NCBI RefSeq assembly: GCF_900188375.1
Contig: NZ_FZOO01000007.1
Span: 124,001 to 188,000 of the forward strand
Direction: 5' to 3'
Length of the DNA stretch: 64,000 bases
Origin: Geodermatophilus pulveris
Lineage (GTDB): Bacteria; Actinomycetota; Actinomycetes; Mycobacteriales; Geodermatophilaceae
Part shown: in pieces, positions 1 to 64,000 of the stretch
How the letters are laid out: each line of letters opens with the position of its first letter
Position numbering within the stretch: position 1 is the first letter of the stretch
Notes under the pieces: generated by a model
Seen by the model: the letters and a program-made list of their open reading frames with translations, nothing else
What the model was told of the DNA's origin: nothing
Databases searched by the model: none
Made by a program: the position numbers and the translations under genes

Positions 1-263
1 TGGCCATCCCGCACGGGACCAACGAGTCCAAGGACGCCATCACGCGGTCCGCCCTGTCGGTGGTGCGCTACGACCGGCCGATCGACTGGGACGGCAACGA
101 GGTCCGCTTCGCCGTCGGCGTGGCCGGCGTCGAGGGTGGGCACCTGGAGATCCTGGGCAAGGTGGCGATCGTCTTCTCCGACGAGGCCGAGGTGCAGGGA
201 CTGGTCGAGGCCTCCTCCGCCGAGGAGCTCTACCAGCGCCTGCTCGCCGTCAACGAGGACTAG
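1..263 (+). CDS. PTS system EIIA component, mannitol/fructose type (5' partial)
   Basis: Only the C-terminal part of the gene lies in the window; the reading frame is open from base 3. The first visible residues, AIPHGTNESKDAI, match the phospho-histidine loop of PTS EIIA type-2 (mannitol/fructose) domains, in which the His takes phosphate from HPr and passes it to EIIB. The rest (VRFAVGVAG, EILGKVAIVFSD) follows the EIIA fold to its end. It would act in the cytoplasm in sugar-alcohol uptake. The next gene on the same strand, 23 bp away, is a zinc dehydrogenase, so both probably belong to one operon for a phosphorylated polyol. The substrate cannot be read from this fragment. Confidence 0.85.
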   Translation, partial: AIPHGTNESKDAITRSALSVVRYDRPIDWDGNEVRFAVGVAGVEGGHLEILGKVAIVFSDEAEVQGLVEASSAEELYQRLLAVNED

Positions 264-286
264 CCCGCGACGAGGGGACGGCTCAC

Positions 287-1327
287 GTGAAGGTCTTGCG
301 CTTCTACGCACCGGAGGACCTCCGGCTCGAGGACGCCCCCGAGCCCGAGTGCGGGCCCGACGAGGTCAAGCTGCGGGTCCGCAACTGCTCGACCTGCGGC
401 ACCGACGTGAAGATCCTGCACAACGGCCACCAGAACCTCAGCCCGCCGCGGATCATCGGCCACGAGGTCGCCGGCGAGGTCGTCGAGGTCGGCGCGGAGG
501 TCGACGGCTGGTCGGTCGGTGACCGCGCCCAGGTGATCGCCGCGGTGCCGTGCGGGGAGTGCCACGAGTGCCGGCGCGGGTGGATGGCGGTCTGCGCCAA
601 CCAGACCTCCGTCGGCTACCAGTACGACGGCGGGTTCGCGGAGTACATGATCGTGCCGCGCCAGGTGCTCAAGGTGGACGGGCTCAACCGCATCCCGGAC
701 AACATCGGCTTCGACGAGGCCTCGGCGGCCGAGCCGTTCGCCTGCGCCATCAACGCCCAGGAGCTGATCGGCGTCGGCCCGGGCGACACCGTCGTCGTCT
801 TCGGCGCCGGGCCGATCGGCTGCCTGCACATCCGGCTGGCCCGGGCCCGCGGCGCGGAGCGGGTGTTCCTCATCGACGTGCTGGCCGACCGGCTGGCGAT
901 GTCGGCCAAGGCGGTGGAGCCCGACGAGGTGCTCAACGGCCGCGAGGTCGACGTCGTCGAGCGGGTGATGGAGCTGACCGGCGGCCGCGGTGCGGAGGTG
1001 GTGATCACCGCGACGGCGGCCAACGTCGCGCAGGAGCAGGCGATCCGGATGGCCGCGCGGCGCGGGCGGATCTCGTTCTTCGGCGGGCTGCCGAAGACCA
1101 ACCCCATCATCGCGTGCGACTCGAACCTGGTGCACTACCGCGAGCTGATGATCATGGGGGCGAACGGGTCGGCGCCGGCGCACAACAAGCGGGCGCTGGA
1201 GTACATCGCCAGCGGCGAGGTGCCGGTCAAGGACCTGATCACCGTGCACCTGCCGCTGGAGCGGGTCATGGAGGCGTTCGACATCGTGGCGAAGGGAGAG
1301 GCGATCAAGGTCACCGTGGAGCCCTGA
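287..1327 (+). CDS. Zinc-dependent medium-chain alcohol dehydrogenase (polyol or polyol-phosphate type)
   Basis: 346-residue medium-chain dehydrogenase. The catalytic zinc motif GHEVAGEV is near residue 64, the four structural-zinc cysteines lie in CGECHECRRGWMAVC (about 88-102), and the Rossmann loop GAGPIGCLH is near 172. The family oxidises alcohols with NAD(P). Its position directly after a mannitol/fructose-type EIIA gene suggests a polyol phosphate such as mannitol-, sorbitol- or arabitol-phosphate as substrate; this is inference from context. The start is a GTG with GAGGGGA about 8 bp upstream. Length is normal for the family and no key residue is missing. Confidence 0.88.
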   Translation: MKVLRFYAPEDLRLEDAPEPECGPDEVKLRVRNCSTCGTDVKILHNGHQNLSPPRIIGHEVAGEVVEVGAEVDGWSVGDRAQVIAAVPCGECHECRRGWMAVCANQTSVGYQYDGGFAEYMIVPRQVLKVDGLNRIPDNIGFDEASAAEPFACAINAQELIGVGPGDTVVVFGAGPIGCLHIRLARARGAERVFLIDVLADRLAMSAKAVEPDEVLNGREVDVVERVMELTGGRGAEVVITATAANVAQEQAIRMAARRGRISFFGGLPKTNPIIACDSNLVHYRELMIMGANGSAPAHNKRALEYIASGEVPVKDLITVHLPLERVMEAFDIVAKGEAIKVTVEP

Positions 1328-1472
1328 GGCGCCGCACCGGCGACGGCGGCCGCGGTGCTGTGCGGGGGCAGCGAGGGGGTCCGGGTCGGCGGCCGAGGGA
1401 GGGCGTACGGGCCTCCGTCGGGAAGCGCCGGCCGGACCTCCGCGGCGTCCGCCGAGCGCTCCGCGACCCCGG

Positions 1473-2543
1473 TCAGCAGGACGGGGTGAGCGTGGTGGTC
1501 GCGTCCTCGGACACCCAGGAGCCGCGGTAGGCCCAGACCCGGTAGGTGTAGGTGGTGCCGTCCACCAGGCCCGTGTCGGTGACCGTCGTCGTCCCCATCG
1601 GCGCGCTGCTGATCGCCTGCACCGTCCCGGCCACGACCCGCTCGCCCCGGTAGCCCGTGGCCCAGGAGCTCGGGGTCGCCGTCCAGGTGAGGACCGCGGA
1701 GGGCTGCTGCGGGTCGGGACGGAGGGCGATGGTCTGGGCGAGCCACTCGCTGGAGCTGCTGGTCGGCGAGGCGGCGGTGCGCGTCGGGGTCGCGCCGGTC
1801 CCCGCGAACGCCACGTCGCCGGCGGAGACCCCGTAGTGGGCGGTGCTGCCGCCGGAGGTCAACCGCCAGCGCTGCTGCGTCCCGGTCGGGGCGGGGAGGT
1901 CGTCCTGCCACTTGGCGGTGAAGTCCACCAGCATCGTGGCGGCGGTCGTCGTGGTCACCGACGGAGTGGTCGCGGTCGCGCTCGTCCCCGTCCTGACCTG
2001 CGACGCGTCGACCGGGTCGGCCGTGCTCACGCCCCGGTAGGTCGCGATGCCCCCCACCATCTCCACGGAGGCGTTGAGGGTGAACGTCGCGCTCGACGGC
2101 TCACCGGCGACCGCCGCCCGCCAGAACAGGGCCGAGGTCACCTGCGGCACGGCGTCGGGGCGGTGGACGGTGTCACGGCGGATCGAGGTCCACCCGGCCG
2201 GTGGCGTCAGCAGGGAGGTACCCCCTCCCTTGTTGCTGACCTGTGCGACGAGCACGTCCCCCGGATCGGTCCCCGGCGGGGTCTGCAGCACGAGCGTCCC
2301 CAGACCGGTCGAGGACGAGCTGCCCACGTGGACGATCGTGGCCGTCGAGCAGCTCTGCGTGGCGGTGAGCCCGGACGGCGGCTGCAGCCGGTCGGCGGCC
2401 AGGGAGTTCGCGGGATTGGTCGTCGTGGCCCTGAAGGCCGCGGCGGCCGTCGGCAGCACGAGCAGGGCGAGCAGGGCGAGCAGGGCGAGCAGGGCGGGGA
2501 GGGCGGGGAGGGAACGGCTGGGGACGGTGCGGCACCGGGACAC
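1473..2543 (-). CDS. Secreted fibronectin-III protein with SipW-type leader (copy 2 of a tandem pair)
   Basis: About 356 residues from a GTG start behind GAGGGGGAGA; longer in-frame extensions run into the upstream gene and are not needed. A hydrophobic Leu/Ala leader (residues about 8-30), encoded by a 9-bp tandem repeat, leads into AFRATTTNPANSLAAD, which resembles the region after the cleavage site of TasA/CalY-type SipW substrates. A beta-rich middle domain follows. The C-terminal 80 residues look like a fibronectin-III domain (AVLTWTATPSSW, TYTYRVWAYRG). A Cys soon after the leader (QSC) and one at the very end (PSC) could form a disulfide outside the cell. It is a clear paralogue of the gene 14 bp upstream. 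Adhesion or matrix function is inferred. Confidence 0.8.
   Translation of the reverse strand: MSRCRTVPSRSLPALPALLALLALLALLVLPTAAAAFRATTTNPANSLAADRLQPPSGLTATQSCSTATIVHVGSSSSTGLGTLVLQTPPGTDPGDVLVAQVSNKGGGTSLLTPPAGWTSIRRDTVHRPDAVPQVTSALFWRAAVAGEPSSATFTLNASVEMVGGIATYRGVSTADPVDASQVRTGTSATATTPSVTTTTAATMLVDFTAKWQDDLPAPTGTQQRWRLTSGGSTAHYGVSAGDVAFAGTGATPTRTAASPTSSSSEWLAQTIALRPDPQQPSAVLTWTATPSSWATGYRGERVVAGTVQAISSAPMGTTTVTDTGLVDGTTYTYRVWAYRGSWVSEDATTTLTPSC
2460..2515. repeat. 9-bp tandem repeat inside a signal-peptide coding region
   Basis: The unit gagcagggc is repeated about five times with decay toward gagggcggg. On the minus strand it encodes the Leu-Leu-Ala-type core of the leader of the 1473-2543 gene. 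A change by one unit keeps the frame and alters the hydrophobic core by three residues. Confidence 0.8.
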
Positions 2544-2557
2544 GGGTCGTCTCCCCC

Positions 2558-3604
2558 TCAGCAGGACAGGGCGATCGTGGTGCTCACCGCTGAGGACTCC
2601 CACGTGCCGCGGTGGGCCCACAACCGGAAGGTGTAGCTGACCCCGTTGGGCAGCGGTCCCTCCGTGGTGGCCGTCGTCCCGACGGAGGTCAGCGACCGGG
2701 TCGCCTGGACCGTGCCGCCCGCACTGCGTTCGAGCCGGTACCCGTCGGCCCAGGAGCTGGGGCTGGCGGTCCACGTGAGGCTCGCTCCGGCCTGCTCCAG
2801 GGCCGGACGCAGGACGACCGCCTGGGCGATCCACGGGGTCGTGGAGCCGGACACCGTCGAGGTCCGCCGCGGGATGGCACCGGGCCCCGCGAACGGCTCG
2901 TCGGCCGCGGTGACGCCCTCGGAATCGGAGCTGAGCCGCCAGCGCCCGGTGGTGCCCGCCGGTGTCGGGAACTGGGCCGAGCCCTTCGCCAGGAGGTGGA
3001 GGACCACCACACCGGTCGCCGTCGTCGTCAGCCCCGGCGAGGTCGCCTTCTCGCCGGAACCGGTGGCCACACCCTCGACGGAAACCGGGGCGCTCCGGCT
3101 GACCCCGCTGTAGGCGACGATGCCGCCCACCATGTCGCCGTTGTCCGTGCTGGGACGAGAGAAGGTGGCGGCCGGCTCACCCGCCGCGGCGACCTTCCGG
3201 TAGACGGCGGAGGTCACGAGGCTCCCGCTCGTGTCCTTGCGGACGAGGGTCCAGTCGCTGGGGGCCGTGATGCTCGAGGTGCCGTAGTAGACGACCTGGG
3301 CCACCAGGACGTCGCCCGACCGGGTCTCGCTGGGGACACCGAGGCTGAGCGGCGAGGGACTGGTCGAGGCGAGGGCACCCCGGACCGCGATGGGTGCGTA
3401 CGAGCACGCCTGGATGGCGGCCAGGTCCGACGGTGGGCGCAACCAGTCGGTCGCCAGGGAGTTGGCGGGGTTGCCGGTCGCGGCCGAGAACGCCGAGTGC
3501 GCCGTCGGGAGCGCCGGCACGGCGACGACCAGTCCCAGCGCGGTGACGACGGCGACCAGTGGCGCGCGGGGGAACCGCGGGGCACGCCGGTGCGGCCGGT
3601 CCAT
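2558..3604 (-). CDS. Secreted fibronectin-III protein with SipW-type leader (copy 1 of a tandem pair)
   Basis: About 348 residues. The chosen ATG (3604) lies 6 bp behind GGGGAGGG; an ATG two codons earlier sits too close to that site. Basic N-terminus (DRPHRRAPRF), hydrophobic segment about 14-34, then AFSAATGNPANSLATD, the same post-leader motif as in the neighbouring genes. The middle domain shares DVLVAQVVYYG, MVGGIVAYSGVS and WIAQAVVLRP with the downstream paralogue, and the C-terminus is fibronectin-III-like (LTWTASPSSWADGY, YTFRLWAHRG) ending in Cys. It lies 151 bp below the GGDEF gene on the same strand. Probably exported by Sec and cut by the SipW-type peptidase encoded at 6.6-7.3 kb; role in adhesion or matrix is inferred. 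Confidence 0.8.
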   Translation of the reverse strand: MDRPHRRAPRFPRAPLVAVVTALGLVVAVPALPTAHSAFSAATGNPANSLATDWLRPPSDLAAIQACSYAPIAVRGALASTSPSPLSLGVPSETRSGDVLVAQVVYYGTSSITAPSDWTLVRKDTSGSLVTSAVYRKVAAAGEPAATFSRPSTDNGDMVGGIVAYSGVSRSAPVSVEGVATGSGEKATSPGLTTTATGVVVLHLLAKGSAQFPTPAGTTGRWRLSSDSEGVTAADEPFAGPGAIPRRTSTVSGSTTPWIAQAVVLRPALEQAGASLTWTASPSSWADGYRLERSAGGTVQATRSLTSVGTTATTEGPLPNGVSYTFRLWAHRGTWESSAVSTTIALSC

Positions 3605-3755
3605 CGCCATCCCTCCCCGTCCGGTCCCGCGTGCCCGCAGGATCCCGGTCCAGGCATCGGCACCGGGAGGGCGTGGCTTGAGTCCGCCGAGGCCCGGAGG
3701 CCGTCCCCTGCCCCGGAGGGAGGAGCGCCACGGCGTCCGGTCGGAGGGACTCCGG

Positions 3756-5417
3756 TCAGGGGGCCGCGTGCGCCCGGGCCGGCACGGGCGGGAGCGGGAG
3801 CGCCGCGACGGTCGGCTCGTCGACGGCGACGCCGGTGACCGCTCCCTCCACACCCGCCAGGTGGGCCTGGTCCCGCCCGCCGGCCTTGGCGGCGTACAGG
3901 GCCGTGTCCGCGGTGGCGAGGAGTTCCGCGGCGGACAGGCCGGCCCCGAGCTGGCAGGCGATGCCCAGGCTCGCCGTGATCGGCCTCGGTGCCTCCACCT
4001 CCCGCAGGACCGTGCGCAGCCGGCCCGCGACCGCGACGGCGTCGTCCGCCGTGGCGCCGGGCAGGACCAGCGCGAACTCCTCACCGCCGTAGCGCGCGGC
4101 GACGTCGCCGGGCCGCACGCAGGACCGCAGGGCGGCACCCACACCGCGCAGGACGTCGTCGCCGGCCTGGTGACCGTAGGTGTCGTTGAGCTTCTTGAAG
4201 TGGTCGAGGTCGATGATGAGGACCGACACCGGCGCACCGGTGCGGGCCGCGACCGCCAGCTCCCGCTCGAACGCGGCGTCGAAGGCCCGGCGGTTGGCCA
4301 CCCCGGTGAGACCGTCGGTGAGCGCGCTGGCCTGCAGGTGCTCGAGCAGCGCGACGCGCGCGAACGCCGTCGCGGCGTGCGCCACCGCCTGTTCGGCGAC
4401 ACCGACGCGGCGTCGCTCGATGCGCGAGCCGGTGCGCGCGTCGTCCTGGAAGGTCAGGACCCCGCTGCCGGAGCCGTCCAGACCGAACGGGACGGCGACC
4501 ACCCGCCGGGCGCCCTCGAGCACCTCGTCCACCCATGCGTCCGGGCCCTTCATGGCCGCCAGGACCGTGCTGCCCTGGTCCACCGCTGCGGCGAGCAGCG
4601 ACCCCGGTGGGGGTGCGCCGACCGCCCGCAGGGGCTCGGCGTCCTGGTCCCGGTGCTTGCGGACGGCCAGGTCGACCGCGGGTACCGCGCTGCCCTCGGG
4701 TACGTGGCAGTGCACCGCGGCCAGCGGGGAGTCGGCGGCGTCGACGGTGAAGTCGAGCAGCGCCTCGGCCACCTTGGCACCGGTGTCCGCCTCGTGCAGG
4801 GCGCCCGCCAGCCGGCGCAGCGCCTCCTCGTCGTAGCGACGGCGGCGCAGCTCGCGCTCGTTCACCGCGCCCAGGCCCGAGGTCATCACCGCGGTCACCC
4901 AGACGGCGACGAGGAACACCCCGTAGGGCAGGGACTCGAAGCCCTGGACGCTGCCGTGCGCGGGCAGCAGGGCCGTGTCGACCGCCTTGAGGACCGACAT
5001 CACCACGAGCGAGTGCCACAGGGCGAGCTTGAGCCCGGTGCGGAACGAGCCCAGCAGCGTGACGCAGATGACGTGCAGGACGATCACGTACACCACCGGC
5101 CCGGTGATGCCGCCGGCGACGTAGAGCGCCCACCCCAGGTGGACCGCGTCGAGGATCACCGGCACCGTGATCGCCGCCACCGCCCAGCGACGGCCGAGCG
5201 CCGACAGCCGGTGCAGCAGGAGCCCCACGGCCAGCAGCACCACGCCGGGCACGACGAGGGTCTCCACCGCGGGTGTGTCGGCCGTCCGCGCGATCGCCCA
5301 CGCCGCCACCGGCAGGAGGACGACGACGCCGATGCGGACGGCGAGCAGCCACCGCAGGCGGTCGGCCAGGGGCAGGTTGTCCAGGGAACCCTGTGGGGAG
5401 GCAGTCGTCTGACTCAT
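3756..5417 (-). CDS. Membrane-bound diguanylate cyclase (GGDEF)
   Basis: 553 residues. The N-terminal 170 residues hold five or six membrane helices (for example [32 protein letters not shown]). A GAF-like region spans about 200-350. The GGDEF domain (about 375-535) carries [13 protein letters not shown], the active-site motif GGEEF near 444-448, and the inhibitory I-site RPGD five residues before it, so it should be an active, product-inhibited cyclase making c-di-GMP from two GTP. The ATG start overlaps the stop of the TasA-like stalk gene by 4 bp (ATGA), which implies translational coupling and a link between c-di-GMP and the secreted-protein locus. Confidence 0.9.
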
Positions 5418-6469
5418 GCGGGCGTCGTCCTCGGCAACTCGGGGAACTCGCGGAAGTCGTTCAGTTCCTGGTGGACCCGGGCCAGCGCCAGCTTCGGGTC
5501 CCTGCGGTCGAGACGGCCCTGCACGGCGAGGAAGCCCGCGGACACGGCGACCAGCGCGAGCGGGAACTGGCCGTCCTCGACGACCGCGAGGGCCGTCTCC
5601 CCCACCGCGGCGGCCACCTCCGCGACCGTCGAGGGGGACGCCTGCAACGGCGGCGCCTGGACGACGTCGCCGCCCCCGCGCGGAGCGGTCACCCGCGGGG
5701 TCGGGGCCGGGCTCGGGGCCTCGGACGTCGGGGCCGGCTCCGGCGGGGTGGTCGGGACGGCGGTCGGCGTGGGCGCCGGCGTGGGCGTGGGCGCCGGCGT
5801 GGGCGTCGGCGTGGGCGTCGGCGTGGGCGTCGGCGTGGGCGTCGGCGTGGGCGCCGGCGCGGGGGTCACCGGCGCGGGCGCCGGGAGTGGGGTCGGCTCC
5901 GGTGCCGGCTCGAAGTCGAGGGCCCAGACGAAAGCGGCCGCGGCACGCAGGCCCTGCGCCCGGTGGTCGTCGAGGACCGTGACGCTGACCCGATAGGTCG
6001 TCGAGGTCTCCACCCCCGGCCGCCAGCCCGTCGGGACCCCCGCGGCTGCCGTCCGGGGCAGCTGGGCCAGCGTGCCGCTCCACGCGGGTACGCCGACGAA
6101 GGACGCGCACCGCGCCGGGTCACCGAGGGCGCCCCGCTCGACGGTGAGGTACAGGTAGGGCGCGAGGGCGTCCTCGGCGACCTCGGCGCTGAGCGTCACC
6201 TCGCCGAGGGACTGGGCGGATCCGGTCACCGTCAGGGCCACGCACGCGCTCTCCGTGGAACCGGGGCGCAGGCCGGCCGAGGTGAACAGCGCCGCACCGC
6301 CGCGGTCGTCCACCAGGTTGACCGCGCTGGTGCTCGCGGCCGCCGGCTCGACCGGCACCGGGAGCCACCCGGCCGTCAGGTGGGCGAACAGGGCGGCGCC
6401 GGCGAACCAGGCGGCGCCTGTGCTGCTCCTCAGCAGGCGCGGGGATGCGGGAAGCGGTGCTGGGCGCAC
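5414..6469 (-). CDS. TasA-like secreted protein with Pro-Thr stalk and C-terminal membrane anchor
   Basis: 351 residues from a GTG behind GAAGGGGGAGA. An N-terminal hydrophobic segment (about 18-36) leads into a domain homologous to the TasA-like protein upstream: both show a run of GxALF, LRPGST, a Cys, then PYLxxxVERG. Residues about 190-265 are a Pro/Thr/Ala stalk, perfectly alternating PT at 203-234. A single transmembrane helix ([16 protein letters not shown], about 302-317) and a charged tail of some 34 residues follow. This is the layout of a surface protein held by a C-terminal anchor with a cytoplasmic tail. It could tether fibres made by the other TasA-like protein; that is inference. 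It overlaps the GGDEF gene by 4 bp. Confidence 0.8.
5766..5860. repeat. Low-complexity GC tandem repeat coding a Pro-Thr stalk
   Basis: Units of gtgggc(g)tcggc repeat about eight times with a gcc variant at the ends. On the minus strand they encode alternating Pro-Thr within the stalk protein at 5414-6469. The 12-bp period keeps frame, so stalk length can vary between strains. Confidence 0.85.
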
Positions 6470-6577
6470 GGCTCTCCCCCTTCCTCGTGCGGTGCCGCGG
6501 TGCGGCCACGGGCGCCGTGCCGGCGTCCCCCTCCTGTCATCGGCCGCACGCGGCCGATGTTGAGCAGGCGGCCACGG

Positions 6578-7288
6578 TCACCGGACCGGGTCGCCGACCG
6601 CCACCGGCTTCCGGGCGCCGGTCCCGGGTCGGCCGGTGGGCGGCACGGGCGGCAGCCCGACCCGGGGGACGACGCGGTCCGGGGCCGGGGTGGCCGCGAG
6701 CCGGTCGGCGCTGGTGCGGCCCCGCGGCTCCGCACCCGGGCCCGAGCCCGGGCCCAGGGTGGAGACGCTCGCCGCGACGAGGAGGGCGGTGAGCAGGCCC
6801 AGCCGGCCCCACTGCCCGGTGCCCCGCCAGTACGCGGGCAGCCCGACGTAGGGGACGCGCAGCTGCGCCTGGCCGATGACGCTCGCGGCCGGCACGTGCG
6901 TGCTGTCGTTGCTCTGGTTGGCGTCGCCCCGGGTGACGAGGTCGCCTCGCTCGTCGAAGGAGACGAGGCGGTGGAGCACCAGCCGGTCGGCCCCCTCGGG
7001 ATCGGGGAAGAGGATCACCTGGCCCGGCTGCAGCTCCTGGGGGAGCACCGCCCGCGTCAGCACGACGTCGCCGGGCGAGATCCGCGGCTCCATCGAGCCG
7101 GAGACGACCACGTGGCCCTGGAGACCGACGAGCCGCGGTGCGAGGGCGAGGAACACCAGTCCGGCGATGGCCACCAGCAGCGCCGCGATGGCCACACGGC
7201 ACACCGAGGCGGCGTCGCCGCGCAGGCCGGCCGTGCGTCCGGTCGGGACCTGACGACGGGAACCGTCGCCCGGGGAGGTCGCGGTCAC
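6578..7288 (-). CDS. sipW: Signal peptidase I, ER/SipW type
   Basis: 236 residues. A first helix (about 31-50) is followed by the nucleophile motif SGSMEP (Ser65). The general base is His106 in LVLHRLVSF, and acidic residues occur in TRGDANQSND (Asp122, Asp128). Ser-His instead of Ser-Lys is the mark of ER-type peptidases such as Bacillus SipW, which cleave biofilm precursors TasA and TapA. A second helix lies near 160-178, with a Pro-rich cytoplasmic tail. The GTG start overlaps the stop of the upstream TasA-like gene by 4 bp (GTGA), the usual sipW arrangement next to its substrate. It should process the leaders of the secreted proteins in this locus. Confidence 0.9.
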   Translation of the reverse strand: MTATSPGDGSRRQVPTGRTAGLRGDAASVCRVAIAALLVAIAGLVFLALAPRLVGLQGHVVVSGSMEPRISPGDVVLTRAVLPQELQPGQVILFPDPEGADRLVLHRLVSFDERGDLVTRGDANQSNDSTHVPAASVIGQAQLRVPYVGLPAYWRGTGQWGRLGLLTALLVAASVSTLGPGSGPGAEPRGRTSADRLAATPAPDRVVPRVGLPPVPPTGRPGTGARKPVAVGDPVR

Positions 7289-7959
7289 TGGGTGTTCTGC
7301 GCTTCCCACGTGAACGTGGCGCTCGACTGCTTGCTCTGCGCCCCGTTGTCGTCCTTGACGGCGTAGGTGACCCGGAGGGTCAGGTACGTGCTCGGCGCGG
7401 TGTTCGCGCTGACGACCACGCCGGTCCCGTAGTCCGCGTGGGTGGCCTTGAGGTGGGTCAGCGTCCGCGAGCCGTCCGCCGTGGAGGCATCGGCCTGCTG
7501 GGTGTTGTAGAGGAACGTCGGCGTGGTGGTGGAGGCGAAGCCGGCGCTGCAGTCGGCCGCCACCGTGGTCCCCGAGGCGACGTCCCTGCCCCGCTCCACG
7601 CTCATCACCAGATAGGGGTCCAGCGCAGTCGCGCCGCCGGACGGCGTCCCCGCGTACATGCGGACGTCGGCCGGCAGGCTGCCGGTGTAGTCGATCCGGA
7701 TGCAGCGCGACCGGGTCGAGCCGGGCCTGAGGGCACCGTCGTGGGGGCTGACGGCGCTGTCGGTGGTGAAGAGGGCCGATCCGCTGTCGCTGTCGGCGAG
7801 GACCACGCTGCCGGTCTGCCACGAGTTGCCGGGGTTGTCGGTGCTCGCCGAGAAGGCCGCGTGGGTCGATCCCCACGTGACGGCGAGGCTCAGCACCAGG
7901 CCCACGGGCACCGCCACGGGGAGCACGGTGCGACGGGCCCGGGGTGCACGATGATGCAC
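7285..7959 (-). CDS. TasA/CalY-like SipW-dependent secreted protein
   Basis: 224 residues from a GTG behind GGAGGAGTTCCC. Leader: basic start (HHRAPRARR), hydrophobic core about 11-34, then AAFSASTDNPGNSWQTG, the typical end of SipW-dependent precursors. The mature part is beta-rich with two Cys (RCIRIDY and ADCSAG) and ends in SSATFTWEAQN. The family in Bacillus (TasA, CalY) forms extracellular fibres in biofilm. It is the first gene of the minus-strand run and overlaps the signal peptidase gene by 4 bp, so the two are coupled. Assignment to the TasA-like superfamily is firm by leader and context; fibre formation is inference. Confidence 0.82.
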   Translation of the reverse strand: MHHRAPRARRTVLPVAVPVGLVLSLAVTWGSTHAAFSASTDNPGNSWQTGSVVLADSDSGSALFTTDSAVSPHDGALRPGSTRSRCIRIDYTGSLPADVRMYAGTPSGGATALDPYLVMSVERGRDVASGTTVAADCSAGFASTTTPTFLYNTQQADASTADGSRTLTHLKATHADYGTGVVVSANTAPSTYLTLRVTYAVKDDNGAQSKQSSATFTWEAQNTQ

Positions 7960-8182
7960 GGGAACTCCTCCGACGGTGGTGGTGGGACGCAGTGGCCTGC
8001 GTGTCCGACACCAGCTCATCGACACCGCGAGGAGGAAGCCCGCGGGTCCCGGCACCGCTCCTCACCCGATCGGGGGATGCCGGCGCCGCGCCGTCCCGGT
8101 CCACCGGTCGACGTCCGCACGGGAGGGCCCCGCGAGCGCGGCCGTGAGGGTGCCTGGGACCGGTGTGCCCGGCCCCGGTGCG

Positions 8183-8218
8183 ACGGAAGCCCCGCCCGGG
8201 ACCGGGCGGGGCTTCCGT
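8183..8218 (-). terminator. Strong hairpin terminator downstream of tRNA-Ala
   Basis: Perfect 17-bp inverted repeat acggaagccccgcccgg / ccgggcggggcttccgt with a 2-base centre, 11 bp past the 3' end of the minus-strand tRNA. No clear U-tract, as is common in actinobacteria. Confidence 0.85.
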
Positions 8219-8226
8219 GCTGTCGG

Positions 8227-8302
<76 letters not shown>

Positions 8303-8436
8303 TGACGGGAGATGAGCCTACCGCCCGCCTCCCGAGGCCCCGCGGACGGGGCGAGGCCCGACCGGTGACGTGCTGGCACCGATCCCCGTGCAGGGTCCCG
8401 CCGCGAGCCCACGAGCGGCGGGGGGCACGGGCTCCG

Positions 8437-9141
8437 CTAACCGTTGGCCACGCGGCGCGGCTGGTAGACGTCGATGTCGGCGAACCCGATGTCGTCGTCG
8501 TCCAGGCCGACGACCGCGCTGTTCTGCCAGCCCGCCGGGGCGGCGTCCCGGGCGGCCACGACGCGGCCGGGGCGCAGCGGGTGCACCAGCGCCAGCGGCA
8601 GGCTCGGGTGCAGCAGGCCGACGGTGGAGTGGTGCACCTCGGCGGCCGGCTGCTCGGCGACGGGGGCCGGGCGCGGCGCGGGCACCGGGCGCTCGGCGGG
8701 CCCGCGCACGGTGCGGGCGGCCGCCCGGGCGGCCCGGCGGGCGGCCAGCCGCTCCCGGCGGGCGACGCCGCGCAGCACCACCAGGTAGGCGACCAGCGCG
8801 ACGTCGACCAGGCCCTGGGCGATCCACAGCCAGGGGCTCCACACCAGGGCGCCGACCAGCGCCACCAGCACCAGGGTCACCAGGACGGCCAGCGTGCGGC
8901 GGCGGGCGGCGTGCACGTCGACCCGCAGCTCCCCGCTGCTGCGCAGCGCGGCGCGGTCGACGGAGACCCGCTCGGTCGGGGCGTCGACCGCGGGGTCCAC
9001 CGTCCGCCGGCGCTGCAGCGTCCGGCCGGAGTCGGCCCCCGAGGCGCCGGCCGCCTGCCCGTCGCCGCGGGTCACCACCATGGGCACCAGCACGACGAAC
9101 CACAGCACGACCAGAGCGGCCAGCAGCACACCCGAACCCAT
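8437..9141 (-). CDS. sepX: Divisome membrane protein SepX / GlpR
   Basis: 234 residues. One N-terminal helix (GVLLAALVVLWFVVLVPMV, about 4-22), a polar linker, then two helices (about 78-122), a basic Arg/Ala stretch, and a C-terminal tail ending in an acidic patch (VGLDDDDIGFADIDVYQPRR). This architecture and its place next to rimJ, glp and galU match the actinobacterial protein named SepX in Streptomyces and GlpR in Corynebacterium, a membrane receptor that binds the gephyrin-like Glp and FtsZ at the septum. The function is taken from those family members. Start is ATG; a Shine-Dalgarno sequence is weak (GGGTGG). Confidence 0.8.
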   Translation of the reverse strand: MGSGVLLAALVVLWFVVLVPMVVTRGDGQAAGASGADSGRTLQRRRTVDPAVDAPTERVSVDRAALRSSGELRVDVHAARRRTLAVLVTLVLVALVGALVWSPWLWIAQGLVDVALVAYLVVLRGVARRERLAARRAARAAARTVRGPAERPVPAPRPAPVAEQPAAEVHHSTVGLLHPSLPLALVHPLRPGRVVAARDAAPAGWQNSAVVGLDDDDIGFADIDVYQPRRVANG

Positions 9142-9296
9142 CTGAGAAACACCACCCGTCACACGAGTCACCTGACGGGGGAAGGTACGGCGCGCTCCGG
9201 CTGGGGCGAGGGAGGCGCGCGGCGTGTCCTGGTCGTGGTGTGACGGGAGTGCCGGGACGGCGGCGTGTCGGCCCCGCGGCACCGTCCACGCGGCGC

Positions 9297-9917
9297 TCAG
9301 CGTGGTAGGCGGGCCCGCCACCGGGTGACCACGCCGCCGGGCACGTCCTCGGCGAGCAGCGCGAAGGTGTCGTGGTCGCGCCAGTCGCCGTCGATGTCCA
9401 GGTACCGGCGCAGCAGGCCCTCGTGGCGGAAGCCGAGCCGCTCCACCAGCCGCCGGCTGCGGACGTTCTCGGGGCGCACGTCGGCCTGCAGCCGGTGCAG
9501 CCGCGCGGGGCCGAACGCGTGGTCGCAGACCAGCGCCACGGCCAGCGTGGCCAGCCCCCGGCCGGCCGCCGACCGGTCGATCCAGTAGCCCAGGTTCCCC
9601 GAGCGCAGCGCGCCGCGGACGACGTTGTCGATGGTCACCTGCCCGGCGAGGCGGCCCTCGACCCGGACGACGAACGGCAGCGAGGTGCCCGCCGCGGCCC
9701 GGCGCAGCACCGCCCGCCGCATCGCCCGGTACGTGCCCGGGGTGTGCCGCGCGGCCCACGACCCGGGGGCGGTGGGCTCCCAGGGGGCCAGCCACGCCTC
9801 GTTGGCCACCCGGACCCGGCTCCACTCCTCGGCGTCCCGCCGGCGCGGCGGGTGCAGCTCGACCGGCCCCCAGGACAGGTGTGCCGGCCAGCCCGGCCGC
9901 AGGGCGGGATCGACCAC
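9297..9917 (-). CDS. rimJ: GNAT acetyltransferase, RimJ family
   Basis: 206 residues, GTG start 7 bp after the glp stop. Typical GNAT features: GNLGYWIDRSAAGRGLAT (acetyl-CoA loop), LHRLQADVRPENVRS and RLGFRHEGLLRRYLDIDG near the C-terminus, the last being diagnostic of RimJ/RimL N-terminal or ribosomal-protein acetyltransferases. The order glp-rimJ-sepX is conserved in mycobacteria (Rv0994-Rv0996 region). The substrate here is unknown; linkage to division genes does not prove a division role. Confidence 0.88.
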   Translation of the reverse strand: MVDPALRPGWPAHLSWGPVELHPPRRRDAEEWSRVRVANEAWLAPWEPTAPGSWAARHTPGTYRAMRRAVLRRAAAGTSLPFVVRVEGRLAGQVTIDNVVRGALRSGNLGYWIDRSAAGRGLATLAVALVCDHAFGPARLHRLQADVRPENVRSRRLVERLGFRHEGLLRRYLDIDGDWRDHDTFALLAEDVPGGVVTRWRARLPR

Positions 9918-9924
9918 CGCCCGC

Positions 9925-11349
9925 TCAGCCGCCGAGCAGCAGGGGCATGACGGTGACCAGGCCGCCGGCGGCCACCTCGGTGACGTCCTCGTCGACCACG
10001 ATGAGGCAGTTGGCCCGCGCCATCCGGGCCAGCATCGCCTCGCCGCCGTCCCCCAGGGGCTCGACGACGTAGCCGCCGTCGGGGTGGCGCATGACCTGCC
10101 CGTGCAGGTACTGCCGGTAACCCAGCGGGGACAGCAGCTGCTCGGCGGCGATGGCCTGCACGGTGCGGCGGAACAGCTGGCGCTTGCCGAGCATCACCCG
10201 GATCGCCGGGCGCACGAACACCTCGAAGGCGACCAGCGCCGCGACCGGCTCGCCGGGCACGCAGATGACCGGCACGGAGTCCCGGCCGAGCCGGCCGAAG
10301 GCCTGCACCGGCCCGGGGTGCATGGTCACCTGGGAGAACTGCATGGGGCCGAGCTCGGCGAGCACCTCCTGCACCAGGTCGCCCTCGGTGGCGAGGGTGC
10401 CGGCGATGAGCAGCAGGTCGCTGCGCAGCAGCTGGCTCTCCAGCACCTCCGACAGGCGGCGCCGCTCGGCGGGGAGGATGCCCCAGCGGTAGGCCTCCGC
10501 GCCGGCGTCGCGCGCGGCCGCGGCCAGCGCGTAGCTGTTCACGTCGACGACCTGCCCGGGGCCGGGGTCGGTGCTGATCTCCACCAGCTCGCTCCCGGCG
10601 GACAGCACCGCGACCCGCGGCCGCGGGCGCACCTGCACCCGGTCGCGGCCGACCGCGGCGAGCAGGCTGATCTGCGCGGGGCCGATCGGGGTGCCCACCT
10701 GCACCGCGGTGGTGCCCGGCGCGACGTCGTCCCCGGCCCGGCGCACGTAGCTGCCGGGCTCCGGGCCGGCGTGCACCGCCACCTCGACCGTGCCGCCGTC
10801 GGTCCACACCCCCGGGACGACGACGTCCGCGCCGGCCGGCAGCATCGCGCCGGCCGCCACCGCGTGCGCCATGCCCGGCCCGATGGACGACGGGCCGCTG
10901 AGGCCGGCGACGGTCTCCCCCACCACCGACAGCCGGGCCGGCTCCGCGGGGGTGGCGCCCTCCACGTCGAGGGCGCGGACGGCGTAGCCGTCGAGCGCGG
11001 CCTGGTCGAAGGCCGGCAGCGCCCGCTGGCTGACCACCTCCTCGGCGCACAGCAGTCCCTGCGCGTCGAGGACGGCCAGCTCGATGGGGTCCGGCAGTGG
11101 CACGGCCGAGAGGATCTCGTCGAGGTGCTGCTCGACGCCGCGCGGCGGCGCCGGCACGGCGGCGGCGGGCGGCGGGGGCACCTGGCCGCGGTCGATCGCC
11201 GTGGTCTCGTGCCCGCCCGGGGTGGGGACGGCGGCGGCGGGGGCCGGCGAGGGCGCCGGCACGTCCCGCACCGGGGTGCCGCGGCGCAGGTCCAGCGCCG
11301 TGGTGTCCCGCTGCCCCGGGACCGATCCGTCCCCGCCGTTCCCGGTCAT
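9925..11349 (-). CDS. glp: Gephyrin-like molybdotransferase (Glp/MoeA)
   Basis: 474 residues from ATG 11349; a GTG three codons earlier is an alternative. The first 75 residues form a Pro/Ala-rich extension absent in ordinary MoeA. The MoeA core follows: DQAALDGYAVR, GTPIGPAQISLL, VLSAGSELVE, ATEGDLVQEVL, MHPGPVQAFG and the domain IV region to the end. MoeA inserts molybdenum into molybdopterin. The actinobacterial Glp paralogue next to galU, rimJ and sepX/glpR is instead reported as an FtsZ-linked divisome partner. Which activity this copy retains cannot be told from sequence; context favours Glp. Confidence 0.87.
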   Translation of the reverse strand: MTGNGGDGSVPGQRDTTALDLRRGTPVRDVPAPSPAPAAAVPTPGGHETTAIDRGQVPPPPAAAVPAPPRGVEQHLDEILSAVPLPDPIELAVLDAQGLLCAEEVVSQRALPAFDQAALDGYAVRALDVEGATPAEPARLSVVGETVAGLSGPSSIGPGMAHAVAAGAMLPAGADVVVPGVWTDGGTVEVAVHAGPEPGSYVRRAGDDVAPGTTAVQVGTPIGPAQISLLAAVGRDRVQVRPRPRVAVLSAGSELVEISTDPGPGQVVDVNSYALAAAARDAGAEAYRWGILPAERRRLSEVLESQLLRSDLLLIAGTLATEGDLVQEVLAELGPMQFSQVTMHPGPVQAFGRLGRDSVPVICVPGEPVAALVAFEVFVRPAIRVMLGKRQLFRRTVQAIAAEQLLSPLGYRQYLHGQVMRHPDGGYVVEPLGDGGEAMLARMARANCLIVVDEDVTEVAAGGLVTVMPLLLGG

Positions 11350-11389
11350 GCCCACCACGGGGGTCGATGCTGCCCCGGCGCGGTCCCGG

Positions 11390-12304
11390 TCAGGCCTGCG
11401 ACGCGCCCGCGGCGGGCAGGTCGGCCACGAACTCGGCCAGCCACGCGCGGAAGCCGGGCCCGAGGTCGTCGCGCTCGGCGGCCAGCTGGACGACGGCCTT
11501 GAGGTAGTCCAGCCGGTCGCCGGTGTCGTAGCGGCGACCGGAGAAGACCACCCCGTGCATCGGCTCGCCGCGCGCCACGAGGGTGGCGAGGGCGTCGGTC
11601 AGCTGGATCTCCCCGCCGCGGCCCGGGGCGGTGTCCCGGAGGACGTCGAAGACCTCGGGGGCCAGCACGTAGCGGCCGATGATCGCCAGGCTGCTGGGCG
11701 CCTCGTCGGCCGGCGGCTTCTCGACCAGCCCGGTGATGGCCACGACGTCGGTGCCCCCCGGCTCGACGGCGACCGCGCCGTACTTGTCGATGTTCTCCCG
11801 GCCGACGTCCAGCAGCGCCACCACCGAGCCGCCGTGCTCGGCCTGCACCTGCAGCATCTGCTCCAGCAGGTGGTCGCGGGCGTCGATGATGTCGTCGCCG
11901 AGCAGCACGGCGAACGGCTCGTCGCCGACGAAGGCGGCGGCCTGCAGCACCGCGTGGCCCAGCCCGCGGGCCTCGCCCTGGCGGACGAAGTGCACCTGGG
12001 CGATGTCCGTGGACGCGTGCACCGCCGCGAGCCGGGCGGCGTCGCCCTTCTCCTCCAGGGCGGTCTCCAGCTCCGGCTGGCGGTCGAAGAAGTCCTCGAT
12101 CGCGGCCTTGCCGCGCCCGGTGACCATGAGCACCTCGCCGAGGCCGGCGCGGGCGGCCTCCTCGACGATGTACTGCAGCGCCGGCCGGTCGACCACCGGC
12201 AGCAGCTCCTTGGGCACCGCCTTGGTGGCCGGCAGGAAACGGGTCCCCATCCCGGCGACGGGGATGACGGCCTTCCGCGTCGGGCGGGTGCTCGGAGTCG
12301 GCAT
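11390..12304 (-). CDS. galU: UTP-glucose-1-phosphate uridylyltransferase
   Basis: 304 residues. The nucleotide-binding start AVIPVAGMGTRFLPATKAVPKELLPV is canonical for GalU, with VLLGDDIID, LVEKPPADEAPSSLAIIGRYVL and RRYDTGDRLDYLKA further on. It makes UDP-glucose for cell-wall and capsule sugars and trehalose. It starts with ATG at 12304; a -10 box TAGGCT ends 7 bp before the start, so the transcript may be leaderless. The divergent neighbour is 5-formyl-THF cyclo-ligase, as in mycobacteria. Confidence 0.96.
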   Translation of the reverse strand: MPTPSTRPTRKAVIPVAGMGTRFLPATKAVPKELLPVVDRPALQYIVEEAARAGLGEVLMVTGRGKAAIEDFFDRQPELETALEEKGDAARLAAVHASTDIAQVHFVRQGEARGLGHAVLQAAAFVGDEPFAVLLGDDIIDARDHLLEQMLQVQAEHGGSVVALLDVGRENIDKYGAVAVEPGGTDVVAITGLVEKPPADEAPSSLAIIGRYVLAPEVFDVLRDTAPGRGGEIQLTDALATLVARGEPMHGVVFSGRRYDTGDRLDYLKAVVQLAAERDDLGPGFRAWLAEFVADLPAAGASQA

Positions 12305-12311
12305 GGGCGCG

Positions 12312-12317
12312 AGCCTA
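12312..12317 (-). promoter_or_regulatory. -10 box of a leaderless galU promoter
   Basis: TAGGCT on the minus strand, 7 bp before the galU ATG. This TANNNT spacing is typical of leaderless actinobacterial genes. No convincing -35. Confidence 0.55.
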
Positions 12318-12415
12318 GGGCGTGTCCCGCGGGGCGCGCCGACGGGAACGGGAGCGGGGCGGCTCCGGCCGGGGCGGCGCCGGGACGGGATCGGCCGGTA
12401 CCCAGGCAGGCTGGC

Positions 12416-12421
12416 TAGCCT
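12416..12421 (+). promoter_or_regulatory. -10 box of a leaderless promoter for the cyclo-ligase gene
   Basis: TAGCCT, 6 bp before the GTG at 12428, so transcription would begin at or next to the start codon. No Shine-Dalgarno sequence fits this gene, which supports a leaderless mRNA. Confidence 0.55.
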
Positions 12422-12427
12422 ACGTCG

Positions 12428-13021
12428 GTGACCCCCGCGGACGACGTGACCGAGACCAAGGTCGCCCTCCGCACCCGGTTCCTCGCCCACCGCGAGGCCC
12501 GCCCGGCCGACGAGCGCGCCGCCGCCGGCGCCTCGGTCGCCACCGCGCTGCTGCGCGGCCTGGCCGGCGCGCGGACGCTGGCGGCGTTCGTCCCGGACCC
12601 CTCCGAGCCCGGCGCCGGCCGGCTGCCGGCGGCCTTCACCCAGCTGCGCGCGCGGGTGCTGCTGCCCGTGGTGCCCAGGGGCGGCCGCGAGCTGACCTGG
12701 GCGGTCGACACCGGCCGGCTGGCCCCCGGCCGCTACGGACTGCTGGAGCCGGTCGGGCCGCGGCTGGGTCCCACCGCGATCGGCACCGCCGAGATCGTCG
12801 TCGTCCCCGCCGTGGCGGTGGACCGCACGGGGGTCCGGCTGGGCCGCGGCGGCGGCTGGTACGACCGCGCGCTGCGGCACGTGCGGCCCGACGCGCGGCT
12901 GGTCGCCCTCGTCTTCGACGACGAGCTGGTCGACGAGCTGCCGGTCGAGCCGCACGACCAGCGGGTGACCGACGTGGTCACCCCCCGAGGGGGATGGCAG
13001 GCGCTCCCGGCCGGTCACTGA
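12428..13021 (+). CDS. 5-formyltetrahydrofolate cyclo-ligase
   Basis: 197 residues. The enzyme converts 5-formyl-THF to 5,10-methenyl-THF with ATP. Visible motifs: KVALRTRFLAHR at the N-terminus, LPVVPRGGRELTW in the middle, and the signature VRLGRGGGWYDRAL near 138-151, followed by VALVFDDELVDELPVEPHDQRV. The GTG start directly follows a -10 box. The divergent pairing with galU is conserved in actinobacteria. Confidence 0.93.
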   Translation: MTPADDVTETKVALRTRFLAHREARPADERAAAGASVATALLRGLAGARTLAAFVPDPSEPGAGRLPAAFTQLRARVLLPVVPRGGRELTWAVDTGRLAPGRYGLLEPVGPRLGPTAIGTAEIVVVPAVAVDRTGVRLGRGGGWYDRALRHVRPDARLVALVFDDELVDELPVEPHDQRVTDVVTPRGGWQALPAGH

Positions 13022-13075
13022 CACAGTGGTCGGGCTCCGCGTTCTGCGTCCGCCGCCGAGAAGAGAGGCACCCCC

Positions 13076-14254
13076 GTGTCCGGACCGCTGGACGGCGTCC
13101 TCGTCGTCGACCTCACCCGCGCCCTCGCCGGCCCGCACGCCGCGATGATGCTCGGCGACCTCGGTGCCCGCGTCATCAAGGTGGAGAGCCCCGGCAGCGG
13201 GGACGACAGCCGCGGCTGGGGCCCGCCGTTCGTGCAGCCCGAGGGTGGCGACCGGGAGTCGACCTACTTCCTGTCGGCCAACCGCAACAAGGAGTCGGTC
13301 ACCCTCGACCTCAAGGACGACGGCGACCGGGAGCTGCTGCGCGAGCTGGTGCGCCGCGCCGACGTGCTGCTGGAGAACTTCCGCCCCGGCACGCTGGCCC
13401 GCCTCGGGTTCGGCACCGAGGTGCTCGCCGAGCTCAACCCGCGGCTCGTCACGCTGTCGATCAGCGGCTTCGGCCACGACGGCCCCGAGGGCGGGCGGGC
13501 CGGCTACGACCAGATCGCCCAGGGCGAGGGCGGGCTCATGTCGCTCACCGGCTCCGGGCCGGACGACCCGCAGAAGGTCGGCGTCCCGATCAGCGACCTG
13601 CTGGCCGGCATGTACGGCGCCTACGGCGTCGTGTCGGCCCTCTACGAGCGGGAGCGCACCGGCCGCGGGACGGTGGTGCGCACCTCCCTGCTGTCCGCGG
13701 TGGTCGGCGTGCACGCCTACCAGGGCACCGCCTGGACCGTCGGTGGCCAGGTCAACCGGGCGCAGGGCAACCACCACCCCTCGATCACGCCGTACGGGCT
13801 GTTCCACTGCCAGGGCGGCACCGTGCAGCTTTCCTGCGGCAGCGAGGGGCTGTGGCGCCGGCTGTGCACCGAGTTCGGCCTGGACGCCGAGGCGCCGGGC
13901 ATGGCCACCAACGGCGAGCGGGTCGGCAACCGGGAGCAGGTGATCGAGCTGCTGGAGCGGGCCTTCGCCGACATCTCCCCCGAGGAGCTGCTGGCCCGGC
14001 TCGCCGGGGCCGGCGTCCCGGCGGGCAAGGTGCGCTCGCTGGACGAGGTCTACGCGTGGGGCCAGACGCAGTCCCAGGGCCTGCTCGTCGACGTCGAGCA
14101 CGCCACCCTCGGCCGGGTGTCGCTGCCCGGGCCGCCGCTGCGCTTCTTCGCCGCGGGGCCGGACGGCGAGACCGAGACCACCCGCCGCGAGCACGCCGCC
14201 CCGCCGGTGCTGGGCTCGGCCAACGAGGCGGTCCGCGCCTGGCTGGGCGGGTGA
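13076..14254 (+). CDS. Class III (CaiB/BaiF) CoA transferase
   Basis: 392 residues from GTG behind AGAGAGGC. N-terminal GVLVVDLTRALAGPHAAMMLGDLGARV and IKVESPGSGDDSR are diagnostic; the catalytic Asp is expected in SGFGHDGPEGGRAGYDQIAQ. LLENFRPGTL and ITPYGLFHCQGG follow. The family moves CoA between acyl-CoA and a free acid. It overlaps the downstream carboxyltransferase gene by 4 bp (GTGA), so the two probably act on one acyl-CoA pathway; the substrate is not known. Confidence 0.92.
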   Translation: MSGPLDGVLVVDLTRALAGPHAAMMLGDLGARVIKVESPGSGDDSRGWGPPFVQPEGGDRESTYFLSANRNKESVTLDLKDDGDRELLRELVRRADVLLENFRPGTLARLGFGTEVLAELNPRLVTLSISGFGHDGPEGGRAGYDQIAQGEGGLMSLTGSGPDDPQKVGVPISDLLAGMYGAYGVVSALYERERTGRGTVVRTSLLSAVVGVHAYQGTAWTVGGQVNRAQGNHHPSITPYGLFHCQGGTVQLSCGSEGLWRRLCTEFGLDAEAPGMATNGERVGNREQVIELLERAFADISPEELLARLAGAGVPAGKVRSLDEVYAWGQTQSQGLLVDVEHATLGRVSLPGPPLRFFAAGPDGETETTRREHAAPPVLGSANEAVRAWLGG

Positions 14255-15804
14255 GCGGCGCCCCCGACGCCCGCACGCTGCGCGACCTCGTCCTCGACCC
14301 CGGCTCCTGGCGCAGCTGGGACGCACCGGTCGACACCGGGCACCTCCCGGCGGCCTACGCCGCCGAGCTGGCCCGCGCGGCACAGCGGTCGGGGCAGGAC
14401 GAGGCGGTCACCACCGGCGAGGGCCTGCTGCGCGGGCGGCGGGTCGCCGTCCTCGCCGGGGAGTTCGGCTTCCTCGGCGGGTCGATCGGCGTGGCCGCCG
14501 CCGAGCGGCTGGTCACGGCGGTCGAGCGAGCCACCGAGGAGGGGCTGCCGCTGCTGGCCGCGCCGGTCTCCGGCGGCACCCGGATGCAGGAGGGCACCGT
14601 CGCGTTCCTGCAGATGATCGGCATCACCGCGGCCATCGCCCGGCACAAGGAGGCCGGCCTGCCCTACCTGGTCTACCTGCGGGACCCCACGTTCGGCGGC
14701 GTCCTCGCCTCGTGGGGGTCGCTCGGGCACGTGACGATCGCCGAGCCCGGCGCCGCGATCGGCTTCCTCGGCCCCCGGGTCTACCGGGCGCTCTACGGCG
14801 AGCCGTTCCCCGAGGGCGTGCAGACCGCCGAGCACCTCGCCGAGCGGGGGCTCATCGACGCCGTCGTCCCCAACTCCGAGATCGCCGAGCTCGCCGACCG
14901 CGCGCTGCGGGTGCTGGCCGCCCGGCAGACCTGGCACAAGGACGTCGCCGACGCCGAGCGGCCGACCCGGGAGGACGGCACGGACGCCGGGCTCGGCGGG
15001 GACGACGGCACGGACGGGCGCAGCGCCTGGGACGTCGTCACCGCCTCCCGGCGCGCGGACCGGCCCGGCGTGCGGGGGCTGCTGCGGACGGCGGCCACCG
15101 ACGTGGTGGGCCTGTCCGGCACCGGGGCCGGCGAGAAGGACCCGGGGCTGCTGCTGGCCCTGGCCCGCTTCGGCGGGGCGCCGTGCGTCGTCCTGGGCCA
15201 GGACCGGCGCGGCCAGTCGATGTCGGCACCGCTGGGTCCGGGGGCGCTGCGCGAGGCCCGGCGTGGGATGCGGCTGGCCGCCGAGCTGCGGCTGCCCCTG
15301 GTCACCCTGATCGACACCCCCGGGGCCGCGCTGTCGCAGGAGGCCGAGGAGGGCGGCCTGGCCGCGGAGATCGCCCGCTGCCTGGCCGACCTGGTGATGC
15401 TGCGGGCACCCACGCTGGCGGTGCTGCTCGGCCAGGGCACCGGCGGCGGGGCGCTCGCGCTGGCGCCGGCCGACCGGGTGCTGGCGGCGGCCAACGGCTG
15501 GCTGGGCCCGCTGCCGCCGGAGGGCGCCTCGGCGATCGTGCACCGCACCGTCGACCGCGCCGGGGACATGGCCGCGCACCAGGGCGTGCGGGCGACCGAC
15601 CTGTGGCGGGCCGGGATCGTCGACCGCGTCGTCCCCGAGCGGCCGGACGCCGCCGACGAGCCGGTCGAGTTCTGCCGGCGGCTGGGCCGGGTGCTGGGCG
15701 AGGAGCTGGCCGGGCTGCTGGGCCGGGACGACGGCGAGCGCTTCCGCACCCGGCTGCACCGCTACCGCCACCTCGGCCGCCGAGGCTCCCCGACGATCAG
15801 GTGA
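14251..15804 (+). CDS. Fused acyl-CoA carboxylase carboxyltransferase (beta-alpha type)
   Basis: 517 residues, GTG start inside the stop of the CoA transferase gene. The first half (LPLLAAPVSGGTRMQEGTVAFLQM, GPRVYRALYGE) is the beta-type carboxyltransferase domain. The second (LVTLIDTPGAALSQEAEEGG, LGQGTGGGALALAPADRVLAA) is the alpha-type, with a flexible Gly/Asp linker near residues 245-258. It resembles the AccD3-like group in mycobacteria. No zinc-ribbon cysteines and no biotin carboxylase or BCCP gene are nearby, so it must borrow these subunits or work differently. A terminator hairpin follows. Confidence 0.88.
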   Translation: MSGAPDARTLRDLVLDPGSWRSWDAPVDTGHLPAAYAAELARAAQRSGQDEAVTTGEGLLRGRRVAVLAGEFGFLGGSIGVAAAERLVTAVERATEEGLPLLAAPVSGGTRMQEGTVAFLQMIGITAAIARHKEAGLPYLVYLRDPTFGGVLASWGSLGHVTIAEPGAAIGFLGPRVYRALYGEPFPEGVQTAEHLAERGLIDAVVPNSEIAELADRALRVLAARQTWHKDVADAERPTREDGTDAGLGGDDGTDGRSAWDVVTASRRADRPGVRGLLRTAATDVVGLSGTGAGEKDPGLLLALARFGGAPCVVLGQDRRGQSMSAPLGPGALREARRGMRLAAELRLPLVTLIDTPGAALSQEAEEGGLAAEIARCLADLVMLRAPTLAVLLGQGTGGGALALAPADRVLAAANGWLGPLPPEGASAIVHRTVDRAGDMAAHQGVRATDLWRAGIVDRVVPERPDAADEPVEFCRRLGRVLGEELAGLLGRDDGERFRTRLHRYRHLGRRGSPTIR

Positions 15805-15818
15805 GCTGGTCATCCGCG

Positions 15819-15850
15819 GTCCTGGCTCACTGCCGGTCGTGAGCCAGGAC
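15819..15850 (+). terminator. Hairpin terminator after the carboxyltransferase gene
   Basis: 12-bp perfect arms gtcctggctcac / gtgagccaggac with an 8-base loop, 14 bp past the stop codon. Confidence 0.75.
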
Positions 15851-15991
15851 CCGCAACGGTGAGCCCGGGTCGCCCACCCTCGACGCACGCCACCGGGGGC
15901 CGGAGCTCATCGACCACGTCCTCGTCCCGCGCCCCGGCGCGACGGCCGCCGCTCCCCGACCGCCACCTCTCGGCCCGGGTGACCGACGTCC

Positions 15992-17014
15992 TCAGCGGAT
16001 CGCTGTCACCGCGCTGAGCGCAGCGCCGGCGGGACCGATCCGCTCCGGTGGGTCCGGCTGCAGGCCCGCCTCGCGGAGCTGACCGAGCAGCACGTCGGCG
16101 GCGGGCAGCTCCATGCGGCCATCCTGCGCCCGCAGCAGCAGATCCAGGTGCCGGCTGAACACCTGCGGCCCCGCCACCGTGGTGACGACCAGGAGAGCGC
16201 CGCCGGGTGTGAGCAGGCGGGCGACCGCGCGCAGCAGCTCGACCCGCTCGTCGACCGGCACGTAGTAGATGCTGTTGGCGAGCAGGGCCAGGTCGATGCC
16301 GTCGGCGAGGGCGCCCGGGAGTCCGGCAGCGAGCGCCTCACGGATGTCGACCTCCTCGACGCCGGCCCGGTCGGCCAGGCCCCGCTCGCTCAGGGTGCGG
16401 CGGGCCAGGGCCGCGACGTCGGGGTCGACGTCCACGCCGATGCCGACGGCCTCTGGAGCAGCCTCGAGCATCGCCGCCAGGAGCAGGCCGGCACCGCACC
16501 CGATGTCGAGCACCCGGCGCGGCCGGCGCGCGGTGACCGTGCGGACGAGCAGGTCGCGGATCAGTGGGTGGATCGCGGCGGAGAGCCGGGCGACCACCTC
16601 GCCGCTGTCCACGGTGTCGTGCCGCCCCGGGCCACCGCGCAGCAGGGCCGGCAGCGCCCGGTAGAGCTCGCTGTGGTAGCCGCCGAAGCCCTCGTACGAC
16701 GCGCGCACCACGTCGTCGCCGGCGACTGCCCGGCCGTACCGGGTGAGCCGCCACGAGGCCTCCCCGGTGACCAGCCCGGCGGCAGCGAGCACGCGGAGGT
16801 AGGCGGCCAGCAGATCGTGGTCGACCACACCCAGGCGCCCGGCCAGCTGCTCGGTGCCGGCCGGGCCCTCACCGAGTGCGTCGAGCAGGCCCAGGTCGAG
16901 CGCAGCGGCGATGACCTGCAGCCGGACCCCGGTCAGGCCCTCACGCGCGGCGCGCAGCCGCGCGTGGACGTGCCCGGTGCGCAGCACCTCGGCCAGCACT
17001 CGCGGGTTGGGCAT
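15992..17014 (-). CDS. SAM-dependent methyltransferase with N-terminal winged-helix domain
   Basis: About 340 residues from ATG 17014 behind GGTGAGG; the frame stays open upstream, but that part is low-complexity. Residues about 20-110 form a dimerisation/winged-helix segment (LQVIAAALDLGLLDALGEGP, YLRVLAAAGLV, WRLTRYGRAVAG) as in small-molecule O-methyltransferases. The SAM site VLDIGCGAGLLLAAMLE is near 180, followed by GIGVDVDPDVAALA and LLTPGGALLVVTT. The substrate is unknown. It faces the fmdB-like gene divergently. Confidence 0.8.
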   Translation of the reverse strand: MPNPRVLAEVLRTGHVHARLRAAREGLTGVRLQVIAAALDLGLLDALGEGPAGTEQLAGRLGVVDHDLLAAYLRVLAAAGLVTGEASWRLTRYGRAVAGDDVVRASYEGFGGYHSELYRALPALLRGGPGRHDTVDSGEVVARLSAAIHPLIRDLLVRTVTARRPRRVLDIGCGAGLLLAAMLEAAPEAVGIGVDVDPDVAALARRTLSERGLADRAGVEEVDIREALAAGLPGALADGIDLALLANSIYYVPVDERVELLRAVARLLTPGGALLVVTTVAGPQVFSRHLDLLLRAQDGRMELPAADVLLGQLREAGLQPDPPERIGPAGAALSAVTAIR

Positions 17015-17337
17015 CCTCACCGTCGGGCACCCCCTCGGCCCAGGGAGGGCGACGGTAGCGCACCTCGAGCGCCCGGTTCGCGGTCCTGGCGGCCCACCCG
17101 CAGCCGGCACCCCGGCCATCCACCACTCCGTTCCGCGGCCGCGCACCGGAGCCGGCACCGCGATCCCGCACGCGCCGCCGCAGGGCGACGCACGGCTGCC
17201 ACCGCAGTCCCACGCTCACGCGCCGCGAGCATGACGCTCGCCGACACACGTTGGACGCGGGGGGCCGCGGCGCGCATCATTGGCAGTCGCCGGGTGGGAG
17301 TGCCAGCCCGGCCCGCCTGACGAGGAGTGCCCGCACC
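17015..17337. other. Divergent intergenic region without a gene
   Basis: 323 bp between the methyltransferase (minus) and the FmdB-like gene (plus). It must hold both promoters, but no clear -35/-10 pair or operator stands out. Open frames here are low-complexity extensions of the flanking genes. Confidence 0.6.
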
Positions 17338-17694
17338 GTGCCCACGTACCAGTACGCCTGCACCAACCCGGCCGACAAGCACCAGTTCGAGGTCGTGCAG
17401 AGCTTCACCGACGCCCCGGTGAGCGAGTGCCCGGAGTGCGGCAGCCCGGTGCGCAAGGTCTACGGCTCGGTCGGCGTGGTCTTCAAGGGGTCGGGCTTCT
17501 ACCGCACCGACAGCCGCGCCAAGGCGTCCTCGGGTGAGAACGGCTCCTCGTCCACCGGCAAGGACGGCGCGACCAAGGACGCCGGCACCAAGGACGGCGG
17601 CACCAAGGACGGCGGGGCCAAGCCGGCCGCGGCGAGCACGTCCTCGACGGGCGGGACCGGCTCGACCTCCAGCAGCAGCGCCGCCACGAGCTGA
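17338..17694 (+). CDS. FmdB-type zinc-ribbon protein with Lys-Asp-Gly/Ser tail
   Basis: 118 residues from GTG at 17338 (VPTYQYACT); the open frame upstream is not conserved in character. The FmdB regulatory zinc ribbon normally has two CxxC knuckles. Here the second is intact (CPECGSPVRKVYG), but the first reads ACTNPADKHQF and keeps only one Cys. The tail from about residue 65 is low-complexity with KDGGTKDGG repeats and a Ser/Thr stretch. Upstream of a SAF-domain gene and mscL on the same strand, an order also seen in other actinobacteria. Homologues in mycobacteria include Rv0991c; the molecular role is uncertain. Confidence 0.82.
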   Translation: MPTYQYACTNPADKHQFEVVQSFTDAPVSECPECGSPVRKVYGSVGVVFKGSGFYRTDSRAKASSGENGSSSTGKDGATKDAGTKDGGTKDGGAKPAAASTSSTGGTGSTSSSSAATS

Positions 17695-17781
17695 CCCGCG
17701 GCGCGGTCCACAGCCGGCCGCGTCGTCCACAACCCGGCCGGCACCGCCCCGCCACCGGCCCGGGGCGGCCAGCCTGGGCCC

Positions 17782-18429
17782 ATGGTCCGCCTCCGCCGCC
17801 CGCGCCGGCCGCTGCACACCGCCCGGCAGCTCCTCGCCGCGCTGCTCGCCGCCGGCGCGCTGGTGCTCGCCCTGCGGCCCGCGGCGGCACCGGCCGCCCC
17901 TCCGGCGACGGTGCCGGTCGTCGTCGCGGCGGCCGACCTGGCCCCGGGCGCCGTCCTCACCGCCGCGGACCTCGTGGTCGCGCGCTACCCGCCGGCCCTG
18001 CGGCCCGCCGGCGCGGTCGACGACCCGGCCGCCGTGGTGGGCCAGGCGCTCGCCGGTGCGGTGCGGTCCGGCACCCCGGTCACCGACGCCGGGCTGGCCG
18101 GCACCGCCCTGACCGGCCGGCTGGCCGCCGGGCAGGTGGCCGCGCCGGTGCGCCTCGCGGACCTCGCGGTCACCGCGCTGGTGCGGCCCGGCGACCGGGT
18201 CGACGTCCTCGCCACGGCCCCGGACGCCGCGCGGGCCGACGTCGTGGCCGCCGGGGCGCCGGTGCTCGCCACCCCCGGTCCGGACGGCGACGGCCTGCTG
18301 CTGCTCGCCGTCGACGGCGACACCGCCACCCGCCTGGCCGCCGCGGCCACCACCGCCACCCTGACGCTCAGCCTGCCGCCACGCCCTGCTCCGGGTGCTG
18401 GACCCCCCACCCCGCGTGTGGGTGGATGA
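17782..18429 (+). CDS. SAF-domain membrane-anchored protein (CpaB/RcpC-like)
   Basis: 215 residues. Arg-rich start, one helix (LLAALLAAGALVLAL, about 17-32), then a SAF domain (VPVVVAAADLAPGAVLTAADLV, about 43-110) of the type found in CpaB/RcpC pilus proteins. The second half (LADLAVTALVRPGDRVDVLAT) matches the CpaB C-terminal region. No other pilus genes are close, so a Flp-pilus role is unproven. The stop overlaps the mscL start by 4 bp (ATGA). Confidence 0.75.
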   Translation: MVRLRRPRRPLHTARQLLAALLAAGALVLALRPAAAPAAPPATVPVVVAAADLAPGAVLTAADLVVARYPPALRPAGAVDDPAAVVGQALAGAVRSGTPVTDAGLAGTALTGRLAAGQVAAPVRLADLAVTALVRPGDRVDVLATAPDAARADVVAAGAPVLATPGPDGDGLLLLAVDGDTATRLAAAATTATLTLSLPPRPAPGAGPPTPRVGG

Positions 18430-18758
18430 CGCCCGTGCTCTCGGGCTTCGAGGACTTCCTGCTGCGCGGCAACGTGGTCGAGCTGGCGGTCGCCGTCGTC
18501 ATCGGCACGGCGTTCACCGCCGTCGTCAACACCTTCGCCGCGTCCTTCCTCACCCCGCTGGTGGGCCTGGTCAGCGGCGGCGGCCAGCTGGGCGGGGTCT
18601 TCGTGGTCGACGGGCAGGCGGCCGTCATCTACTTCCTCGTGGTGCTGCCGATGAAGGCGCTGGTCGAGCGGCGCGCCCGCGGCGAGGGGCCCGGTCCCGC
18701 CCGGCCGACGGAGACCGAGCTGCTGGCCGAGATCCGCGGCCTGCTGCGCGCCAGGTGA
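18426..18758 (+). CDS. mscL: MscL-family mechanosensitive channel, shortened
   Basis: 110 residues; normal MscL has about 130-150. The first helix FEDFLLRGNVVELAVAVVIGTAF is canonical. After LTPLVGLVSGGGQLGGVFVVDG the sequence jumps to AAVIYFLVVLPMKALVERR, so roughly 20 residues of the periplasmic loop and the start of the second helix (the usual region ending in INFxI) are missing. The C-terminal bundle helix (TELLAEIRGLLRAR) is present. The frame is intact. The full-length protein releases solutes on hypo-osmotic shock; whether this short form gates is doubtful. Confidence 0.88.
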   Translation: MTPVLSGFEDFLLRGNVVELAVAVVIGTAFTAVVNTFAASFLTPLVGLVSGGGQLGGVFVVDGQAAVIYFLVVLPMKALVERRARGEGPGPARPTETELLAEIRGLLRAR

Positions 18759-18830
18759 CGTGCTGGAACGGCCACCGTCCAGGGGCCCGCGCCGAGCCTG
18801 CGAGGCGTGGGGAGGACGGTGGTCCTCTCT

Positions 18831-19526
18831 CTAGTCGGTGCCCCAGTGCGGCGGGCGGTCCTCGAGGTGGCGCCGGTCGTCGGCCGAGGGCTCCTCGGGC
18901 CGCTCGCCCCAGCCCACGTCGCGGTCGTCCGGCGCCCGCCCGGCCGGGCCCTCCGGCCGCGGCGCCGCCGGCTCGGCCAGCGGGCGGCCCAACCCCGCGA
19001 GCACCTCGGCCCCGGGCAGCGCGGCCAGCACGGCCCCCGGCACGGCGAGCTTGCTGCCCCGGGTCCCCGACCCGACGACGACCAGCTCGGCGGCCGCGAC
19101 GGCCGGGTCCACGAGCACCGGCCAGGACGGCGGCAGGCCGAGCGGGGTGATGCCGCCGTAGGCCATGCCGCTCTCGGCGACGGCGACGTCCTGCGGGGCG
19201 AAGGACACCTTGCGGGCACCGAGGTGGCGGCGGACCAGGCCGTTGACGTCGGCGCGCGCGGTCGCCGGGACCAGGCACGCGGCCAGCTCGGTCTGCCCGG
19301 CCCGGCGGGCGGCGACGACCACGCAGTTGGCCGACACCTCCGGCGGCACCCCGTAGGCCTCGGTGAAGGCGGCGGTGTCGGCGAGGTCGGCGTCGATCTC
19401 GGCCACCCAGGCGGGCCCGGTCAGCGCGCCCAGCGCCGCGGCCACCGGGGCGGCCAGCAGCTCGGGCCGCTCGGCGGCGGGGGTCCAGGTCAGCGATCCG
19501 AGCCGGGGTGCGGTCGAGGGGTCCAC
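18831..19526 (-). CDS. YbaK/EbsC-type aminoacyl-tRNA editing protein
   Basis: 231 residues from a GTG start. Motifs ANCVVVAARRAGQTELAACLVPATARADVN, LGARKVSFAPQDV and YGGITPLGLPPSWPVLVD are those of the YbaK/ProX family, which hydrolyses mischarged Cys- or Ala-tRNA-Pro in trans. The Lys of ARKVSF and the glycine-rich GGITPLG are the expected catalytic region. The last 45 residues are polar and Pro/Asp-rich, beyond the usual domain end. Confidence 0.85.
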   Translation of the reverse strand: MDPSTAPRLGSLTWTPAAERPELLAAPVAAALGALTGPAWVAEIDADLADTAAFTEAYGVPPEVSANCVVVAARRAGQTELAACLVPATARADVNGLVRRHLGARKVSFAPQDVAVAESGMAYGGITPLGLPPSWPVLVDPAVAAAELVVVGSGTRGSKLAVPGAVLAALPGAEVLAGLGRPLAEPAAPRPEGPAGRAPDDRDVGWGERPEEPSADDRRHLEDRPPHWGTD

Positions 19527-19617
19527 GCCGACGATCCTGCCCCGCCGGCCCGGTCCCCGCGGACGGCGGCCCGGCACCCCGCTGGTCGGGCCCGGGCCCG
19601 GCCCGCAGGATGGGCCC

Positions 19618-19980
19618 ATGATCGGCCAGCTGCACTCCGTCGTCATCGACGCGCCCGACGCGCACGCGCTCGCCACCTTCTACGCCGACCTGCTGGGGAT
19701 GGAGGTGAGCAGGGGCGGGCCGGGCGACGACTGGGTGGTCGTCACCGGGCAGGGGTACCGGCTGGCGTTCCAGCAGGCGCCGGACCTGCGGCCCCCCGAC
19801 TGGCCCGACCCCGAGCACCCCCAGCAGTTCCACCTCGACATCCGGGTGGCCGACGTCGAGGAGGCCGAGCCGAGGGCGCTCGCGCTGGGTGCCCGGAGGC
19901 TGCCCGGCGGCGGAGGCGACTTCCGGGTCTACGCCGACCCCGTCGGCCACCCCTTCTGCCTGGTCTGGGACGCGGCGTGA
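19618..19980 (+). CDS. VOC (glyoxalase-like) family protein
   Basis: 120 residues, ATG start. One VOC module pair: LHSVVIDAPDAHALATFYADLLGMEV at the start and FHLDIRVADVEEAEPRALALGARRL, then VYADPVGHPFCLVW at the end. The family covers dioxygenases, isomerases and resistance proteins, so the reaction cannot be named. Its stop overlaps the GTG of the next gene (GTGA), implying co-translation with the thioesterase. Confidence 0.85.
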   Translation: MIGQLHSVVIDAPDAHALATFYADLLGMEVSRGGPGDDWVVVTGQGYRLAFQQAPDLRPPDWPDPEHPQQFHLDIRVADVEEAEPRALALGARRLPGGGGDFRVYADPVGHPFCLVWDAA

Positions 19981-20432
19981 CCGCCGACCTGCCGGCGGTG
20001 GACCCGGCATCGGCCAGCCGGTTCGTCGCCGCCACCGGGCTGGAGGTGGGCGAGGTCAGCGGCACCCGGGTCACCGGGTCGGTGCAGGTCGGGCCCGAGC
20101 ACCACACCCCGTGGGGCGTCGTCCACGGCGGGCTCTACTGCGCCGTCGTCGAGTCGGCGGCCAGCATCGGGGCCAGCGTGGCGGTGGCCGACTCCGGGCA
20201 GTTCGCGGTCGGCGTCAACAACACCACCGACTTCATCCGCTCGATGACCGAGGGCCGGCTGGAGGTGGTCGCCGAGCCGGTGCAGCAGGGCCGGACCCAG
20301 CAGCTGTGGCAGGTGCTCATCACCCGCGCCGGGGACGGCAAGCTGGTCGCCCGCGGCCAGGTGCGGCTGCAGAACATCCGCCGGCCGGGCGCCCGAGGGG
20401 CTCACACCAGCGGCAGCGCCGGCTCGCGGTAG
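19977..20432 (+). CDS. PaaI-type hotdog-fold thioesterase
   Basis: 151 residues. The hotdog signature PWGVVHGGLYCAVVESAAS contains the HGG motif and catalytic acidic residue of the PaaI family; VGVNNTTDFIRSMTEG is the second conserved block. It hydrolyses acyl-CoA thioesters. Starts at GTG within the stop of the VOC gene. Its 3' end overlaps the convergent MSMEG_6728-like gene by 31 bp. Confidence 0.88.
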   Translation: MTADLPAVDPASASRFVAATGLEVGEVSGTRVTGSVQVGPEHHTPWGVVHGGLYCAVVESAASIGASVAVADSGQFAVGVNNTTDFIRSMTEGRLEVVAEPVQQGRTQQLWQVLITRAGDGKLVARGQVRLQNIRRPGARGAHTSGSAGSR

Positions 20433-21364
20433 GTGGTGCCGGCCAGCGCCGGCGGGAGGACCTCCGGGTCGAGGACGACGGAGAACAGCGCCCGGGGGTC
20501 CTGCAGCGTGGCCGGCGGGCGCGCGGCCGCCCTCGGGACGACGCGGTCCCAGCGGGCCGGACGGCGGTGCGGCAGCAGCTCCCGGCCCTGGAACAGGTAG
20601 TCCCCCAGCACCTCCCCGAGCAGCAGCCCGGCGCCGTGCTCGACGGGCAGCGCGACCGGGTCGCCGGGGCGGATCTCGTCGAGGAAGGCCGACAGCTGGC
20701 GCAGGTCCTTGGCGGGGCGGCGTCCGGACAGCTCCTTGGCCAGGGCCCGCAGCTCGGCCGGGGACAGCCCGGTGGCGTCGACGTCGATGCCGGACTGGGT
20801 GCCCAGACCGACCACGCCGGCGGCCAGACAGGCCCCGAGCTCGTTGTGCGCGCGGGGACGCACCACCCACACCCGCGCGCCCTCCGGCGGGGCCGGCGGC
20901 GGCAGGTCGTCGGGCTCGGGCCAGACGTAGGGCAGGTCCTCCGGCTCGGGGCCGAAGCGCGGGCCGAACCGCGGCCGGTAGAACTCCGGCTCCTTGGCCA
21001 GCAGGTTGGACCGGTGCGACCGGTGCACCGCCTCGTCACCCACCCAGGACGGCAGCATCCCGGCGCGGGCCAGCTCCTCCTGCGGGACGCCGACGGCGTC
21101 CGGGGCGAACTCCGCGATCAGGGTGTGCGTGCTGTCGGCGAAGCCACGCTCCTGCCAGGCCCGGACCGTCGCCAGCCCGTAGGCGACCAGCGCGGGGGTG
21201 CGGCCGCGCCACATGCGGACCACCGGGTGCGACGTCCAGCCGTAGTCGGGCAGCTCCAGCGCCCGCAGCACCTGCAGCGTCTCGACCCGCTGCTTGCCCA
21301 GGCGGGGCGAGTCCAGCAGCCGGGCGCTCTCGGCGAAGTCCGGGACGGGCAGGAAGGTCTGCAT
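20402..21364 (-). CDS. MSMEG_6728-family protein fused to a restriction-type N-domain-like region
   Basis: 320 residues, ATG start. The N-terminal half (QTFLPVPDFAESARLLDSPR, LGKQRVETLQVLRAL, FAPDAVG) matches a conserved actinobacterial family related to pyrimidine-dimer excision proteins. The second half, from about residue 170, reads like the N-terminal sensor domain of Mrr-type restriction systems: WVVRPRAHNELGACLAAGVVGLG, then LSAFLDEIRPGDPVALPVEHGAGLLLGEVLGDY. No nuclease motif is visible. The function is unknown; a DNA-damage or modified-DNA role is inference from the two halves. Confidence 0.7.
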   Translation of the reverse strand: MQTFLPVPDFAESARLLDSPRLGKQRVETLQVLRALELPDYGWTSHPVVRMWRGRTPALVAYGLATVRAWQERGFADSTHTLIAEFAPDAVGVPQEELARAGMLPSWVGDEAVHRSHRSNLLAKEPEFYRPRFGPRFGPEPEDLPYVWPEPDDLPPPAPPEGARVWVVRPRAHNELGACLAAGVVGLGTQSGIDVDATGLSPAELRALAKELSGRRPAKDLRQLSAFLDEIRPGDPVALPVEHGAGLLLGEVLGDYLFQGRELLPHRRPARWDRVVPRAAARPPATLQDPRALFSVVLDPEVLPPALAGTTYREPALPLV

Positions 21365-21395
21365 CGACGGCCTTCCTGCCCGGGCCCGCGCGCGG

Positions 21396-21710
21396 TCAAC
21401 CGCCGGACGGGTCGAGCGCAGCGAGGGCGCCCTCCCAGCGGGCGCGGCGGGCGCCGTCGTCCTGTTCCCACCAGGCCGGACCCCGCTCGCCCAGCCCGGT
21501 CTTGGCCAGCTGCACGCGGGCGCGGGCGGCCGCCAGCGCGGTGTCGTCCCCGGCCCGGCCGGCCGTGCGGACGGCGGAGCGGGCCACCCCGAGGTGGTGC
21601 AGCAGCCGGGTGCGGACGTCGTCGGGCAGCGCGGGGTCGGCCGCCCGCCACCGGCGGCCGTCGACGACCAGCCAGCGGCCGTCGTCGGTGCGCGTGACCA
21701 CCCGCGTCAT
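21396..21710 (-). CDS. Conserved small actinobacterial protein of unknown function
   Basis: 104 residues. Starts MTRVVTRTDDGRWLVVDGRRWRA and has a helical, Arg/Ala-rich middle (RTRLLHHLGVARSAVR, AAARARVQLAKTGLGERG) and WWEQDDGARRARWEGAL. Homologues are sometimes labelled biopolymer transporter Tol without support. The ATG overlaps the sirtuin stop by 4 bp, so it is co-expressed with that gene. I cannot assign a function. Confidence 0.75.
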   Translation of the reverse strand: MTRVVTRTDDGRWLVVDGRRWRAADPALPDDVRTRLLHHLGVARSAVRTAGRAGDDTALAAARARVQLAKTGLGERGPAWWEQDDGARRARWEGALAALDPSGG

Positions 21711-22576
21711 CCCGCGGAGACGCGCCGCACCAGGTCGGGCAGCACCGTCCCGAGCGGGGCGTCCACCCGGACGTCGACCTTGGCGTCGCCGCGGGTGGGG
21801 CCGAGGTTGACCAGGCCGACGGGGACGCCCAGCTTCTCGGCGCGCAGCACGAACCGGTAACCGCTCATCACGGTCAGGGAGGAGCCCAGGACCAGCAGCG
21901 AGCCGGCCCGCTCCACCATGGCGAAGCAGGCGTCCACCCGGTCGCGCGGCACCGTCTCGCCGAAGAAGACGACGTCGGGCTTGAGCGGTCCGCGCCCGCA
22001 GGCGGTGCAGTCGACCATGACGAACCCGTCGAGCACCTCGTCGGGCAGCTCGGCGTCGCCGTCGGGGTTGACCTCGTCGGCGTGCGGGCCGAAGTGCGGG
22101 TTGGCCGCCCGCAGCCGCTCGTGCAGCTCGCCGCGGCCGGCGACGTCCCCGCAGGCCAGGCAGATCGTGCGGTCCAGCCCGCCGTGCAGCTCCAGGACGT
22201 CGCGCGCCCCGGCGGCCTGGTGCAGGCCGTCGACGTTCTGCGTGATCAGCCCGCCGACCAGGCCGGCGCGCTGCAGGTCGGCGACCGCCGCGTGCCCGGC
22301 GTTCGGCCGCGCCTCGCGGATCTGCGGCCACCCGACGTAGCTGCGCGCCCAGTAGCGGTGGCGGCCGCGGGGGTCGCGCAGGAAGGTCTGGTAGGTCATC
22401 GGCGTGTGCCGGCGCAGCGAGCCGGTGGCCCCGCGGTAGTCGGGGATGCCGGAGTCGGTCGACAGCCCGGCTCCGGTCAGGACGACGACGTCGCCGTCGG
22501 CCACCAGCCCGGCCAGCGCGTCCAGGGTGCCGGGGTCGGCGGTGGCCGGGTGGACGGCGGTGGGGACGGCGGTCAC
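21707..22576 (-). CDS. Sir2-family NAD-dependent protein deacylase
   Basis: 289 residues from a GTG. Sirtuin motifs in order: VVLTGAGLSTDSGIPDYRG (NAD site), LITQNVDGLHQAAG with the catalytic His in LELHGGLDRTICLACG, zinc cysteines CLAC and CTAC, and VVFFGETVP, LVLGSSLTV, LVNLGPTRGD. It removes acyl groups from lysines using NAD. The zinc pairs are widely spaced (about 50 residues apart), as in some actinobacterial sirtuins. Confidence 0.93.
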   Translation of the reverse strand: MTAVPTAVHPATADPGTLDALAGLVADGDVVVLTGAGLSTDSGIPDYRGATGSLRRHTPMTYQTFLRDPRGRHRYWARSYVGWPQIREARPNAGHAAVADLQRAGLVGGLITQNVDGLHQAAGARDVLELHGGLDRTICLACGDVAGRGELHERLRAANPHFGPHADEVNPDGDAELPDEVLDGFVMVDCTACGRGPLKPDVVFFGETVPRDRVDACFAMVERAGSLLVLGSSLTVMSGYRFVLRAEKLGVPVGLVNLGPTRGDAKVDVRVDAPLGTVLPDLVRRVSAG

Positions 22577-22616
22577 GCCGCCATGGTCCCCCTCGTCGTC
22601 CACCCGCGCCCGCGGC

Positions 22617-23063
22617 TCAGGGGGTGGCGAGCTCGCGGTCCAGCCGGGCGAGCAGCTCCTCGTGGGTCCGGCGCATCCCGCGGGGCGCGAAGGTGCGCTC
22701 GAAGAAGCCGCCGATGCCACTGGCGCCGTTCCAGGTGGTGCGGACCCGGACGGTGGTCGCCCCGGCGTCGGCCGGGTGCAGCGTCCAGGTGGTGACCATC
22801 GAGGACCGGGTGTCGGTCTCGACCAGGGTGTCCGGGTCGGGCCGGCTGACCTCGACGAGCTGGTCGCGCACCCGCTTGGCGGTGGCGGCGAACCGCCAGG
22901 CCACCCGGGTGCCGGCGCCCTGGCCGCCGCTGTGCACCCGGTAGGCGCTGAACTGCTCGGGGAGCACGCGGGGGCGCACCCCCTCGTAGTCGGCGAGAGC
23001 GAGGCGCACCCGGTCCACGGGCGCGTGCACGACGTGCTCGGCGGTGGCGACGACCTGACCCAT
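22617..23063 (-). CDS. SRPBCC (polyketide cyclase-like) family protein
   Basis: 148 residues, ATG start. Pattern of a START/SRPBCC fold: HVVHAPVDRVRLALADYEGVR at the N-terminus, GTRVAWRFAATAKRVRDQLVEVS in the middle and a C-terminal amphipathic helix FFERTFAPRGMRRTHEELLARL. These bind hydrophobic ligands or act as cyclases; the ligand is unknown. It is upstream of the sirtuin gene on the same strand, with a 40-bp gap. Confidence 0.75.
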   Translation of the reverse strand: MGQVVATAEHVVHAPVDRVRLALADYEGVRPRVLPEQFSAYRVHSGGQGAGTRVAWRFAATAKRVRDQLVEVSRPDPDTLVETDTRSSMVTTWTLHPADAGATTVRVRTTWNGASGIGGFFERTFAPRGMRRTHEELLARLDRELATP

Positions 23064-23163
23064 GCCCCCATCCTGCCGCCGTCACCAGGGCGGCCGCCGC
23101 CGGGGACGGCGCACGTGGGGAGGCTCACCGCTCGGCGGCCGGCCACCGGGTACCCCCTCCTGC

Positions 23164-24060
23164 ATGGCTGCACCGCTGTCCCTCACCCGCACCGGCTCCG
23201 GCGAGCCCCTCCTGCTGCTGCACGGCATGGGCAGCTCCCGCCGTGACTTCGCCGCCGTCGTGGGCGACCTCGCGGAGACCTTCGACGTCCTGGACGTCGA
23301 CCTGCCCGGGGTCGGTGGCTCCCCCACGCTGGACCGGCGACCCACCGTGGCCGCCCTCGCCGACTCCGTCGAGGCGACCCTCGACACGGAGGGCGTCGCG
23401 GCGGCGCACGTGCTCGGCAACTCGCTGGGCGCCCGGGTCGCGCTGGAGCTGGCCCGGCGCGGCCGCGCCCGGTCGGTGGTGGCAATCGCGCCGTCGGGGT
23501 TGAACCTGCCGCGGGAGCGGGTGGTCCAGGCCGGCGGGATGGCGCTGGCCCGTGTCGCCTTCCGCGCCGGTACGCCCCTGGTCGACCGGCTGTCCGGGTC
23601 CGCGCCCGGCCGGACGGCGCTGCTCGCACCGCTCAAGGCCCGCCCGTGGCGCACCTCGGCCGAGGAGGCCGTCGGGGCGCGCGAGGGCTTTGCCGACGCG
23701 CGTGGCTTCTGGCGCACCCTGCTGTGGGGACTGGTGCTCGACCTGCCGCGGGGCCTGCGCCGCATCGACTGCCCGGTCACCCTGGTCCAGGGCGTGGCCG
23801 ACTGGATCGCCTCCGGCCAGACGGTGCGGTACCTGCCGCTGGTGCCGCGTTCCCGGTTCCGGCCACTGCTCTTCGCCGGGCACGCGCCCCAGTCCGACCG
23901 GCCCCGGACCATCGTCCGGCTGGTGCGGGAGACCGCCCGCAGGGCCGGTCAGCCCGCGGACTCCTCCGCGTTGAGGTACGCGCAGCGGAACCGGGCGCCG
24001 GCCATCGCCTCGGTGAACCGCGCCTCCCAGGCCGGGTCGGCCGCTGCGAAGGCGGTGTAG
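23164..24060 (+). CDS. Alpha/beta hydrolase with an extended C-terminus
   Basis: 298 residues from ATG 23164; the longer upstream frame lacks a good start. LLLLHGMGSSRRDF (oxyanion loop), VLGNSLGARVALELA (nucleophile elbow, Ser in GNSLG), LVQGVADWIAS (acid region) and FAGHAPQSDRP (catalytic His) give a full triad. The fold should end near RTIVRLVRETARRA; the last 35 or so residues run into sequence antisense to the next gene and look like read-through for lack of an early stop. Substrate unknown. Confidence 0.85.
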   Translation: MAAPLSLTRTGSGEPLLLLHGMGSSRRDFAAVVGDLAETFDVLDVDLPGVGGSPTLDRRPTVAALADSVEATLDTEGVAAAHVLGNSLGARVALELARRGRARSVVAIAPSGLNLPRERVVQAGGMALARVAFRAGTPLVDRLSGSAPGRTALLAPLKARPWRTSAEEAVGAREGFADARGFWRTLLWGLVLDLPRGLRRIDCPVTLVQGVADWIASGQTVRYLPLVPRSRFRPLLFAGHAPQSDRPRTIVRLVRETARRAGQPADSSALRYAQRNRAPAIASVNRASQAGSAAAKAV

Positions 24061-24308
24061 ACGCGGTCCTCGAGGACGACCGGCAGTCCGTCGGGCCCCG
24101 GGCAGGAGCGCCGCAGCAGCACCCGGGTCCGGCCGTCGACCTCGTCGTGCGCCGCTGCCCACCGCGCCGGCCCGACCGCGGCCGGCCCGAGCCGACCCCG
24201 GCCGGCGCCCGCGGGGACGAGGGGGCGGGCCGACCAGACGCCCAGGGCGTACAGCAGCACCCCGAGCAGACCCAGCAGGACCAGCAGCCAGACCAGCGCG
24301 ACGACCAC
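23949..24308 (-). CDS. Small membrane protein of unknown function
   Basis: 119 residues. One strong N-terminal helix (VVALVWLLVLLGLLGVLLYALGVW, about 2-25), then a soluble domain with WAAAHDEVDGRTRVLL, VVLEDRVYTAFAAADPAWEARFTEAMAGARFRCAYLNAEE. It is probably anchored in the membrane with the domain inside or outside. It overlaps the 3' end of the hydrolase gene by 112 bp on the opposite strand. Its C-terminus looks more protein-like than the hydrolase tail, so this gene is likely real. Confidence 0.65.
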   Translation of the reverse strand: MVVALVWLLVLLGLLGVLLYALGVWSARPLVPAGAGRGRLGPAAVGPARWAAAHDEVDGRTRVLLRRSCPGPDGLPVVLEDRVYTAFAAADPAWEARFTEAMAGARFRCAYLNAEESAG

Positions 24309-24364
24309 GGACCGACGGTAACCACCCGGCGGCCCTCCGGGGAGGGGGACGGCGGCCCGCCCGC

Positions 24365-24370
24365 TAGCCT
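24365..24370 (+). promoter_or_regulatory. -10 box for tRNA-Arg
   Basis: TAGCCT lies 36 bp before the mature tRNA 5' end. It matches the TAGCCT boxes seen before other genes in the window (12416, 54894). No clear -35. Confidence 0.4.
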
Positions 24371-24406
24371 CGACCGGTACTCCCCGGTCGGCCCCCGCGC
24401 CGACGA

Positions 24407-24482
24407 GCCCCCGTAGCTCAGGGGATAGAGCATCGGTTTCCTAAACCGTGTGTCGCAGGTTCGAATCCTGCCGGGGGCACCA
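24407..24482 (+). tRNA. tRNA-Arg (CCT)
   Basis: Cloverleaf with acceptor GCCCCCG / CGGGGGC, D arm GCTC-AGGGGATA-GAGC, anticodon arm with loop TTCCTAA and anticodon CCT (codon AGG), and T arm GCAGG-TTCGAAT-CCTGC. CCA is encoded. There is a T-T mismatch at the top of the anticodon stem. The sequence changes in composition right after it; tRNA-Arg(CCT) genes are frequent integration sites. Confidence 0.96.
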
Positions 24483-24717
24483 CAGAGGTGCGGCCGGCCT
24501 GCCGCCGGCCGCCCGGTGAACCATCCCTTGCGGGACAGACGCTGACTGCTTCTCGGCAGCTCTTGCTGCGTCGGTAACGGTTCGCCTACTGGGACAGGCC
24601 CTCGTGGCGGATAGGCGGCACAGTCAGCGGTTGCCGGCAGCCAAATCCGTTGCCTGGATACCGTGTCGAGGACGCCACCGCCCTCTCCCCATACCGGGGC
24701 TGACCGGGGAGGAGGGC

Positions 24718-25326
24718 TCAGGAGGCGCGCGCGGCGACCGCGGCGTACTTCCGGTCCGGTCGATCTGGGGACTGCTGCTGCAGGCGCTGCACCTCCGTGA
24801 AGCCAGCCTTCGCCAGGTGCTGGGTGAAGACGTCGACCGGCCAGCGGTACGCAGTCATGACCTTGTGATCGAAAGCGGCCACGTCATCGTCGCTGTCGAA
24901 GAAGCCGACGACGAGCATGCCGGAGGGCGCCAGGAGCCGGCGGAACGCGGCGAGCACCCGGTCGAGTTCCGTCGGCGGCAGGTGGATCGTCGAGTACCAG
25001 GCAAGGATGCCCGCCACGGAGTGCTCGGGGATGTCGAGCTCGGTCATGGAGCTGAGCTTGAACTCCGGGCCGGGATGGGTCGCCCGTGCGTGTGCGATGA
25101 ACTCGGGGACGATGTCGACGCCGGTGACGTCAGCGCCCAGGGAATGCAGGTAGGCGGTCCAGTGACCGGGCCCGCACCCGAGGTCGAGCAGGGGTCCGGC
25201 GAGTCCTATCAGGTGCCGCCGGACGAGGGCCGTGTCGTCCTCGTGGTCTTGCCAGCCGCCGTCGAACAGGCCGATGTACTGCTTCGACATGGACGAGTAC
25301 GCATCGCGCACCGGCCCCAGATCCAC
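24718..25326 (-). CDS. Class I SAM-dependent methyltransferase
   Basis: 202 residues from a GTG. The SAM motif is LLDLGCGPGHWTAYLHSLGA with VTGVDIVPEFIAHAR, then a Pro-rich post-motif and LLAPSGMLVVGFFDSD. Start DLGPVRDAYSSMSKQYIGLF resembles small methyltransferases of unknown substrate. Codon use is slightly less GC-rich than in the flanking core genes. It is the first gene past tRNA-Arg. Confidence 0.85.
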   Translation of the reverse strand: MDLGPVRDAYSSMSKQYIGLFDGGWQDHEDDTALVRRHLIGLAGPLLDLGCGPGHWTAYLHSLGADVTGVDIVPEFIAHARATHPGPEFKLSSMTELDIPEHSVAGILAWYSTIHLPPTELDRVLAAFRRLLAPSGMLVVGFFDSDDDVAAFDHKVMTAYRWPVDVFTQHLAKAGFTEVQRLQQQSPDRPDRKYAAVAARAS

Positions 25327-25567
25327 TGCGGCAGGCTAGAGCACGGACACGTGCTCTGAGCGCTCAACCAGCAACTACACGGTGTCCCGCCGGCCGATGG
25401 TCTACAGGTCAGCGAAAATGGCCGGGTGCTCGAGGACAGCGCCTCGGAGACCTCGCCAACCAAGGATCCTTCGCCATGACAGTGGCAACAGCGGGCAAGG
25501 CCGCTGCGACCAACGCCTACGAAACCCTGTGTCACAGGGTCGTCACTGCGCCTCGCGGGTGACAGGG

Positions 25568-26884
25568 CTATGAGAGGTCGCTCGTTCCCGGGCGGCGCCT
25601 GCGCGCAGCACGGGGAGGCCGCGGGAGCAGCGTCGACGAACTGATCTTCCGGTGGTAGACGATGCCGTCGTAAGCGCGCCCCGGGTCGATGTGGGTCACC
25701 GACGTCCGGTAGACGACGGGGACGACTTGGGCGCCGTACGCGCGTGCGGTGCTGTGACGGGACAGCGCCTTTGCTGTCCAGCCCGCGTGCTGGCGGAGGT
25801 CAAGAACGTATGCGTCTCCGTCGACCCGGTCGAGCACGTGCTCGACCAGCGGCAGGCCCGCCATCAGCGTCACGCGCCGCCGGCGAGGGCGGCGTTGCAG
25901 GGACGGGGCGATGACGCTCTTGGCGAGGAACTCTCCTCGCCCGAAGAGCTGCGCTAGCGCGTAGTACCGATCGCCGAGCTCGTCGGCGAGGATCGCGCCG
26001 AGCGGGCGGTACCGGGCGTCAACGGGGACCTCCCGCGAGATGTGCACATTGTGGGCGAGCAGCACCACCGGTGCCCGGCCTTGCCCGTCCGCGGCCCTAT
26101 GGAGTGTCAGCAGGTCCGCCATGCGCTGGTCGCGGAGGCCCTCCCGAGCCCCGGGGTGAAGCCCGCGCCGCCGCATGTCCGTCTCTAGCTCCAACCCGGT
26201 GAGCAGAACGCGGCAGTCGAGCAGGGCCGCCCGCGCGAGCTCGTCGCCGGAGGCCGCGCCTGCGCTGCTGACGCCGCACTCGTGGGCGAGCAGCGCCTCC
26301 CGGACGCCGGTCGCGGCCTCGATCAGCCCGGGCAGGTCCCGGTCCCTCGCCAAGAGCTTCCCGTCGCGTTCGGCGAGCGGGGCAAGGCGGTCGAGCGCTG
26401 CCACGGCGGCCCGGCCGCCGGGGGGAGACCTGCGCAGACGCGCCAGAGCCGAGCCGGCCCCGTTGGGGTCGACGCCGACGACCCGGACCCTGTCGGATAC
26501 CGGGTGCCGGGCATTCCACGACGCGATCCAGGCCAGGAACTCCAGCATCTCCCGCACGTTCCAGGTCCAGTAACCCAGGCCGCCGAGGGCGTCCACGATC
26601 TGGGCCTCGGTCGGGCCACAGCCGAGGGTCCGGTCCAGATCCACGGTCGCCGCAGCGCTCGCCTCAAGCGCGACCAGGCGCACGCCGTGGTCCTGGACCA
26701 TCTGGCGGACGATCGCCGCGCGAGTCCGGAAGAACTCACTGCTGCCGTGGGTAGCCTCGCCGACGGCGAGCACGTCGCTGGTGGCTGCCGCGGACGGAAG
26801 CGGGAGGACCCCATCCGCCGCCGGGCCACGCGCGGCACCCCGCACCCGGTCGACCGCTGCGCGGTCCAATTCCAATTCAGGCAT
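25568..26884 (-). CDS. Erythromycin esterase-like protein
   Basis: 438 residues, ATG start. Family motifs: AVGEATHGSSEFFRTRA (catalytic His and Glu region), LVALEAS, YWTWNVREMLEFLAW, VVGVDPNGAGSA and VLLAHNVHIS. Erythromycin esterases open the macrolactone ring, but most members of the wide family have unknown substrates, so resistance should not be assumed. It lies in the low-GC region, 241 bp upstream of the methyltransferase on the same strand. Confidence 0.85.
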   Translation of the reverse strand: MPELELDRAAVDRVRGAARGPAADGVLPLPSAAATSDVLAVGEATHGSSEFFRTRAAIVRQMVQDHGVRLVALEASAAATVDLDRTLGCGPTEAQIVDALGGLGYWTWNVREMLEFLAWIASWNARHPVSDRVRVVGVDPNGAGSALARLRRSPPGGRAAVAALDRLAPLAERDGKLLARDRDLPGLIEAATGVREALLAHECGVSSAGAASGDELARAALLDCRVLLTGLELETDMRRRGLHPGAREGLRDQRMADLLTLHRAADGQGRAPVVLLAHNVHISREVPVDARYRPLGAILADELGDRYYALAQLFGRGEFLAKSVIAPSLQRRPRRRRVTLMAGLPLVEHVLDRVDGDAYVLDLRQHAGWTAKALSRHSTARAYGAQVVPVVYRTSVTHIDPGRAYDGIVYHRKISSSTLLPRPPRAARRRRPGTSDLS

Positions 26885-27129
26885 GCCGGTCAGTCCCGGT
26901 AGCCGCGCGCTTGGGTGAGCAACATGCTCCGGTATCCGTTAGCCGAGATCATAAGGTCGGAGTGGCTCTTGACGTGGACCCATCGCCTGCCCGGCAGTTG
27001 AACCGGCTCTTCGCGGTTCCTGGTGAACGATCCCCTGCGGGACGCCGCCGCCGCGAAGATCGCGATGTCGCCGTAGCGCCTTCCCCCTCGGCAAGTGCGG
27101 TTCCGCCCCGTTGCGTTCAAAATCTTCAG

Positions 27130-27672
27130 ATGCACCTCGCCGACTTTACCGCTATCGCCGAGGCGTCCCGCGAGTCTGGGGGAGGATTCACAGCGTTCCG
27201 TACAGCCGAGCGAGTGCTCGAGCTCGGGTGGCCGGATGACGTCGCTGAGCAGTGGCTGTACGACCACTCTGACAAGGGGCCATTTCTCCGGGACTACGGC
27301 GATGTCGATCTGTCGCTTATCCACTGGGACCTCGAAGCGCTGCGAGCCGCAGACATCGCCGCGATGCCGACAGGCCCTTCGGAGCGCGACATCATCGATG
27401 AGTTCGCTGCGGATCCTGACCACTGGATCAACGTGCGAGACTCGGGCGTCCACCTCGGTGTCGCGCAAATGTGGGATTTCCACGGCACCTGGAAGCGGTG
27501 GCCTGTCTTGATCGACCGCAGGTTGCTCAGGCCGCCGGGCGCTGGCCTCCAGGTCGTCGAGGGTCGGACTCGTGTCGGAATCCTCAAGGGCCGCCTCAAG
27601 CAGGGTGCGTTCGTTGCGGATCGGCACCTGGCATGGGTCGGACGCTCGGGTGCAGCTCAGGACGCGACGTAA
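27130..27672 (+). CDS. Uncharacterised protein, possible ParB-like fold
   Basis: About 180 residues from ATG 27130; the frame is open further up, but that stretch looks non-coding. No family I can name with certainty. Features: acidic, Trp-rich, LGWPDDVAEQWLYDHSDKGPF, HWDLEALRAADI, and a C-terminal block GTWKRWPVLIDRRLL...VVEGRTRVGILKGRL that resembles ParB/Srx-like nucleotide-binding proteins (xxEGRTRxGxL). Codon use is clearly less GC-rich than in the core genome, supporting transfer. Divergent from the esterase gene with 245 bp between. Confidence 0.6.
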   Translation: MHLADFTAIAEASRESGGGFTAFRTAERVLELGWPDDVAEQWLYDHSDKGPFLRDYGDVDLSLIHWDLEALRAADIAAMPTGPSERDIIDEFAADPDHWINVRDSGVHLGVAQMWDFHGTWKRWPVLIDRRLLRPPGAGLQVVEGRTRVGILKGRLKQGAFVADRHLAWVGRSGAAQDAT

Positions 27673-27700
27673 GGCATGCCGCTGGTCAACCATCCGCACC

Positions 27701-27886
27701 ATGACCGGTAACAAGATCGTCTGTCCGGAGAACCCTCGACATCGCCTGGAGCCGCTGAGCCGCCACTACCCGCGCGTCCTGACGATCAGGACGCAACGGG
27801 GGTCCATCGTTCGGCGACTGTCCGACGACGGGGTGCGTGCCTTCGAGTGCGTGACCTGCCGGATCATCATCGAGACTAGCGACTGA
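27701..27886 (+). CDS. Small Cys-containing hypothetical protein
   Basis: 61 residues, MTGNKIVCPENPRHRLEP... with one Cys near the start and ECVTCRI near the end, possibly a degenerate zinc ribbon. It follows the previous gene by 28 bp, and a hairpin lies 14 bp after its stop, which favours a real gene. Function unknown. Confidence 0.45.
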   Translation: MTGNKIVCPENPRHRLEPLSRHYPRVLTIRTQRGSIVRRLSDDGVRAFECVTCRIIIETSD

Positions 27887-27900
27887 GGACTGAGTGGGCA

Positions 27901-27940
27901 CGGCGTGGTGGTCCCGAGTGCTCCGCGGGCCACCACGCCG
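27901..27940 (+). terminator. Hairpin, possible terminator
   Basis: Arms cggcgtggtgg / ccaccacgccg (11 bp, perfect) with an 18-base loop, just after the small ORF at 27701-27886. Confidence 0.55.
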
Positions 27941-28294
27941 GTCACCAACCGTCCGGCCAAGCAGACCAGCTCCAGGGTCGCTGCAGGCATCCACAGGTCT
28001 CGCCACCCTGCCGGCGGCGCCGCTGTTTCCGCGCCTCCGCCAGCAGCCGGCGTTGGGATAGGGCGGAGGTGCCGGAGATGAGCGGCCCGGGTAGGTCCGG
28101 CGAGCCCGCCAGTGCCTGGCAACGGGCCCGAACGCCGGGCGCCCACCTTGCAGTCCGCACAGAGTCCGCAGAAAGTCCGCGGAATGTCCGTCTTCCACCA
28201 TCGCGAGCCAACGACCTCCCTTACCCATAAACGCAGCTCAGAGCGCTGGTTCAGGTGATCCGGGCAGGTCAGCGGCTCACCCGTCAATCATGTC
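27941..28294. other. Non-coding stretch with phased 11-bp repeats
   Basis: No gene is convincing on either strand; minus-strand frames here are Cys/Trp-rich without family features. It holds the iterons at 28152-28191. Confidence 0.5.
28152..28191. repeat. Four direct repeats at an exact 11-bp period
   Basis: agtccgc occurs at 28152, 28163 and 28174, and a decayed copy tgtccgt at 28185. The spacing equals one helical turn, so all copies face the same side of the DNA, as in iterons or cooperative operator sites. Confidence 0.7.
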
Positions 28295-28495
28295 CGGGAT
28301 CACGCCACGATCGCCCGCCGCGGCATCGAGACCAGCGATCGGCTGGGCCGGCACCGCTGGGTCATCGAGCGCTCTCTGGCCTGGCTGACCGGCTACCGCC
28401 GGCTGACCCTGCGCTATGAGCCCTGCGCCCGGCTGTTCACCGCATTCCTCACCCTGGCCGCAACGCTCACCTGCTACAAGAAGCTCTCCACGTGA
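28295..28495 (+). pseudogene. IS5-type transposase, C-terminal remnant
   Basis: The plus frame ending at 28495 reads ARRGIETSDRLGRHRWVIE, then RSLAWLTGYRRLTLRYEP and an Ala/Leu-rich end. This is the conserved C-terminal part of IS5-family DDE transposases (RRGIE...RWVVER(T/S)xAWL), including the Glu of the DDE triad in the VIERS segment. The N-terminal two thirds are absent upstream, and no inverted repeats of an intact element are seen. It marks past IS activity at this spot. Confidence 0.8.
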
Positions 28496-28919
28496 GACAA
28501 GCCTCAAAGCGATGGCGAGTCGGTGACGTGCCGGTGACGCACGCCCGGGAGGCTTTGTATTACGACGCAGACCGGGCACGGGGGACGAGGATGGCCTTCT
28601 ACCGCTCACCGCATGGATACAGCAGAGACCGTGCTATTACCAAGGGAGGAATGACGGTGGAAAACGAAGGTCACGGCTACGACATCGAGGTAGGCTTTGT
28701 TGGCGGACTAAGAAGACGTTGCGGAAGTCCTGCTCCGCTTGACCCGCCGACAGGCCGCGCTGGTGAGGCGCCCGTCGCGCAGCGGGCCAACCCCGCTGGC
28801 GTACTTCCGCAACGACTCGTAAATCCCGGTCAGCAAGCCGCGTTCACGTCAGCAGCGGACCGCTGGTCTCTGATCATCTCTGCCGACGGGCCCGCCGCTG
28901 CGAAGCCGAGCGCGCCGGA
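28496..28919. other. Scar region between the transposase remnant and the M28 peptidase
   Basis: 424 bp with no solid gene. It includes a strong ribosome site with a short ORF (28651) and a 12-bp inverted repeat (28717-28728 / 28803-28814). It seems to have replaced the 5' end of the peptidase gene. Confidence 0.5.
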
Positions 28920-28932
28920 GTGGTCGCTGTGA
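28651..28932 (+). CDS. Doubtful small ORF behind a strong ribosome site
   Basis: ATG 28651 sits directly after AAGGGAGGA. The first 20 residues (MTVENEGHGYDIEVGFVGG) look like a normal protein start, then the reading turns low-complexity (Ala/Pro/Arg). This may be the preserved 5' end of a gene cut by the event that brought in the IS remnant. The frame differs from that of the M28 peptidase it runs into. Confidence 0.3.
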   Translation: MTVENEGHGYDIEVGFVGGLRRRCGSPAPLDPPTGRAGEAPVAQRANPAGVLPQRLVNPGQQAAFTSAADRWSLIISADGPAAAKPSAPEWSL

Positions 28933-30374
28933 CCGCGGCGGACGTGCCTCCCGGGAAGGTGCTGGAGCACCTCGAGGTGTTCCAGGCCATCGCCAACGCC
29001 AACAACGGCAACCGGGCCTCGGGCACGTCCGGCTACCGGGGCAGCGTCGACTACGTGGTCGGCAGGCTGAGGGCCGCCCGCTACGCCCCGCGGGTCCAGG
29101 ACTTCTCCATCCCCTTCTTCCAGGAGGTCAGCCCGGCCACGGTCAGCGCGGGCGGCAGGCAGCTCGCCGCCGAGGACGTCGCGGTCATGACCTATTCCGG
29201 CTCCGGGACCGTGACGGCACCGGTGCAGGCCGTGGGAACGACCGGCGAGACGGGCGCGAGCACCAGCGGGTGCGAGGCCGGGGACTTCGCCGACTTCGTG
29301 CCGGGGAACATCGCCCTGCTCCAGCGGGGCACGTGCGCCTTCGGGGTGAAGGCCGCCAACGCGGCGGCCGCCGGGGCGTCCGCGGTGCTGATCTTCAACA
29401 CGGGACTGCCCGGGGCGGAGGGGGCGGTCGCCGGCACCCTGGGCGAACCGGGGGTGACGACCGTCCCCGTGGTCGGCCTGAGCTACACCGCCGGGGTCGC
29501 CCTGCTGGGCGGGGTCGAGGTGACGGTCAGCACGCAGACCGTCTCCGAGACCCGGGAGACCTCCAACATCCTCGCCGAGACCCGCTCGGGTGACCCGGAG
29601 CGCACGGTCATGGTCGGCGCGCACCTGGACAGCGTCCCGCAGGGCCCCGGGATCAACGACAACGCCTCCGGCTCCGCGGGGATCCTGGCCATCGCCGAGG
29701 TGCTCGCGGGCACGGAGACCGCCAACGCCGTGCGCTTCGCCTGGTGGGGCGCGGAGGAGGTCGGCCTGCACGGGTCCCGCCACTACGTCGCGGACCTCAA
29801 GACCAACGACCCCGCGACGCTCGGCAACGTCGCGCTGTACCTGAACTTCGACATGATCGGCTCCCCGAACCACGGCCGCTTCGTCTACGACGGCGACGCC
29901 TCGGCGTTCGGCCCGGACGACGGCTCGGTGCCCGCCCCGGCCGGCCCGGCCGTGATCGAGGCGGCCTTCCACGAGCACTTCGGCTCCCTGGGCCTGCCCT
30001 CGGGCGAGACCGAGTTCAGCGGCCGCAGCGACTACGGGCCGTTCATCGCCGAGGGCATTGCCTCCGGCGGGCTCTTCACCGGCGCCGAGGGGATCAAGAC
30101 CGTGGAACAGGCCGCGCTGTTCGGCGGCCGGACCGGCATCGGCTACGACTTCTGCTACCACGCGTCGTGCGACGACCTCAGTAACATCGACCACCGGGCG
30201 CTGGACGAGATGACCGGCGCGGCCTCCGCCGTGATCCTGCGCTTCGCCAACTCCCCCCTGGACCTCGAGGAGCAGGGCCGGCGGCTACTCGCCGCCGTGG
30301 CGCCCGTACCCGCCGCCACCGTCGACCAGGGACACGGCCCGAGCAACGCCGCCGAGGCGAGACAGCTGCGCTGA
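28920..30374 (+). CDS. M28 zinc aminopeptidase with PA domain, signal peptide missing
   Basis: 484 residues from the first usable GTG. The start VAVTAADVPPGKVLEHLEVFQ corresponds to the mature N-terminus of secreted M28 aminopeptidases; no signal peptide exists here or in the open frame upstream. A PA domain spans about 95-215 (GDFADFVPGNIALLQRGTCAFGVKA). All metal ligands are visible: AHLDS, NDNASGS, WWGAEEVGLHGS, NFDMIGSPN, YHASCDDL. The enzyme would trim N-terminal residues outside the cell, but this copy is probably not exported. No Shine-Dalgarno fits the start, so it may be a 5'-truncated pseudogene. Confidence 0.8.
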   Translation: MVAVTAADVPPGKVLEHLEVFQAIANANNGNRASGTSGYRGSVDYVVGRLRAARYAPRVQDFSIPFFQEVSPATVSAGGRQLAAEDVAVMTYSGSGTVTAPVQAVGTTGETGASTSGCEAGDFADFVPGNIALLQRGTCAFGVKAANAAAAGASAVLIFNTGLPGAEGAVAGTLGEPGVTTVPVVGLSYTAGVALLGGVEVTVSTQTVSETRETSNILAETRSGDPERTVMVGAHLDSVPQGPGINDNASGSAGILAIAEVLAGTETANAVRFAWWGAEEVGLHGSRHYVADLKTNDPATLGNVALYLNFDMIGSPNHGRFVYDGDASAFGPDDGSVPAPAGPAVIEAAFHEHFGSLGLPSGETEFSGRSDYGPFIAEGIASGGLFTGAEGIKTVEQAALFGGRTGIGYDFCYHASCDDLSNIDHRALDEMTGAASAVILRFANSPLDLEEQGRRLLAAVAPVPAATVDQGHGPSNAAEARQLR

Positions 30375-30810
30375 GGCGGTCGCGGTGGGGCCGATGCCCG
30401 GCCCCACCGCGGGGGCCGTGGCCCGCACAGGATCCAACGGTCACGAGCAGGCCGGGCAGCCGCGTCTGTCCGCGCGTGGACGATGCTCCTGGACCGCGAC
30501 CGACTGTGCGGAGGAACGCGTCAGTGGCCGCGTCCTGAGTCTCGACGGTGGAGCGCCCTCACACCTCTGCCTGCTTCTCTACGACCGGCGTCCCTCCGAC
30601 TGTCGCAGGGCGGGGGGGTGGGCCGTAGGCCCATCCCGTAGGGACGCGGAGCGCCCTCCAGGCGAACGGGACAGGCGGAGGACTGCCATCGGGTGGGAGG
30701 CGGCACCTCCAGCACCGGCACGGCGTCCCAGGGCGGAGGTCTGACGCTCGGCTGCTCGCGCTTGCTGACATGTGGTCAGCACTCCGTCGCCCCTCGCGCC
30801 GCCGGGTCCT
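30375..30810. other. Intergenic region with tandem hairpins
   Basis: 436 bp between convergent genes. Two small hairpins lie back to back (tgggcc-gta-ggccca 30619-30633, tccc-gta-ggga 30634-30644) inside a wider pair gcgtccct / agggacgc (30588-30595 / 30640-30647). An 11-bp direct repeat ggagcgccctc occurs at 30550 and 30649. No ORF is convincing. It could hold terminators for both genes or a small RNA. Confidence 0.45.
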
Positions 30811-32598
30811 TCACACCGGGACGGGGATGCCGGCGGCGGCGGCGGGCTTCTTCCCGATGAGCATCAGCTTGACCGCGTCCCCCGCCGACAGCGGCCGCGA
30901 GAAGTGGTAGCCCTGGCCGAGCGGGCAGTCGAGGGCGCGCAGCGCCTGGAGCTGATCGCCGTCCTCGAGGCCCTCGGCGACCACCTCCAGGTGCAGGTTC
31001 TGGCCGAGCTGGGTGATCGCGGCGACGAGGGCATGGCCCTCGAGACTGGTCGCGACCCCGTCGATGAAGGACTTGTCGATCTTCAGGGTGTCGATCGGGA
31101 AGCGTCGCAGGTAGGACAGCGACGAGTAGCCCGTGCCGAAGTCGTCGAGCGCCAACCGCACGCCGAGGTCCTTGAGCAGCCCGATCTTGCGAGACGTCGC
31201 CTCGATGTCCTGCGCGAACAGCGACTCGGTGATCTCCAGGGTGAGCAGTGACGGCTCGAGACCCGATCGGGCCAGCGCGTCGGCGACGTCGTGGACGAGG
31301 TCGGGGTGCTGGAACTGCCGGACCGAGACGTTGACGCTCATGCGCAGCCGGCCCAGGGGCGAGCGGTTCTGCCACTCGGCCGCCTGACGGATGGCCTCCT
31401 GCAGCACCCAGCGGCCGATCGGCACGATGAGGCCGTTCTCCTCGGCCAGCGGGATGAACTCGAGCGGGGACACCAGACCGCGTTCGGGGTGCCGCCACCG
31501 GAGCAGCGCCTCGAAACCGATGACGCGCTGGGTGGGGATGTCCACGATCGGCTGGTAGTGCAGCTGGAGCTGCCCGGCGTCGAGCGCCCCGGACAGCTCG
31601 GCCCGGACGGCGTCGCGCTGCAGCATGGCCGTGTGGTGGCTGGGCTGGAAGACCTCCAGGCGGCCCTTGCCGCCCGTCTTGGCCCGGTACATCGCCAGGT
31701 CCGCGGCACGCAGCATGTCGATGCCGCTCGCGGCGCAGGCCTCCGACGTCGCCAGACCGATGCTCAGCCCGGTCCGCGCGAGATGACCGTTGATCTGCAC
31801 CGGCGCGCGCAGGGAGTCGATGATGCGCAGTGCCACCCGTTCGGCCTGGTGCGGGCTCCCGGGCCCGACGAGGAGGATGGCGAACTCGTCGCCGGACAGG
31901 CGGGCCACCGTGTCGGTGTCCCGGACGACGCCCGTCATGCGCTCGCCGAGCATCCTGATGAGGATGTCGCCGCCCTCGTGCCCCAGGCTGTCGTTGACCG
32001 CCTTGAGGTTGTCCACGTCGAGGAACAGCACGGCGGACTGCATGCCGGACTCCTGCCGGAGCCTGTCGGCCTCAGCGAGCTCGTCCATGAACCTGGCACG
32101 GTTGGGGAGCCCGGTGAGCATGTCGTGGTAGGCCTGGTACCGCAGTCGGTTCTCGAGCTCCTGCCGGCCTTCCACCGCCCCCAGCAGACTGTTGAACGCG
32201 CGACCGGCCTCGCCGATCTGGTCGTTGGAGTCGATGGTGATCCGCTCGAACACCGCCTCCGACCAGTCACCGGTCTCGGTCGCGGACGTGATGGAGCTGG
32301 TGGCTGCCCGGAGGTGGCCGCCGAGGACCTCCATCCGGCCACCGACGACGCCGCGGCAGAGGGCGTAGTTCATCGCACCCACCAGGAAGCCGGCCAGCAG
32401 ACAGGCGGACCGGAAGCTCGGCCGGTGCGCGATGGCCTCCGGCACGCCCAGCAGCAGCGCGAACGGCGGGAAGACCAGACCGACGACGAGTCCCAGACCG
32501 ACCATGTAGATGGCCATGTCCCAGAACACGCGCGAGGTCAGGCGGAGGCCACGGCGGTTACGGGACCCCGTCTCGCCGTGGGGAGCGTGCGTCGTCAT
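30811..32598 (-). CDS. GGDEF-EAL protein, membrane-bound
   Basis: 595 residues. Two helices (about 27-50 and 62-85) and a HAMP-like linker (GEAGRAFNSLLGAVEGRQELENRL) precede the GGDEF domain (about 155-320). The GGDEF motif reads SGDEF, with an I-site RDTD five residues upstream. The EAL domain (about 335-580) has all key motifs: EALLRW, SVNVSVRQF, LEITES, DDFGTGYSSLSYL, KIDKSF, AEGLED, QGYHFSRP. It likely degrades c-di-GMP to pGpG, with GTP- or c-di-GMP-responsive control by the GGDEF part. It is a close paralogue of the protein at 34.4-36.7 kb, without its PAS domain. Confidence 0.9.
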   Translation of the reverse strand: MTTHAPHGETGSRNRRGLRLTSRVFWDMAIYMVGLGLVVGLVFPPFALLLGVPEAIAHRPSFRSACLLAGFLVGAMNYALCRGVVGGRMEVLGGHLRAATSSITSATETGDWSEAVFERITIDSNDQIGEAGRAFNSLLGAVEGRQELENRLRYQAYHDMLTGLPNRARFMDELAEADRLRQESGMQSAVLFLDVDNLKAVNDSLGHEGGDILIRMLGERMTGVVRDTDTVARLSGDEFAILLVGPGSPHQAERVALRIIDSLRAPVQINGHLARTGLSIGLATSEACAASGIDMLRAADLAMYRAKTGGKGRLEVFQPSHHTAMLQRDAVRAELSGALDAGQLQLHYQPIVDIPTQRVIGFEALLRWRHPERGLVSPLEFIPLAEENGLIVPIGRWVLQEAIRQAAEWQNRSPLGRLRMSVNVSVRQFQHPDLVHDVADALARSGLEPSLLTLEITESLFAQDIEATSRKIGLLKDLGVRLALDDFGTGYSSLSYLRRFPIDTLKIDKSFIDGVATSLEGHALVAAITQLGQNLHLEVVAEGLEDGDQLQALRALDCPLGQGYHFSRPLSAGDAVKLMLIGKKPAAAAGIPVPV

Positions 32599-32958
32599 GG
32601 CTGGCGTATCGGTGCCGGTGCGTGGTGGCTTGAGCGAATCGACCCCTCTTCCTCCGGCACCCCACCATTCTTGGGGAGTGCGGGCGCTCTCCGGCGTCCG
32701 CGTCCCGGTCCGACTCGGGCGCTCCCACCGGGTCCGGCCGGCGCCCGATGCCTCGTACCCTCCTGCCCGGCCGCCGTGCCCGGCCGTGGAGGCGATCGGG
32801 TGGATGGCACGGACCGGCGACGCCGGGACACCTGCCCTGCGACAGGAGCTCGTCGGCGGTGGACGCCCATCCCCGTCGGAATGCTCGCGCCCGCATTCCA
32901 GGGAGATTGTTCCCGTCGCACATTAAAGTCCGGCCGGGAAACGGTCGATGACGGTGGC
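32599..32958. other. Divergent intergenic region
   Basis: 360 bp between the GGDEF-EAL gene (minus) and the aminotransferase (plus). A short AT-rich patch (cattaaagt, 32921-32929) close to the plus gene is the only promoter-like feature. No operator or riboswitch fold is evident; in particular no c-di-GMP riboswitch pattern. Confidence 0.5.
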
Positions 32959-34323
32959 ATGGAGATGTCCCTGTCCTTCACGGCCGGTCAATTCGTGGGA
33001 GACGACCTGTGGGTGTCCGTGCTCGACGGCGACCCTCGCCAGTACGTCGACCTCGACACCGCCGCGACCAGTTCCGCCTCGGTCGCGGTCGCCCACGCGG
33101 TCCAGGAGTTCCTGCCGTGGTACGCGAGCGTGCACCGCGGTGCAGGGATCCGGTCCCAGCTGACCAGCGCCCGGTACGAGGGCGCCCGCGACACCATGGT
33201 GCGGTTCGTCGGGGGCGACCCGGCGACGCACGTGGCCCTGTTCCCGCGCAACACCACCGAGGCACTCAACCTGCTGGCGTTCCGCCTGGACCTCACCAAG
33301 GACGACGTCGTCGTCACCACGGCCGTGGAGCACCACGCCAACCTGCTGCCCTGGCAGCGGCACGCCCGGCTGCGGGTCGTGGACGTCGACGAGCAGGGGA
33401 CCTTCGACGTCGCCGCCGTCGAGGCGGCCCTGGACCAGCACCCGCGGCCCAGGGTCCTGGCGGTCACCGGCGGCTCCAACGTCACCGGCTGGCTGCCCGA
33501 CCTCCGCGGCATCGCGGCCGCAGCGCACCAGCGCGGCGTCCTGGTGGTCGTCGACGGAGCGCAGCTCGTGCCGCACCGCCCCGTCGACATCTCCGCACTC
33601 GGCGTCGACGTGATCGCCTTCTCCGGGCACAAGATGTACGCGCCGTTCGGCGCCGGTGCCCTGATCGCCCCGCGGTCGCTGTTCACGGACGGGGAACCGT
33701 TCCTCGTGGGTGGCGGTGCGGTGGGGGCGGTGTCGTTCGACGACGTCGTCTGGGCCAACGGCCCGGACCGCGACGACGCCGGTTCCCCCAACGTCATCGG
33801 CGTCGTGGCCCTGACCGCCTCCGCGCAGGAGCTCAGCAGCGACGGCTGGTCGTCGGCGCTCGCCCACGAGGAGCACCTCCTGCGCGCGCTGGACTCCGAG
33901 CTGGCCTCGGTTCCGGGCCTGCACCGGCTCGGGCCCGTCACCGGGGACCGGCTGCCGGTGGCCACGTTCAACCTCGAGGGCGTGCCGCACGGGCTGCTGG
34001 CTGCCCGGCTCGCCAACGAGTACGCGATCGGCACCCGCAGCGGCTGCTTCTGCGCACACCCGTACATGGGCCGGCTGCTCGGGCTGTCGGAGGGCGAGGT
34101 CGGCCGGTTCCACGCCGACGTCCGCGCCGGCTTCCGCCACCGGCTCCCGGGTGCGGTGCGGGTGAGCGCCAACCGCCAGACCTACCTCACCGACATCCCG
34201 GTGCTCGGGCAGGCGCTGCGGGAGATCGCGGCCACCCCGGAGGGGGCCGCGCGGTACGAGCTCGACGAACGCGGCGACTTCGTCCCGCGGGAGCGCGTCC
34301 TCGTGCCGGCGCCGGTGTGCTGA
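32959..34323 (+). CDS. Class V aminotransferase (cysteine desulfurase-like)
   Basis: 454 residues; ATG 32959 chosen, with a second ATG two codons later. The PLP lysine is in FSGHKMYAPFG. VTTAVEHHANLLPW is the substrate-binding block and SGCFCAHPYMGRLLG carries cysteines where SufS/CsdA enzymes keep the persulfide Cys. The C-terminus (about 60 residues after PGAVRVSANRQT) is longer than in SufS. It may move sulfur from cysteine or act on another amino compound. It sits alone between two paralogous c-di-GMP genes. Confidence 0.85.
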   Translation: MEMSLSFTAGQFVGDDLWVSVLDGDPRQYVDLDTAATSSASVAVAHAVQEFLPWYASVHRGAGIRSQLTSARYEGARDTMVRFVGGDPATHVALFPRNTTEALNLLAFRLDLTKDDVVVTTAVEHHANLLPWQRHARLRVVDVDEQGTFDVAAVEAALDQHPRPRVLAVTGGSNVTGWLPDLRGIAAAAHQRGVLVVVDGAQLVPHRPVDISALGVDVIAFSGHKMYAPFGAGALIAPRSLFTDGEPFLVGGGAVGAVSFDDVVWANGPDRDDAGSPNVIGVVALTASAQELSSDGWSSALAHEEHLLRALDSELASVPGLHRLGPVTGDRLPVATFNLEGVPHGLLAARLANEYAIGTRSGCFCAHPYMGRLLGLSEGEVGRFHADVRAGFRHRLPGAVRVSANRQTYLTDIPVLGQALREIAATPEGAARYELDERGDFVPRERVLVPAPVC

Positions 34324-34418
34324 CCGAGGACCGAGGAGCGAGCCCGTCCCCCGGGGTGATCCGTGGACGGGATGCACAGGGGGTCAGCACACGGGTCCGG
34401 CCTGCCGATGAGCAGTAG

Positions 34419-36659
34419 GTGGATGACCGGGCCGACGACCGACCGGCCGTGACCGCTGCGCGGGGACGAGGCGGCAGGGGTCCCGGTTTCCGGCTGACCG
34501 CCCGGGTCTTCTGGGACCTGGCCATCTACATGGTGGGGCTCGGGCTCGCGGTCGGGCTCGTCTTCCCCCCCTTCGCCACGGCGCTGGGTGTACCCGGCGT
34601 CTACGCCGAACGGTCGTGGTTCCGCGCTGCCTGCCTGATCGCCGGCTTCCTCGTCGGCGCGATGAGCTACGCCCTGTGCCGCTGGGTGGTCGGCGGCCGG
34701 CTCGCCCTGCTCAGCGCCCACCTGCGCCGGGTCGCCGAGGCCGTGGCGCACGCCAGTCGCACGGGGGACTGGTCGGCGTCGAACTCCGCGCGCATCCGCG
34801 TGGACTCCGACGACCAGCTGGGCGAGACGGCACAGGCGTTCAACAGCCTGCTGGACGCACTCGAAGCGGGGCAGCACTTCCGCTCCCTCATCCGCAACGC
34901 CTCCGACGTCATCACCATCGTCGACGAGACGGGCGACGTCAGCTACCAGACACCGTCGGTCGGCTGGGTCCTGGGCTACCCGCCCGGAGCGCTGATCGGC
35001 ACCCACCTCGCCGCCCTCATCCACCCCGAGGACGCCGAGGACTTCGCCGACCAGGTCGCGCGGACGGAGCCCGGGATGCCGGCGCAGGCGCCGATCAGCT
35101 GCCGGATGCGCCACCGCAACGGGTCCTGGCGATGGACCGAGACCGTGGTCAACAACCTGCTGCACGACCCCACCGTGAGCGGGGTGGTGCTCAGCACCCG
35201 CGACGTCAGCGACCGGCGGGAGCTCGAGGAGCAGCTCCGCACCCAGGCGTTCTACGACCAGCTCACCGAACTGCCCAACCGCGCCTACCTGCTCGGCCGG
35301 CTGCGGGAGGCCGAGGAGGCCCTCGCGCTCCACGGCACGCCCCTGGCGCTGCTCTACCTCGACATGGACAACCTCAAGGCCGTCAACGACCACGTCGGCC
35401 ACGAGGGCGGCGACCGGCTGCTGCAGGTCGTCAGCTCGCGGATCGCCGACTGCCTGCGGCCGGGCGACGTGTTCGCCCGGCTGGAGGGCGACGAGTTCGC
35501 CGTCCTGCTCACCGGGCCGGCCAGCGAGCGGGAGGCCGGGCGCACCGCCGAGCGGATCCTCGCCGCGCTGACGCCGCCGGTCCTCATCGACGACAGCTTC
35601 GTCCAACCAGCCGCGAGTCTCGGGCTCGCCACCTCGGCCGCCAGCGCCAGCAGCGGGGTCGGACTGCTCCGGGCGGCCGATGTCGCCCTGTCCGTCTCGA
35701 AGAACACCGGGAAGGGGCGGTACGCCACCTTCCAACCCCACCACCACGCCGTCCAGGTCGAGCGCGAGCGCCTGCAGGTCGATCTCGAGCAGGCGCTCGA
35801 CGCCGAACAGCTCGTGCTGCACTACCAGCCCCTCGTGGACCTGGCCAGCGGTCGCGTCACCGGCTACGAGGCCCTGCTGCGCTGGCAGCACCCGCACCGT
35901 GGGCTGGTGTCGCCCGCTGACTTCATCCCCCTCGCCGAGAGTTCGGGCATCATCGTCCCGATCGGCCGCTGGGTGCTCCGTGAAGCGACGCAGCAGGCTG
36001 CCGGGTGGCAGCACTCGGGCCCACCGGACGGGGTCCACGTCAGCGTCAACGTGTCCGTCCGCCAGTTCCGCCATCCCGACCTGGTCCGGGACGTCGCAGA
36101 CGCCCTGCGCCGATCCGGTCTGCCCGGGCACCTGCTCACCCTGGAGATCACCGAGAGCCTGTTCGCGACCGACATCGCCGACGTCACGTCGACGCTCGAG
36201 CGCCTGAAGGACCTCGGCGTGCGACTGGCCCTCGACGACTTCGGGACCGGGTACTCGTCGCTGTCCTACCTGCGTCACTTCCCCTTCGACACCCTCAAGA
36301 TCGACAAGTCCTTCATCGAGGGCATCGACGTGAACCGGCAGAACCAGGCCGTGGCCGGCGCGATCGTCACCCTCGGCCAGACCCTGGACCTGAGCCTCGT
36401 GGCCGAGGGCATCGAGACGTCCGGCGAACTGCGCAGCCTGGAGGCGCTCGGGGTGCAGCTCGGCCAGGGCTTCCACCTGGGCCGTCCGGGGCCGGCCGCG
36501 CTGGTCTGCCCCAGCCCGGGCATCCGCCCTGCCGACCGCAGGGACCTCGGGTCGGTGGGTGCCCCCCTCCGGGGCCCGATGGACACGAGGACCCGGCCGA
36601 CCAGGATCAGCGCGCTCCCCCCGGTCCCGCACCGCGGCCGCCACGCCGCCGGCGGCTGA
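34419..36659 (+). CDS. PAS-GGDEF-EAL protein, membrane-bound
   Basis: 746 residues from GTG 34419 (GTG 34449 possible). Two helices and a HAMP-like linker as in the 30.8-kb paralogue (shared AxYMVGLGLxVGLVFPPFA), then a PAS domain (about 150-270: FRSLIRNASDVITIVDETGDV, WRWTETVVNNLL). The GGDEF motif is EGDEF with I-site RPGD; loss of the first Gly suggests no cyclase activity. The EAL domain is complete (EALLRW, DDFGTGYSSLSYL, KIDKSF, AEGIET, LGQGFHLGRP). Probably a PAS-controlled phosphodiesterase. The last 50 residues are Pro/Arg-rich and non-conserved. Confidence 0.9.
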   Translation: MDDRADDRPAVTAARGRGGRGPGFRLTARVFWDLAIYMVGLGLAVGLVFPPFATALGVPGVYAERSWFRAACLIAGFLVGAMSYALCRWVVGGRLALLSAHLRRVAEAVAHASRTGDWSASNSARIRVDSDDQLGETAQAFNSLLDALEAGQHFRSLIRNASDVITIVDETGDVSYQTPSVGWVLGYPPGALIGTHLAALIHPEDAEDFADQVARTEPGMPAQAPISCRMRHRNGSWRWTETVVNNLLHDPTVSGVVLSTRDVSDRRELEEQLRTQAFYDQLTELPNRAYLLGRLREAEEALALHGTPLALLYLDMDNLKAVNDHVGHEGGDRLLQVVSSRIADCLRPGDVFARLEGDEFAVLLTGPASEREAGRTAERILAALTPPVLIDDSFVQPAASLGLATSAASASSGVGLLRAADVALSVSKNTGKGRYATFQPHHHAVQVERERLQVDLEQALDAEQLVLHYQPLVDLASGRVTGYEALLRWQHPHRGLVSPADFIPLAESSGIIVPIGRWVLREATQQAAGWQHSGPPDGVHVSVNVSVRQFRHPDLVRDVADALRRSGLPGHLLTLEITESLFATDIADVTSTLERLKDLGVRLALDDFGTGYSSLSYLRHFPFDTLKIDKSFIEGIDVNRQNQAVAGAIVTLGQTLDLSLVAEGIETSGELRSLEALGVQLGQGFHLGRPGPAALVCPSPGIRPADRRDLGSVGAPLRGPMDTRTRPTRISALPPVPHRGRHAAGG

Positions 36660-36816
36660 CCTCCACCACGCGAGCCGATCCGGTCACGAGCCCGCTGGGA
36701 CGACGTCGACCCGACGGCGGGTACCCGGGCGGCCCCGGGCGGTCCCGCCACTCCCCGTGCACGCCCGTCGGGCCGGCGGTGGGCTGAGGTCCGGCGTCCG
36801 CGGGTAGGTCCGGCAC

Positions 36817-37113
36817 ATGGCACTGCGCAACGCGGCGGTCGCGGCCGCCGGCCAGTGGGTCGACCCCGACGACGGCGTCCGCTACCCCGCGGGCGAGGTG
36901 CACGGGTGGGAGCGCGGCCGCAACGAGACCGTGTGCGGCCTGTCGCTGAGCAGGTCGCTGCTGGCCCGCTTCCCGCACGTCCCCTGGGCCGACGTGCAGC
37001 CGGCGTCCGGCCGCCACGCCGAGGAGGTGCAGGCGGTGTGCCGCCGGTGCGCCGCGGCGCTGGGCCGGCGTCGGGACGACCGCGGCTGGACGCGCACGAA
37101 CCCCCGACCCTGA
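36817..37113 (+). CDS. Small conserved-type protein with CxxC, unknown function
   Basis: 98 residues, ATG start. Contains WVDPDDGVRYPAGEVHGWERG, ETVCGLSLSRSLL and VQAVCRRCAAALGRR; one Cys plus a CxxC pair could bind zinc. It matches the style of short actinobacterial unknowns. No operon partner nearby. Confidence 0.55.
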   Translation: MALRNAAVAAAGQWVDPDDGVRYPAGEVHGWERGRNETVCGLSLSRSLLARFPHVPWADVQPASGRHAEEVQAVCRRCAAALGRRRDDRGWTRTNPRP

Positions 37114-37312
37114 CCGGTCAGCGGCGCCCGCGGGGCCTCGGCCACCGGGCCGAGGCGCTCGGTGGACCGGGAGTGGAGGGGCACGGCTCCCCACTACCCA
37201 CGCGGGCGACATCCTCCGCGCGCGGCATCCCCGCGGGCTGCAACGCGTTACCGTCTCTGCACGCAGGCCGAGCCCCGGCAACGGCGCCGGGGACGAGCGG
37301 AGGGGATCCAGC

Positions 37313-37633
37313 ATGGAGACGAGCGTGGTCGACGTCCCGGAACGGGGACGTTTCGAGATACGGCTCGGCGACCGGGTCGTGGGCCTGGCCAGCTACCACG
37401 TCGAGGACGGCACCATGGCGCTGCCGCACACCGAGGTGGACCCCTCGATGGGTGGCCGCGGCATCGGCTCGGCGCTGGTCGCCGGTGTGCTCGCCGCCGC
37501 CCGGGAGCGCGGGGTGACCGTGCTGCCCTACTGCTCCTTCGTCCGCCACTACATCGAGCAGCACCCCGAGGTCCTCGACCTCGTGGCCGAGGCCGACCGG
37601 CCGCAGTTCGGCCTGGCCACCGCCGACCACTGA
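37313..37633 (+). CDS. GNAT-fold acetyltransferase (YjdJ-like)
   Basis: 106 residues behind GCGGAGGGGA. A minimal GNAT domain: DRVVGLASYHVEDGTMALPHTEVDP, then the acetyl-CoA loop SMGGRGIGSALVAGVLAAAR and VLPYCSFVRHYIEQHPE at the end. It belongs to the short YjdJ-type group whose substrates are unknown. A 7-bp hairpin (ccccggc/gccgggg, 37273-37291) lies in the leader. Confidence 0.85.
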   Translation: METSVVDVPERGRFEIRLGDRVVGLASYHVEDGTMALPHTEVDPSMGGRGIGSALVAGVLAAARERGVTVLPYCSFVRHYIEQHPEVLDLVAEADRPQFGLATADH

Positions 37634-37657
37634 CCTGCAGGCCCGCGCAGCGCTGCC

Positions 37658-37663
37658 TACCCT
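37658..37663 (+). promoter_or_regulatory. -10 box of a leaderless photolyase promoter
   Basis: TACCCT, 7 bp before the GTG at 37671; no Shine-Dalgarno sequence in the short gap after the preceding gene. Confidence 0.45.
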
Positions 37664-37670
37664 CGCGGGG

Positions 37671-39038
37671 GTGCCCACCGCGCTGCTCTGGTTCCGCCGC
37701 GACCTGAGGCTGGGCGACCACCCCGCCCTGCTGGAGGCGGTCGCGGCCGCCGGACCCGACGGCGCCGTCGTCCCGGTCTTCGTCTTCGACCCCCGGCTGT
37801 GGGGCCCCTCCGGGCTGCCCCGCCGGCAGTTCCTGCTCGACTGCCTGGCCGACCTCGACCGGCAGGCCGGCGGCGCCCTCGTGCTGCGGCACGGCGACCC
37901 GGCGCGGGTGCTGCCCGGCCTCGTCCGGGAGGTGGGCGCGGTGGGCGTGCACGTCTCGGCCGACACCGGCGTCTACGGCCGGGAGCGGGACGCCGCGGTC
38001 GAGCGGGCACTCGGCGGCGTGCCGCTCGTGCGCACCGGCTCGCCCTACGCGGTGACGCCCGGCCGGGTCACCAAGTCCGACGGGACGCCGTTCCGCGTCT
38101 TCTCCCCCTTCGCCCGCGCCTGGCGGGAGCACGGCTGGCGCGACCCGGCGCCCCGGCCCGACGCGGTGCCGTGGGCCACCGGCGTCGCCTCCGAGGACCC
38201 GCCGGAGGTCACCGGCCTGGACGGCGTCGCGCTGCCCCCGGCCGGTGAGGCGGCCGGCCTGGACGCCTGGCGGCGGTTCCGGGCGCAGCGGCTGGAGGGC
38301 TACAGGACCAGCCGCAACACCCCCGGCACCGATGGCACCAGCCGGCTGTCGGCCTACCTGAAGTACGGCTGCGTGCACCCGCGCACGCTGCTGGCCGACC
38401 TCGCCGGCCTGGACTCCGAGTCCGCCGACAGCTTCCGCAACGAGCTGGCCTGGCGGGACTTCTACGCCGACGTCCTGTGGCACCGCCCGGAGTCCGCCCG
38501 CGAGCCGCTGGACCGGCGGATGCAGGCGATGACCTACGACAGCGGCCCGGAGGCCGAGGAGCGCTTCGCCGCGTGGGCGGAGGGCCGCACCGGCTACCCG
38601 GTCGTGGACGCCGGGATGCGCCAGCTGCTCGGCGAGGCCTACGTGCACAACCGGGTGCGCATGATCGTCGCCTCGTTCCTGGTCAAGGACCTGCACGTGG
38701 ACTGGCGGCGCGGCGCCCGCCACTTCATGTCCCACCTGGTCGACGGCGACCTGGCCAGCAACAACCACGGCTGGCAGTGGGTCGCCGGCACCGGCACCGA
38801 CGCCTCGCCCTACTACCGGGTCTTCAACCCCACCCGGCAGGGCAAGGAGTTCGACCCCGGCGGCGACTACGTGCGCCGCTGGGTGCCCGAGCTGCGCGAC
38901 GTCCCGGCCCGCTACGTGCACGAGCCGTGGCTGGCGCCGGCCGGCGTCCCGGCCGGGTACCCGCTGCCGGTCGTCGACCACGCCGAGGAGCGCCGGGTGG
39001 CCCTGGAGCGGTACGAGCGGGTCCGCGACCGTGCCTGA
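37671..39038 (+). CDS. phr: Deoxyribodipyrimidine photolyase (class I CPD type)
   Basis: 455 residues. N-terminal antenna domain begins ALLWFRRDLRLGDHPALLEA; the C-terminal FAD domain has DGTSRLSAYLKYGCVHPRTLL, NELAWRDFYADVLW, GYPVVDAGMRQLLGEAYVHNRVRM and the DGDLASNNHGWQWVAGTGTDASPYYRVFNP block that holds flavin and the Trp electron path. It repairs cyclobutane pyrimidine dimers with light. The next gene, a Nei-type glycosylase, overlaps it by 8 bp, forming a DNA-repair pair. Confidence 0.95.
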   Translation: MPTALLWFRRDLRLGDHPALLEAVAAAGPDGAVVPVFVFDPRLWGPSGLPRRQFLLDCLADLDRQAGGALVLRHGDPARVLPGLVREVGAVGVHVSADTGVYGRERDAAVERALGGVPLVRTGSPYAVTPGRVTKSDGTPFRVFSPFARAWREHGWRDPAPRPDAVPWATGVASEDPPEVTGLDGVALPPAGEAAGLDAWRRFRAQRLEGYRTSRNTPGTDGTSRLSAYLKYGCVHPRTLLADLAGLDSESADSFRNELAWRDFYADVLWHRPESAREPLDRRMQAMTYDSGPEAEERFAAWAEGRTGYPVVDAGMRQLLGEAYVHNRVRMIVASFLVKDLHVDWRRGARHFMSHLVDGDLASNNHGWQWVAGTGTDASPYYRVFNPTRQGKEFDPGGDYVRRWVPELRDVPARYVHEPWLAPAGVPAGYPLPVVDHAEERRVALERYERVRDRA

Positions 39039-39840
39039 GGGCCACACCCTGTTCCGGCTGGCCCGGGACCAGTCGCTCGCCTTCGCCGGCCGTCCGGTGC
39101 ACGTGACCAGCCCGCAGGGCCGCTTCGCCGCAGGCGCGGCCCTGCTCGACGGCCGGGTGCTCGACGAGGTGACCTCCTACGGCAAGCACCTGTTCGCCTG
39201 CTTCGGCCCGGACACCCTGCACGTGCACCTGGGCCTCTACGGGAAGTACACCGCCGGCAGCGGGCACCCCCCGCCGCCGCGCGGGGCGCTGCGGATGCGC
39301 TGGGAGGGCGAGGGCCCCGACGGCCTGGGCGTGTGGACCGACCTGCGCGGCGCCACCGCCTGCGAGGTGCTCACCGCCCCGGAGGTCGACCGCATCCTCG
39401 ACCGGCTCGGCCCCGACCCGCTGCGCCCGCGCGCCGACGGCACGGTGGCGCACCGGCGGATCGCCGCCAGCCGCACCGCGATCGGCGCGCTGCTCATGGA
39501 CCAGTCCGTGCTGGCGGGGGTCGGCAACGTGTACCGCGCCGAGATCCTGTTCCGGCACGGCGTCTCCCCGTTCCGCCCCGGCCGGGAGGTGGACGCCGGC
39601 ACGTGGGCGGCGATGTGGACCGACCTGGTGGTGCTCCTGCGCTCCGGCGTCCGGATGGGCCGGATCGTCACCACCCGCCCCGAGCACCGCGGCCGCCGCG
39701 GCGGCGCCGTCCGGCGGGAGGACGCGCACTACGTCTACCGGCGCACCGGGCTGCCCTGCCGGCTGTGCGGGACGCCGGTGCGCACGGAGCTGATGGTGGC
39801 CCGCAACCTGCACTGGTGCCCGGTCTGCCAGGCCGTGTGA
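39031..39840 (+). CDS. Fpg/Nei family DNA glycosylase (Nei2-like)
   Basis: 269 residues from GTG, overlapping the photolyase end by 8 bp. PEGHTLFRLARDQ gives catalytic Pro2-Glu3; YGKHLF and GLYGKY follow, then the helix-two-turn-helix QSVLAGVGNVYRAEILFRHGVSPF, and a zinc finger CRLCGTPV...NLHWCPVCQ. It removes oxidised bases and cuts the abasic site. Closest in style to mycobacterial Nei2 (H at position 5). Confidence 0.93.
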   Translation: MPEGHTLFRLARDQSLAFAGRPVHVTSPQGRFAAGAALLDGRVLDEVTSYGKHLFACFGPDTLHVHLGLYGKYTAGSGHPPPPRGALRMRWEGEGPDGLGVWTDLRGATACEVLTAPEVDRILDRLGPDPLRPRADGTVAHRRIAASRTAIGALLMDQSVLAGVGNVYRAEILFRHGVSPFRPGREVDAGTWAAMWTDLVVLLRSGVRMGRIVTTRPEHRGRRGGAVRREDAHYVYRRTGLPCRLCGTPVRTELMVARNLHWCPVCQAV

Positions 39841-40152
39841 CTACAGCGCCCCCTTGGCCTCCTCGCCGGCCGGCACGGCGCTGAGCACCTGGAGCTCCGG
39901 GGTGCCGGCCAGCTTGCCCTCCAGCTGCCGGGACAGCTCGGTGAACGGCTCGCCCTTCCCGTGCGCGGCCAGCGCCTCCGGGCCGGCCCACTGCTCGATC
40001 ATCACCAGGGCGCCGTCGCGCGCCTCGTGCAGCGCGTAGCGCTCGCACCCCTCCTCCGCGTGCACCCGCGGGATCGCGGCCAGCACGGCCTCGCGGACGG
40101 CCTGGGCGTGCTCGGGCTGCGGGGTGATGCTGGCGATGACGACGACGGACAC
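39841..40152 (-). CDS. Antibiotic biosynthesis monooxygenase (ABM) domain protein, quinol monooxygenase-like
   Basis: 103 residues from GTG behind AGGAGGC. Single ABM ferredoxin-like fold: VVVIASITPQPEHAQAVREAVLAAI, EEGCERYALHEARDGALVMIEQWAGPEALAAH, FTELSRQLEGKL. Members such as YgiN act on quinols. Convergent with the glycosylase, one base from its stop. Confidence 0.85.
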   Translation of the reverse strand: MSVVVIASITPQPEHAQAVREAVLAAIPRVHAEEGCERYALHEARDGALVMIEQWAGPEALAAHGKGEPFTELSRQLEGKLAGTPELQVLSAVPAGEEAKGAL

Positions 40153-40220
40153 GGGCTGCCTCCTGGGGACGGGGTCTGCGAGCCTGGTGCTTGCCCACCC
40201 GGGCGGGTCAGGATGCGTGG

Positions 40221-41642
40221 GTGACGGCCGACGACGAGACCGGTCCCCCGCCCGCCCCGGCACGGCTGCGGGTGGCCGTCGTGGGCGCCGGGCCGGCGGG
40301 CATCTACACCGCCGAGGCGCTGACCCGGCAGCAGGACGTGCCGGTCGCCGTCGACCTGGTCGACCGGCTGCCCACCCCGTTCGGCCTGGTCCGGCACGGC
40401 ATCGCCCCCGACCACCCGAAGATGCGGGCCATCCGCGACACCCTGCACCGGGCGCTGGACCACCCCGCGGTGCGCTTCGTCGGCAACGTCGAGATCGGCC
40501 GGGACATCTCCTGCCGCGACCTGCACGCCGCCGTCGACGCCGTCGTCTACACCTACGGCGCCGCGCTGGACCGGCAGCTGGGCGTGCCCGGCGAGGAGCT
40601 GCCCGGCAGCCTGGCCGCCACCGAGCTGGTCGCCTGGTACACCGGCCACCCCGACGCCGACCGGGCCAGGGTGGAGGCGGCCCTGGCGCGGGCCCGGTCG
40701 GTCGTCGTGGTCGGGGTCGGCAACGTGGCGCTCGACGTGGCCCGCGTGCTGGCCCGAACGCCCGCGGAGCTCGAGCCCACCGACATGCCCCAGCACGTCC
40801 TCGACACCCTCGCCGCCGCGCCGGTCGAGGCGGTCACCGTGCTCGGCCGCCGCGGCCCGGCGCAGGCCACCTTCACCACCCAGGAGCTGCGCGAGCTCGG
40901 CGAGCTGGCCGGCGCCGACGTGCTGGTCGACCCGGCCGACCTCGACCTGGACCCCGCCACCGAGGAACGGGTGGCCGCCGACCGGGTGGCCTCGCGCAAC
41001 CTGGCGGTGCTGCGCGACTGGGCCGGCCACGGGCCCCGCCCGGGCCGGGCGACGGTGACCCTGCGGTTCTTCAGCCGCCCGGTGCGCCTGCTGGGCGAGG
41101 ACCGGGTGACCGGCGTCGAGGTGGAGCGCACCCTGGTCGACGCCGACGGCCGCGCCGCGGGCACCGGCGAGACCACCGTGCTGCCCGCGGACCTGGTCGT
41201 CCGCTCGGTCGGCTACCGGGGCGGGGAGCTGCCCGAGCTGCCGCTGGACCCGCACCGCGGCACGGTGCCCAACGAGCTCGGCCGGGTGCTGCGCGGTGGG
41301 GAGCCCGCGCCGGGCGAGTACGTGGCCGGGTGGATCAAGCGCGGGCCGACCGGCGTCGTGGGCACCAACAAGCACGACGCCCGGGAGACGGTGGCCACCC
41401 TGCTGGCCGACGTCGCCGCCGGCGTGGTCCGCCCCGGCGGCAGCGCGGACGCCGGCCCGGACGGCGACCTGGTGGGCGCCCTGCGGGCCCGCGGCGCCGA
41501 CCCGGTGCTGCTGGAGGACTGGCGGGCCATCGACGCCGCGGAGACCGCCCTCGGCGCCACCCGCGGGCGGGCCCGCACCACGCTGCACGAGTGGGAGACG
41601 CTGCTGGCCGCCGTGAAGGCGGCGGCCGCCCGCGTCCGCTGA
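40221..41642 (+). CDS. fprA: FprA-type ferredoxin/flavodoxin-NADP reductase
   Basis: 473 residues from GTG 40221; a TTG further up is less likely. FAD motif VAVVGAGPAGIYTAEAL; LVDRLPTPFGLVRHGIAPDHPKM is diagnostic of the adrenodoxin-reductase-like FprA group; NADP motif VVGVGNVALDVARVLAR; C-terminal GWIKRGPTGVVGTNKHDARETV. It passes electrons between NADPH and ferredoxin, for example for P450s. Start is adjacent to the divergent ABM gene; the IMPase gene ends right after it. Confidence 0.94.
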   Translation: MTADDETGPPPAPARLRVAVVGAGPAGIYTAEALTRQQDVPVAVDLVDRLPTPFGLVRHGIAPDHPKMRAIRDTLHRALDHPAVRFVGNVEIGRDISCRDLHAAVDAVVYTYGAALDRQLGVPGEELPGSLAATELVAWYTGHPDADRARVEAALARARSVVVVGVGNVALDVARVLARTPAELEPTDMPQHVLDTLAAAPVEAVTVLGRRGPAQATFTTQELRELGELAGADVLVDPADLDLDPATEERVAADRVASRNLAVLRDWAGHGPRPGRATVTLRFFSRPVRLLGEDRVTGVEVERTLVDADGRAAGTGETTVLPADLVVRSVGYRGGELPELPLDPHRGTVPNELGRVLRGGEPAPGEYVAGWIKRGPTGVVGTNKHDARETVATLLADVAAGVVRPGGSADAGPDGDLVGALRARGADPVLLEDWRAIDAAETALGATRGRARTTLHEWETLLAAVKAAAARVR

Positions 41643-42725
41643 TCAGGCCAGCTCGCGCAGCAGCTCCCGGGCCCGCTGCTCGGTGCCGGCGGCGACGAAG
41701 CGGATCAGCGTCTCGGTGTCCGGGCGCAGCAGCAGCGGCTCCCCGTCGCGGTCCAGGGCCACCCCGCCGGCGGCGGACAGCAGGGCCAGCCCACCGGCGA
41801 CGTCGTGCACGTGGGTGCCGCTGCGGTCCAGGTTCTGCCAGGCGCCGGCGGCGCCGTCGGCGACCAGGCAGACGTCGACGGCGGTGCAGCCGGTCACCCG
41901 CACCCGCCGGGCGGTGCGCGGCACGCGGACCGCCGACCCGGACGGCGCCGTCGGGGCCACGACGGTGCCGGCGTCCCGCGGCCGCACCGGCACCCCGTCG
42001 CGGTACGCCCCGCCACCGGCCGCCCCGGACCAGCGGCGGCCGGAGGACAGGTCGGCGACCAGGCCGGCGACCGGCCGGCCGTCCTGCACCAGCGCCGCGG
42101 AGAACGCCCAGGGGGCCAGCCCCGCGCGGAAGTTGCCGGTGCCGTCCAGCGGGTCGAGGACCACCCACGGCTCGTCGCCGGAGACGGGGCGGTCGGAGCG
42201 CTCCTCGCTGAGCACGGTCACCCCCAGCGGGCGCAGCGCGTGCGCCGCGGCCAGGTGCGCGGCCTCGTCGGCGCCCAGCGACGGGCTGCCGTCGGACTTC
42301 GTGGTGTCCTGGCCGGTGTCCCGGGCCAGCGCGACGGCCACCTCCACCCGGGTGGCCGCCAGCGCGGCCAGGTGCAGGAACCGCGCGGCCGGCGGCGCGC
42401 CCTCCGCCGGCGGCGGGACGGGCACGACGTCGTCCCGCAGGCCGTCGCGCACCCGCTCGCAGCCCCAGCCGGCCGCGGTGGCGGTCACCGCCGGCTCGGT
42501 GGCCCGGGCGCCGCGGCGGGCGACCAGCACCGCCTCGGCGTGCCCGTCGGCGGCCCACCCGCGGCGCAGCAGGGCGACGGCGCCCCCGCCGTCGACGAGC
42601 AGGCGCAGGCCCGGGTCGCTGAGGGTGGTCGCCAGCGCGGCCGGCGCGACGCCGAGCGCCCGCGCCGCGGCCTGCACGTCGCCGGAGCCCCGGGCCACCC
42701 GGAGGTCGACCGGCTCCGTGCCCAT
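41643..42725 (-). CDS. Inositol monophosphatase-family phosphatase with extra N-terminal domain
   Basis: 360 residues from ATG 42725. The phosphatase domain (about 105-355) has TLSEERSD, the metal site WVVLDPLDGTGNFRAGL, and THVHDVAGGLALL near the end. The first 100 residues (ARALGVAPAALATTLSDPGLR, VALLRRGWAADGHAEAVLVARRG) are not part of the usual family and I cannot identify them. Substrate could be inositol-P, histidinol-P or PAP. Confidence 0.88.
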   Translation of the reverse strand: MGTEPVDLRVARGSGDVQAAARALGVAPAALATTLSDPGLRLLVDGGGAVALLRRGWAADGHAEAVLVARRGARATEPAVTATAAGWGCERVRDGLRDDVVPVPPPAEGAPPAARFLHLAALAATRVEVAVALARDTGQDTTKSDGSPSLGADEAAHLAAAHALRPLGVTVLSEERSDRPVSGDEPWVVLDPLDGTGNFRAGLAPWAFSAALVQDGRPVAGLVADLSSGRRWSGAAGGGAYRDGVPVRPRDAGTVVAPTAPSGSAVRVPRTARRVRVTGCTAVDVCLVADGAAGAWQNLDRSGTHVHDVAGGLALLSAAGGVALDRDGEPLLLRPDTETLIRFVAAGTEQRARELLRELA

Positions 42726-42793
42726 GGTGGACAAGCATCGGCTGCGGGCCCGCCTGGCGCGCGTCGGGGCGGCCGCGCCGGGACGATGCCGGG

Positions 42794-43726
42794 GTGCACC
42801 GACTCACCGCCACGCCCGTGCCCGGCCTGCCGCCCGCCCAGCACGGGGAGGGCCCGACCTGGGACGCCGGGCGCGCGGAGCTGCTGTGGGTGGACATCGC
42901 CGCGGGGCAGGTCCGGCGGGCCGTGGTCACCGCCGACGGCGGCCTCACCGAGACGGGGGTGCACCGCGGCGGGGACACCGTCGGCGCCGTCGTCCCGGCG
43001 GCGGCCGGCGGGTGGCTGCTGGCCGCGGACGGCGGCTTGACCCACCTCGCCGCCGACGGCACCGCCCGGGTGCTCGTGGCCCTCGCCGGGGAGGGCGGGA
43101 CCGCGGAGGGCGGCGGCACGCGGATGAACGACGCGGCCTGCGACCCCGCCGGGCGGTTCCTCGCCGGGACGATGGCCTTCGACGAGCGGCCGGGCGCCGG
43201 CGCGCTGTACCGGCTGGACCTCGACGGCACCGTGACCACCGTGCTCGACGGGCTGACCGTCTCCAACGGCATCGACTGGTCCCCGGACGGGCGCACCGTC
43301 TACCTCGCCGACTCCGGCCCGGGCGTGGTGCACGCGTTCGGCTACGACCCGGACACCGGGGCGTTCGGCGCCGGCCGGCTGCTCCTGCAGTCAGGCGGGG
43401 ACGACGGCGTGGCCGACGGTCTCACCGTCGACGACGAGGGCTGCGTGTGGACCGCGCTGTGGGGCGGCGGGCAGGTGCGCCGCTGGTCACCGGACGGCGA
43501 CCTGCTCGCCGTGGTGGAGGTACCCGGGGTGACGCAGACGTCGAGCTGCGCCTTCGCCGGCCCCGGCCGGGACCTGCTGGTCGTCAGCACGTCGGCGGAG
43601 GGGCTGGACGACGCCGCACGGGCCGCCCAGCCCGACGCCGGCCGGTTGTTCACCGCCCGCCCGGGGGTCACCGGCCCGCCGGCGCGCCCCTACCGCGGGC
43701 CGCTGTCGGGGATCGTCCAGCGCTGA
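42794..43726 (+). CDS. SMP-30/gluconolactonase-family lactonase
   Basis: 310 residues, GTG start. Beta-propeller with AQHGEGPTWDAGRAELLWVDI, TRMNDAACDPAGRFLAGTM, LTVSNGIDWSPDGRTVYLADS and GVADGLTVDDEGCVWTALW, covering the Glu, Asn and Asp metal ligands of the family. Hydrolyses sugar lactones; the sugar is unknown. Divergent from the IMPase. Confidence 0.92.
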   Translation: MHRLTATPVPGLPPAQHGEGPTWDAGRAELLWVDIAAGQVRRAVVTADGGLTETGVHRGGDTVGAVVPAAAGGWLLAADGGLTHLAADGTARVLVALAGEGGTAEGGGTRMNDAACDPAGRFLAGTMAFDERPGAGALYRLDLDGTVTTVLDGLTVSNGIDWSPDGRTVYLADSGPGVVHAFGYDPDTGAFGAGRLLLQSGGDDGVADGLTVDDEGCVWTALWGGGQVRRWSPDGDLLAVVEVPGVTQTSSCAFAGPGRDLLVVSTSAEGLDDAARAAQPDAGRLFTARPGVTGPPARPYRGPLSGIVQR

Positions 43727-43739
43727 GGCCCGCCTCCGG

Positions 43740-44612
43740 TCAGGCGCCGCCGAGCTCGCGCAGCGCCTCCGCGGCGAGGTCGTCGCCGTCGGCCGCGCCC
43801 AGCCGGAAGTGCTCGACGGCACCGTCGAGGTCGCCGCGGTCGGCCAGCAGCACGGCCAGGTTGTGGTGGCAGTAGCCGTCGCCGGCGGCGATGCCGGCGC
43901 GGTAGGCCTCCTCGGCCGCCTCCTCGTCGCGCAGCTCCTCGGCGTAGAAGTTGCCCAGCGGCAGCCACGCCTGCGCCTCGCCGAGCTTGGCGCCGCGCTC
44001 CAGGGTGGAGCGGGCCTGCGGCACCCGGCCGGTGACCCGCAGCAGCGAGGCCAGCGCGACCCGGGCGCCCGGGTAGCGGTCGGCCGCGGCCCGCAGGTCG
44101 GCCTCCAGTGACGTGTCGTGCGAGGCGGCCCACCGCCAGCAGGCGGCCACGGCGGCGGCGACGTCGTCCCCCGCCGCGGCGAGCTCGGCCACCACCTCGA
44201 GGGCCTGCTCCTGCTCGCCCTGCTCGTGCAGCAGGAAGGCCAGGTGCATCCGGCCCTGGGCGTCCCCGGCCGCGACGGCACCGCGGTAGGCGCGCAGGGC
44301 GCCGGCCCGGTCGCCGAGCTCCTCGAGCACCACGCCGAGGTTCAGCCAGGCGTCGCGCTCGCCGCCGGCCAGCGCGCGCTCGTAGGCGTCGATCGCGTCG
44401 GGGACCCGCCCGCGCGCGGCCAGGGAGTTGCCGAGGTTGAACCAGCCGAGGGCGTCGCCCAGCTCGGCGGCCCGCCGGAAGCAGCGCTCGGCGTCCCGGT
44501 GCCGGCCGGCGTCGGCCAGGTCGCAGCCGAGCTCGATGACGGCGTCGGCGTCCCGGCAGGCGCGCAGCCGCCGGAGGCGCCCGTCCAGGTCCTCCCGCAT
44601 GCCGGTGATCAT
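43740..44612 (-). CDS. Tetratricopeptide/Sel1-like repeat protein
   Basis: 290 residues from ATG 44612 (ATG 44600 also possible). Seven or so helical repeats such as GDALGWFNLGNSLAARGRVPDAIDAYERAL and GYCHHNLAVLLADRGDLDGAVEHFRLGA. No signal peptide or membrane segment; a cytoplasmic protein-interaction scaffold. No partner can be named from context. Confidence 0.85.
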   Translation of the reverse strand: MITGMREDLDGRLRRLRACRDADAVIELGCDLADAGRHRDAERCFRRAAELGDALGWFNLGNSLAARGRVPDAIDAYERALAGGERDAWLNLGVVLEELGDRAGALRAYRGAVAAGDAQGRMHLAFLLHEQGEQEQALEVVAELAAAGDDVAAAVAACWRWAASHDTSLEADLRAAADRYPGARVALASLLRVTGRVPQARSTLERGAKLGEAQAWLPLGNFYAEELRDEEAAEEAYRAGIAAGDGYCHHNLAVLLADRGDLDGAVEHFRLGAADGDDLAAEALRELGGA

Positions 44613-44677
44613 CACCGCGGCCGGGGGCGCCGTCGTCCCCCGGCAGGTGACTCTCACCCGTCGGAGGGCGGTGCCGC

Positions 44678-45868
44678 TCAGCCGCGCTCGGCGCGCAGCG
44701 CCTCGCGGATCCGGGTCCGCCCGCTGGTGCGCAGCAGCGCGCCGGCGTAGACCCGCCCACCGACCCGCACGATGAGCGCGATCGCCACCAGCATGAGGAC
44801 GACGGCCAGCAGCACCTGCCACGGGGCGGCCTCCCCGGCCGCCTGGCGGACCGGCATCACCAGCGGCGAGAGGCCCGGCACGTAGGAGGTGACCGTGGCC
44901 AGCGTGCCGCCGGGGTCGCCGGCCGCCTGGATGGCCACCACGAAGCCGCCGACGAGCAGCATCGACGCCGGCGTGAGCACGCTGCCGAGGTCCTCCTGCC
45001 GGCTGACCAGCGACGCGGCGACGGCGAAGACGCAGGCGTAGAAGGCGTAGCCGAGGACGAACCAGGCGACCACGGTGGCCACCGTGCCGACCAGCTCCCC
45101 CGGGACGTCGACCAGGTCGAGGGCCAGCGCGGCGGTCACCCCCACCACGCCGATGACCACGATCTGCCCGAGGCCGAGCAGCCCGAGGCCGAGCACCTTG
45201 CCGGCCAGCAGCTGCCACGGCCGCATGGTCGCCAGCAGCAGCTCCACGACCCGGCTGGCCTTCTCCTCGACGACGCCCTGGGCGACGAACTGGGCGAACA
45301 GGATGAGCAGGCCGTAGAGCACGACGACGCCGATGATCGCCACGACCACCTGCTGCCCGTCGTCCGCCGACCCGTCGAGCGTCGTCACCGCCACCTCGGG
45401 CAGGGCCTGCAGCTCCACCCCGGCCGCCAGCAGCCGGTCGGAGACCGCCACGCCGCTGACCGCGCCGGAGACGAGCGCCTCCAGGGTCGCGTCCCGGCCG
45501 GCGAGCAGCAGCTCCGGGGTGGGGCCGGCCCCGTCGAGCAGGGCGCCGTCGACCTCCTCGGCCTCCACCGCGGCCCGCGCCGCCGCCTCGTCGGGCAGCT
45601 CGACGACGTCCACGTCCAGGCCGACCGCGCCGGCCTGGGCCTCCACGGCCGGCCCGAGCCGCCCGTCCTCGGCCACGATGCCCAACCGGCTCACCCCGTC
45701 GCCCGCGCTGACCACCACCTGGAAGGCCATGAGCCCCAGCAGCAGGACGACGATGACGACGGAGCTGACGATGAAGTTCTTGTCCCGGATGCGGCTGGAC
45801 ACCTCCCGCGCGGCCACCAGCCGCACCAGGGCGGCGCTGCCCGGGTCGCGGGGGCCGGAGGCGGTCAC
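44678..45868 (-). CDS. ABC-2 type export permease (NatB-like)
   Basis: 396 residues. One N-terminal helix (FIVSSVVIVVLLLGLMAFQVVV), a large external domain (about 50-185), then five helices, with EEKASRVVELLLATMRPWQLLAGKVLG in the first cytoplasmic loop, typical of NatB/YhaP sodium or drug exporters. GTG start overlaps the ATPase stop by 4 bp (GTGA). Confidence 0.9.
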   Translation of the reverse strand: MTASGPRDPGSAALVRLVAAREVSSRIRDKNFIVSSVVIVVLLLGLMAFQVVVSAGDGVSRLGIVAEDGRLGPAVEAQAGAVGLDVDVVELPDEAAARAAVEAEEVDGALLDGAGPTPELLLAGRDATLEALVSGAVSGVAVSDRLLAAGVELQALPEVAVTTLDGSADDGQQVVVAIIGVVVLYGLLILFAQFVAQGVVEEKASRVVELLLATMRPWQLLAGKVLGLGLLGLGQIVVIGVVGVTAALALDLVDVPGELVGTVATVVAWFVLGYAFYACVFAVAASLVSRQEDLGSVLTPASMLLVGGFVVAIQAAGDPGGTLATVTSYVPGLSPLVMPVRQAAGEAAPWQVLLAVVLMLVAIALIVRVGGRVYAGALLRTSGRTRIREALRAERG

Positions 45869-46776
45869 GCGGCGACCGCCCGGCCCGGCGCGGCGACGGC
45901 CTCGCGGAACAGCTCGACCAGGGTCGGCTCGCGCCAGGCGAAGTGGGTGACCCGCCCGGTGCGCAGCGCCGCGGCCAACACGGCCTGGTCGTCTGCCCCG
46001 GCGGCCAGCTCGAGCAGGGTGTCGCCGGCGCGCTCGGAGGCCACCCGGACGCCGGGCAGCCCGGCCGCCCAGCCCGCGGGCGCGTCGGGGACCACCACCC
46101 GCAGCAGCCGGCCGGCCTCGCGGCGGCGCAGCTCGGCGACCGGCCCGGCGGCGACCATCGTGCCGCGCGCCAGGATGCCGACGGCGTCGCAGAGCCGCTC
46201 GACGAGGTCCAGCTGGTGGCTGGAGAAGACGACCGGCACACCGCCGCGGACCTGCTCGAGCAGCGCCTCGGCCAGGGCGTCGACCCCGACCGGGTCCAGG
46301 CCGGAGAACGGCTCGTCGAGGATGAGCACCTCCGGCCGGCCGACCAGGGCCGCGGCCAGCTGCACCCGCTGCTGGTTGCCCAGCGACAGCTTCTCCACCT
46401 GGTCGCGGCGGCGCTCGCCCAGCCCGAGGCGCTCGGCCCAGTGGTCGGCCGCGCGGGCGGCCGGGGCGGCGTCCAGGCCGTGCAGCCGGGCCAGGTAGGT
46501 CAGCTGCTCGGCGACCCGCATCCGGGGGTAGAGGCCGCGCTCCTCGGGCATGTAGCCGATCCGCCGGCGCAGCGCCTGGTCCAGCGGCCGCCTGCGCCAG
46601 CGCACCTCGCCGGCGTCGGCGCGGGCCAGCCCCATGGCGATCCGCATCGTGGTCGTCTTGCCGGCCCCGTTCGCGCCGCAGAAGCCGAACATCGAGCCGG
46701 GCGCGACGGTGAACGAGACGCCGTCGAGCACCCGGTCGGCCCCGTAGCTCTTGCACAGCCCGTCGAACTCCAGCAC
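45865..46776 (-). CDS. ABC transporter ATP-binding protein (NatA-like)
   Basis: 303 residues from GTG. Walker A GANGAGKTT, Q-loop GYMPEERGLYPRM, signature LSLGNQQRVQLAAAL (LSxGN variant typical of NatA), Walker B VLILDEPFSGLDP, H-loop FSSHQ. The C-terminal 70 residues are an extra regulatory domain. Pairs with the permease below it; the cargo is unknown. Confidence 0.93.
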   Translation of the reverse strand: MLEFDGLCKSYGADRVLDGVSFTVAPGSMFGFCGANGAGKTTTMRIAMGLARADAGEVRWRRRPLDQALRRRIGYMPEERGLYPRMRVAEQLTYLARLHGLDAAPAARAADHWAERLGLGERRRDQVEKLSLGNQQRVQLAAALVGRPEVLILDEPFSGLDPVGVDALAEALLEQVRGGVPVVFSSHQLDLVERLCDAVGILARGTMVAAGPVAELRRREAGRLLRVVVPDAPAGWAAGLPGVRVASERAGDTLLELAAGADDQAVLAAALRTGRVTHFAWREPTLVELFREAVAAPGRAVAA

Positions 46777-46824
46777 GCGCGCTCCCCAGGACGTGGACCC
46801 GCCGCCGACGCTAGCGGGGACCGC

Positions 46825-47535
46825 TCAGTGCACGCAGGCCCCGCTCCGCAGCGCGGTCACGGTCACGGCCGCGCCGCCGCCGTCCACCAGCCAGGCGGTG
46901 CCGCGCCCGGCCACCCGCGCTCCGTCGCCGTCGAGGTGGACGGCGGTGTCCTCGTCGAGCGCCAGCCCCCGCCCGGCACCGGCCACGGCGGTCAGCAGCC
47001 GCGGGAGGGTGCCCCACTGCGCGCAGTGCACGTCGACGGTCCACGGCGCCAGGCCCAGCCCCTCGACGACGGCGACCTCGTGCAGGTCCTCGGCGGCGTC
47101 CTCCGGGCAGACCGGCACCCCGCCGGAGCGCCAGCCGCCGACGAGGGCGCGGCCGGCGGCGACCGCCGCGCCGGCGGGGAACCCGCCGTAGGGCCGGTCA
47201 CCCGCGGCCAGCCAGGCCCGCAGCTCCCCGGCGGCCGGTGCCAGCGCGGCGGCGTAGGCCGGGGTGAGGCCGCCGCAGACGAGCACCGCGTCCGCGTCGC
47301 CCAGCGCGGCCACGTCCAGCCGGCCGCCCAGCGGCACCAGCACCGGCACCGGCTCGCAGGTCGCCGTCCGCCGCAGGGCCCCGGCCCACCGCGCGGCCTG
47401 CGCCCCGCCGTCCCCCTCGTCGACCACCAGCGTGGCGACGACCGGTGCGGTGCCGGCGGCCTCCAGGAACGGCCCGTACACGGCGGCCGCGGCCGACGGG
47501 TCCCATCCCCCGCCGATCAGGTGGACGCTGGGCAC
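46825..47535 (-). CDS. Peptidase E / glutamine-amidotransferase-like protein, nucleophile lost
   Basis: 236 residues, GTG start. Fold of the S51 peptidase E/cyanophycinase group: SVHLIGGGWDP, VLVCGGLTPAYAAAL, then GGFPAGAAVAAGRALVGGW. In active members the last motif is GxSAGA with a catalytic Ser; here it is FPAGA, Pro in place of Ser. The gene looks otherwise intact, so it is probably a pseudoenzyme or uses another residue. Confidence 0.75.
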   Translation of the reverse strand: MPSVHLIGGGWDPSAAAAVYGPFLEAAGTAPVVATLVVDEGDGGAQAARWAGALRRTATCEPVPVLVPLGGRLDVAALGDADAVLVCGGLTPAYAAALAPAAGELRAWLAAGDRPYGGFPAGAAVAAGRALVGGWRSGGVPVCPEDAAEDLHEVAVVEGLGLAPWTVDVHCAQWGTLPRLLTAVAGAGRGLALDEDTAVHLDGDGARVAGRGTAWLVDGGGAAVTVTALRSGACVH

Positions 47536-47616
47536 GGCGGACTCCCCGGGGGTCGGTGGGTGTGGTGACGACAGTCTGCCTCGCGGGCCGGGCGCGGCCG
47601 GTGTCTCATCAGGGTC

Positions 47617-48291
47617 ATGAGCCAGGAGAACGTGCCGGCGCAGCCGCCGACCGGGGTCGGGCTGGAGGGGCTGCGCGCCGCCGCGGCCGGCTGCCGGGCC
47701 TGCGAGCTGTGGGAGCCGGCGACCCAGACCGTCTTCGGCGAGGGCCCGGAGACCGCCCGGGTGGTCTTCGTCGGCGAGCAGCCCGGCGACCAGGAGGACC
47801 GCAGGGGCGAGCCGTTCGTCGGCCCGGCCGGGCGGCTGCTGGACCGGGCCCTGGGCGACGCCGGCATCGAGCGCGGCGACGCGTACATCACCAACGCCGT
47901 CAAGCACTTCCGCTTCACGCCGACGCCCAAGCGGCGGCTGCACCAGACGCCCGGGCCGGAGCACCTGCGCGCCTGCCGCCCGTGGCTGGAGGCGGAGTTC
48001 GCCGTCCTGCAGCCGGAGGTCGTCGTCTGCCTCGGTGCCACCGCCGCCAAGGCGCTGATCTCCCCGTCGTTCCGGATCACCAGGGAGCGCGGGCAGCTGC
48101 TGCCGTGGACCCCGCCGGGCGCGGACACGCTGTTCAGCGCGGCCGACGACGACGAGGACGCCCCCCACCAGACCTGGATGCTGGCCACCACGCACCCCTC
48201 GGCCATCCTGCGGACGCCGGACGAGGCCCGCCCGGCCGCCTACGACGCGCTCGTCGCCGACCTGCGGGTGGTCGCCCAGGCGCTGGCCTGA
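47617..48291 (+). CDS. udgX: UdgX-type uracil-DNA glycosylase
   Basis: 224 residues. Motif A GEQPGDQEDRRGEPFVGPAG, then the UdgX-specific loop KRRLHQTP whose His forms a covalent bond with the uracil-derived site in Mycobacterium smegmatis UdgX, and motif THPSAILR near the end. Iron-sulfur cysteines: CRACELW and further Cys at RACRPW and VVCLG. It captures uracil in DNA. Confidence 0.93.
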   Translation: MSQENVPAQPPTGVGLEGLRAAAAGCRACELWEPATQTVFGEGPETARVVFVGEQPGDQEDRRGEPFVGPAGRLLDRALGDAGIERGDAYITNAVKHFRFTPTPKRRLHQTPGPEHLRACRPWLEAEFAVLQPEVVVCLGATAAKALISPSFRITRERGQLLPWTPPGADTLFSAADDDEDAPHQTWMLATTHPSAILRTPDEARPAAYDALVADLRVVAQALA

Positions 48292-48342
48292 GCGCCGGCT
48301 GCCGCCGTGCGGGCACCCGGCCGGCCGGGTAGGACGGTGCCC

Positions 48343-48786
48343 ATGGACCGCATCTACACCGCCGAGGCGACCGCCACCGGCGCCCGCACCGGCGAGGTGG
48401 CCTCCTCCGACGGGCGGCTGGAGGCCCAGCTGTCCCGGCCGTCGGAGATGGGCGGGGACGGCGGCCCGGGCACCAACCCCGAGCAGCTGTTCGCCGCGGG
48501 CTACGCCGCGTGCTTCCACAGCGCCATGCGCTTCGGGCTGGAGGAGCTCGGGCTGGGCCCGTCGGCGCTGGATGGCTCCTCGGTCACCGCCCGGGTGCAC
48601 TTCCTGCGGGGCTCGCCCGGCGACTTCGGGCTGGCCGTGGACCTCTCCGCCCGGCTGCCGCGGCTGGACGAGGAGCAGGCCCGGCAGCTGATGGAGAAGA
48701 CGCACACCGTCTGCCCGTACTCCCGGGCCACCGCGGGCAACGTCGAGGTCGTCCTGCACGTCGTCCCGACGTCCTCGGCCGCCTAG
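48343..48786 (+). CDS. ohr: Organic hydroperoxide resistance protein (Ohr/OsmC)
   Basis: 147 residues from ATG 48343. Redox Cys pair in GYAACFHSAMRF and THTVCPYSRA, with TNPEQLFAAGYAACF typical of Ohr. Reduces organic peroxides with lipoyl or thiol partners. No OhrR regulator gene adjoins it. Confidence 0.94.
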   Translation: MDRIYTAEATATGARTGEVASSDGRLEAQLSRPSEMGGDGGPGTNPEQLFAAGYAACFHSAMRFGLEELGLGPSALDGSSVTARVHFLRGSPGDFGLAVDLSARLPRLDEEQARQLMEKTHTVCPYSRATAGNVEVVLHVVPTSSAA

Positions 48787-48799
48787 CCGGAGGGTCCGC

Positions 48800-50125
48800 T
48801 CACCCGCGTGCAGGGGGCTGGGCCGACCGGGAGGCCCGGAAGGCCCAGAAGGACGGGACGGCCAGCGCGACGACGACCATCGCGGCGACCACCAGCACGC
48901 CGCCGGACACCATCGCCACGGTGACCCCGGCGGCGCTGGCGACGGCACCGGCCCGGAGGTCGCCCAGCCGCGGCCCGCCGGCGACCACGACGAGGAAGAC
49001 GCCCTGCATCCGGCCGCGCATCCCCTCCGGTGCGGCCAGCTGCAGCATCGAGGAGCGCAGCACCGCGCTCACCATGTCGCCGGCACCGGCCACGGCCAGG
49101 CAGAGGACGGCCAGCCACAGCGTCGGCGCGAACCCGAAGCCGATGATCGCCACGGCCCACACCGCGATGGCGGCGATGACCACCGCGCCCTGGCGGTCCA
49201 CCCGGGACACCCACCCGGAGGTCAGCCCCATGAGCAGCGCGCCGATCGAGATGCCGGCGAACAGCCAGCCCAGCGCGGCCGGCGAGCCGGCGAAGCGGCC
49301 CTCGGCCAGCTCGGGGAAGACCGCCTGCGGCCAGGCGAAGAGCATCGCGACCACGTCGACCACGAAGGTCATCAGCAGCACCGGCTGGGTGCGCAGGAAG
49401 GCGAAGCCCTCGCCGACGCCGCGCACCGCGGCGCCCAGCCGCAGCGGCCCGGCGTCCCGCCCGGGCGGCAGCGGCGGCAGCCCGCGCAGCAGCCAGACGG
49501 CGACCAGGAACCCCACCGCGTCCAGGGCGTAGGTGACCGGCAGGCCGCCGAGGGCGATGAGCAGCCCGGCCAGCAGCGGGCCGGCGATGACGCCCACCTG
49601 GCGCACCGTCATCGCCAGGGCGTTCGCCGCCGGGACGCCGGCGTCCCCGACGAGCGCGGGGATGACCGCGCTGCGGGTGGGCTGGTTGACCGCGACCAGA
49701 CCGGACATCGCCGCGGTCAGCACCCACAGCAGCGCCAGGTCGCCGCCCCCGGGCAGCAGCGCCTGGCCGGCCAGCAGCACGGCGGTGACCGCCGAGCCGA
49801 CGCCGGTGACCAGCAGGAGGCGCCGGCGGTCCATCGAGTCGGCGATCGCCCCGCCGAGCAGGCCGAAGACGACCAGCGGCACCAGCGCCACGACCGAGGT
49901 GACGCCGACCATCAGCGAGGACCCGGTGAGGGCGTAGACCTGGTACGGGACGGCGACCAGCGTCATCTGCTGGCCGAGCATCGTGGCCGCCACGCCCCAG
50001 AACAGCCGGCGGAAGTGCGGGTTCCGCAGCGGCGTGGTGTCGATCGCCCAGGCCCGGCGGGGTCCGGGCGGGACCGGCTCCGCGACGGGGGCGCCGCCCT
50101 CGACCGGGTCGACCGGGGAGGTCAC
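48800..50125 (-). CDS. MFS exporter (EntS-like)
   Basis: 441 residues from GTG 50125; the upstream in-frame part is polar and unlikely. Twelve predicted helices; NPHFRRLFWGVAATMLGQQMTLVAVPYQVYALTGSS and FGLLGGAIADSMDRRRLLL are the MFS/EntS-type signatures. Likely a small-molecule efflux pump; a siderophore role is only suggested by family. Confidence 0.88.
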   Translation of the reverse strand: MTSPVDPVEGGAPVAEPVPPGPRRAWAIDTTPLRNPHFRRLFWGVAATMLGQQMTLVAVPYQVYALTGSSLMVGVTSVVALVPLVVFGLLGGAIADSMDRRRLLLVTGVGSAVTAVLLAGQALLPGGGDLALLWVLTAAMSGLVAVNQPTRSAVIPALVGDAGVPAANALAMTVRQVGVIAGPLLAGLLIALGGLPVTYALDAVGFLVAVWLLRGLPPLPPGRDAGPLRLGAAVRGVGEGFAFLRTQPVLLMTFVVDVVAMLFAWPQAVFPELAEGRFAGSPAALGWLFAGISIGALLMGLTSGWVSRVDRQGAVVIAAIAVWAVAIIGFGFAPTLWLAVLCLAVAGAGDMVSAVLRSSMLQLAAPEGMRGRMQGVFLVVVAGGPRLGDLRAGAVASAAGVTVAMVSGGVLVVAAMVVVALAVPSFWAFRASRSAQPPARG

Positions 50126-50201
50126 CGGTCCACCGGATGTGCACGCGTCGTCGTCCGGCCCAGCTGCGCAGCGCAGTGCGTGCACGAACCGCGGGGCGTC
50201 C

Positions 50202-50858
50202 TCACGGGGCGAGCCGCTGGAGGACCCAGCCCCCACCCTCCTCGTCATCGCGGACGAAGCGCAGCCGGTCGTGCAGCCGGTCGGCGCCGCCCTGCCAGAA
50301 CTCCACGGTGTCGGGCACCACCCGGTAGCCGCCCCAGACCGGCGGGCGCGGCAGCTCCTCCCCCGCGGTGTCGGCGTCCAGCCGGCGCAGCCGGGCGACC
50401 AGCTCCTCGCGGGAGTCCACCGGCGTGGACTGGATCGACGCGGCGGCGGCCAGCTTCGCGCCGCGCGGGCGGGGGGCCCACAGATCGTCGGAGGCGCGCT
50501 CGCCCACCCGCTCCACCCGGCCGGTCACCCGCACCTGGCGCTGCAGCGCGTGCCACGGGAAGACCAGCGCGGCGCGCGGGTTCAGCGCCAGCTGGGCCCC
50601 CTTGGCCGAGGCCTGGCTGGAGACGAAGACGAAGCCCGCCTCGTCGTAGCCCTTGACCAGCACGATGCGCGCGTCCGGCGCCCCGTCGGCGTCGGCCGTG
50701 GCGACCACGACCGCGTTGGGCTCCGGCAGCTCCGCGGCGACCGCGTCGGCGAACCAGCGGTCGAACTGCTCGACCCAGGTGGGGGCCAGGTCGTCCTCCC
50801 GGAGGCCGCGGGTCGAGTAGTCCCTGCGCATGCGGGAGAGGTCGGGCACGACGTCCAT
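50202..50858 (-). CDS. pdxH: Pyridoxamine 5'-phosphate oxidase
   Basis: 218 residues. RMRRDYSTRGLREDDLAPTW at the start, PDARIVLVKGYDEAGFVFVSS (FMN), ALVFPWHALQRQVRVTGRVER and the C-terminal PxxWGGYRVVPDTVEFWQGGADRLHDR. Makes pyridoxal phosphate. Divergent from citrate synthase. Confidence 0.96.
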   Translation of the reverse strand: MDVVPDLSRMRRDYSTRGLREDDLAPTWVEQFDRWFADAVAAELPEPNAVVVATADADGAPDARIVLVKGYDEAGFVFVSSQASAKGAQLALNPRAALVFPWHALQRQVRVTGRVERVGERASDDLWAPRPRGAKLAAAASIQSTPVDSREELVARLRRLDADTAGEELPRPPVWGGYRVVPDTVEFWQGGADRLHDRLRFVRDDEEGGGWVLQRLAP

Positions 50859-50943
50859 CGTCCCAGCCGGGCAGGGGCGTCGTCGTCCCGGTCACCCGGG
50901 CACCGGGCCGCCGCCCCGGGTGACCCGGACCGGCCGGGTGCGC

Positions 50944-50949
50944 CTAGGG
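50944..50949 (+). promoter_or_regulatory. -10 box upstream of citrate synthase
   Basis: TAGGGT, 66 bp before the ATG at 51016. A -35 is not obvious. Confidence 0.35.
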
Positions 50950-51015
50950 TCGCAACCGCAGTCGCCCGCGGCCCTCCGGCCGCGGACGAGTCCCGCGCGC
51001 AGAGGAGCATGCGAG

Positions 51016-53296
<2,281 letters not shown>

Positions 53297-53384
53297 GCGG
53301 ACACCGCCGGCACGTCCCCGCGTGTCGGGCGGGACACGCCGCGCGCGGCTGGACCGGCGCTGCCCGGCTGGCAGCATCGCCGGT

Positions 53385-54836
53385 GTGAGACGCGTCACCA
53401 CCGCCCTGTCCGCGGTCGGCCTGCTGCTCGCCGGCGCCGCGCCCGCCGCCGCCACGCCCGCCGACGGGCCGGTCCCCCCGGGGGACGTGGCGCTGGGCGA
53501 CCCGGCGTTCACGGCCAACGTGATGGCCCCGCTCGAGGTGACCGACTGGGCGGACTTCGAGGCCGACCTGGCGGCCGTGGCCGCCTACGGCGTGGACGCC
53601 GTCAGCGTCGACGTGTGGTGGGGCGACGTCGAGGGCGCGGCGGACAACCGGTTCGACTGGGCGTACTACGACCGGGTCTTCGCCACGATCACGGCGGCCG
53701 GCCTGGACCTCGCCCCGATCCTGTCCTTCCACCAGGCCGGCGGCAACGTCGGCGACGACTACACCAGCCTGCTGCCGGCGTGGCTGTGGGAGAAGTACGC
53801 CGGCGTCACGTACCGCGGCGTCGAGCTCGGTCCGACCGGGCTGCAGCACCGCAGCGAGCAGGGCAACCACAGCCGGGAGAGCGTGCAGGGCTGGGCCGAC
53901 CCGCTGGTGCTGGCCGAGTACCGCGACTTCACCCGCGCCTTCGAGCAGCAGTACGGCGACCGCTACGCCACCGACGTCGTGGAGGTCAACGTCTCGCTCG
54001 GCCCCTCCGGCGAGCTGCGCTACCCCTCGTACAACCAGCACGACGTCGGCACCGGCTACCCGACCCGCGGCGCCCTGCAGGCGTACTCGCCCCTGGCGGT
54101 CCGCGACCTGCAGCGGGAGGTGCTGTGCCGCTACGGGTCCCTCGAGGCGGTCAACCGGGCCTGGGGGACCGACCTCGCGTCGGTCGAGGAGATCGGCCCG
54201 CCCGCGGACGCCGAGGCCTTCTTCACCAGCCGCGCGTACCTGGACACCCAGTACGGCCGTGACTTCGTCGACTGGTACAACGGCTCCCTCGTCGACCACG
54301 GCGAGCGGGTGCTGCGCACGGTGATCCGCGCCCTGGGCGAGGACTTCCCGGAAGCCGACATCGGCTACAAGGTGCCGGGCATCCACTGGTCGATGACCCA
54401 CCCGGTGCACCCGCGGGCCACCGAGGTCACCACCGGGCTGATCCAGACCAGCGTGGACGTCGACTCGTGGGCCACCGGCCACGGTTACCGGCGGATCGTG
54501 GAGCTGGCCGACCGCTTCGACGGCGGTCCGCGCGAGGTGGTCCTGCACTTCACCGCGCTGGAGATGGACGACGACCCCGTCGAGCCCGCGTACTCGCTGG
54601 CCCAGACGCTGGTGCAGTGGGTCGGCGACGCCGCCCACCGCGCCGGGGTCGAGCTCAAGGGCGAGAACGCCCTCGCCGGGGGCGTGCGGTCCGACGAGGG
54701 CTGGGACAACATCGAGGAGGCCTTCGCCGGCTGGGGCTACCGCGGCCTGACCGTGCTGCGGATGGACGACGTGGCCTCGGGCAGCGGCGCCGCGCGCTAC
54801 GCGGCCTTCATCGCCCGGTACCGCCCGGCGGCCTGA
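53385..54836 (+). CDS. Secreted beta-amylase (GH14)
   Basis: 483 residues from GTG 53385. Signal peptide: VRRVTTALSAVGLLLAGAAPAAA. GH14 motifs: VDAVSVDVWWGDVEG, LSFHQAGGNVGDD (usually HQCGGNVGD), LGPSGELRYPSYN with the acid Glu, and LKGENALAGG with the base Glu. It cuts maltose from starch ends. The usual Cys in the flexible loop is replaced by Ala. No starch-binding domain is present. Confidence 0.93.
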   Translation: MRRVTTALSAVGLLLAGAAPAAATPADGPVPPGDVALGDPAFTANVMAPLEVTDWADFEADLAAVAAYGVDAVSVDVWWGDVEGAADNRFDWAYYDRVFATITAAGLDLAPILSFHQAGGNVGDDYTSLLPAWLWEKYAGVTYRGVELGPTGLQHRSEQGNHSRESVQGWADPLVLAEYRDFTRAFEQQYGDRYATDVVEVNVSLGPSGELRYPSYNQHDVGTGYPTRGALQAYSPLAVRDLQREVLCRYGSLEAVNRAWGTDLASVEEIGPPADAEAFFTSRAYLDTQYGRDFVDWYNGSLVDHGERVLRTVIRALGEDFPEADIGYKVPGIHWSMTHPVHPRATEVTTGLIQTSVDVDSWATGHGYRRIVELADRFDGGPREVVLHFTALEMDDDPVEPAYSLAQTLVQWVGDAAHRAGVELKGENALAGGVRSDEGWDNIEEAFAGWGYRGLTVLRMDDVASGSGAARYAAFIARYRPAA

Positions 54837-54893
54837 GGGAGGGCCGCCGCGCCACGCCGGGCGAGCCTGCCCACGCCCCCGCGCGCACGCCGA

Positions 54894-54899
54894 TAGCCT
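54894..54899 (+). promoter_or_regulatory. -10 box upstream of sepH
   Basis: TAGCCT, 73 bp before the sepH ATG, in an otherwise short non-coding gap. Confidence 0.4.
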
Positions 54900-54972
54900 C
54901 GGGGCACGGGCACCCCGTCCCGGGGCCGGTCCGTGCACCACCCGACCCCGTCCAGGCACCAGGAGGCCGCCC

Positions 54973-55914
54973 ATGCGCATGCTGCGCCTCGTGGGCCTCT
55001 CCGACGACGGCTCCCACCTGGTCCTCGCCCTGGACGGCGCCGACCCCGGCGACGAGGAGGAGCGCTTCGAGCTGCCGGTCGACGAACGGGTCCGCGCCGC
55101 CGCGCGCGGGGACGCCCGCCGGCTGGGCCAGATCGACGTGGAGAGCGGCGTGACCCTGCCACCGCGGGTGATCCAGGCCCGCATCCGCGCCGGGGAGACC
55201 CCCGAGCAGGTGGCCCAGGCCTCGGGCATCCGCATCGAGCGGATCATGCGCTTCGCCCACCCGGTGCTGCAGGAGCGCGAGCGGGTGGCCGAGCAGGCCC
55301 GGGAAGCGCGGGTGCGGCTGTCCGACGGGCCCCCCGCCGTCCCGCTGCAGCAGTTCATGTCCGAGCGGCTGCGGCTGCTCGGCGCCGACCTCGACGCCGT
55401 CCGCTGGGACGCCCACCGCGCCGGCGACGGCGTCTGGCACGTCACCGCCGCCTGGCAGGCCGGCGCCAAGCACGGCGTCACCCGGTGGGCCTACGACCTC
55501 GCCGCGCGCACCGTGGCACCGGTCGACGCGGCCACCAGCGACTTCGCCGAGGGCACCCGCCTGGTGCGCGTGGTCCCCCACGTGCCGGCCGAGCGGCACG
55601 CGCCGGTGCGCGGCCGCCCGGTGGCCGTCGTCCCCGACGACGACGGCGTCGCCGCCCCCGCCTCCTCCCGGCTCGCCCGCGACGAGGACGACCCGACCCG
55701 GGACGACGACGTGCGGCCGGTGCGGCCCGTCGACGGCTCCCCCGCCGTCGGTGGGCGCACCGCCACCGATGCGCCCACCGACGAGGACGACATCAGCGAG
55801 CACGACACCGTCGTCCTCGGCCGCCCGGGCGGGAGCGGGGACGACGACGAGGACCCGCGCGCCCGCATCCCGGCGTGGGAGGACATCGTCTTCGGGGTCC
55901 GCCGGCACCGCTGA
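54973..55914 (+). CDS. sepH: Septation protein SepH
   Basis: 313 residues. N-terminal SepH domain (DUF3071): MRMLRLVGLSDDGSHLVLAL, RFELPVDERVRAAARGD, ESGVTLPPRVIQARIRAGETPEQVAQASGI, a helix-turn-helix that in Streptomyces and mycobacteria stimulates FtsZ assembly. The second half is acidic and disordered, with DEDD patches. Start behind CAGGAGG. Confidence 0.92.
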   Translation: MRMLRLVGLSDDGSHLVLALDGADPGDEEERFELPVDERVRAAARGDARRLGQIDVESGVTLPPRVIQARIRAGETPEQVAQASGIRIERIMRFAHPVLQERERVAEQAREARVRLSDGPPAVPLQQFMSERLRLLGADLDAVRWDAHRAGDGVWHVTAAWQAGAKHGVTRWAYDLAARTVAPVDAATSDFAEGTRLVRVVPHVPAERHAPVRGRPVAVVPDDDGVAAPASSRLARDEDDPTRDDDVRPVRPVDGSPAVGGRTATDAPTDEDDISEHDTVVLGRPGGSGDDDEDPRARIPAWEDIVFGVRRHR

Positions 55915-56065
55915 GCCGGGCGTCCTGCACCGTCCTCGCGAGTCCGCTGCGGCCCCCTCCACCCCGCACTCCCCATCGAGTGATGTCACGCCCGGTAGCT
56001 GGCCAAACACTCGCTGCTGGCTTCATGGTCGTCCCTGACCGACATCGGACGAAGGGACGGCCTGC

Positions 56066-57922
56066 ATGAACGCAGGACAACGGAGGCTGGAGGCATGGCG
56101 GCGCCCCGCCGCACGTGCCGCAGCCGTGGCGATGGCCTCGGCCACGCTGGTGGGCATGGGGGTGACCCCGTCCGGCGCGACCGCCCCGGACGGACCCCTG
56201 GTGCCCGTGATCGTGGAGGGCGCGGCCGGCGCCGCCGCCGCCGGGGTCGAGCGGCTGGGCGGGGTCGTCGACCGCCGCCTGTCGATCCTCGACGGCCTGC
56301 ACGCCCGGGTGCCGGCCGCCGGCATCCCGGCGCTGGCCCGGCTCGACGGGGTCCGGGCGGTGACGCCGGACGGTGCGCTGGTGGCCCTCGACGAGGTCTG
56401 GGGCGACGACGACACCCACGAGGACGAGCAGGCCTCGCTGGCCACCGGCCGCTGGGAGGCCGACCACGACCTCGGGTCGACCCACATCATCGCCAAGGCC
56501 ACCGGCGCGGAGAACGTCTGGAGCCAGTCCGACCCCCACGACGGTCAGCGCAAGCTCACCGGGCACGGCGTGGGGGTCGCGCTGATCGACACGGGCGTGA
56601 CGCCGGTGCACGGGCTCGACGGCCCGGGCAAGGTGGTCAACGGACCCGACCTGTCCCTGGACTCGCAGTCGGCCAACCTGCGCCACCTCGACGGCTACGG
56701 GCACGGCACGCACATGGCCGGCATCATCGCCGGCCGGGACGGGGGGGTGCGGTCGGGCAGCGAGAACGACAAGCAGTACTTCGTCGGCATGGCTCCGGAT
56801 GCACGCATCGTCAACGTCAAGGCCGGTGCCGCCGATGGGTCGGTCGACGTCTCCCAGGTGATCGCGGGCATCGACTGGGTGGTCACCAACCGGGCCAGCC
56901 ACAACATCCGGGTGCTCAACCTGAGCTACGGCACCGACTCCGCGCAGTCCTACGAGCTCGACCCGCTGGCGCACGCGGTGGAGAGCGCCTGGCGGGCCGG
57001 CATCGTGGTCGTCGTCGCTGCGGGCAACGACGGCGAGTCCGGGCCCAGGCCGCTGACCATGCCGGCGATCGACCCGTTCGTCATCGCCGTCGGGTCCAGC
57101 GACCACCTCGGCTACGACGACCGGGCACTGCACGTGGTGGGGAGCTGGACCAACTCCGGGACCAGCGCCCGTCGCCCGGATCTCCTGGCACCGGGCAAGT
57201 CGGTGGTCAGCCTGCGCGTGCACGGGTCCTTCGCCGACGCCGGGCACCCCGAGGCTCTGGTGACCGGCGACGCCTCCGGCCGCCTCTTCCGCGGCAGCGG
57301 CACCTCGCAGTCGGCGGCCGTGGTCGCGGGCGCCGCGGCCCTGCTGCTGCAGCAGGACCCGCGGCTGACACCCGACCAGGTCAAGGGTGTGCTGATGACC
57401 AACGCCGACCGGCTGCGCGCCGACGACAGCCCCGTGCAGGGCGCCGGCGTCCTCGACGTGAAGGGTGCCCACGAGCAGGTCAAGAGCGGCCTGGTGCCGG
57501 CCCACACCCAGTCGTGGGCCCACTCCACCGGCACGGGCTCGCTGGACGCGGCCCGCGGCGGCGTCTACCTCACCGACCCGGCCACCAGCACGGCGCTGCG
57601 AGGCGAGCAGGACGTCTTCGGTGTCCAGTGGGACGCCACGGCCTGGGCGGCCGCCTCGTCGGCGCGGACCGCGTGGTCGGGTGGCACGTGGCGGGGCACG
57701 GTCTGGACCGGTGACGGCTGGTCCGACGGCGCCTGGCCGACCGTCGCCTGGACCACGCCGTCGTGGACCGGCGTCGCCTGGGGCGACCGGTCGTGGTCAC
57801 GGATGAGCTGGCGGGCCGACGACTGGCAGCGGATGAGCTGGCGGGACGACGACTGGCAGCGGATGAGCTGGCGGGCCGACGACTGGCAGCGGATGAGCTG
57901 GCGGGTCGCCGACGTCTGGTGA
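56066..57922 (+). CDS. Subtilisin-like serine protease with Trp-repeat tail
   Basis: 618 residues. Signal peptide about 1-40 (hydrophobic AVAMASATLVGMGVTPSGA), propeptide to about 120, S8 domain with Asp in VALIDTGVTPVHG, His in YGHGTHMAGIIAG and Ser in GSGTSQSAAVVAG. After about residue 505 a Trp-rich tail runs to the end (WTGVAWGDRSW, then MSWRADDWQR units). Such tails occur in actinobacterial subtilases of unknown target; possibly cell-wall or surface binding. Confidence 0.92.
   Translation: MNAGQRRLEAWRRPAARAAAVAMASATLVGMGVTPSGATAPDGPLVPVIVEGAAGAAAAGVERLGGVVDRRLSILDGLHARVPAAGIPALARLDGVRAVTPDGALVALDEVWGDDDTHEDEQASLATGRWEADHDLGSTHIIAKATGAENVWSQSDPHDGQRKLTGHGVGVALIDTGVTPVHGLDGPGKVVNGPDLSLDSQSANLRHLDGYGHGTHMAGIIAGRDGGVRSGSENDKQYFVGMAPDARIVNVKAGAADGSVDVSQVIAGIDWVVTNRASHNIRVLNLSYGTDSAQSYELDPLAHAVESAWRAGIVVVVAAGNDGESGPRPLTMPAIDPFVIAVGSSDHLGYDDRALHVVGSWTNSGTSARRPDLLAPGKSVVSLRVHGSFADAGHPEALVTGDASGRLFRGSGTSQSAAVVAGAAALLLQQDPRLTPDQVKGVLMTNADRLRADDSPVQGAGVLDVKGAHEQVKSGLVPAHTQSWAHSTGTGSLDAARGGVYLTDPATSTALRGEQDVFGVQWDATAWAAASSARTAWSGGTWRGTVWTGDGWSDGAWPTVAWTTPSWTGVAWGDRSWSRMSWRADDWQRMSWRDDDWQRMSWRADDWQRMSWRVADVW
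57800..57919. repeat. 30-bp tandem repeat in the subtilase tail
   Basis: Four units starting cggatgagctggcgg, the first three nearly identical and the last decayed, each encoding the 10-residue RMSWRADDWQ motif. No spacers, so not CRISPR. Confidence 0.9.
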
Positions 57923-58084
57923 CCCCCGGCAGGTGGGCCGAGGGGCGGGAGGAGCTGTGGGCCTCCCGCCCCTCGGCGCGCCTGCCCCTCCCGGGTGAGC
58001 GGACGGCCGACCGGGTCAAGGGACCGCCGCAGCCGGCCGATGTCCGACCTGACCCACCCCGCCGGACGGCGACAGGAGACGAAC

Positions 58085-60568
58085 GTGGCCGGACCCGACC
58101 GCCGGCGCGACGCCGTCGTCGTCCTGCTGGCCGTGCTCATGGTGGCCGGCGCCCTGGGCTTGGCCGCCGGCCCCCTGGACGACGTCGACGCCGCCGTCCC
58201 CAGCCACGAGCTGCCCTGGTGGGCACTTGCCCCGTTGTTCACCGCGACCGAGCTGTTCCGCGTGCACCTGGTGGTCCGGCGGGAGTCCATCGCGATCTCC
58301 TTCGCCGAGATCCCCCTCGTCCTCGGCCTCGCGTTCTGCGATCCCACCGGCTACGTCGCGGCCAGCGTGCTCGGCTCGGCCGTGGGCCTGGTGTGGCACC
58401 GCCGCTTCGGTCTCGCCCTGCCGTTCAACCTGGCGCTGTTCGCGCTCGAGGCCGCGGTGGCCCAGACCGTCTACCACGCGGTCCTGGCGGGCGGCGACGC
58501 CACGGGCGTCCGCGGCCTCGCCGCCGCACTGGTCACCATCGTGGTGGCCCACGCGGTCAGCACCGTCGCCCTCGCCGCGGTCATCTTCATCACCTCGGGC
58601 CGGTTCTACGGCCGTGACATCGCCCGCACGGTGACGACGGCGCTGGTCGCCGGGCTGGCCAACAGCAGCGTGGGGCTGATGGTCGTGGTGCTCGTGGTGA
58701 CGCAACCGGTCGCCCTGGGCCTCGTCGTGATCGTCGTCGCCACGCTCGCCGTCGCCTACCGCGCCTACTCCGTCCTCAGCCGCGGGCACGCCCGGCTGGA
58801 GTCCCTCTACCGCTTCACCGACCGCATCGGCGGTGCGGTCCGCACCGACCGGGTCGCCGAGGCCGTGCTCACCGAGGCCCGGGACGAGCTGGCCGCGGAG
58901 TCCGCCGAGCTGGTCCTGCTGCCCACGGCCGACCAGCCGGGCACGCACCTGCGCCTGGTCGGCGGCAGCGTCGTCCCGGTGCCCTTCGACCGGGCCCCGG
59001 CCTGGTGGACCCCGGCCCTGGACGGCGAGGCCGTGCTGCTCCCCCCGGGTGGCACCGCGCCCGGGGACGGCATCGCCGCGCCGCTGCGGGTGGAGGACAC
59101 CGTGGTCGGCGCGCTGCTGGTCACCGACCGGCCGCCGCACCTGGACCCCTTCGGCGAGGCCGACCTGCGGCTGTTCGCCTCCCTGGCCAACCACGCCAGC
59201 CTGTCGCTGCACAAGGCGCACCTGGTGGACCGGCTGGCCGCCGAGGCCGCGGCCCAGGAGCACAGCTCGCTGCACGACCCGCTCACCGGCCTGCCCAACC
59301 GCCGCCACGTGCTGCGCCTGCTCCGCGCCCGGCTGGCCGAGGAGCCCCGCACGGCGGTCGTCATGGTCGACGTCGACGGCTTCAAGGACGTCAACGACGC
59401 GTTCGGGCACGCCACCGGCGACCTGCTGCTGTCCGAGGTCGGCCGGCGGCTGGCCGACCGGTTCGGCGCCGGCTCCGTGGCCCGGCTGGGCAACGACGAG
59501 TTCGCCGTCCTGGTGTCCGCGGTCGCCGACGCCGAGGACGCCCGCACCCGGGTGACCGCGCTGGTCGCCGCCGTCTCCGTCCCGTTCGCCGTGCACGGCC
59601 TGAGCGTCGACGTCCAGGTCAGCGCCGGGCTGGCCGTGGCCCCCGAGCACGGTGAGGACGCCGCCGGCCTGCTGCAGCGCGCCGACACCGCGCTCTACAC
59701 CGCCAAGCAGCGGCGCCGCGACGTCGAGGTGTACGACAGCACCGCCGACCGCGCCAGCCACCGCGTGCGGATGACCGGCGACCTGCGCGACGCGATCGCC
59801 GCGGGCGCGCTCACCGTGCACTACCAGCCCAAGACCGACCCGGCGACGGGCCGGGTGCACGGCGCCGAGGCGCTGGTGCGCTGGGAGCACCCCGAGCACG
59901 GCCGGGTCAGCCCGGAGGAGTTCATCCCGCTCGCCGAGCAGACCGGCCTGATCCGGCCGCTGACCACGCTGGTCCTCGACACCGCGCTCGCGGCCTGCGC
60001 GGGGTGGCGCCGGCAGGGGCACCACCTCGGCGTGGCGGTCAACCTGTCCACCCGCAGCCTGACCGACACCGAGCTGCCGGCCCAGGTGGGCGAGGCGCTG
60101 CGGCGCGCGGGGCTGCCCCCGGCCGCGCTGACGCTGGAGATCACCGAGACCGCCGTCATGGCCGACCTCGCGCGCTCGGTGGCGGTGTTGCAGGAGCTGC
60201 GCGCCATCGGCGTGCGGCTGTCGGTCGACGACTTCGGGACCGGGCAGTCCTCGCTGGCCTACCTCAAGCTGCTGCCCGTCCACGAGATGAAGATCGACAA
60301 GGCCTTCGTGCTCGGGCTGGCCGACGACCAGGGCGACGCCGCCATCGTGCGGGCCGCGCTCAGCCTCGGGCGCGCCATGGGGCTGTGGGTCGTCGCCGAG
60401 GGCGTCGAGGACGGCACCACCCTGGCCCTGCTGGCCGAGTGGGGCTGCGACTCGGTGCAGGGCTACCACGTCAGCCGGCCGCTCCCCCCGGCCGCGCTGG
60501 AGGCCTGGCTGGACGCCCGGCACGCCCCGGAGCCGGTGGGCGCCGGCCGCGGGGCGCCGGGCGCCTGA
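58085..60568 (+). CDS. GGDEF-EAL protein with MHYT-free membrane sensor and GAF-like domain
   Basis: 827 residues from GTG 58085, which has AGGAG 6 bp upstream; earlier in-frame starts (57995, 58040) lack one. Seven or eight helices span about 10-235, a GAF-like domain about 260-400. The GGDEF motif is GNDEF and no I-site RxxD is seen, so cyclase activity is doubtful. EAL is complete: EALVRW, AVNLSTRSL, LEITET, DDFGTGQSSL, KIDKAF, AEGVED, VQGYHVSRP. Likely a c-di-GMP phosphodiesterase. Confidence 0.9.
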   Translation: MAGPDRRRDAVVVLLAVLMVAGALGLAAGPLDDVDAAVPSHELPWWALAPLFTATELFRVHLVVRRESIAISFAEIPLVLGLAFCDPTGYVAASVLGSAVGLVWHRRFGLALPFNLALFALEAAVAQTVYHAVLAGGDATGVRGLAAALVTIVVAHAVSTVALAAVIFITSGRFYGRDIARTVTTALVAGLANSSVGLMVVVLVVTQPVALGLVVIVVATLAVAYRAYSVLSRGHARLESLYRFTDRIGGAVRTDRVAEAVLTEARDELAAESAELVLLPTADQPGTHLRLVGGSVVPVPFDRAPAWWTPALDGEAVLLPPGGTAPGDGIAAPLRVEDTVVGALLVTDRPPHLDPFGEADLRLFASLANHASLSLHKAHLVDRLAAEAAAQEHSSLHDPLTGLPNRRHVLRLLRARLAEEPRTAVVMVDVDGFKDVNDAFGHATGDLLLSEVGRRLADRFGAGSVARLGNDEFAVLVSAVADAEDARTRVTALVAAVSVPFAVHGLSVDVQVSAGLAVAPEHGEDAAGLLQRADTALYTAKQRRRDVEVYDSTADRASHRVRMTGDLRDAIAAGALTVHYQPKTDPATGRVHGAEALVRWEHPEHGRVSPEEFIPLAEQTGLIRPLTTLVLDTALAACAGWRRQGHHLGVAVNLSTRSLTDTELPAQVGEALRRAGLPPAALTLEITETAVMADLARSVAVLQELRAIGVRLSVDDFGTGQSSLAYLKLLPVHEMKIDKAFVLGLADDQGDAAIVRAALSLGRAMGLWVVAEGVEDGTTLALLAEWGCDSVQGYHVSRPLPPAALEAWLDARHAPEPVGAGRGAPGA

Positions 60569-60651
60569 CCGCCCGCCGCGCGTGCCCCGACGTGACGGCG
60601 GCCTCCCGCCGGCCAGGTGTCCAGGGGCACGGCGAGGGTAGGGACGGAGCC

Positions 60652-61125
60652 ATGTCAGCCTCGGTGTCCATGCCCCTCGGCGGCGTGCAGGTCGGTTCCT
60701 TCGACAGCTACGAGCGGGCCCAGGCCGCCGTCGACCACCTCTCCGACCAGAAGTTCCCCGTCGAGAACGTCACGATCATCGGCTCGGACCTGCGCCAGGT
60801 GGAGCGGGTCACCGGCCGGCTCACCTGGGGCCGGGTGCTCGCGGCCGGTGCGGCCGGCGGTGCCTGGTGGGGTCTGTTCGTCGGCCTGCTGCTCGGCCTG
60901 TTCGCCGTCGACGGCGGCGCCTGGGTCGGCTCCCTGCTCACCGGCCTGCTGATCGGCCTGGTGTTCGGCGCCCTGTTCGCCGCCATCGGCTACAGCGCCA
61001 CCCGGGGACGGCGGGACTTCACCAGCGCCAGCGCGATCGTCGCCAACCGCTACGACGTCATGTGCAACCCGGCGCGGGCCGAGGAGGCCCGGGCGCACCT
61101 GGCCCGCTTCTCCCTGCGCGGCTAG
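60652..61125 (+). CDS. General stress protein, YflT/17M-like with membrane segment
   Basis: 157 residues, ATG start. VGSFDSYERAQAAVDHLSDQKFPVENVTIIGSDL is the YflT-type stress domain; a glycine-rich double helix (about 62-112) follows, then VANRYDVMCNPARAEEARAHL. Overlaps the convergent SpoU gene by 4 bp. Confidence 0.88.
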   Translation: MSASVSMPLGGVQVGSFDSYERAQAAVDHLSDQKFPVENVTIIGSDLRQVERVTGRLTWGRVLAAGAAGGAWWGLFVGLLLGLFAVDGGAWVGSLLTGLLIGLVFGALFAAIGYSATRGRRDFTSASAIVANRYDVMCNPARAEEARAHLARFSLRG

Positions 61126-61931
61126 CGCAGGGCCGCGAAGGCGACGGCGGCCGCGGCGGCGACGCCGAGGGAGTCCACCCCGGCCCGCATCGGGATCCGC
61201 GCGCGCACCCGCGCGGCCCGCTGCGCGGCCGGGGTCAGCCCCGGCCCCTCGGCGCCGAGCAGCACCGCGGTGCGCGGGTGCGCCCGCGGGTCGAGTCCGG
61301 CCAGGTCGACGGCGTCCGCGGCCGGGGTGAGCGCCACGGTCAGGTAGCCGGCGTCGTGCAGCCGGGTCAGCCCGCCGGGCCAGTCCGGCAGGACGGCGAA
61401 CGGCAGCGCCAGCACGTGGCCCATCGACACCCGCACCGACCGGCGGTAGAGCGGGTCGGCGCAGCGTGGGTCCAGCAGCAGGGCGTCCACGCCCAGGGCC
61501 ACCGCCGACCGGGCGATCGACCCCAGGTTCTCCGCGTCGTTGAGCGCCTCGAGCACGGCCAGCCGCCGGGGCGCGGCCGGGTCCGGCCCGGCCAGCAGCG
61601 CGTCGAGGTCGGCGGGCGGGCGGCGGTCGGCGGAGGCCAGCACGCCCCGGGTCAGCCGGAAGCCGACCACCTCCGAGAGCACCCACTTGTCCGCCTCGTA
61701 GGCCGCGACCTCCTCCGGCAGGCCCAGCGCCGCCACCCGACCGGGCACGCCGAGCACCGCCCGCACCCGGTAGGGCGAGGCGAGCAGCCGCTGCACCGCC
61801 GGGACGCCCTCGACGATGACCGGGCCGGTGCCGCGCGCGGTGCCCGGCCGCCGGTCGCCGGCCACGAGGTCGCGGAAGTCGGCCACCCGCGGGTCGTCCG
61901 GGTCGGTGATCGTCTCGGGGCTGGCGGGCAC
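61122..61931 (-). CDS. SpoU/TrmH-family RNA 2'-O-methyltransferase
   Basis: 269 residues from GTG 61931. N-terminal substrate domain (PVIVEGVPAVQRLLASPY), then VLEALNDAENLGSIARSAVALG, LLGAEGPGLTPAAQRAA and IPMRAGVDSLGVAAAAAVAF, the SpoU motifs 1-3 with knot. Methylates rRNA or tRNA. An ATG at 61991 inside an inverted repeat, with AGGAGG only 2 bases before it, gives a longer version; the GTG looks more natural for the family. Confidence 0.9.
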   Translation of the reverse strand: MPASPETITDPDDPRVADFRDLVAGDRRPGTARGTGPVIVEGVPAVQRLLASPYRVRAVLGVPGRVAALGLPEEVAAYEADKWVLSEVVGFRLTRGVLASADRRPPADLDALLAGPDPAAPRRLAVLEALNDAENLGSIARSAVALGVDALLLDPRCADPLYRRSVRVSMGHVLALPFAVLPDWPGGLTRLHDAGYLTVALTPAADAVDLAGLDPRAHPRTAVLLGAEGPGLTPAAQRAARVRARIPMRAGVDSLGVAAAAAVAFAALR

Positions 61932-61943
61932 CCGCCGATCCTC

Positions 61944-62005
61944 GGGCACAGGAGGCAATGCGCATCGACAGCGGGTCCGGGACGTGGGCATTGCCTCCTG
62001 TGCCC
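61944..62005. repeat. 18-bp perfect inverted repeat between divergent genes
   Basis: gggcacaggaggcaatgc (61944-61961) and its exact complement (61988-62005) flank 26 bases. Each arm carries AGGAGGCAATG reading inward. It could form an mRNA hairpin hiding a start site, or be a small mobile palindromic element. Confidence 0.85.
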
Positions 62006-62052
62006 ACTCCGTCCGCCGCGCCGCTGCGCCGTCCGTCCCGCAGGATCGAGGC

Positions 62053-63000
62053 GTGCCCTCCCCCCACACCGTCGTCGGCGGCGGTATCGCCGGCATGGCC
62101 TGCGCCCGCGTCCTCGCCGGAGCCGGCGTCCCGGTCCGGGTGCTCGACCGCGGCCGCCGTCCGGGCGGGCGGATGGCCTCCCGCACCCTGCACGACCGTG
62201 CCGTCGACCTGGGCGCCTCCTACCTGACCGCCGAGGAGGGCTCGCCGTTCGCCGCGGTGGTGCGCGACTGGGTCGACCGCGGGGTGGCCCGCCCCTGGAC
62301 GGACACCTTCGCCGTCGCCGGACCCGACGGCCTGCGGTCGACCACGACCGGCCCGGTGCGCTACGCCGCGCCGGGCGGGACGCGGTCGCTGGTGACCGAC
62401 CTCGCCTCCGGGCTGGACGTCGAGAGCGGCCGCACGGTCACCGCCGTCGGCCCGGGCCCGCGGGTGGACGGCGAGGACGTGCCCGCCGCCGTGCTCGCCA
62501 TGCCCGACCCGCAGGCCCGCCGGCTGCTGGACCCGGCGACGGCCGCCCGGCTGCTCGACGACCGGCCGTGGGAGCCGTCGCTGGCCGTCGTCCTCGGGTG
62601 GTCGCGGCGGCACTGGCCGGCCGACCTGCACGGCGCCTTCGTCAACGACGACCCGGTGGTCACCTGGGTCGCCGACGACGGCGACCGGCGCGGGGACGGC
62701 GCACCGGTGCTGGTGGCGCACACGACCGCGGAGTTCGCCGCCGCCCACCTGGCGGACCCCGACGCGGCCGCGGGCCCCGTGGCGGCCGCCGTCGGCCGGG
62801 CGCTGGGCGTCGACGTCGCCCCGGAGTGGACGACGGTGCACCGCTGGACGTACTCCCGTCCGGCGCAGGCCCGGTCCGAGCCGTTCGGCCTGGTCGACGG
62901 GATCGGCGCGTGCGGCGACGGGTGGGCCGCGCCGTCGCGGGTGCAGGCCGCCTGGACCTCCGGTACCGACCTCGGCCTGGCCCTCGCCGCAGCCCGCTGA
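62053..63000 (+). CDS. FAD-dependent amine oxidase/renalase-like oxidoreductase
   Basis: 315 residues from GTG. FAD motif TVVGGGIAGMACARVLAGAGVPV with RGRRPGGRMASRTL, SYLTAEEGSPF, and C-terminal FGLVDGIGACGDGWAAPSRVQAAWTSG closing the flavin site. Similar to bacterial renalase-like NAD(P)H oxidases. Divergent from the methyltransferase. Confidence 0.9.
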   Translation: MPSPHTVVGGGIAGMACARVLAGAGVPVRVLDRGRRPGGRMASRTLHDRAVDLGASYLTAEEGSPFAAVVRDWVDRGVARPWTDTFAVAGPDGLRSTTTGPVRYAAPGGTRSLVTDLASGLDVESGRTVTAVGPGPRVDGEDVPAAVLAMPDPQARRLLDPATAARLLDDRPWEPSLAVVLGWSRRHWPADLHGAFVNDDPVVTWVADDGDRRGDGAPVLVAHTTAEFAAAHLADPDAAAGPVAAAVGRALGVDVAPEWTTVHRWTYSRPAQARSEPFGLVDGIGACGDGWAAPSRVQAAWTSGTDLGLALAAAR

Positions 63001-63031
63001 CCGCTTCCCCTCCCCGGGGGTCTTGACCGTG

Positions 63032-63081
63032 CCCGGAGAACTCACCTAGCGTTGACTTCATCAGGTGTTGAGTTCTCCGGG
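63032..63081. promoter_or_regulatory. Palindromic operator/promoter for the ABC operon
   Basis: 13-bp perfect arms cccggagaactca (63032-63044) and tgagttctccggg (63069-63081) around 24 bases. TTGACC at 63023-63028 and TAGCGT at 63047-63052 (18 bp apart) form a candidate promoter within it. A TetR- or GntR-like repressor is expected. Confidence 0.6.
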
Positions 63082-63089
63082 AGGTCACC

Positions 63090-63812
63090 GTGCACGACGC
63101 CGTCACCGTCTCGTCCCTCGTCGTCCACCGGGGCTCCCGGGAGGTCCTGCGCGGGCTGTCCTTCGGCGTCCCGGCCGGGCGGGTCACCGGGCTGCTGGGC
63201 CCCAGCGGCAGCGGCAAGACGACCCTGGCGCGCGCCGTGGTCGGGGTGCAGCGGGTGCGCTCCGGCACGGTGACCGTGCTCGGCGCGCCGGCCGGCTCCC
63301 CCGGGCTGCGCGCCCGCGTCGGCTACGTGACCCAGGCGCCGAGCGTGTACCCCGACCTCACCGTCGGCGAGAACGCCCGGTACTTCGCGGCCCTGTACGG
63401 GCGGGGCGCGCGCGAGGCGGCCGCCGCGGTGGCCGACGTCGGCCTGGCCGGGGACGCCGGCCGGCTGGTCCGCGACCTCTCCGGCGGGCAGCGCGGCCGG
63501 GCCTCGCTGGCCTGCGCGCTGGTCGGCGAGCCGGAGCTGCTGGTGCTCGACGAGCCGACCGTCGGGCTGGACCCGGTGCTGCGGGTGGAGCTGTGGGCCC
63601 GCTTCGCCGCCCTCGCCGCCGCGGGAGCCACGCTGCTGGTGTCCAGCCACGTCATGGACGAGGCGGCCCGCTGCGACCGGCTGCTGCTGCTGCGCGACGG
63701 CGACCTGCTGGCCGACTGCACCCCCGCCGAGCTGCGCGCCCGGTCGGGCACCGACGACCTCGAGGCGGCGTTCCTGCAGCTGGTCCGCGAGCGCGAGCAG
63801 GTGGCGGCGTGA
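63090..63812 (+). CDS. ABC transporter ATP-binding protein
   Basis: 240 residues from GTG behind GGGAGG. Walker A GPSGSGKTT, Q-loop VTQAPSVYPDLTVGEN, signature LSGGQRGRASLA, Walker B LLVLDEPTVGLDP, H-loop VSSHVMDE. Typical of drug or ABC-2 exporters, and the permease follows with a 4-bp overlap (GTGA). Confidence 0.94.
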   Translation: MHDAVTVSSLVVHRGSREVLRGLSFGVPAGRVTGLLGPSGSGKTTLARAVVGVQRVRSGTVTVLGAPAGSPGLRARVGYVTQAPSVYPDLTVGENARYFAALYGRGAREAAAAVADVGLAGDAGRLVRDLSGGQRGRASLACALVGEPELLVLDEPTVGLDPVLRVELWARFAALAAAGATLLVSSHVMDEAARCDRLLLLRDGDLLADCTPAELRARSGTDDLEAAFLQLVREREQVAA

Positions 63813-64000
63813 CCACCGCCCTCTCGCCGCGGCTGACCGCGGCCACCACCGGCCGGGTGCTCCGCCAGCTGCGCCACGACCACCGCACCATCGCGATGAT
63901 GGTGCTGCTGCCCAGCCTGCTGCTCGGGTTGCTGTACCTGCTGTGGGCCGACCTGCCCGCCCCGCCCGGGACGCCGAGCACCTTCGACCGGGTGGGCCTG
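63809..64000 (+). CDS. ABC-2 type permease, N-terminal part (3' partial)
   Basis: First 64 residues in the window, GTG start overlapping the ATPase stop. TGRVLRQLRHDHRTIAMMVLL with helix MMVLLPSLLLGLLYLLW matches the N-terminus of ABC-2 permeases. The rest lies outside. Confidence 0.88.
   Translation, partial: MTTALSPRLTAATTGRVLRQLRHDHRTIAMMVLLPSLLLGLLYLLWADLPAPPGTPSTFDRVGL

Follow-up and report, generated by a model that had tools for sequence, protein, structure and literature searches.

The genes considered here lie on the minus strand of Geodermatophilus pulveris, in a stretch of 64,000 nucleotides (the window) taken from an assembly of 4.4 Mb; the GC content of the window is about 76%. 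In the order of their transcription, they are the following.

7959–7285, minus strand: candidate TasA-like fibre subunit (7285–7959), homologous to the head of the stalked protein
7288–6578, minus strand: signal peptidase of the SipW/archaeal type (6578–7288; NCBIfam TIGR02228, Pfam Peptidase_S26)
6469–5414, minus strand: stalked, membrane-anchored TasA-like protein of 351 aa (5414–6469; open reading frame and translation, GTG start)
5417–3756, minus strand: 6TM protein with a GGDEF domain, 553 aa (3756–5417; Pfam GGDEF, 1e-45)
3610–2558, minus strand: exported protein, labelled FN3a here, with a SipW-type signal and a donor-strand-like start (2558–3610; gene call, N-terminus by eye)
2543–1473, minus strand: exported protein, labelled FN3b here, the second of the FN3a kind (1473–2543; gene call)

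Stop and start codons overlap between the TasA-like gene and the peptidase gene, and again between the stalk gene and the GGDEF gene. The gene caller was trained on the ten genes of the window itself. The peptidase exceeds the cutoffs of TIGR02228 (76.3 bits, cutoff 51.85) and of Pfam Peptidase_S26 (26.7, cutoff 22.9) and stays under that of the Bacillus SipW model NF046067 (53.7, cutoff 190), and FN3b has a weak match to Pfam fn3 (0.021), under the cutoff. The start codon of the stalk gene is uncertain, as its frame is open for 36 codons farther upstream; several orthologues align from the GTG start.

The closest named relatives of the stalk gene belong to four Geodermatophilus species (74–83% identity in the best segment). 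Within the genus, an orthologue with both head and tail was found in 11 of 26 genomes, own included, and a twelfth match is a TasA-like gene adjoining a SipW-type peptidase (G002). The order TasA-like gene, peptidase, stalk gene and GGDEF gene is kept at all 11 loci, and at 10 of them one or two of the exported proteins are encoded farther downstream as well. A gene for tRNA-Ala (CGC) lies immediately upstream of the cluster, at 8227–8302 of the window, a possible insertion site given the distribution of the stalk gene in the genus.

The stalked protein and its TasA-like head

From the N- to the C-terminus, the stalk gene and its product comprise these parts.

6365–6421, minus strand: hydrophobic core of the N-terminal signal segment, the second most hydrophobic 19-mer of the protein
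5900–6352, minus strand: TasA-like head, residues 40–190 (AlphaFold2, Foldseek, VIA)
5684–5914, minus strand: Pro/Thr stalk, residues 186–262 (composition)
5516–5566, minus strand: C-terminal transmembrane helix, residues 302–318 (hydropathy; aligned tails)
5417–5515, minus strand: cytoplasmic tail of 33 residues, conserved together with the helix in the tail alignments A1 and A2
5489–5509, minus strand: tail motif DRRDPKL (profile alignment, 80 loci)
5414–5417, minus strand: ATGA, 4 nt in which the stop of the stalk gene overlaps the start of the cyclase gene

The N-terminal hydrophobic segment is presumably a signal peptide. A preliminary description of this DNA had proposed a TasA-like head on a stalk of about 75 Pro-Thr or Pro-Ala residues, followed by a membrane helix and a cytoplasmic tail of 34 residues and encoded in overlap with a cyclase. 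The stalk (77 aa, 43% Pro and 26% Thr) and the four-nucleotide overlap agree with this account, as does, by hydropathy, a single C-terminal helix; the tail is one residue shorter than stated. The helix lies within the most hydrophobic 19-mer of the protein, and its Kyte-Doolittle mean of 1.55 is borderline, slightly below the 1.6 that is the usual threshold for a membrane helix. In a chosen set of 42 tail helices, own included, 40 reach 1.6, with a median of 2.15.

The head is homologous to the protein of 7285–7959 (BLASTP, 46.6 bits, E 1e-10, 33% identity over 172 columns), as had been supposed. No camelysin/TasA model of Pfam or NCBIfam matched either protein at E ≤ 1, and for this reason they are called TasA-like here and not members of that family. 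Since a profile of the TasA-like genes found TasA among PDB sequences only at E 0.6–0.7, with an endoglucanase (0.12) and a nanobody (0.27) ranked above it, a fold search was used. For the AlphaFold2 model of the head (29 alignment rows, pLDDT 85.2, pTM 0.79), the sole Foldseek match in the PDB under 0.001 was the TasA fibre 8aur_A (E 1.4e-4). With VIA, 8aur came first (Z 9.1, 144 residues, rmsd 5.0) and 5of1 second (Z 8.4, 121 residues, rmsd 3.1), followed by CanA tubes and chaperone-usher pilins (Z 7 to 7.7). By sequence and predicted fold, the TasA-like head with an anchor of its own was thus correctly recognized. That the protein is an ordinary TasA subunit was ruled out by the missing donor strand, the stalk and the helix.

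TasA fibres grow by means of an N-terminal strand, residues 28–38, which completes the next subunit, according to excerpts of the source (PMC9674648). The corresponding candidate in the cluster belongs to the TasA-like subunit.

7810–7857, minus strand: N-terminal AFSASTDNPGNSWQTG segment of the TasA-like subunit, donor-strand candidate (pattern)

The donor-segment pattern matched 17 of 20 TasA-like genes (the other three were recognized by eye) and none of 20 tailed heads; it was composed after the alignment had been viewed, and one tailed head, L135_3, was truncated by the gene caller. Inspection by eye of 16 sequences, the two downstream exported proteins together with homologues, showed a similar signal and, after it, a start resembling AFSATT.NP; a stricter donor-start pattern matched 3 of the 16. 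Because the head lacks the N-terminal donor strand of TasA, the stalked protein may be an acceptor-only fibre anchor. Its head would accept the donor strand of the 7285–7959 subunit, so that the fibre would be tethered, and the exported proteins of 1473–2543 and 2558–3610, which combine a donor-like start with another domain, may cap the opposite end. On such a polarity, the anchor of the cluster could act only as an acceptor, the subunit as both donor and acceptor, and the caps only as donors. The chances of this fibre-acceptor detail seem to us about even, lower than those of the receptor-pair reading given below. The tethering of fibres that was suggested earlier is plausible and is sharpened by the missing donor strand, the fibre itself being presumed.

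TasA of Bacillus subtilis (8aur, 5of1; tapA-sipW-tasA) resembles the stalk protein in the fold of the head, and its cluster likewise associates a SipW/archaeal-type peptidase with a TasA-like subunit. Unlike TasA, the stalk protein has no donor strand, continues beyond its head into a stalk, a membrane helix and a cytoplasmic tail, and is encoded beside a cyclase. TapA is an accessory component which, in excerpts of two reports, is proposed to start or anchor TasA fibres (PMC9674648, PMC10151520), and the stalk protein is a proposed fibre anchor as well. However, the excerpted text describes TapA as a strand donor that cannot itself be an acceptor (PMC10151520), whereas the head of the stalk protein could only accept, and the polarity would be opposite.

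The 6TM-GGDEF partner

Within the neighbouring gene, the following features were located.

4821–5417, minus strand: 6TM domain (AlphaFold2, six helices, pLDDT 91.4)
4104–4115, minus strand: RPGD, I-site-like (sequence)
4074–4088, minus strand: GGEEF active-site motif (sequence)

We take GGEEF to be the active-site motif and RPGD to be I-site-like. With a Pfam GGDEF domain and a motif of the form GG(D/E)EF, the protein is predicted to be active as a diguanylate cyclase. Pfam GAF gave no match in it; its residues 191–355 match (3e-9) the partner at locus L129, in which Pfam calls GAF, and this likeness to relatives suggests that the middle of the cyclase is a GAF region.

To our knowledge, few of the signals read by 6TM domains of membrane cyclases have been identified. 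That of the window matches Pfam 6TM_PilS weakly (E 0.008, 16.3 bits), below the cutoff of 27 that is passed at L119 (33.5 bits) and L184 (27.4 bits), and 21 of 45 rows match this model at E 0.01 or better. In the fold comparison with VIA, ImcA (8wcn) came first at Z 11.0 over 180 residues, a score in the range below 13 that can be common for helical bundles, and was followed by the adenylyl cyclases AC9, AC8 and Rv1625c; Foldseek returned no match under 0.001. Residues R20, R28, R126, E187 and R188 are invariant and, if the N-terminus is inside, would be placed toward the cytoplasmic ends of helices 1, 5 and 6.

Tail and 6TM domain across the Actinomycetota

A profile of the genus tails matched in 23 of 200 genomes of the order, on very different proteins. 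The wider profile A2, in whose 20 rows F, Q, D, R, R, D, P and L are invariant, matched in 18 of 394 genomes of the class and in 20 of 396 genomes of the phylum, in searches that pre-filter and score few candidates per genome, so that absences are not proof. Together with the genus set, 80 distinct tail loci were obtained, a count that retains three probably false matches (L075, L076 and L100, under 23 bits). The profiles behind these and the following counts (tail.hmm, six.hmm and head.hmm) were each built partly from loci that they later counted.

In the profile alignment of the 80 loci, the DRRDPKL motif is conserved as D 79, R 73, R 62, D 77, P 72, K 73 and L 78. Its codons vary synonymously, with five for each of the two R and for L, and three for P (75 loci, found by a pattern fixing the first D). 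Judging by its sequences, the tail is conserved and selected as a protein. A DNA element in place of a protein motif was excluded by these varied codons and by the occurrence of the motif with no cyclase following. Among 20 rows, each Pfam model that matched the tail did so in one row at most, with E values of 0.03 or worse, and no NCBIfam model reached its cutoff on nine tailed proteins; the tail family is thus without a name in these two profile libraries. A narrow literature search (titles and starts of abstracts; few subscription papers, no bioRxiv preprints) returned, among the matches listed, no description of the tail or of the tail/6TM pair, and none of TasA-like anchors in Actinomycetota.

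The bearers of the tail are diverse. Across the phylum, they include TasA-like heads, giant proteins with Ig or NHL repeats and short Pro-rich proteins. At the 64 loci where a 6TM gene follows, 23 ectodomains are TasA-like, 22 belong to open frames of at least 700 aa and 19 are neither; at the 16 unpaired loci the corresponding numbers are 1, 1 and 14, and two loci cut by contig ends (L064 and L077) may be wrongly classed as "other". When six tailed proteins were scanned with Pfam, two of them (2306 and 2870 aa) had 8 and 25 Big_13 stretches, a third of 1528 aa had NHL repeats, a fourth of 891 aa had four Big_13, and two had no match. TasA-like heads with this tail recur phylum-wide, and the tail is also carried by other heads; it is not specific to TasA heads.

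At 64 of the 80 tail loci, a 6TM gene starts within 80 nt after the tail stop. Three of the 16 loci that have no adjacent 6TM gene are the weak matches under 23 bits. Eight of the 16 belong to genomes in which another tail locus is paired; when the other eight genomes were searched, a 6TM was found elsewhere in two and none in six, of which three (G154, G188 and G890; 81–89% complete) have clear tails (38–86 bits) and three rest on weak tail matches. In the sample of 394 genomes of the class, 16 have both partners, two the tail only (both weak matches) and three the 6TM only (Fisher 1.2e-23; 16 shared among 18 tail and 19 6TM genomes). In that of 396 genomes of the phylum, 18 have both, two the tail only (G637 weak, G890 clear) and eight the 6TM only (Fisher 4.7e-23; 18 shared among 20 tail and 26 6TM genomes); both values ignore kinship, so that independence is overstated for related genomes. 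Starting from the 6TM domain, a tail was found directly upstream at 18 of 21 evaluable loci of the class, own included (the others are L154, L160 and L161; a further locus is truncated at the end of its contig), and at 17 of 26 loci of the phylum, own left out. A strong 6TM with no upstream tail, at L167, shares its genome with the orphan tail L097.

Eight 6TM loci of the phylum are diverged (32–112 bits). Seven of these are preceded by a gene whose product closes with a single helix and 18–29 further residues and matches no tail profile, and the eighth, L192, has no upstream tail gene. An ending in a helix and a short tail, taken as the anchor criterion, is found in 7 of the 7 genes preceding a diverged 6TM, against 24 of 359 background genes (binomial 4e-8, kinship again being ignored), and in 27 of 33 known tail genes. 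As diverged 6TM genes follow genes with diverged tails, we read tail and 6TM as diverging together, and the pairs at L184 and L186–L191 are possibly further plug-and-socket subfamilies.

The output domains vary as well. Among ten partners scanned, GGDEF was found in six and HisKA_3 with HATPase in four, with GAF above cutoff in three of the former and three of the latter. By BLAST, seven loci are of the kinase type; an EAL gene adjoins at six of them (on the opposite strand at L115), and five of these six EAL genes have a REC part, two of them checked with Pfam. The stretch fetched for L117 held no EAL gene. Because kinase loci adjoin EAL genes, both kinds of output point, by neighbourhood, to c-di-GMP metabolism. 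Ectodomains and outputs are exchanged on a constant tail/6TM core. The kinase-type pairs beside EAL genes are L118, L119, L120, L121, L122 and L115, and the last of these has a second, orphan tail gene between two EAL genes.

A candidate receptor pair and its alternatives

The recurrence of one tail beside a membrane signalling enzyme suggests a common way of reporting the state of the cell surface. We consider it probable that stalk protein and cyclase are the two halves of a modular intramembrane receptor pair, which couples swappable surface proteins to c-di-GMP. The surface part would be one of many interchangeable ectodomains on a common helix and DRRDPKLA cytoplasmic tail; tail and helix would bind to the 6TM domain of the neighbouring gene product; and the activity of its GGDEF output, hence the level of c-di-GMP, would be set by the state of the surface part. 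Direct contact of the tail with the 6TM domain, signalling through it and the direction of the signal are presumed. The inward signal imagined in the preliminary description gains support from the strong phylum-wide pairing of the tail with a 6TM signalling protein, contact, signalling and direction staying conjectural, and the receptor idea is wider than that description, because the tail is not specific to TasA heads. More tentatively, these proteins may constitute a receptor class of the whole phylum Actinomycetota, with one plug (helix and DRRDPKLA tail), one 6TM socket, heads freely exchanged among fibre acceptors, short Pro-rich proteins and giant adhesins of the Ig or propeller type, and interchangeable outputs (GGDEF, or a kinase with a REC-EAL neighbour) that converge on c-di-GMP; in Geodermatophilus, an acceptor-only TasA head would let the cell read the attachment of fibres.

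Gene pairing and tail conservation are compatible with either direction, and control could also run from the inside out, the enzyme or the c-di-GMP level acting on the tail to retain, release or display a surface protein that would be an output and not a sensor. This seems unlikely to us, in view of the GGDEF or kinase outputs of the partners and of the EAL genes beside six of seven kinase-type loci, which fit an output towards c-di-GMP; moreover, no known c-di-GMP receptor domain was found in the tailed proteins scanned. The tail might instead be a topogenic, sorting or degradation signal for general machinery, with a cyclase that is only co-transcribed, and the 16 of 80 tails with no adjacent 6TM gene, together with three clear-tail genomes that show no 6TM, would suit this explanation. 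It is made quite improbable by the co-occurrence in two samples of genomes, by the diverged 6TM genes that follow diverged tails and by a partner domain that is constant across two kinds of output. Since the stalk and cyclase genes overlap, a shared transcript is likely. The overlap would suit a conserved operon for surface-linked c-di-GMP production whose products do not touch, with an enzyme that responds to another stimulus and simply increases synthesis of the surface protein. However, such an operon leaves unexplained a helix and tail that stay constant amid swapped ectodomains and outputs, and we regard it as very unlikely.

The receptor-pair reading has parallels in known systems. By analogy, the pair resembles PilS-like sensing of a surface-fibre protein: PilS interacts directly with the pilin PilA in the excerpted report (PMC6058289), and there too a 6TM sensor, of the kind that the 6TM_PilS model describes, is joined to a fibre subunit. 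The present pairs differ in their GGDEF or HisKA_3-type output, their swapped ectodomains and a single-helix partner with a conserved cytoplasmic tail. ImcA of Pseudomonas aeruginosa, the top VIA fold, needs its transmembrane regions to bind its partner IsmP, as stated in excerpts of the source (PMC10904736), and is likewise a 6TM-GGDEF enzyme under the control of a membrane partner. In contrast to the stalk protein, IsmP is described in these excerpts as a multi-domain protein with CHASE4, GGDEF and EAL.

The tail provides a candidate protein ligand for the 6TM domain encoded next door, on surface proteins of very different kinds. If the receptor-pair reading is true, the control of c-di-GMP in Actinomycetota gains a surface input and TasA-like fibres gain a membrane anchor, and the DRRDPKLA tail would make many unnamed giant surface proteins recognizable as receptors.

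Several tails stand apart from the paired loci. The orphan tails L078, L079, L081 and L099 adjoin GGDEF or EAL genes. At L110, L111 and L112, in a neighbourhood of GGDEF and EAL genes, short Pro-rich proteins bear a variant tail, D(R/K)RDVKL, with no 6TM of this family directly after. At L055 and L056 (L108 and L109 in longer stretches), orphan tails are borne by Pro/Ser-rich proteins, and the next gene, similar in both, encodes 342 aa that by eye look like a hydrolase of the metallo-beta-lactamase fold.
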